Origin: Capitulum mitella | Lineage: Eukaryota > Arthropoda > Thecostraca > Pollicipedomorpha > Pollicipedidae | Assembly (NCBI GenBank): GCA_030062745.1 | Contig: CP099844.1 | Coordinates: 21,824,596 to 21,888,595, forward strand | Direction of reading: 5' to 3' | DNA: 64,000 nucleotides | Shown here: piece after piece, positions 1-64,000 of the stretch | Layout: every line of letters starts with the position of its first letter | Position numbering within the stretch: position 1 is the first letter of the stretch | The notes under the pieces: model-generated | Told to the model about the DNA's origin: nothing | Seen by the model: only the letters and a program-made list of their open reading frames with translations | Databases searched by the model: none | Made by a program: the position numbers and the translations under genes

Positions 1-1869
1 GTGTGTGCCGCAAGTCGTTCCAGCAGCGCGTTCTGACTGTAATTGGGCAGTCCAATAACTCATGGGAAAACCTAAAAGAAGAAACTGGTGCCTTACTGAT
101 TGGAACCGGAACTGGGAAAGCCGAGAATGATGGAAAAGTCGGCGACGAAGGTCGCCTCAGGAACCTCGCAGGAACTCGCCCGACAGGGCGCGGAGCGGGC
201 TGCTGTGCCACGCGTCACACGAAGAAAGCCGATCGGATCACAGGTGCGTGAAGCGTTCGGCTCTGCCCGATCTATGTCCGGGGGCTAAGCGGGAAATGCC
301 GCCGAGGACGTCGACTGTTGGATTTCTCCCCGCGCTTCATGGTTAGTCCACTTTTCTGTCAGGCTCCACCGTTTCTTTCGTCTTGTTTGCCAATTGATTT
401 CTTCAAACGAATGCGGCTCCGTTTCGTTATATCATTATGGATAAATTGCCTGAGTGAAGCTACGACCAATTCAAATGTAAACGTTACAAAGGCCAGCCAT
501 TTCTCGTAAGGATTTGGAACTAGCGTGCTGTATTATCGGTGTGTCATCCTCTCCATGCCGGCATCTACATTGTACATCCTTGCTTTGTTACGATTTTACC
601 TCAGGTAATTACTGTTCCTGGAGGTTATTTTTATGTGTAGTTGTCTGGTGTAGCATCCTTATTAACATCGTATCATATTCAGGCTACGGAAATTTCCCAA
701 AGTTAGTGGAGCCTGAGACAAATCGTAGACCATTTCTTGCCATGTTACGCCGTAAAACTGATATTAGAATTACCCATACTTGGTCGTGCCCCGTCCTAAT
801 TGTTCTATGGGCTGCTACACATGATTAAGTGGCTACATTAAAATTATGTTCTATAAATTTAGCCCCAGCATGTCGGGCTGACTCTGCTCGAAGTTTCTCT
901 GCTGAGAATTGCCAGCAGCTGTTTATGACTGCATATCCGTACGAAGGAAAGTCGCCCTTTCTATAGATTAGCCAGTGTTCGCGGTCCATGCGGCACTGGT
1001 GAACCACTCATTAATAGAGCACCGTCTGGTGCTTTCGCAATTTTTAGTTTTAAACGTTTTTTTTGCATGGTATTTAAGTTCCTGAATTCTGACGACTCTA
1101 GTAACGTTCCTTCCACTCTGGCTCTGTCAGCCCAAATCTGGTAGATGGGGTTAGATGCAAAGTTATTCAAGCCCGTTCAACAGCAAACAGGCATGGTGTT
1201 ATCATTTACACGCATCGCCGTATAAGCCGTTAGTTTAAATCCCTTATCCACCAATGAATTTGGCTGCGTGCGTGATTCCGAATTGCCGAGTGTGACACGT
1301 AGGAAATGATAAAGAACTGGTTCATATGCCTGGAAGACGTAATATTGTACTCCATGATGGACAACTCCGGACCCGTTCAATAATCGTCGACCTAACCGTC
1401 GAATACGTGCGCTTACTGAGTGACTTGCGTTTGTCATGTAGTACATTGTGGAGTACTGGAAAACCGCATTCTGTAGTGTCTGAAATACATGAATGATGAT
1501 CATGATGAATGCCGACCGATAATCTGTTTCAGCTAGTTATAGTTATGCGTTTGTATTTCCGTTCAAAGCTGTCTAGAGACTGTTTCTGTGCTGACTGACA
1601 AATTATTTCCGTTAATACCCATCATACATTTGTAATGTCGCCCACATCCACGTGGAATCTATTCAGCGCCGGTTGACAAGTCATCTCAGCTAATATTTGT
1701 TTGACGGTTTTGTCGCTATATCGGTCTGTCAAATGCCCGTTCAAACAAAGTCATTTACTGTTGTTGGTGACTGAGGGCTTTAAGTGTCAGTCGTTTGTAC
1801 GTATTAAATCAAATGGCAGGCTCCAGCTCAACGCACATTCTGCGTAGATCGGCGGCTTAATTAATTTAT
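1..1869. other. No recognisable gene
   Basis: Moderately AT-rich DNA with short unrelated open frames on both strands. Three minus-strand open frames between 825 and 1503 follow one another in different frames and might be a decayed coding sequence, but I recognise no family in them. No RNA gene or clear mobile element is visible. Confidence 0.5.
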
Positions 1870-2094
1870 TTAATTGGTCTCAGAAACAAATACACGTGGT
1901 TTCGCACTAGTCGCAAAATGTGTATTAAAACGCACAGTTTCGAGCCATTTCGGACCTTTATGAAAGTTTTACACACATACCGCAACTATCGTGTTTGCAA
2001 AGCTTTGGTAAGGTGCTGAGATGGCTCGAAACTGTTCGTTTTTATACACATTTTGCGACACCGAAATGTGGTGTCTCTAAATGTTAATTGGTCT
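1870..2094. mobile_element. Foldback (MITE-like) element with 11-bp direct repeats
   Basis: Two arms of about 42 bases, around 1910-1952 and 2021-2062, are near-perfect reverse complements of each other; both contain the core TTTCGAGCCAT or its complement, and a weaker match continues outward. The structure is flanked by the same 11 bases, TTAATTGGTCT, at 1870-1880 and 2084-2094, as expected of a target-site duplication. There is no coding capacity. A non-autonomous DNA transposon is the simplest reading, though the superfamily cannot be told from the termini. Confidence 0.55.
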
Positions 2095-2299
2095 TGATTT
2101 TTTTTCTTAGTTGGGCGGGAGTCAGATCATGGTCTAAGCACAGATCATTTTGATAATGCCAATTTTTAGCTGAATGATGTATGTCTGTCTAAATCCTGGT
2201 GCGACGCGGTCTGTTTTATTCCTTTGGGTCAGTTTTACGAATTTCCAGTCGTTTTTATCGTATCGAATCCTTTGTGTTGTTCTGTGTACTATCCAGCTG

Positions 2300-2390
2300 A
2301 GTGCAAGCAGCCATGGGCGTAGCAACGGGGGAGGGGGGCAGGGTGGCAATGGCCACCCTGTTTTTGGGGAAATTTGACATTAGTCCTATG
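2300..2390 (+). mobile_element. Possible remnant of a hAT-like element terminus
   Basis: The stretch GGGCGTAGCAACGGGGGAGG, followed by a G-rich run and a TGGCAATGGCCACCC palindrome, resembles the G-rich ends (GGGCGTAGCCAGGGGGG type) seen on many invertebrate hAT elements. A looser G-rich match lies at about 60,485-60,520. No transposase is visible. This is pattern resemblance only. Confidence 0.25.
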
Positions 2391-4250
2391 GAAAGAAACG
2401 TCTTTGGCCCGCCCATATCTTTGGATGCTCCTGCGCTCCAGCAGGCAGCCTGCCTTATTTGAATGAATGCGTTCTGCGTTGTATCGCGCAAGTCGAAAGC
2501 GCACGATGGTGAGCGTGAAAGAGGCGAGTCGCCTACCGACCGGATTTTTTTATATGTATTTTGCGAGAGTATTTGGATCAGAGAGAGAGAGCGTAAGGGT
2601 GTTGGGCGGGGATTACAAACGTAAAGAAACGTCATCATGACCTCGGATGTAAACAGATTTACACTCAGCAGTAAGAATGAAATTAATGAAAATAAGTCCC
2701 GTAGAGAAAGCCCCTTTTACCCGATGTTTTCAGATACCAGAACAAAAAGTCAGGAAATATGAGCGCGGCAGAGAGAACCGTCTGGAAAATCCACTTTCCT
2801 TCCAGCAACCGCTCTGCCTAGTGAAGTGAATAAAATCCTCATTCCGTGAACAGCGATGAACAGTCTATGCGAAGGAGCATGAGTGGAATATTGTTTTGAA
2901 AGCTGGTGCGGCAAAGGCCTTCCCGGCCGGTTCCTTATACTCAGTTTTCACCCTTTCCTCCAGTTTTTTCTCACCGTATGTAAATCACGTCATTTTCGAT
3001 TTTGATGAAAAAGAATTTAAAAATATTTTTGTTTTTCCCGACAGTTGCCTAAGTCAACACTACAGCATTGTGTGGACCAGCATTTAAGAGTGCAGCGAAT
3101 TAAACCGATACACTGCACACCCTTCACGTATTGTGCAGTGTGCAGATGCGGAAGCCGATGCTTGCAGCGCCATTTATCGAAAAAGCTCGCATTTTCGGCA
3201 ACCTTCCCGCCGATGCTAGGAACGCCTAGTGAGGCCGGCATGCGTATGTTGCTGTTATGTTGAAAATATTTTATGGAAAGTCAAATTCATGTTATTTATT
3301 ATTTGCTCAAATGTGACATGGTATTTAGCAACCGAACAAAATTTCAATCCTAAATTCGGTTGGGAAATGATGGCAGTAGATTGTCTGCGGCTCCATTGTA
3401 CATTTACATCATTGTTTTTAGCTTAGAAATTATACGTAGGTACCCACCCCTATTGAAATTTAGCTTGAGAGGTGCCTAGTTATTTTGGGGCCTCATATTG
3501 GGCTTTTGGGACAGAAACATCTTGAAAAGCACTGTACTGGAGTGCTCTATGATGGCATTGTTCCATTATCTGTTTCTGCTGTGTAATTTGTTCTTGATCT
3601 TGTGCTTCCTAATTTTACGAAGAGTAAAAATTTGGGCCATTGATGGTGCTACATTCCGTTTTAGAAACAATGACTGTCAAAAGTTGATGTGGCATGCCAC
3701 ACCAGTTCTGAAGCTGGTGTAGCGGGGGCCTAAAACGTCCCGTTGCATTCTCCAGTCTCCACCCATGAGAAGGAGCGAAATTAGCGGCCTTCAAGCAAAC
3801 ATTACCTTGTGCTTCGTCGCCCTTGGTGACAACAGACATGGAACAGATCAGCTCGGCCCGGTGCAGGCGCACCCGAGTCACGGCAGGCGACGGTTCCGCC
3901 GAGACGGAAGCGGCAGCGGCCACGACTGTGACCCGCAGACATCGTCGGAGGCGTGGCGTCGGAGACTCCGTAGCACCAGGGAATGGCTTCTGGGCGCCCC
4001 TTGGCTGCCACACGCATCAACTGGGCTAATCTTGGACATTTTTTTCGCGGATGTTGTGCAATGTTACAGGAGCCTATACCTTTGCAAAGAAGTGCTAGAG
4101 TGCCCACCGGAGGCCAACGACGTGTCCGCTGGGCCGTGGAATCGTTCCGGGACCTCTCGGGGATCGAGTCCGACAAAGCCGCTGTGTGCTGTACTGCAAC
4201 AATAACAGTGGCACGTTGCACAGAACAGCAGGTCCGATATCACCCGGCGT
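2391..4250. other. No recognisable gene
   Basis: AT-rich to about 3.7 kb, then more GC-rich. Overlapping open frames of 119-146 codons on both strands at 3765-4342 have no recognisable domain and no splice-bounded structure, so I do not call them genes. Confidence 0.45.
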
Positions 4251-4860
4251 GGTGCCGTATGGAAACCATTGTCAGTATTTATGGAACTGGTCTCGGTGAC
4301 CTGACCTGTGAACTTTGGCCTCAGAATAGTACAATTCTGTAATAGCTGTAATGTAATCTTAAAGCTGTAGTCTTAGTCTTCATGACCTGCTTCATCCGTG
4401 GCCCTCACTATTAGGGGCTAAACCACGGGATACGCCACTGCACTCAAGCATACTGATGGCTTACTTAAAGGTGGCGTTATGGAATGCTTGTTTTGTTTGT
4501 GGGATTCATATTCAGTATATGATGGTCATTGGTCTCGATGGCCTGACCCGTAGCCCTTGAATTTAGGGATCAATTTCGAGAACACGGGGAACGGTACTAA
4601 AAAAACTTCCCATTAACTAACTTAAGTAATAAAGTGGTGCCATATGAAAGCCAATGTCAATATGCAAGTGGATATTATGATCTGACCTTGGACCCTTTGC
4701 CCTAGGGATTACACGTGCATCAAAATACGGGAAACATTATGGCGTGGCCAAACGGACCAGTGCGTACTTTTCCAAAAAAAGCAGTCCCGTATGAAAGCCA
4801 ATGCCAGTATCATGAGTCAGTTTCGATATCAGCTAGCCAGTGGTCCTTTAAGCTCTTGAA
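4250..4860 (+). repeat. Imperfect tandem repeat, unit about 150 bp
   Basis: A block of the form TATGAAAGCCAATGTCAxTAT followed by a GACCT-rich stretch recurs in diverged form near 4257, 4495, 4640 and 4788. The later copies are about 148 bases apart. The copies are too diverged to set exact borders by eye. Confidence 0.45.
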
Positions 4861-7328
4861 AGTCCGATTACGGGGCACAGTCTTGCGATTAATACATAGG
4901 ACCGTTTTGGTTGAAGTCTACTGATACGTTTCTTCGCAGTCGGTTTCCTTTCAGTTTGACTTTATGATGTCACAGGTCAAAGGGCTGAGGTCCGCAGTCA
5001 TCAAGGTGGACTATAAAGCTACTGATATGGAGGCTATCACATGGGACTGTTTTAAGTGGTCTCGTAGTGCACACGAAACGCCACCGCGCGACGTACACCA
5101 AATGACAAGTGCTGTCGCAGCGGGGCGTTTGGACGCGCAAGAGGTCGCAAGGTCAGCGTTTTCCGGGCCAAATGCACCGTAGATTTAGATTTTACCTGTG
5201 TTGGTCCATGCATGACAAATGCCTAGATTGACCCGAGGATTTAAGTGGGTTTTCGCTCACTATGTGTCGGCAAAAACATTTTCAGAATTACAGCTGATTT
5301 AAATATAATAGTTACATTTCGCAGTATTTATTTAAGTTTGCCAGGTTTGTAATTTAGTACCTCAAACTTTCCTTGCCTGGAGTGAGTGCGCTTGGCTTCG
5401 TCGCAGATGTGTTGGCTTGTGTTTTGCTGCTGGTGGCTGATGCACTTGCATTACAATCGCATCGCTTGACAACAGGCGATACAAGAACAGGATCATAAAA
5501 CAGCAGAAGCGCTTGGTGGTTGCGGGGCCTGCGGCAGATGTGTGGAGGTATTTGACTGTCAGGATGATTAGTGGGATGTATCGAATATCGAAATATTGTA
5601 AAGTTATAAAGGCTAGAGAGAACTTAATGGCCTTGCTGTGGTCATGCCAGTAGACCACTGGGGAAATGAATTACACTGGCTTGAACCGAATGTCCACTCA
5701 TACCTACCATGCATCTTTAAGTAGAATGTAGCCAGGTTTTGGGGGAAGATTTTATGTTCATAGCAGTGGGTGTGTGACCTATATCATTGGGAAGCAAAGC
5801 ATAAAGCATGAAGGCTTTGATGTAGAATATGTTTAAAGGTGTGAAATATCTGCTTTTTTAAGCCACATGCCTTTTGAAATTGTTAAAAAGATGGCTTATA
5901 TGGCAGGAATGATTGTTTGTTTTGGCCATGCAATAACTGATATGCCCAGCAAAATCACATTGTTCTATTCTGAAGTTAACATTGTCAGCTATTGGTTGGA
6001 AATGAAATGCAGTAGTTTGTTTCTGATGCTCAATTTTAGAATGATTTATAAGAACATATGCATTCAAGTGAAACATTTTGGCAGGTGCATTGTAATTCTA
6101 ACATTTTGCACTTAAAATTAGCATAATAAAAAGAGCTCAAAGGTTGAGCTATTTTCCCAGAGAGCTGTTCAGTAGGCAGAGGCACAAAGGTCATCAGAAT
6201 TCATTGAAAAAATGCCAAGGTATTCATCATATAAACATATTGGCTGACCATATATTAGTATTTTATTAGTTCCAACATGTAACGTCAAGGTGCGCACCAT
6301 TGGTCTTGATGTACTTCTTTTGTATATTAATGTGTTGTTGCACTAGATTGCATCCAGTGCATGATGGTGTTATTGGAGCAACAAAATAAATCATATATCA
6401 TTTCTTTGCCACTGAAACAATGATAACACTTACTGGTTTCATGCATGTTTTGTATCACTAGAACAGATTTTGTCAGGATGGCATGGATATAAATGAATAG
6501 CATATGCTTGCATTAACATTGTGTCCCATTACACTCAGAATGTGTAATGCACATATGTGGAAATGAATGATTCACTCTCAGAGAATAACCATTATGGCAT
6601 TAGCATAAATGTCATTCCTATTTTGTGTTGATTGTTATTCATTTATTTCATTCTTGATTTGCTGTGTATGCATTTTTGTGATAATTATTTCATTTATAGA
6701 CCAACAAAAATTGTTGGTAGCAGTTAAAGTATGGATTATCTGTTCCATATCACTTGGCACAGTTTGCAGAAATATGTTCTTTCTGACTTAATTGCCATTT
6801 CTGACCCAGTATGTCTCCATTGTACAATGATTCTGTCCTGTTAAAGGTATAAAATGCTGCTAGAATTATTGGCTGCCTTGCCAGATGCCTGAAAAGACTT
6901 GCTGTGTGAAAGCTAAATACTTCTACATAACATGTGCATAGTTGTATTGTTGTTAATATGATTGCATCTGATGTGTGATAAATGTGGGTTTTGCCTGAGG
7001 TCATGGAATTGACCATGAAGTTGCATATTTATGCACTGTCTTGTTCCATGCAACATATGCCAAGGAAATGAGCTGTAATGCTGTTTACATTAATGATCAA
7101 CACATTGCTGTTCAACAGTGTCATCTGCTACATCACCAAATCACTTGCATGCATACCATCTGTTGCACATTGCATCTCAAACTTGGTTCAAACTGCATTT
7201 GATATGTTGAAAAATTAAATAGCTTGAAAAAGTTGTATTTGAGCCTAAGAAGGCTGTTAAAATGTTGCATGTTATTTTTTGGCTTTGGGTGCATGATATT
7301 GATTGTTCCCCTCAACTGTAATTGTTAG
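4861..7328. other. AT-rich intergenic DNA, nothing recognised
   Basis: Low-GC DNA with only short open frames on both strands (98 codons or fewer), no consensus splice-bounded exon that I can support and no RNA gene. Confidence 0.5.
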
Positions 7329-7402
7329 TTTGTTCTGGAAAAGTTAACAAAGGTGCTGAGGATCATCACCCAAGACCTAGCAAAGCTGGTTGGGATTGTC
7401 AG
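7329..7402 (+). other. Candidate exon A of an unidentified transcript
   Basis: A 74-base segment bounded by an acceptor-like AATTGTTAG and a donor-like CAGGTAAAA. One frame is open and reads as a lysine- and leucine-rich amphipathic stretch (core ITQDLAKLVGIV). It ends in phase 2, which fits the candidate exon at 8018. I know no homologue. It could be coding, part of a lncRNA, or chance. Confidence 0.25.
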
Positions 7403-8017
7403 GTAAAACATTTTTTCTTGCTTAGGAAAGGCCCACATGCTGTTTAATTCACTGGTTTTGTTAAAAGTATAGCTTTTGTTAAGACATAATATTCACCCAG
7501 CATTTTTTTTGTAACTGAAATGAAGTGTTATTCCTGCTAAGAAGCTGCAATGCATATTCCTTTTCACCAAACATTGGCATCAGTTTGGTTCTTTATTCTT
7601 GTTCCAAGCTGACTTTAATATTTATATTTTTAGGCATTGCACTGAGCTTGTCACAAATGAAATTCATTGACTTAGATTTTGATCAAAATGAATAACCAGG
7701 TCACCACATTTATGGCCTTTCTTCTCATATCATAACAAAAGAACTAAATATGTGATCTGTTGTGTATAAGTGTTGTGTGTTTGTATGGGAAGTGTAAGTA
7801 AGCACAAATATGCATGGGATGTCCATTTCCTGTATTTGACCTGGAATTGGATTGGCCTAAAAAGCTATTTAGATGTTAAGAGTTTCCATAAATTGCATAC
7901 ATTATACACTGATTTATGACTGGACATTTTTGGGTTATGCTGGAACTTGATTCCTTTGCTTAAAAGTCATGGTCTCAGACTTTGTGACATGACATTGCTG
8001 TTGTGTTCACTTTCAGA

Positions 8018-8105
8018 CTTATCAGGAATGCCACTAGAGCTGTAGACTGAACAAGTGATGTGACCCCTGAACTGGCAAGTGATGGCTTTTAATCAGTCAA
8101 CTTCG
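8018..8105 (+). other. Candidate exon B of an unidentified transcript
   Basis: Bounded by a good acceptor (CACTTTCAG) and a consensus donor (TTCGGTAAGT). Joined in phase to the candidate exon at 7329 it continues for ten codons (LIRNATRAVD) and then meets TGA. A donor downstream of the stop makes a normal mRNA less likely and a non-coding spliced RNA at least as likely. Confidence 0.25.
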
Positions 8106-11100
8106 GTAAGTTCTGAGTGGCTTGTGTGTTGTCTTGGTCGTGAGTCTTGAGATTACCAACACCATTGTATGAAAATGCATCCTGACATTCATGGTCTAAG
8201 CAGTCATGTCTTCCACTCCTTTCAGATTTCAGACTAGTGTCATTTTTCGGACTGATTTTACATCTAATGTTTCCCTGTTGCCCATGCTGTTTTCTAATAT
8301 GTAGTTGGTTTCATTTGTGAATAGCTGACATCCAGCCAGTGTTTGAAGTATTCAGTTTTGGTTCAAAGTGGTACATCTAAGGATGTGATCATCATCTGTA
8401 TGGAAATTAGTGCAGCAGGCCATATGCCAGGTAGTGTGGTTACCCTACGAACTGTGCATAATTTTACCATCAGCCCTATGGCGTTACATGGAAGAAATGT
8501 TTTGCAGTGGCTTTAGCCCTACAAACTTAAAAATACTCTACCCCAGTAGGCATGAGTGAAGAGCTATGAGATTTGCAATGAAATTGGGTATCAAGCTTGA
8601 TAGAGTACAACAACTTAATGCCAAGAGCAACTGATCATGGTCGTGAAAAAGATCTGCTTTGTGCCAGTGAAATCGGGTAATGTATGAGTGGTTCGGCTGC
8701 CGTCACGGGGTTGGGCGCGTTTTCGCGACGTGTTTCACCGCTGTGACACGTTTTCCCGTGACCAGAAGCCTGACGTCGCTCGGCTCGACTCAGAGTCAGT
8801 CGCATCGTGCCGGAGCTCCAGGGCCAGCGCTCTCGGCGCGACGGACGCGGACGGGCGGCCGCCGACCGGCGCCGACCGTGGCGCCACCTTTTTTCTGTTG
8901 CAAATTGGGGACGGGGCTGGCGCCGCAGCCTTGGCCGTGCACAGCTGGTTGGAGGTTTCTCTGCCGTACTGCCGCGGGTTGAACGACCGGGACCGTGGCG
9001 CGTGCTTTGCACAGGCGTTCGGGGCTGTCCACGGGGCCGTGTTGGCGCAGGGTGGACGTCAGTCGCGGCTCAGCGGCTTCAGCTGCGCAGCCCAGCTCAG
9101 CGCCGTCCCGCTGACTCGGCGAAGCTGAGCTCCGAGGACGGGGGCCGGCGCACCGTGTTCGGTGGGGCTCATAATACCTGGGAATAGTCTGGGCGAGCCC
9201 AGTTAGGAGGGCAGAGTCGTGCCCGGCTCACGCGGCATCTGCAGTCTGGCCAGTTCCGGTCAGTAGGGCTCGTATCACGCTGCTGCTGCAGTCTGGGCGG
9301 GTCCTGAGGCCCGCTTGCCCTGGTCAGATGTCTGCGGCGGACGCCGGTCAGTGCGAGACCGGCTCCTACTGGAATCAGGCTGGCCGGATAGCCGAAGTCG
9401 ATCCAGCCACAGATGGATCGAGCCGACCCTCCTGAAAAGGACCAAACCGCTGGAAGGCACGCAACTGATAGAACAAGACTGAGCTTGCAGTATGGGGGAA
9501 AATACTTGTTGCTTCCATTTCTTTCTGTGTATTTCTTAATGATTTTGACCTTTGTCTTCACTAGGTGTGATTTGACACGGAAATACGGGTGCGTGCTCCG
9601 AATTTGGAGCAATAAACAATATTTTGACTATTACCAAACAGGTGGAGGTGCAGGACAGGTGCAACCCCTTTTCCTATTTTGTGCGAAAGAAAGGAATTCT
9701 TCCATCCTCATCAGTACATGGTTTTGGCGCCATTATGGTTTGATTCGGTGTTTTCCGCTGCCTTTGCTCTGCATGCGAATGGTGTTACATTGTGACCATA
9801 TGTGTATTTTTATTCTTTCTACGGACTGTAACCGAATTTCGTGATTCCGTTTTGCTCAGGGGCGGAGCCTATCAACTTTTTTGGGAGGCACCTCAGGCCA
9901 TTGTTGGCCTGGCTGAGGATAACAGAAAAATAGCTGCCAAAAATAATATTTTTAAGATAGAACGTGAAACTTTATATGGGCCAGCTTTTACTGTATATGA
10001 AGCTATAGTTTATATATATTTATACTTAATGTTATAAGTAAATGGGCAAGCATACAAATAAAATTTTGGTAATCAGATCATTTTCCAAGGTCAGGTCAAG
10101 GTCAAAAGTCAAAATGTCATTTCGTACTAATAATTTTGATGCTATTTTTCTAAATGCCAAACCGGGAATACAATTGGAGTAGAAGGTTACCCTCTGTTTA
10201 TTTCCGAAGTTTCAGCTTGAAATCAGGTCGGGTCACGGAGCTGTGACCTAAAACGTCAGTGCGCATACCCTATATCACAACAGCCGTAAAATGAAGTTTT
10301 AGAAATAGAGTGAATTGAAATGATTGGAAACGTTGAGCCAGTATGAAATGCACTCAAGATCATTCCATGCGATTCTAAGGTCATTAGAGGTCATTTAAGG
10401 TCAAAGGTCGTAACCTGACCTGATGAACATGTAGCCATGGCATTTCCCCCGTTTTCATGTACCTGGAACCGCCATTGGTAACATTATACAAACAGTGTAA
10501 TATGATTTGTACTTTTTCAGCATAGCATGACTAGTAAAAGCTGACAGTGTTTTTAACTTTTATTAATTCAATTAAAAAAAACTAATCCTCTCATTTGGAA
10601 GCCCTGTGAACGTCCATGACTTTTTTTAATTCCAAATGTATGGACCAATGGTAAAAGTCCCACATATAATGTCTCGATTTATGCAAAGTACATCAAAACC
10701 TGTCGATAAACAACAGAGTTTTAAAAATTCCGAAAATACCCCCATTTTAACGTTTTTGCTCCCTGTATCCACCGCTTTCAAAATTTGGAAGACTTCTATT
10801 GTAAACATGTAGTTTACATCATGGAAAATCGATTGTCGTTTGTTGACATGAAATCGGATATGTAGTTCTCAAGATCTCCGGGGGGGGGGGGCAATCCGCC
10901 CTCAGCCAGGAATCGGTCATACCGTCTAGCCCACCCGGAATAGGCTTCAGGTTTAAAGATTCCTCTGGATCACGATGTTATGTAGCCGGACATGTAGGAA
11001 TCGGGATTTATGGGGTATGGCGATTCTCGAATCGGATTTATTGTGAGCATTCAGTAAATCATTTTTGCATGTGCCGCACTTACTACTTCTGACATGCAGT

Positions 11101-12000
11101 GGTCAGCCCTGTTGGACATTTGTTTCATGGCATGGGATGACGAAATCTACCCGGACGACAGTCCTCGGGTCCCAGGTTTCCAGGTCCTGACTCAAGTAGT
11201 TTTTGTATATTTTTGCCGTTACGGTACCTGTTGGTCTTCTTGGATGTTGTTCCGTAGTTTCATGTCCTGAATCGGACCATCCTCGCTCGCAAGCAGAAGC
11301 GTCTTTCGTGTCAGGGGTCGAATTCGCTATTTGGATTAAACGTTGTGGGCTATCGACCACGGGGGTTTGGATCTAACTCAACACGTTTTAGTCGGTTTAG
11401 TCAGCTCTTCGTAACGAAAAGTGTATTGCTGATTTGGGCTCGTGCAGGTGCGCTCTGTTATGTTGTGAAGGTTAATTGCATTGTTACGTGCCAATCCAAC
11501 GGTCCCCTACCATATGACTCCTCAGGAAAATCCCGTGCCGTACTAAACCCTTCACTGTAGTACGGAGCATTGTTGACGTCGACAAAACATATTTTTATAT
11601 CTCGTGTAGCATTTATCTAGCGTGTTTGAAATGAATGACATTTTTGTCACTGAAAGCTGACCGGCTTAGATGTTCGGTTTCTCAGTGCCATTTGATTTTT
11701 GTGTTGCCTTACCATGGTGACTCAAAGCGCTTGGTTACGGATTTTTTCCTCCTTCATTATTGGGCTTTAACTCAGCGAGACAAATGTGGTGCGATTTTTT
11801 CTCATGCCATAACTGACAAAGCAAGGTTCCAGCTGCCTCAGAAGTGAAGTTGCTTCAGCTACTGCATGTCGCTAGCGTTTTTGCATACTTCAGATTGTCG
11901 GCGGACCGGTCGGATTAGGTTTTTTCGCCGTTGCCAAGGCTACGTGCTGTTCCTATGTTGCACGTCGCTTAATCTGCGAGACAGATGCTACAGTCGTGTG
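8106..12000. other. No recognisable gene; mixed CpG-rich and AT-rich DNA
   Basis: A CpG-rich block at about 8690-9180 is open in several frames at once, which is usual in GC-rich non-coding DNA. After it come AT-rich sequence, a G12 run at 10880-10891 and an AGGTCA-rich stretch listed separately. I see no supported exon. Confidence 0.4.
10085..10425 (+). repeat. AGGTCA-rich repeat DNA
   Basis: AGGTCA-type hexamers and close variants cluster at 10088-10112 and again at 10378-10424, with 0-6 base spacing. AGGTCA is the half-site of nuclear receptors, but this arrangement is also common in invertebrate repetitive DNA, and nothing nearby suggests a promoter. I favour a decayed repeat. Confidence 0.3.
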
Positions 12001-14375
12001 GTCTTCTGGTCCTGCTCCGTTGCCGGTGCTGCTGTAAGCGCGTGGGTGTCGGGCGTGGCCGGACGTCGGTGGACGGTGCGCGCATGCTGGCAGCTTGAGC
12101 ACCCAGCCGCCGGCACCGTCCGGGTGTTCGCCGCAGAGTGGACGGGGGACCGCGACTCGCCGCGCTCGGCCTTGGTCGTGCCGCGCGGCCGCGGCGCCGT
12201 CAGGTTTCTGACACGCCACAGCCGGGAGGCGCCGTCTTAATCGGGCACGCGGCGGAAATACAGGCGGAACTGGCGCCCTGTCGCCGCCGATTAGGTGTCG
12301 CCGTGCAGCCGGCGCGAAGTCGGGCGTTCGCTGCCGTGCTGCGGCCCGGAGCGGCCCGGGCGTCGGCACGCGACCGTGGCGGGCTCACGGCCGGGCGCGG
12401 CGCAGTTATGGGCGGTCAGGCCGGCGCCGCTGGGTCGCCGCCGGGGAGGTGTTACGGCACGCGCGTGACCGGCCGGGAATGGGCTGCGCCGCGGAGCTCG
12501 AATTAAGCTGTTCGTGGAACAGGGTGAGTCACGAGAAGCTTGGTCTGGTATAGCCCCGATTAGCCCGTGTGAGACTTGTTCCGTGGTCTGAAAGGGACAA
12601 AGCCAAAGCTTCGATAAAGCCGAAGCGGGTCGTTTGGCAACGATAGGACGCCGCACCTTTTCGCTCAGCATTTCCATTTTGTTCTTATGTGGAATTCCGT
12701 CGGCCTGGAGAGCATCACTGAGCCGATTATTACTGAAAATATACGCGAATTCCTCGAACATCGCCGAAACCTACTCCTATATTTCATGACTGGTTATCTC
12801 AAAATGCCAACACGTTGCCGGTTTACCGCCCATGGATTAGCAATAAGATGGGAACACACTGGTTGTCCGGGAACAGTCGATGACTCAGGCCGTATCAGTG
12901 AACCCGTATTGCCCGACACCGACGCCGGACTCGTGGGACACCGCCTCCGAGCCCCCGGCGGCCGCTGAGCGCTGATCGGGTTTCGATCCGGCTCCAGAGC
13001 ACGTGGCCGGCGTGTGAGCGGGCCGTGACGGCCCGTCGGCGGCCGCGCGCCGGCACGTCCGGCGCTGGACGCGGAGGCAGCCGGGCCGGCGGCGGCCGCC
13101 GCGGCGGCTCCGGTTTTTACGGGTCGTGCCATATGCCGGCCGTGGTCCTGCCGGAGCGGCGCCGGCCGGCCCGGCCCGGCCCGGCCTGCCCGGGCCGTTG
13201 ACTCCGGGGCCGGAGCCGGCGGCCCGGCCTGCTCGCGTGACCGGGGTTGTGCTCCCGGCCGCCGCGGGCGCGGCCTGAGGCCCGGCTGGGGGCAGGGCCG
13301 CCGCGGGACGGCGATCGGCCGGCCCTGCTCAGTCAGGCGGCCGCTGCCGGCTAACGGTGTGAGAACGGAACGCCGCGAGAGGCTCCCACGGCGCATACCT
13401 GCCCGGCCAGCGGTCCGACTCAGGACCGAATTGACGCCGCCCGCGCCGACCGGTTCCTCGAGCGTTTCTCGGCCCCGGGGGTCGGGTTCTGTGGCTCGGC
13501 ACGGTGGGAGGTGTGGACGAGCCGGGGACGGGCCGCAGGCGGTTGGCCGCCGCCGCCGCCGTCGCCTGACCGCGGCCCTGGCCGGCGGGACCGTGATGTG
13601 GCGCGGCCATCCCGGCCGGCCGCGCGGCGAGCGGCCGCATCCCGCGAGGCCGGACCAGTGCCGGCCGTCCGCGCCAGCCGAGCCGCACGGCCGTCGGGCT
13701 GTGCCGGGCCGCTCGGGTCGTGTCTCTGCGCCGCCGGTGCGTGTGTGCGAGTGCTGCGGGGCGTCGATGAGGTGGCGCAACGGCGCCAGCCGCGCCCGCC
13801 GCCTGTGGACCGGTCGTCGCGGCGGCCCGCCGGCGACCTTGCCCGTGAACCGTGCCTCCGCGGCGCGGCCGCCCACTCGCCGACCCGGCGTCGGTCGCCG
13901 CCGCCAGCTGCGCACAGTTCGACGCCCTGGCACCTCGCGGCCGGTGGCCGGTGTGTGCCTGCGGCGCCCCGGGACACTGTTGGCTGTGGTCGTGCCCTGG
14001 GGCGTCCCGCAGCCGCGGTGGTGGCGCGGCAGGTGCTAGGACCGCGATCCAGGACGGCGGCCGCGCTCCTGGCCGGTGCAGTGTGGCCGCTCGGCCCGGT
14101 CAGGCGCGGCCTGGCCGTGCTGCGCCGCCGCTCGCCGGGCCGCCGCCCGGCCCGTACGTGCAGCCGGCGTGGGCCGCCTCGCCGCCGGCAGGGCGGGCCG
14201 GGCCGGCGATTGGGCTGTCGCCCGGCCGCGCCGCGCCGCCCGATGGCCGCCGGCTGTGACGCACGCAGGCCGGCGTCGGAACGGCAGCAGGCCGTGGTCC
14301 GTCCGGTCGCCGCCTGCACGTCCGCCCGCCGGCGCTGCGGCCGTTCAGTGGATGGGGGGGAGGGCGCGCTCGGGC
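12000..14375. other. CpG-rich region without a supported gene
   Basis: Very GC-rich DNA with dense CpG. Long open frames exist on both strands at once (379 codons on the minus strand at 12794-13933, 309 on the plus strand at 13511-14440). Their proteins are low-complexity R/P/A/G sequence, as expected when stop codons are rare. It could be a CpG island or distal regulatory DNA upstream of the kinase gene. Confidence 0.4.
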
Positions 14376-14945
14376 CCTTCATTGGATGGCGTGGCGTGCA
14401 GGGCTCCGGGTTTTTGCTGGGCGCCCCGAGTGTTCATTGAGCGGTGTCTGCATAGCCCCGGCTGTTCATTGAGCCGCGTTATGTGCGCAGACCTGGCTGT
14501 TCACTGGATGGCGTCATGTGCACAGCCCCGGCTGTTCACTGGACGACGTTATGTGCACAGCTTGGCTGTTCACTTGACGTCGTCTTGTGCGTAGATCTGG
14601 CTGTCACTGGACGGCGTCACGTGCATAGCCTGGCCGCTCACTGGGCGTCGTCATATACGCCGACCTGGCTGTGCACCGGACGGCGTCATGTGCACAGCTC
14701 CGGCTGTTCCTGGCTGTTCACTGGACATCGCCATGTGCTCGGACCTGGCTGGTCACTGAATGGTGTCTTGTGCACACTCCTGGGTGTTCACTGGGCGTCG
14801 GTCATGTGGGCAGTCCCGGCTGTTCATTTAACGTTGCCACCTGCATAGCCCTGGCCGTTCACTCAGCGGCGTATGCACGGCCCTGGCTGTTCTTGACGAC
14901 CAGGGCACAGCTCCGGCTGTTCATTGGGTGGCTCCCTGTGGATAA
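14375..14945 (+). repeat. Minisatellite, unit about 35 bp
   Basis: About 15 diverged copies of a unit of the form GGCTGTTCACTGGACGTCGT followed by a short CATGTGCACAGC-like segment, at intervals of about 33-36 bases. The open frame through it is a by-product of the repeat. Confidence 0.8.
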
Positions 14946-15399
14946 CCGTGGCTACCCTTCCCACAACTAAGACTGATAAATGGTCGCCTGCCTGTCTGTC
15001 ACGCGGGACCGAAAGCTACGGGATCTCGCGTCTGACGGCGCGGCGGCATCACGTCGCGCATTAGCCGGGCCTCCCCATTAGAAAGCCGGCGTTTTCCTTA
15101 ATTCGTCACCGTCGGCTGGCGTACTGCCGCGAACATTTGGTGCATGCCGCATGATTAAAATTAATGGACTCCCGGAGAGAGGATGTGGGTCGTTTGGACA
15201 CAATGCACGGTCTGTGGCCGCGTCTGCTGGCTAAAAAGAAAGGATGCAGCGCTCCCACGTCTTCCCAGGTCGGTGCGTCGGGCATGTAACCGCTGGTCAT
15301 GACGCGGTGTCCGTTCCCCTTGTACCGGCGGTAATCGGGTCTTCGGATTCGGGCCGACACCCCGTCACTTTCTGACGAAATATGCACGCCGACCGGTGG

Positions 15400-16656
15400 G
15401 AAGTGCTGTTGTGCACTTCGGTAAAGCTTGCGGTTGGCTCGGAGTGCCTTGCCCAGGGTCGCGGTGGGTCCCCGTGGCCGTGCTGCTGGTCCGGCCGGTC
15501 GGCCTCCAGCGCTCGGCCGCGATTCCGCCGCCCCCGCCCCCGCCCGACCGCCGCCGCCGTCCCGCCCCGCGTCAGCTTCCGGCCCGGTTTTGCGCCGCAG
15601 TGACGGTGCGCGTGCAGCGACTGCGCCCGTGATGGCCGCCGTCACAGTTGCCCACTGCGCAGGCGGCGGCTACGCATCGCACAGCGGCCTCGGGGCTCGG
15701 CTCTTCGCCGCTGGTCACCGCGACTCCCGACCACGTCCGGCGGGCGTGGTCGCGTTCTAGAGAGCACCTGGTCCTGATCCTGATCAGATATTGAGAGCAC
15801 CAGATCTGGGGAGGGGACGCGTTCGGGCTGGGCCGGAGCGGGTTCAGTGGGTCCCGGCTGGGCGCCTGCCGCTGGTTGTGAGCCGGTGAACGGCTTTCCG
15901 TGAGCCCGCCGTCTGCGGCGGCCGCTTCTCCCACGGAGAGCGGTGGCCGCGGCTGGCGGGTCGTCGAACCATCTGCGGTGGACGCCTGCCGAGCGGTCTC
16001 GCCGCGCGGCGTGACGTGCCTCCGACGTGACGCAGCCGCACTCGTGACGCCGCCCGTCACTCTGTCGGGCGACGGCGTCGACAGCCGACTGAGGCGCAAG
16101 GTGTCCGAAGTGCCAGCAGTGATCAAAAGTCGCTGTATCTGTTCTGACTGAGCGCGGGTAATCCGCTGCACGTCATTCGCGGCTGAAGCCGTTTATGGCC
16201 GGAGCCGGAGATGCGCTTATCACGGCGTTGCCTCGTCCTTTGGGCCCGTCCCTGTCCTGATTAGATTCCAGGGACGAGATTGCCAGATAGCGGAGTGCGG
16301 GCGCTCTGGCCCGGCACGCGGCCGTCGCCGACGGCGGATGCGTCACCGATAGCCACCTGTCGGCAGTAGAGGGCCCGGGAGGCGGACAGGGCGGGGTGTA
16401 TCGGCGGACCCGCATCCGACGGGCGGCGGCCTCGCGGCGTGCATTCTGCTGCTGCTGCGGGCGGAGTGGGCGGCGCGCGGCTCTGTCGGGCCGACGGCGG
16501 CGGCGACGGGCGCGCTCTGACGAGTCCGGTCCACAGCGGCGGGGTCTTCGTGACGACGGGTGAAGCCGTACGAGGCGCGCTCGGCGCCGGCGGCCACTGT
16601 CTGTGCGCGTGCGTGCGTCGCGGCCGGCGGGCGGCCGCCGCCGAGCAGCCGGAGCG
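15400..16656 (+). promoter_or_regulatory. CpG-rich presumed promoter and 5' UTR of the kinase gene
   Basis: A dense CpG region runs directly into the first coding exon at 16657. No TATA box is evident. The transcription start cannot be placed from sequence alone, and upstream non-coding exons are possible. Confidence 0.35.
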
Positions 16657-46523
<29,867 letters not shown>

Positions 46524-47130
46524 GGCGCCGGCCGGCCGGCCGCCGCCCGCCGGCGCCGGCCAGAGGGCTGCTTGTGATAGGGGCGCCGGCGGCCGGCGCG
46601 CGCGCCACACGGCCGGCCGCCGCTCGGCCCGCCGAGCCACCGGCAATAACAGAACCCGATCCGTCGCTGTACATACCGAGGCGAGAGCGAGCGAGATGAC
46701 TATTTTGCCCAGTTGGAGAGATCCAGTGTTGTTGACTCGATCGTGAGGTTGCATTCCTTCGCTCATGGGCCGCGAGCGGCGGTGCGCGCGCGGCCGCGAC
46801 CGCGCTGACGTCTGCTAGTCGCCGGACGCGCCCCACCTCGGCCGACGGCCGAAATCAAAACCGGAGCCGGGCGGCGCGGCGGGCGCGGCGCCGGCCGCCG
46901 CCGCCACCGGGCCGGGCCGGCTTCGAACAAAGGAGGGGGCGCCGCGGCCGGCGCGGCGGCCGGCCGCCAGTCTCCGGCGCCGCCGCCGCCGCCGCCCCGG
47001 AGTCTAGTATATATTTATTGGTTGGACGTGCCTGTGGTCGATTGACATAGCCTTGTTGATTCTAGCAACAATTATGTGTGTAACAATATGTATATACTAA
47101 TAACAATAAATATTTGAGCGCGCACTAGTG
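46524..47130 (+). other. 3' UTR of the kinase gene
   Basis: About 590 bases, very GC-rich at first, then AT-rich, ending at the poly(A) signal. No competing coding exon is visible. Confidence 0.7.
47105..47110 (+). terminator. AATAAA poly(A) signal of the kinase gene
   Basis: A canonical hexamer about 580 bases after the stop codon, followed by a GT-rich stretch around 47,130-47,160. Confidence 0.75.
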
Positions 47131-48419
47131 GATGTTATTGGTGCCTGCGAAGAGGGTTTTTCTGGCGGCCAACAGATCGTACGGACGAAGCAAGTTAAGA
47201 AGTTCGCAAACCCTGCCATGAGTTGGCCTTCTACGTCAAGCTACTGATTAAAAAACTACAAAGGTTTCAGAGCGGCTTCGGCGTCAAATTGGCTTCGACG
47301 GAGTTTTCGACGTATTTTTGTTCGGACGGTTAAAGCCGCACCAACATTTTTATATTTATTGTTGAAGAATGTCCCTTCGCTTCCTTGCAAACTACGGCTT
47401 GTTATTCCAGGCGGTTTCGTGTTGGGCTGGGCAAAAAACCCACTTTCCGCTGAGATATGTTAAAACGCACCATTTAGGGCGGCAGAACTTTTCGTGGAAC
47501 CAGTGCAGGCGGCGCTGGTCGCCTGCAGCGAGATAGTTTCTGTTTTGGACTGTTTTCATTCATTTTTTGTCAACTCGTCTATTGACACTGCAGCCAACCC
47601 TGAACTTGTCCGCTATCAAGTAACACCGATGATTGTAGGAGACGGAGAATGGCCGGGTGACCGGTCAGGCTTGCTGTAGTTTTGGACATGGCTCCATGAA
47701 TGTTGCATGCAACTATCTACTAAAAATCCAACAATGTCCTCCATTCCGTATCGTGGATGACCTCACCTATGCTAATGATGCTCCATGTCATTGGCGGAAT
47801 CACGAACCCTGACAAGGGAAAAGGGAAGGCAGTGCAGTGGCCGCACCCAGTTCGTCGCATAGTTGTTGCCTGTGCCGGTGTTGACGTCCTGAGCCACCGT
47901 CCTCTACGGTCCCTCGAAGCGCTATACCTCGTAACGCTTACGTGGCAATCCAGTTTCTCGCAAACTGTCCGGCGAATGGCAGAGGCACGCTCTGCTTATG
48001 GTGGCTCGCGCAGTCAAACGGAGCCATGAAGTCCGAGACCCGAATCATATGAAAATGTTATCTGGCTCCAGTTGTTTACAAATCAGTTGGGAATTCCTAA
48101 GCCTGCTTTACCGGAGTGTCGATTTGTATACTTCAGAGAAGGCTCTGGCCCACCCATTGTTGATATGGGCCTCCCCAGTGCTGGTTTGGGCCTCACCAAT
48201 GTCTTTTGTCGATTTTAAAAGGAAATGAGTAATAATGACGAAAAGAACGGCCGCAATGGAGAAAGATGGCAGAAAGTAAAGAATAAAATAAACTTTCGTT
48301 CGTCAAAATGAAGTGGGCTAAACCGTTGAGAAACTCACATTTAGGGTCAAGTTAGGTTGTATGGCCCTCGGCTGGACCCCACAATCATTTACAGAAATCG
48401 ACACCCATGCTGCTTCAGT
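47131..48419. other. Gap between two convergent genes
   Basis: No recognisable gene. Plus-strand AATAAA sites near 48282-48291 could serve read-through kinase transcripts. Confidence 0.6.
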
Positions 48420-48425
48420 TTTATT
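48420..48425 (-). terminator. Candidate AATAAA poly(A) signal of ELP5
   Basis: A minus-strand AATAAA about 450 bases beyond the ELP5 stop codon, the nearest canonical hexamer I noticed. Confidence 0.5.
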
Positions 48426-48872
48426 TTCAAGTATCGAAGGGCTTGTAAGACATCCTTGTAGAGAAAGCTTGCAAGACATCCGGATATTTCGTAATGCTTT
48501 GTGCAAAGTAACGTGAATCATGCTGTTTACTTCTGGCTTCTGGCCGGGACCTGTCTGCCACACTTCATTCTGCGATTTCTCTCGTTCAGAGGCGCCAACG
48601 GAATGGAAACAACACGCGCTCTCCAGAGACAACGGTCCGTCTTGTGCCACACTCCCAGTCGATTGCGTCGTGATAGTGCTTCACGGCCTCCCGACAAAGT
48701 GAACAGGTGGGCACGGACGCCACCACGGTCGACGACCCAGGCCACGTGAGGTGGACAGCGGCAAGCCAGAACCCCACGTCCGTCACAGCATCAAATGCAT
48801 GATACCCCGCCATCACAACAGGCGGAGTAACAGAAACCGGAGTCCCTCCAGCCGCGGCCACGCCGGCCGGGG

Positions 48873-48984
48873 TCAGATGTCCAGGTCGTCGTCCGGGTCC
48901 TCCTCGTCCCAGTCGTCGGCGGCGTCCGGCTGGTAGAAGATCTGGCCTCCTGGGCCCGACTCCGATTCCGCGCCCTGCTCTGGC
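48873..48984 (-). CDS. ELP5 exon 5 (C-terminus)
   Basis: Acceptor TTTCCTGCAG, one base to finish an Arg codon, 36 codons and TGA. Encodes the acidic ELP5 signature tail. Confidence 0.95.
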
Positions 48985-51900
48985 CTGCAGGAAACGGACA
49001 TGTTATCCACTGCATGAAAACGAAGAAAGGTCGAACAGCACCTCGGCGCCGCCACGTAAACAAGACTTACCTGATCTGACCAAATACGCTCTCTGCAACG
49101 CTATTCTGAGCTCCTCACACAGTGAACCGGCATTAAGAAATCTATATATGATTGCAGTAACGCCGGTAGTTCGGCTTCAATGATTCTGCACACGTATCAC
49201 ATACCGCGATTCATTAGTTTTTGACGGTAATGTATAAAAGCTTAAACTCCAGCATCGCACCACAAACGCTCAAATTCAAGAAAAGAATACTAAAGGTTCA
49301 ATGTTGCTCAGGGGAATACGGGATTATATTCCACGATGGCGACACAGTCACTTTCAAGGCTGTCACCATAACGATCACCCATACAAAGACTACCTCGGTT
49401 ACACACATAATACTTCACTACTTAGGCTTCAGCATCCAACATTTCGTCATACGAACTGGGCTTCCGTGCGCGACTCACATTACGTACAGCAGCTGACTGA
49501 CCTAAGGCAGGAAAGCGGACCGACCTGATGTAGGGGAACTGACTGATATGAAGCAGGGTAACTGACTGACTTGGACTGCGCCGCTGACTGACCTGAGGCA
49601 GGAAAGCGGACCGACCTGAGGTAGGGCAACTGACTGACATGAAGCAGGGTAGCTGACTGACCTGAGGTTGGGCAGCTGGCCGACCTGAAGTAGGCAGCTG
49701 ACCGACCTGACACAGGGCAAATGACTGACCTGAGGAAGGCCAGCCGACTGATCTGACACAAGGGTAGCTGACTGACCTGAGGTAGGGCAGCTGACTGACC
49801 TGACACAGGGCAACTGACTGATCTGAGGTTGGGCAGCTGACTGACCTGAAGCAGGGCAGCCGACTAACCTGAGGTGGGGCAGCACCAGCTGGCTGCAGGT
49901 CTGCCGCTCCTGCTGACCTGAAGCAGGGCAGCCGACTGACCTGAGGTAGGGCAGCACCAGCTGGCTGCGGGTCTGCCGCTCCTGCTCCGACAAGTGCAGG
50001 CTGAAGGTGGTCAGGCCGGGCGCCAGTTGAGCGCCCGAGTCGCCCGCCGCCGGCCGCTGTATAGCTGAGGCGGGCTGCGGCCGGCACGGCTCGACCCGGG
50101 TCACCTGCAGCTCAGCGTCCAGACACACCCGCTCCACCTGGCGGAGACACGCAAACAAATACGACGCATATAGCATAGCGCCGTGATACCCGGACAAACT
50201 CATTTGGCCACATACAGCCAAGCGTGACAGGCAAAACATCGAAACGCACTACCAATAATACATCACCAGTCAGTACACCCACACGCCCACAGAACCAGTT
50301 ACCGCGTATCTGAACAGAAACAGACGCCAACAACAACCAGTCACAAGCCCACCCTGCCAGTTGTCAGCTTGTTTCACGATTAAACTTCCTCGCAACCACA
50401 CAAGACCGTGACGACAGACGAGTCCAGTTAACGCCGGCCGCGGCACCCCGCAGCGTCGCACGCGGTACGTACGGCCGACTCCACCTTGCCCGTCCGGGAT
50501 CGGCTGGTGGTGCTGACCGTCAGCTCCCGGCCGGTGCCCTCCACGGAGACCACGTGGGTGGCGTAGTGGCGCAGCTGAGCCAGCCAGTCGTCGCCGGCGG
50601 CCTCCTCCGAGACGGACAAGACCAGCTGGTGGCCTGCGAGGCCCGAAGATGGGGACTGAGCCCCCACACAGACAGACAGGGGACTGTTGTACGCGGCAGA
50701 GAATATGACGTGTTTACAGTCGATGGTGGGAAATGTAATGGCATGCTACAGTGGCATGCACATCAAGGCCAAATGTGGATCAAAACTGAACTGTAGTGCC
50801 ATTCAACAGCAGTGACTCAGCCAGCCAGCCCACACTGGCTTCTGCATGATTACTTATCCAATCCCACTGCACTTCAAATTCCACTGTCCACAGGCATTCG
50901 CCTCCCTATCACAACAACTTCTGCTGCGGCCGGCCCTCCCTCTCTCACTCTCCCAGCACAATGCGGCTCACCTGCAGCCTTCACCTGCTGCACCAGCCGA
51001 CACAGCCGGCCGACGCCGAGCCAGTGCAGCAAGCAGGAGGCGTCCTCCAGCACCAGCAGGGCGGCGGGCGGGCCGGCCGGCGGCACGGCGACCCATAGCC
51101 GGGCGGCCAGCTGCTCGGCGCTCTGCCAGCGGCCCGGCTGGTCCGGCTCCGTGAGCGGGTGGCGCGCGAGCAGCGGCCAGCCCGGCAGCTCGGCGGGCGA
51201 CTGGCCGCTCGGCACCAGCGTCACGGCCACCTGCTGCTGCAGACGGTGCAGTACGTAGCCCAGCAGCAGCGACCGGGAACAACTGGCGCCGATATCTGTC
51301 CGGAAACACGGGAACAACGCATAACAACAAAGCATAATCAGGCGAGACTTTTGCAGTTGAATGGAGGTGCAGCCAGAGGGGTGCAGGAGATGCAGTCCAG
51401 CTATCACAAAATGTAACATGCACAGGAATGACATGCTTAAAAATATACGAAAACATTAACATATCACCCTCCTCAATTTTCCTTTTGTGATGCAGACACC
51501 TGAGACTGCATCCAGAGACCAAGGTGACAAAATAACACTGCCTTTAGCATACCTGCAATAGCAAATCCAAATGCACATACTGGGATTGTGGCAGTCCTGC
51601 AGACTCTTCATGATACAAAACTTTTATGCCACTTACTTATCTCTTGCTTCAAAGTCCCATTTACATGCATAATTCTCATAAGCATTTATTTGTCAGTTTC
51701 AGGTTTTTTTGCATTTTACCATACCCATCAGACCCATATCATACGCTCTCCCAGAAGGACCTCTGGATAATCAATTTTGCATCACATTTTCCAATGATGT
51801 GACCTGGATGTTACTTGCAGCAAGCCTTTCAGTGCTTGCTGCTTGTTTTGGAAGCACAATTTCTGAATCCCTCTGCATTTTCCATCACTGAACATTCAGC

Positions 51901-53372
51901 TCCTTCACAAAAATGCCATTGCCAATTAGATCTAGTAACAGGGTCTAAGGCAAAACAAAAAATGCATTTTTCTACCCTTTTTACATCCCTTCTTTCACAT
52001 GCCATAATTTCACATTTCTGGGCAATACACAAGCCAATAATAATAAGGCAGTGCTCCTGCCTTTTACTCCCAGCTTGTGACAGAATCTCAGTTGGTTAGT
52101 TAATTAGTTATTGGGGCTTTGGGGATGCAATGACTAACTAACCAGCTAACCAAATGAGATTCTGTCACAAGCTGGACACAAAAGGCAGGAGCACTGCCTT
52201 CTTATTATTGGCATTCAGTTTGAACCCAGATTTCCACATTTATATCATCACATAGGCAATTTGTAAGTTGTGTTGCTGTGCTTCATACAGGGACATACTA
52301 GGATGAGGATGAAAAAACATCTGATGCTAAAAATAACTTTAAGCTGCCCCAATATGAATAACTAGGCTACTTTTGGCTTATTTCCTAGCATGTCCAAATT
52401 AAATCAACTCCAATTTCAACCCATACAATAATTTGTCAATGACACAGAAGGTGAATCACACACAACCATTGAAGTTACTACTGAAAGTCAGCCTGTTTCT
52501 TTCAAGGTCAGCATCAGTGTGAAGCTGGACCTAGACCATAGCAATGGTGATGAAAAATCCTTTTGCCAGTTTTGCCAGCTGTTTGATAGGCTGAATATAG
52601 CTTAATCAGCTGCTTCTCAAGCCAAATATTGATGAACAAGCTGATGCCTGATTAAAACATTACTTAGCCTGTTGATGGTTCATGACCATAAACTATTTCA
52701 GGCTTACATTCACATGCTTTGTTTTGCCATTTCTGGCCCAGAAATTCCAGATCTTATGAAAAGAAACTGAAGACAGATGTTCAACCTCTGCATCTACATT
52801 GATGTTAGTGCAGCTTGGACCCTGGATATACTGTAAATACCATAAGAAATCAAGCCCCATTTGCACCCAAATATGGGTGGCTGCTAGCTATTCTTGGCAA
52901 AAGCTATTTTTCATCCTTATGTCCCCATATGATCCATGCACAGTTTTCCACTTGCACACTGGCAACAAATACTCCAGATGTCAAGAACAGTGTGAGTCAT
53001 CTGCAGGATTTTTTTTAGAACCAATGCCACAGGTTGCAGGCTACGTTTTGTTGTGTCTGGGGGGATGCAGTACCCCAATGCCTGAATGGTTGTGCTGCCC
53101 CTGCAATTGTGTTAATTTTAGGCACACATCTACTTCCAGCAGGCCTGGCCCTGGGGCATTACAAAAACTTGCCTTAATTGTATACATTTTGAAAATGAAA
53201 GACAACCAATGTAATCAAGGACAGCACTAATTCTATTCAGACAAACGCAGTCAACCACCACGTTTCGGTCACTAAACGATATGGCATATGGCAACTGACA
53301 CTTATGCAAGTACTCACCAATAAATACAACTGAGGAACCATCCGGTTTTGCAGACAAAATTTTGTCATACAT
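48873..53372 (-). CDS. Elongator complex protein 5 (ELP5), 5 exons
   Basis: Minus-strand CDS: 53372-53318, 51295-50972, 50633-50485, 50137-49941, 48984-48873; 278 residues (human protein about 300). All junctions are GT-AG and all phases close. Elongator, through its ELP4/5/6 ring with ELP1-3, is needed for cm5/mcm5 modification of wobble uridines in tRNA. The decisive evidence is the C-terminus, GGQIFYQPDAADDWDEEDPD followed by DDLDI, nearly the human ELP5 ending, and the segment LTTFSLHLSEQERQTRSQL, matching the human NLHLSKKEREARDSL region. The N-terminal part fits the degenerate RecA-like fold without a Walker A motif, as expected for ELP5. The start ATG is the first after an in-frame stop. 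The gene is tail to tail with the kinase gene and downstream of the RTN4IP1-like gene in the same orientation. Exon 4 has a duplicated donor. Confidence 0.92.
49492..49870 (-). repeat. Minisatellite, unit about 23 bp, copying the ELP5 exon 4 donor
   Basis: About 16-17 copies of ACTGACCTGAGGTAGGGCAGCT (plus-strand view). The minus-strand reading of each unit resembles the exon 4-intron 4 border, CCCTACCTCAG followed by GTCAGT. The array lies in intron 4 and runs directly into the duplicated exon end at 49849-49986. Confidence 0.85.
49849..49986 (-). repeat. 72-bp tandem duplication of the end of ELP5 exon 4 with its donor
   Basis: Positions 49849-49914 and 49921-49986 are about 94% identical by eye. 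Each contains the coding stretch for QERQT-SQLVLP-LR and its donor (49941 and 49869). The unit, with its 6-base spacer, is 72 bases, a multiple of three. Confidence 0.85.
49941..50137 (-). CDS. ELP5 exon 4
   Basis: Acceptor GTCTCCGCCAG, 65 codons plus two bases, donor CTCAGGTCAGT. Contains the conserved LTTFSLHLSEQERQTRSQL segment. Using the second donor at 49869 would add 24 residues in frame without a stop. Confidence 0.9.
50485..50633 (-). CDS. ELP5 exon 3
   Basis: Acceptor GGCCTCGCAG, phase 1 start, 49 codons, donor candidate AAGGTGGAG. Encodes HQLVLSVSEEAAGDDWLAQL and ends SRSRTGK. This donor is weaker than the others but makes the phase agree with exon 4. Confidence 0.8.
50972..51295 (-). 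CDS. ELP5 exon 2
   Basis: Acceptor TTCCGGACAG, 107 codons with split codons at both ends, donor GCAGGTGAGC. Encodes SCSRSLLLGYVLHRL and AALLVLEDASCLLHWLGVGR, corresponding to the RecA-like core of ELP5. Confidence 0.88.
51296..53317 (-). other. Intron 1 of ELP5
   Basis: 2 kb of AT-rich DNA that contains the large palindrome at 52033-52212 and no supported nested gene. Confidence 0.7.
52033..52212. mobile_element. Large palindrome (foldback element) in ELP5 intron 1
   Basis: The left arm runs from GCCAATAATAATAAGGCAGT (52033) and the right arm ends with its complement at 52212. Arms of about 80 bases match with only small gaps around a loop of about 15-20 bases. No direct repeat is obvious at the borders, and there is no coding capacity. 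A MITE-like insertion or a recent inverted duplication are both possible. Confidence 0.7.
53318..53372 (-). CDS. ELP5 exon 1 (start)
   Basis: ATG, 18 codons plus one base, donor ATTGGTGAGT. Encodes MYDKILSAKPDGSSVVFI; the split codon with exon 2 gives Asp, matching the N-terminus expected for the family. An in-frame TGA lies eight codons upstream. Confidence 0.85.
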
Positions 53373-53511
53373 CTTGCCTCCGATACATATACTTCAGTGA
53401 CACTCAGAACTTCACTTTTGCTCCCAGTACGCGGGCGTCACCTGTCGAGAACTGGAACATGTGCTTAATATGCTTCTTCGATTAGCGCCACCGGTGGCAG
53501 TGATGGGAACT

Positions 53512-53576
53512 ATTAATCGTCCACACCCCAGACAGGTAGACGGGAGCGCAGCCAGTTGACGATGTCCCGCTGGGCG
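53512..53576 (-). other. Orphan terminal-exon candidate
   Basis: Acceptor-like ATCAAACGTAG, then an open frame AQRDIVNWLRSRLPVWGVDD ending in TAA. The composition is protein-like. It would need a phase-1 donor upstream on the minus strand, but the last recognised RTN4IP1 donor is phase 2, so I cannot attach it. There is a faint resemblance to the C-terminal helix of MoaE/MOCS2B (LKxxVPIWKKE) but without the lysines. Confidence 0.25.
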
Positions 53577-55272
53577 TCTACGTTTGATAATAAAAATCCC
53601 GCAGATGAAATTGAGTGTTTGGAGCAGAAACGCACTTCGATTTCGAAGCGGGTTTTCTATTCGGTCAAAGCATAGGTCGAGTCGGGGTGTAACTTTGTAT
53701 ACAGTTGATATGCGCATTTAGGGTCAACGAATTCACTTTTCCATGCCAAAATTTTTCCCAATTCTATACCCATGGGTCAAGTTTTTATGAGCGTGGGTTC
53801 TGCTCGGAGCTTGGACTAGAAAAAGATGAACGTCCCCCTATTCCCGGTAGCTGACGCGGGTTTTATCCTCCCTTTCCTCCAGGTGCTACTCTATCTCGTG
53901 ACTGTTTTCGACATGTTTTCAAAACCTTGCTGGAGTTAGCTATCAAGTCTCTATTGACGTCTCATGGCTCACAATGTCGTTGCATTTTCGGTCTTACTGC
54001 ACACATCGTTGCATTGTTTATCTCCTTGCAAACAATGTCGTGATAATAATCTAAACAACCTATCGCTCTGTAAGGCCTTGAACTTTAAGTGCCCAGCGCC
54101 AAAAATACATTTTTCATACCATTCCCAAGAACCGGGGACCATTGTCCTCCAAAAATTTTGACAAAGGTCTTATGCGATCTTCTGTCTTTCGCGCCACATA
54201 ATCGTTTTAAGTGACTTTTCTTCTTATACTTGGTTACCGCTGCTTTGAACCAGGAACTACGGTCGGTGAAAAGACCACTGGCACTCACTTATTGTATTGA
54301 GGTCTGGCGGAGTCGGAATACTACTCGCAGTGGCCAGTACACCGCAATACCGGCTTACGATGTGCAGGCATGTATACCCTAGGATTTGCTAAATAAACGG
54401 ATAAGAAAGGCACTTCATGGGCTAGGGCTTCGAGTCCATATGGCATACAATGCAACATACTCCAATGGGCAACTGTCATCTGAAAATTCCATGATTGCAT
54501 TTCATCCTGCAGACCTAGTCATCCCTGCTTTGCACACTTCACGATATAGACACTACTGCATTGCACGGTTTCATGGCCGATCGATCTGATGACATCATAA
54601 CGTCGTCACTGGCTGCTGCAGGACTTCCGGATGCCTGAAACAAAAGCAACAACTGTTCGGGACACTGTGCACCATGACATTTTCCACAATCTTTCAACAG
54701 GAAATAGCAAAAAACAAATAAAATTTTGAAAAGATACATGACAGTGTACCAGCAAACACCTGGAACAAAGGGATCGGCCAAAGCTCAACCAATGAGGCTG
54801 CTAATCTCCTCCAGCAGTTTCCAGAAACTGCTGGTAAAACCAGGACTCTGCACATCTCTAATAATTCAGCAATCAATTTTCCCTAAGCCTTCTGATATTC
54901 CTTGCCCATCACCCTGCCTTTTCCATTCTCCCACTCTTAGTAATGCAAGCAATGCAATGTTTGCTGCTTCAATATTTTCATTTTTACATACACGCAAGAC
55001 AACAACAAGTACAAAGGTTCCAAGGTCCAATTAAACTGGAGTTCAACTCCTGTTCACGGGCCAACCCTCCTGTTTTTTTTCGGAACAGTCTCGACTCGCA
55101 TTGGAAGGATCTATCAGTGATTTCTAACCTGGTGAAACACATTACATGGTGAGTCCAGTGTGCATAGCGCGCATATTAAGGGTTTTGATTCATATGCCTT
55201 CTGCTTCAAACGTCCGTGGCAAAGTCACACATAACAGTGAAGCGCCACCAACGGCACAAGTATCAGACGACC
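53577..55272. other. Gap between RTN4IP1 and ELP5
   Basis: AT-rich, with short open frames on both strands that I cannot support as exons. It should contain the 3' UTR of the RTN4IP1-like gene and the ELP5 promoter, but no canonical minus-strand AATAAA was clear. Confidence 0.5.
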
Positions 55273-55503
55273 TCACCCTCCCCTCCCCTCCCAACGGCCC
55301 GGCCCGACCAACCTGAAACGGATCACGGGCTTCCCGACCGTGTCGCCGTGCGCGAGGTACTGGAAGGCGTCGTCGGCCTCCTGCCAGTCGAACGTGTGCT
55401 CTACCACCGCCTGCAGCTCGCGGGCGTCGACCAGCGCTGCCAGCTGGCTCAGCGTCTCGGCCGAGAACGCCACCGTGCCCCAGCTCTCCGGCAGAAACAG
55501 CAG
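55273..55503 (-). CDS. RTN4IP1-like exon 8 (C-terminal)
   Basis: Acceptor CGGCCGCCGCAG, phase 0. Encodes LLFLPESWGTVAFSAETLSQ, AVVEHTFDWQEADDAFQYL and GKPVIRF, the family's closing beta strand. Beyond Phe the read-through tail of 13 residues (RLVGPGRWEGRGG) is uncertain. Confidence 0.85.
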   Translation of the reverse strand: MLFLPESWGTVAFSAETLSQLAALVDARELQAVVEHTFDWQEADDAFQYLAHGDTVGKPVIRFRLVGPGRWEGRGG

Positions 55504-58500
55504 CTGCGGCGGCCGAGACGGGTACTTAGGACAGCCGACAGAAGCTGAGGAGGCTGATATAATGTGCTCAGTACAAAGGACACAGCAGCGGCAGCAGCCG
55601 GGACAAGGCTAGTCAGCGGTACACTCCCAGACGCAACTCCTACAACATGGGAGACGGATAAAAACAGCAGAGCCATATGGCATACCAGCCAGAATAGCTT
55701 CCCATCGCGCAAACCAGGCGGCCGCAGAGAACCATCTCACCTGTCCGACCATCCGACTGAGCCACACCCAGAGGGCGTACGCGGTGCCGAGCAGGAAGCC
55801 GTACTTGTCGGAGGGCAGCGCCGCCTCCACGGAGGAGACCACCAGGCCGGACTGGGCGCAGTGGCGCAGACAGGCGGCGTGCAGGGACGGGCCGGCCGTG
55901 TTCAGCACCAGGTCGAACCTGGCGGTCCGGGCGGCGCCCGTCAGCGCGGACAGGCCCCGGGCGGCGCCCGTCAGCACGGCCAGGCCCCGGGCGGCGCCCG
56001 TCAGCGCGGACAGGCCCCGGGCGGCCCGCCCACTGACGACGGCCGGGCGTGCCGGCCGAAAATGGACTCGGACGGCACAGGGCCGACAGCTGGCTCGACT
56101 AGGATCTGCGAACGCAGGGGCGAGGATCACGGAGAGGAAGGATGCGGGGGGGGGGGGTGAGCCGGACAGATCATCGGGTGCGTGGTACGCATCAAAGGAA
56201 ATCAGCCCCTGGGACGAGACACCAAAGGCCGATGGGAAGCACGCGAAAGCTGATTGCACTTGGAGATGAACACTTGAACACTTGGAGATGAGTAGTTCCA
56301 ATAGTTGCAAGCAATCTGTACACTTTTATCCCTCCGGTTTTCAAGTACGAAAACCAGCAATGGGATAGGTATGATCTTGAAAGGGTCAGCAAATCATGAC
56401 AGCCAACTCAGAGAGTCGGTACCCACATACAGCCTGGCGGGGAGGAAAAGGAAGGCGTGAGCCATCCTTCTCCCCAGGTCCTGCAGGGACCATGAGCGGC
56501 AGACAGCGACCGGAGCCGGCTCAGGGGAACACACACGGCCGGCAGTGGGGACACGGACGGCACGGGCCAACTCTTCTGGCGGCAGGAACCAGCTCAGCCG
56601 CCGGCGGCGCGGCGACTCACTTGTCTCGCAGCGACAGCTCCTTTTCCAGGTCGGCCGTGTCGTACTCGATGACGTCATCGGCGCCCAGCATGCGTGCCAA
56701 CGGCACCAACCGGGCCGACACGGTGGTGGTCACGTGACCGCCCCACGACTTGACCAGCTGGAGGGCGATGATACCCACCGCGCTGGCGCCCGCGTGCACC
56801 AGCACCCTGGCACAGAGGACGAAACCGGAGGTCTCGTGATGGCTGGATACGAAACAGCCAATTCCATTGCAAAATGGTAAGTCGCCAAAAATTCGAATTC
56901 TGAACAATTCCGATGTCATATGATAAAAGCATGAAGTTCTCCATACTGGCACAGTGACGTTTTGAAGCAGACAATGCATAAAACACGTCCAGCTCTTCTC
57001 GGATGGCGCATTCGCTACCACGTACATCGACCGCCCTTCACGGTTTCGCCAACTGTTCTGGATGTACCAGCATTCCTCCTGGTCTAGCACTTAGCTCGCC
57101 TCTCACCACATGTTTCCCTTGTCTTACCATGAGCCCTAACGGTGGCTCTCCGCCCGTCCCTGCGATCTCACCATCAATCCTGGTGGCCGCTCACCGTTTA
57201 TCCCTGTGCTCTCACCATCAGTCTGGCGGCCTCTCGCTGCCTGTCCCCATGGTCTCACTATCAGCTCTGGTAGCCTCTCACCCTCCACCCCTGCTGTCTC
57301 ACCATTGGTCTCTGACGGCCTCTTGCTGCCTGTCCCCGTGATTTCACTATCAGCCATACGGAGGCCTCTCACCGTTTGTCCAGTGCCGTGTCCGGGCCGA
57401 TGCCGGCCTGAGAGACCAGAGCGTTCCAGGCCACCGTGCCGGAGTAGGGCAGCGCGGCGGCGCGCTCGAACGTCACGCCGTCCGGCTTCCGGGACAGCTG
57501 CAGCACGCGGAGCGACACCACCTTACAACGGGCCCACACAACACAGGCACGACGTCGAAGGAGACAGACATCCACTCTTGGTGAACTTTATTAGGTAACT
57601 GTAGTTGGTTGTGTTGATAACTGTGGGCTTTAAAACGCACGGTAGATGCTCTAGTTACAAACTGACCGAAGGCAGTAGGCTTTACCAACAACTGCTCCTT
57701 GCACAAAAACGAATAATTAGACTGTAAAACTAAAGCAGGCCTATCTATTACGGCTGAGATATCATATCGGAAAACAAAACTCTTTGCAAAAAACGACACA
57801 GTTTGACAATATCGCACAGTTAACTGATACACTTCGGAAACACAAAAGTCGTGAAACCCCTGAGCACGTATCACCATGCGATCCACGCGACCGGGTCCAC
57901 CACTCTTCGTCTCGCCTCACCTCTTTCTCGTCGAGCACGACAAACTCGGCCAGCGTGCCCGGCTTCCAGAAGGGCACGGCCGCCCAGACGGGGTCGCCCG
58001 CCTCCCAGAGGGTGACCTCCGGGCCGACCTGTTCCACCACGCCGGCCAGGTCGCGGCCCAGCACCACCGGAAGCTCTGCCGCCACGTGCTGCCCGGGCGC
58101 CGCCGTACCGGGTCAGTGAAGTGGCACGGCGCCGCCACACACGCCTCGGCGACAAAACAGCGCCGTGAGTCATTTATCACGGCATACTCGTAGGCTCGCA
58201 AATACTCCCGCAACCAGGAGTGACAGACGAGCACGCTGCCTTTGCCAAGCGGTCGGCCGCGAGTCTGCTGCCCGGCGCCGGCCACTGAACGGGCGTCAGC
58301 GAACGGTGCGTTCCTCACCGGGTTGTACTTGTTGGTCTGTCTGCGGAGCGTCCTGCCGTAGCCGGCGGCGATGCGCAAGTCGATCCTGTCGACGGTGGCC
58401 GCCTTGACGCGGACCAACACCTCGGTGGGCGAGGCCAGCTCCGGCCGCGGCTGGTCCTCCACCAGCATCACCCCCTGCCGGCGTCACAAGTGTGACAGGC

Positions 58501-59448
58501 GACATCAGTCATCAGTCAAGTGACAGACGTTATACGTGAAAAAATACTCGCCCCGGGCACGTGCGCCCTGGCGTTAGTAATTCAGCTAAGAGGCAGTCTC
58601 GCATGATACCGCAGCTACCTGCATTTTTCAGTCGCCAGCCATCTCCGCGGTCCAATACGTCACACAAGTCACACAAACAGTAAACGTGATGGTTCTCAAG
58701 CTGACTGCTCTCAAAGACTTCTTATTTCGAGTTCACATAGCTAGAGCTCAGAACAAAAAAGGAGTTCAGTACACGCAATATGGGTATACTTGGGCGAAAA
58801 TCGTTCTCATCCTAACAGAATCGTACCACACACCATGCCCGCTTCGCTTCACGCTGACTAAACGAGCGCGGATGGTATACGCCACCACGCGCCGCGTTAA
58901 ACCCCAGCAGACACTGGCTCCTTGACCACAGCGTCCCCGCGGTCGTATCCTTTCCCGTGACGTGACCGCAGCCCAGAGGCCTCTGCTGGATCCCGCGGCT
59001 CGCGGGCCGGCCGAGACTCACGTCCAGACCGTGGTAGGCGCTGCAGACGACGGCGCGCACCGGGCTGGGCCGGGCCGCCGGCCGCCACCGGCGCCGCCGA
59101 CCGATCAGGTAGCCGACCAGCAGGCCGGAGCCGAACCCGACCCCCAGCAGGCACAGGTGGATGGTGGTCACTGGGGGCGCAGGATGGGTCTCTCAAAAGG
59201 CCCCTCAAACACGGGATCACACAGAAACAGTTTTATTATTTGCACGAAACGATGGAAAAGAATTCTCTGAAAACGCCTGAACATCACTCACAAGAAGCAT
59301 AAAAGAAACCCAGCCATTGCTCACCATCAGTCAGCAGCAGAAACTTGATCTTCTCGGCCATCTCATGAGGGTCAAACCGGGCAGCCGACTCCTCGCAGGT
59401 GGCGCCACTGGTCACCAGCAGCGCCAGCAACCAGCAGCCAGCGCTCAT
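55273..59448 (-). CDS. RTN4IP1-like MDR (quinone oxidoreductase) family protein with N-terminal membrane anchor, 8 exons
   Basis: Minus-strand CDS: 59448-59325, 59170-59022, 58474-58319, 58088-57921, 57521-57373, 56806-56621, 55918-55741, 55503-55273; about 446 residues, all phases closing. RTN4IP1 is a zinc-free medium-chain reductase; the human protein is mitochondrial, uses NADPH and works in coenzyme Q synthesis. Best matches: LGRDLAGVVEQVG, DPVWAAVPFWKPGTLAEFVV, ALPYSGTVAWNALV, the nucleotide-binding VLVHAGASAVG (250-260) and GADDVIEYD (290-298). The N-terminus is a signal-like stretch (MSAGCWLLALLV) and a transmembrane segment (about 45-64) followed by RRRR, not an obvious mitochondrial presequence. 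The start ATG is the first after an in-frame TGA. The last exon is read through to TGA at 55273; the donor-like TTCAGGTTGGT at 55313 could join an unseen terminal exon. Confidence 0.9.
55741..55918 (-). CDS. RTN4IP1-like exon 7
   Basis: Acceptor GACCGCCAG, phase 2 start, 59 codons, donor CAGGTGAGA. Encodes FDLVLNTAGPSLHAACLRHC and a hydrophobic GFLLGTAYALWVWLSRMVG segment. Confidence 0.88.
55931..56020 (-). repeat. 30-bp tandem repeat, three copies, abutting the exon 7 acceptor
   Basis: Three copies of GCGGCGCCCGTCAGCGCGGA followed by CAGGCCCCGG; the outer two are identical and the middle differs at two positions. It lies 13 bases upstream of exon 7 on the minus strand and stays open in the exon 7 frame, giving a GAARGLSALT repeat. 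Confidence 0.9.
56621..56806 (-). CDS. RTN4IP1-like exon 6 (nucleotide-binding fold)
   Basis: Acceptor TCTGTGCCAG, phase 2 start, donor CAAGTGAGT. Encodes VLVHAGASAVGIIALQLVKS, the NADPH-binding glycine-rich turn, and MLGADDVIEYD. Confidence 0.93.
57130..57375 (-). repeat. Minisatellite, unit about 45 bp, copying the RTN4IP1 exon 5 donor
   Basis: Five copies begin near 57185, 57228, 57272, 57317 and 57363, with a weaker one to the left. Each contains GGCCTCTCACCGTTTATCC or a variant, the reverse complement of the exon 5 donor region (AAACG followed by GTGAG). The true donor is in the last copy. Confidence 0.75.
57373..57521 (-). CDS. RTN4IP1-like exon 5
   Basis: Acceptor CCGTTGTAAG, phase 0 start, 49 codons plus two bases, donor AAACGGTGAGA. 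Encodes VTFERAAALPYSGTVAWNAL. The acceptor's pyrimidine tract is poor, so the first few residues are less certain. Confidence 0.82.
57921..58088 (-). CDS. RTN4IP1-like exon 4
   Basis: Acceptor GCCCGGGCAG, 56 codons, donor GAGGTGAGG, phase 0. Encodes ELPVVLGRDLAGVVEQVG and the signature VWAAVPFWKPGTLAEFVV, the strongest single match to RTN4IP1. Confidence 0.95.
58319..58474 (-). CDS. RTN4IP1-like exon 3
   Basis: Acceptor ACGCCGGCAG, 52 codons, donor CCGGTGAGG, phase 0. Encodes EVLVRVKAATVDRIDLRIAA and GYGRTLRRQTNKYNP, the start of the GroES-like catalytic domain. Confidence 0.93.
59022..59170 (-). CDS. RTN4IP1-like exon 2 (membrane segment)
   Basis: Acceptor TGCGCCCCCAG, phase 1 start, 49 codons, donor GACGTGAGT. 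Encodes the hydrophobic LCLLGVGFGSGLLVGYLIG followed by RRRRWRP and the first catalytic-domain strand VRAVVCSAYHGLD. Confidence 0.87.
59325..59448 (-). CDS. RTN4IP1-like exon 1
   Basis: ATG, 41 codons plus one base, donor GATGGTGAGC. Encodes a hydrophobic leader (MSAGCWLLALLVTSG) and FDPHEMAEKIKFLLLTD, which joins exon 2 in phase. An in-frame TGA lies ten codons upstream. Confidence 0.78.
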
Positions 59449-62400
59449 GCACTGCCTGCCACATCTGACCGCCGGTCACCTGGCTGCTGGCATCCCGCAG
59501 CCGGCCGAGGCCGGACTCCAGGGTAAGGCGTGCCGCCGTTGTGGCCGACGACAGGCGGAGCTGTTGACAGCGCACAGACATTGTGCAGAGTCATGTGGTC
59601 ACTGCACCCCAAATATGCATCCAAATGTTTAATACAGATACAAGTGATACACTGATCCATGACTTATGGGTCTTGCATTCAATAAAAATGAAAAAAAATA
59701 CACTGGAAACGTAAGTGTGATGCTGCGCCACTCTGTAAAGTACGGCAATTTCGACGAGATCTCGTCGGTGCACACCAGCCAGAAGCCAGTGCAATTTGGT
59801 GTGCATTGAGGCATTGGCTAATACACATATCAGTGTGTGGTTTGCACCATGGCGTGGTTGGTGCATGTCCCAGAGAAGCAGTCTACCACTACTACAGGCA
59901 GAGCATGAGTGCCAATGATAAGGATAAAAAATAACAAGGAAGAAAGGAGTGCCATTTAAGATGCAGCTGGTTGTGCCACACTTGTCACACATATTTCATG
60001 CCTGTCATAACCTAGCACTTCCAGGAGTTACTACCTAATTTATGTGCATCTAAAATTTCTTTTCAGTAGCAATGGTGACAATGATCTACAGGTAAAGGAT
60101 GTAGTAAAAATGGCCAGAAACAAACCCCAAAAGTTGAAATGATTTCAGCTACAGGATCCATTTTTATAAAAAATGAGTATCTGCAATCAACACAGAATAC
60201 ATACACTGAATCTGGAATAAGTACTACCAGTTCCTGAGGCAATACCAGATCTTGTGAAATTCTAGGCCACTGGAGACCCACCTCTTCCTTTCCATACTGA
60301 CACATGGTATATAACAAGCACCCCTGATATGGGAGAGCATTTCCACCTGTCCTTGCAACAGATGTGCACTGCCAGGTGGGTCATAACCTTGCACTCAGTA
60401 TATTATCACTCTGAACATTACAATTGACAGAACACATTTTTAACCCACTCCCAGTTGGGCCATGGCATATTTTGGCAAGGATGCAGTAAGTGGGAGGGAG
60501 GCAGTTGCCCCCAACTTTTTTGTAAATTAACATTGATTCAAAGAAGGTTTACTGGAAAGAATTGGCCCAAAATTCTATGCCCTCTCCCCTCTGCAACTGT
60601 GGAAAGATTTCTGCACCCCACACTTTGGTGCACATTTTCTTGCCAGCCAGTGTTCTTTGGTGCACATTTCTAGGGAATCTAATGCAGCTGGTGTGCTTTG
60701 TTGAGTCTTTGATGGGTGCCATATGACCACAGTGTCAGTGTGCCCCATAATAATAGACTAATCAATTGTTGAGTCTTCTGCCATGTTTTGCAGACTGGAT
60801 GCAGCAGAACACAAAATATGTTCACATTCTGTGTTCACAAAATATATCCAAAAGTTATATTCCTATATATACATATATATGTTTCATGTTCATAGAAAAA
60901 TATTCATACATGACTCATCTGCATAATCCTGAAGTAGAAGCATGTAATAATATTTTTTGGAAAGGCATGTACAAAACAATATTATTGTGCAATGACCACC
61001 TTCAACATGACATTTAGTTTAACTATGCTAATAAAATAGGAAATGTGAGGCAAACAAACACAGACACCTGAGCCCCCATTCCTGGATTAGTGCATGCAAT
61101 GGCCATACATACCTGGACAGAATCAATTTTCTCACTCAAATGAAACAGGATTTCATCTGCACTTGCCATTGTTATGTATAGAAATGATCTCTAAAACCCA
61201 ACAAATGACATCATCATTGGGTGTATAAGCATCTTTGTGTCATATTTGCAGTATGGCACAAAATGTCTTCACTGTGGACGAAATCTGAGTCATTTCCTCA
61301 CAGCAAACAACCACCAAGTATGTGACAAGTGATAACCATGTATTGTGCATGTGAGCTGAGTCAGGCTCAGTTGAATGAAAAAAGGTACAACAGGAAAATG
61401 CAAATCATTGACAAAAAACAGCTTTAAATGGAACAAAAAACAAGTGACCATATTACGAGCCTGGGAAGGCTTGCAGTCATTAACTTTAAATAGCAGCTGC
61501 CCGATGAAATGCAATTTCATTTCATTCAATGAGATGAGTCTGCATCAAACCTCGATCAACGAACCTCAACCAATAAATTTAACAACAAATGAGCTGTGAT
61601 TACGTTCCATGAGTAAAGCAAAATAAGCAGAACTTATCTACAGGATACACTAGCTTAAAGAATGGCAACGGCATGGTGCCAAACCTCGCATTCACAACCT
61701 CAGCAACGAACGCTCACTGCCAACAATCCCCAGGGCATCGTTGCGAATACATCGCGTGGGCGCCAATTGGAAGCCGTATTCGAATCAAGTGCGTGAAAAC
61801 TGTCTTCGGTAGTAGCCAGGTCTCCGTCAATCATGATGCTCTTCTACTGAAAGTGATGACCAATTAAAAGAAGAAATCGGCATTCTACTTCAGTAGACTA
61901 CGGAGAGAGATTATTCGTAACAGAAGAAGTTTACTTGTAACAAACGTGAACCATCCTTGAAGACCCGTAAAACAAGAAACAGATTGGGGTTCACGGATTT
62001 CCGAGTTTTCGCTCGTGTCAGTAGGTGCCGAAATTTCTGTGAATATTTTTGACAATGAATTTCTGGTGGGAGCTCGTGTTTGGATGTCATTGAGGGCAAC
62101 AGCTTGCATGTGATAGAGCCACTTATTCTTAATGTTCGTATTAAGATGTGCGAAAGCTGGCAACATTTGGGGCAGTCTCAGCGTGTAAATGTAAATATGG
62201 CACAGACAGTTTACATGGGGAATCGTCCAGATCTTGGTTGACAGCGAGCACAGCTTGTACATGTCCTGATTACACTGCAAGTGGACTCGAATCTGGAGTG
62301 ATGTCTTAATCCTGTTATAAAAACTGGTTATGCTAGTGAATTTAAATGATGTATGGAAAAGTGTTTTATTGCAGTCAGCCATGCAACACATTTAGACTTA

Positions 62401-63532
62401 ATACTTATTTTCTGGCAAAAAGTGGTGAAAATGGTAATGAATCATACAGCAGACAAGACTAAATATGTTGAATGTTGACCAAAAAGCAGTGTTGCATAGC
62501 AAACAACAAAAAAATGTTGAATATGTATGATGCATTCACTGCATAATGATCCATTCCAAGCTAAGAATATGAAAAAATGGCCAGTTGATGTCATCGCTCC
62601 ATCTGCTGTGGACCGCTGCGCCAACAGTATGTTTTGCTTTTGAGTGGATGCTCCACTGACTGATTTGATAAGGGCATGTCCAAGGTTGAGGTATTTTCAA
62701 CCTTGTGATGTCATCAGTATGTAATTTAATTTGGTTATTAAGGAGGTAATGATGTATATATATGTATATATATAGTAATTTAGAAAAATATAATGTAATG
62801 ATAATGATATGTATATACTAATATGTATTATATGTAATTATTAATTAAATAAATAATTGCAATTAATTAATTAAATAAATATATGTAATTAATTAATTAA
62901 ATAAATAATAATATAATACTAGTTCAATTTTATCATCACCATCACATCAACATTTATTGACCTGATGACATCATCAGTTTGTTCACAACATGTAAGGAGG
63001 TAGTGAAGCAGAGTTAGTATAAACAAGATGGCTTGTGGATTCTGGTGTCATTTGTTTATGGTGCAGCCTAACTTGATTTTCTTCAGAAACAGTTCCAAGA
63101 GTGTATCTGATTTCCTATGTAGCATGGGAGTTTATTTGTTCTTCTGCACAGTATATAGCAAAAGTGGTCTGCAAAGAGGTGCAGATCTGATATATTTCAT
63201 AACAGCTTCTGTGGAAAGTTTCAGTTGCAGTGTTATCATGGTCTTGCAACTTGCTAATTGTGCATAAGGTTGGGTCCAGCAAGAGCACTACCTATTTTTA
63301 TGCAGACATAGTCCCTTATTGTAATTTTTTGTGGCCATTTTCTATTTGTTTGTGTCATGTACCAATCACACTATGCTTCAGATGGCAGAATGATAAGCTA
63401 ATACTGCACTTGAACTTGAATTTCAGGTTTATAGGACATTAGGCTGCTAGGATTGCCTGTGGGCCCTCACTCTGTTTTGCTTTGTTCTTTGTTTGTTTCC
63501 TTGTTGTTCAGGCATTTCCAGGTTGTGTCCTT
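59449..63532. other. AT-rich flank without a recognisable gene
   Basis: Should contain the promoter of the RTN4IP1-like gene just above 59,448; no TATA box is evident. The rest is AT-rich with only short open frames. The 168-codon minus-strand frame at 61885-62391 is unrecognised and its composition matches the surrounding DNA. Confidence 0.5.
62755..62935. repeat. AT-rich simple-sequence tract
   Basis: A mix of TATATG, TTAATTAA and AAATAAAT motifs, over 85% A+T by eye, with many self-complementary short words. Confidence 0.85.
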
Positions 63533-63680
63533 GGATCTTCATTTTATTTTTCTACTCCTTGTATATTGGTCCCTGTGTGTCAGGTATCACAGGTGTGCCT
63601 AGTGCTGGATCTTCATTTTATTTTTTTGCATTTTCTATGTTGGTTCCTGTGTGTCAGGTATCACAGGTGTGCCTACTGCT
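63533..63680 (+). repeat. Tandem duplication, unit 74 bp
   Basis: Two copies starting GGATCTTCATTTTATTTTT at 63533 and 63607, each ending CAGGTATCACAGGTGTGCCT. On the minus strand they lie directly downstream of the LINE stop codon, so they look like the repetitive 3' tail of that element. Confidence 0.85.
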
Positions 63681-64000
63681 TGTCCAGCTTCTTCTTGAAC
63701 ATAGCCACATATAAAGGACTCAGCTCACATTTTGGGAAGTCATTCCAGTTGTCCACTATCCTTAGAGTGAAACAGTTGCTTCTGACCTACAGTTGTGCTC
63801 ATGGTTAATGGGACTTTAGGTGGTGGCCTTTGGTTGTGGCAGTTGTGGCTAAGGTGAAAAGGTCCCCAGTCTAGATTCTAAAGCTGCATTTGAGGACCTG
63901 GTACATAAAGAACATGTCCCCATGATTCCTGCCATAGTTCTCATGATGGGCAGCTTTAGAAAATGGAGTTGCTGTTCATGTGAGGACATCCTTCTCCCTG
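63673..64000 (-). pseudogene. Degenerate 3' end of a LINE (non-LTR retrotransposon) ORF2
   Basis: One minus-strand frame runs from the window edge to TAG at 63673-63675 and matches the usual C-terminal pattern of LINE reverse-transcriptase ORFs: GRNHGDMFFMYQVLK (the RGDMIxxYKIL motif), DLFTLATTATTKGHHLK (the FTxxxxxxTRGHxxKL motif), then CFTLRIVDNWNDFP (the FFxxRVVxxWNxLP motif) and a closing FKKKLDK. Four internal stop codons interrupt it, so it is inactive. The element enters the window from the right. A CR1/L2/Jockey-type clade is likely; the exact clade is not determinable from this fragment. Confidence 0.75.

Follow-up and report, generated by a model that had tools for sequence, protein, structure and literature searches.

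Minisatellites that span exon-intron borders are, to our knowledge, known in print only from amphioxus. Tandem repeats running across exon-intron borders were described there in Adh3 and named mirages, with further cases in the globin genes BflGb6 and BflGb9; the report gives units of 10-72 bp for Adh3 and 150-160 bp for BflGb6, and describes regular splicing that goes on while copy number is unstable, also somatically (PMC3087553). In the human genes UBC and VCX3A, according to the account in PMC10809524, the tandem units carry AG/GT used as donor as well as acceptor, and multiple alternative junctions are possible; those repeats belong to the exon and enclose the whole intron, whose length is a multiple of the unit. 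Tandem duplication of an AGGT-containing segment has also been put forward as a source of introns (the Rogers model), with potato RdRp, ATP2A1 and fission yeast 24-bp repeats among the cases discussed (PMC4974935), and Drosophila cases of intron gain by this route are reported (PMC2891723). Within human segmental duplications, internal tandem repeats (minisatellites of about 30 bp) are described where exon meets intron, and they can alter splicing there (PMC2812944).

We analysed a window of 64,000 nucleotides (the whole stretch presented here) from the genome of the arthropod Capitulum mitella, a genome that scores at least 150 domains of Chitin_bind_4, a family that marks arthropods. The minus strand of the window contains a gene for Elongator complex protein 5 (ELP5), of which four exons were mapped (51296-50972, 50633-50473, 50137-49941 and 48984-48873); the first exon was not found at the locus. 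The 264 residues encoded by the joined exons match Pfam Elong_Iki1 (3.8e-08) and Elongator complex protein 5 in a solved structure (chain 8asv_E, 2.1e-06, residues 197-261). The gene is single-copy: all four exon matches of the protein in the genome (477 Mb, 16 contigs) fall at this one locus. The same result led us to reject an ELP5 retrocopy as a possible record of splicing. Exon numbers below follow an earlier, sequence-only reading of this DNA, and the features of the exon 4/intron 4 border are as follows.

49941..50137, minus strand: ELP5 exon 4, 197 nt, ending ...CTGCCCTACCTCAG, phase 2
49938..49943, minus strand: normal donor, CAG/GTC(AGT), U1 pairing -8.0 kcal/mol
49913..49984, minus strand: first 72-bp copy, comprising 44 nt of exon, the real donor and 28 nt of intron
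49866..49871, minus strand: distal donor, CAG/GTT(AGT), adding 72 nt and 24 residues in frame, U1 pairing -8.2 kcal/mol
49841..49912, minus strand: second 72-bp copy, 69/72 identical to the first, carrying the donor at 49869/49868
49479..49940, minus strand: 23-nt minisatellite forming the 5' part of intron 4, 18 units plus an exon copy, 462 nt
49502..49504, minus strand: first stop (TAG) on read-through from exon 4
49471..49478, minus strand: last partial unit, GTGAGTCG
48873..48984, minus strand: ELP5 exon 5, the conserved acidic C-terminus and stop

The sequence-only reading had proposed that a minisatellite arose by expansion of the exon 4 end together with its donor, and our analysis bears this out. 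The unit consists of the last 15 bases of exon 4, which encode LPYL and are the seed of the array, followed by the first 8 bases of the intron. With borders placed by hand at each AG/GT, the units are 22-24 nt long and differ from one another by 26% on average; the exon copy sits between units 1 and 2. The program TRF (scores 341-386) recovered the repeat of about 23 bp that had been noted in intron 4 (period 23, 20.2 copies, 49489-49955), together with a period of 72 (2.0 copies, 95% matches, 49841-49986), and scored a 91-bp period above the 23-bp period. The 15 bases of the exon end (49955-49941) recur at ten places in the array with at least 12 of 15 matches, once with all 15. A match of at least 12/15 is reached at only 12 of the 127,972 positions when the window is scanned on both strands, and none of 1000 Markov-1 resamples of the array gave more than 13/15; the in-register match of the exon end to the array is far beyond chance. 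At the sensitivity of the genome search used, the array returned a single match, namely itself.

The 72-bp duplication, read earlier as in frame and free of stops, passed the frame check, and the coordinates given for its donors (49941 and 49869) and for the stop-free insert of 24 residues were likewise correct. By this duplication a 44-nt exon copy (49912-49869) is placed within the intron. Of the 3/72 differences between the copies, the donor accounts for one (GTC to GTT) and the exon bases for two; these exon changes (C>T and T>C) replace R with C and Y with H, and neither is silent. Intron 4 measures 956 nt, against 338 and 335 nt for introns 2 and 3, and 494 nt when the array is subtracted. 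The acceptor of exon 5 (TTTCCTGCAG/GCCAGA at 48985) is outside the array, 494 nt past its end.

Tandem arrays are prone to mis-assembly, and an amphioxus globin mirage is reported to have been misassembled in a draft (PMC3087553), so that the duplication or the copy number could in principle stem from a mis-assembled heterozygous or unstable repeat. We regard this as highly improbable, since the 72-bp copies differ at three sites, the units diverge from one another by 26% on average and the same layout is found at unrelated genes of the genome.

In structure the ELP5 array corresponds to a mirage: it is a minisatellite-like array whose unit combines exonic and intronic sequence, here at one border. 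As in the amphioxus genes, many units carry AG/GT, and the unit lengths reported there bracket that of ELP5. The described mirages come from a cephalochordate and occupy both 5' and 3' borders, whereas the present genome is that of an arthropod and the enrichment seen in it is for donor motifs, a weak test with an acceptor-like motif having shown none; the amphioxus cases are also backed in their report by RT-PCR and length-instability data. With UBC and VCX3A the locus shares the AG/GT in each tandem unit and the possibility of alternative junctions (PMC10809524), but it lacks the embedded intron of such dual-specific arrays, having its acceptor at 48985 outside the array and a unit of 23 nt. 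With intron gain of the Rogers type it shares the tandem duplication of a short AGGT segment, the fission yeast unit being given as 24 bp. There, as described, a new intron arises within an exon and both intron ends derive from the AGGT segment, whereas in ELP5 an existing donor was multiplied, the intron was lengthened and the acceptor is not part of the array. The human boundary minisatellites resemble it in size and position, but they are reported from recent paralogs (PMC2812944), whereas ELP5 is a conserved single-copy gene. The ELP5 array is a fresh case of the known mirage type, now in an arthropod, where such arrays recur. No title linking ELP5 with a minisatellite was found in literature searches that never paired the two words, and we claim no priority.

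The ELP5 array is a junction-spanning minisatellite that grew by duplication and is probably for the most part spliced out. The sequence shows that 23 nt at the border of exon 4 and intron 4 (15 exon and 8 intron bases) were tandemly duplicated, with the exon part ancestral, because LPYL aligns with LPFL of 8asv_E in a match that is continuous over the junction. The array then grew to 18 units, in part through blocks of about 91 bp (about four units). Duplication of such blocks is indicated by the TRF score of the 91-bp period and by two pairs of units near the 3' end (49661/49570 and 49615/49524) that are nearest neighbours with one difference each and lie four units apart. A single later duplication copied the 72-bp block of exon end, donor and first unit; this duplication is younger than the array, because the block holds a whole unit together with 5 nt of the following one. 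The partial unit GTGAGTCG at 49471..49478 may be the original intron start.

The expansion has multiplied the donor. CAGGTNRGY sites on the ELP5 strand number 13 in the array stretch, where their density in the remainder of the window would predict 0.05, and there are 14 AG/GT junctions in all, the exon's own included. The donor core is complete in every unit that retains AG/GT, and no part of the exon is disrupted as far as 49941. Predicted U1 pairing lies between -6.9 and -8.2 kcal/mol at twelve of the later junctions, compared with -8.0 kcal/mol for the exon's own; a TAG/GT junction gives -6.4 and the final GTGAGT -5.5 kcal/mol. Donor strength therefore does not explain the presumed silence of the array, whose donors equal the real one in U1 pairing. 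Six donors, at offsets of 0, 72, 141, 234, 279 and 348 nt, are in frame with exon 5 and free of stops, adding 0, 24, 47, 78, 93 and 116 residues respectively. The two usable donors of the sequence-only reading are thus an undercount; the predicted pairing of those two with U1 is about equal.

These features would suit a functional series of alternative donors yielding graded ELP5 isoforms (in-frame inserts of 24, 47, 78, 93 or 116 residues), with U1 pairing equal among the donors and the exon frame open through the array as far as the TAG at 49504-49502. An insert need not be lethal, since the C-terminal extension of Elp5 in the yeast complex is described as flexible (PMC10018365). Stops are somewhat scarce: the three frames of the array hold 3, whereas simulation on a tree-based null gave a mean of 9.56 (sd 5.19; P = 0.096), and a cruder star null gave about 5% per frame. 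This scarcity leaves room for translation, but at P = 0.096 a coding array kept free of stops was not accepted.

We nevertheless consider a functional series of this kind unlikely. The match to 8asv_E runs unbroken across the junction at 49941 into the acidic tail, whereas with the 24-residue insert the Elong_Iki1 score drops to 29.8 bits, from 33.6, and the match stops before the tail. This also tells against the earlier view of 49869 as a usable site, and homology favours the donor at 49941. Both changes in the exon copy alter residues, the unit length is no multiple of three, and arrays elsewhere in the genome lack a bias toward such lengths. Off-consensus letters are found at 15/162 positions in donor windows and at 54/252 elsewhere in the units, but on a neighbour-joining tree the 9-nt donor window requires 13 parsimony steps and four of the 23 circular windows require fewer; selection on the donor sequence of the units was rejected for this reason.

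The AG/GT at 14 junctions also raises recursive or dual-specific splicing, in which CTNCCCTNCCTCAG/GTCAGT units would act as both 3' and 5' sites and stepwise removal would rebuild the donor. The array sites tested have 8-10 pyrimidines in the 12 positions before AG, comparable with 8, 8, 8 and 9 at the real acceptors, and dual-specific AG/GT sites are documented in the tandem repeats of human UBC and VCX3A (PMC10809524). Against this, a 23-nt unit is below the usual length of introns, so that each step would need several units, and branch-like YTNAY motifs number 2 in the 462-nt array versus 6 in the next 494 nt. We consider recursive or dual-specific removal very unlikely.

On the reading that we favour, splicing would occur mainly at the first donor, 49941; the array would then most likely leave with intron 4 and be tolerated for this reason. 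Distal donors would be used at a low level if at all. Because six donors are in frame and stops in the array are few, such use could yield ELP5 forms with 24 to 116 extra residues ahead of the flexible acidic tail.

Other 5' splice sites in the genome have probably undergone the same process. We searched the genome for places with three CAGGTNRGT sites 5-35 nt apart, the counts being of places, not of arrays. There are 518 + 455 = 973 such places, compared with 78 + 55 = 133 for the reversed motif, 325 for a permuted motif and 482 for the reverse of the permuted motif. The permuted control motifs form arrays too, which counts against a donor-specific reading; long single arrays make up much of the listed part of the permuted-motif places. 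Single CAGGTNRGT sites number 34,276, versus 27,918 for the reversed motif, and exact CAGGTGAGT (CAG/GTGAGT) triples occur at 91 places versus 0 for the control. Triples of the acceptor-like CCTGNRRRRR show no excess (1167 places versus 1083 reversed), the motif being loose and the test weak. Counted by hand for the donor, reversed and permuted motifs over the span listed first (contig 1 and the part of contig 2 that ends at 34.98 Mb), there are 27 donor, 7 reversed-motif and 12 permuted-motif arrays (27 versus 7, P = 0.003 given the single-site ratio; 27 versus 12, P = 0.012). The ELP5 array is itself missed by the strict triple pattern, and the class is therefore larger than the count. Within the window, 17 array units were checked for AGGT and six were positive on some strand, ELP5's included; of these, only the ELP5 array combined a full, repeated donor core with a position at the end of one of the few exons mapped in the window.

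The open stretch before the first donor of the 27 arrays of this first set was translated (59 open frames, Pfam E <= 0.01). Pfam domains were found for 10/27 arrays, at E of 2.5e-05 or better.

L034: cobW, Pfam
L035: POLO_box, Pfam, assigned to this array from a PDB match
L043: SAC3_GANP, Pfam
L045: EFF-AFF, Pfam, below Pfam's own cut-off
L046: A_deamin, Pfam, assigned to this array from a PDB match
L047: Ras, Pfam
L052: A_deaminase, Pfam, below Pfam's own cut-off
L053: Sec63, Pfam
L055: BAH, Pfam, assigned to this array from a PDB match
L057: COMP, Pfam

A weak Pfam match to TMEM132 (0.027, at L042) was left out of the count. With the same cut-off, Pfam matches were found in 0/41 open frames from 12 control-motif arrays (12 of those listed), 0/25 antisense frames (two too short were dropped) and 0/23 downstream frames (four too short were dropped), giving Fisher P values of 0.013 for 10/27 versus 0/12, 0.0005 versus antisense and 0.0008 versus downstream. 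Judged by eye, about nine further arrays of the 27 resemble coding exons and eight are without a convincing exon. Where solved structures were matched with the correct frame chosen, the match reached the last codon before the first donor in 5/5 loci, as listed here.

PLK1-like array exon: solved-structure match over residues 7-88 of 88
DNMT1-like array exon: solved-structure match over residues 24-74 of 74
RAB14-like array exon: solved-structure match over residues 44-85 of 85
ADAR2-like array exon: solved-structure match over residues 28-81 of 81
ASCC3/SNRNP200-like array exon: solved-structure match over residues 17-74 of 74

A rule taking the longest open frame gave 0 matches at the PLK1-, DNMT1- and ASCC3/SNRNP200-like loci, where other frames matched. 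In a replication sample of 16 further exact-CAGGTGAGT arrays (from 19 listed array places, less two that the first set had covered and a near copy), a database-supported exon was found at 2/16. One is VPS9, matched by 1/36 open frames from 15 arrays and read as L088, the sixteenth array giving no frame of 60 nt; the other is MAGI-2 at L097, chosen by eye, with residues 18-111 of 114 matched. The weaker replication may come in part from the short upstream stretches (about 600 nt) and from a first-donor rule that can start too late inside an array, and fewer arrays of this set may sit at exon ends. Given these 2/16 and the eight of 27 arrays that lack an exon by eye, a position at an exon end is unproved for some donor arrays.

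In 8/27 arrays the median spacing between donors is divisible by three. The reading frame is therefore not kept, which fits ladders that lie in introns behind a first donor that does the splicing. Predicted U1 pairing of the first donor is better than the mean of the rest in 12/27 arrays and equal in 10, and the 5' end of U1 is canonical in 8/8 loci examined, of 11 matches. We put forward, tentatively and at less than even odds, that minisatellites arise preferentially at the 5' splice sites of this arthropod, many genes (PLK1-, DNMT1-, RAB14- and ADAR2-like ones among them) carrying a ladder of duplicated donors with the real donor as the first rung. If so, transcription or splicing would make exon-intron borders especially liable to tandem duplication, or else ladders would be retained there, being harmless or even aiding exon recognition. 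Shifts of donor and novel exon ends could draw on such ladders as standing material, ELP5 having five in-frame extensions ready.

Several observations on donor sequence were made alongside these counts. The largest array of the first set, L041 (C1:30094000-30099000), has 46 AG/GT sites in roughly 1.1 kb, its donors being GTAGGT and GTAAGT. Among the first 100 CAGGTNRGT sites listed on contig 1, a count by hand gave 29 GTCAGT and only 2 GTAAGT despite the canonical U1, and GTCAGT is the first donor in 16/27 arrays; either C at position +3 is favoured by donors here or GTCAGT is common for another reason.

Choice among near-identical donors is usually studied by means of engineered duplications. 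The present genome offers natural ladders of 3 to 46 AG/GT sites in which the front coding exon is intact, and junction counts over them would separate position, exon context and donor strength as the deciding factor. The interest of ELP5 lies in the recurrence of such arrays within one arthropod genome and in this ready test of donor choice. Donor ladders also bear on the lengthening of introns and on the origin of new exon ends, and mirage-type repeats are present in a second phylum.

Some further features of the window were recorded. A perfect CAG/GTAAGT at 49060-49073 on the minus strand (first intron base 49070) lies 86 nt upstream of ELP5 exon 5 and in its frame, with predicted U1 pairing of -12.1 kcal/mol, above every ELP5 donor scored, and with no good exon visible ahead. 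An extra ELP5 exon ending at this donor was set aside, a suitable acceptor in the required phase being absent by eye. Ten ORFs of the window were scanned, with two matches besides ELP5.

40661-41422, plus strand: protein kinase exon, from the ORF scan
56620-57090, minus strand: zinc-binding dehydrogenase exon, from the ORF scan

A (CT)65 run at 27207-27336 (96% matches) adjoins a second pyrimidine-rich repeat at 27355-27411, and a 30-bp repeat at 55927-56025 (3.3 copies, 94% matches) has several open frames on both strands.
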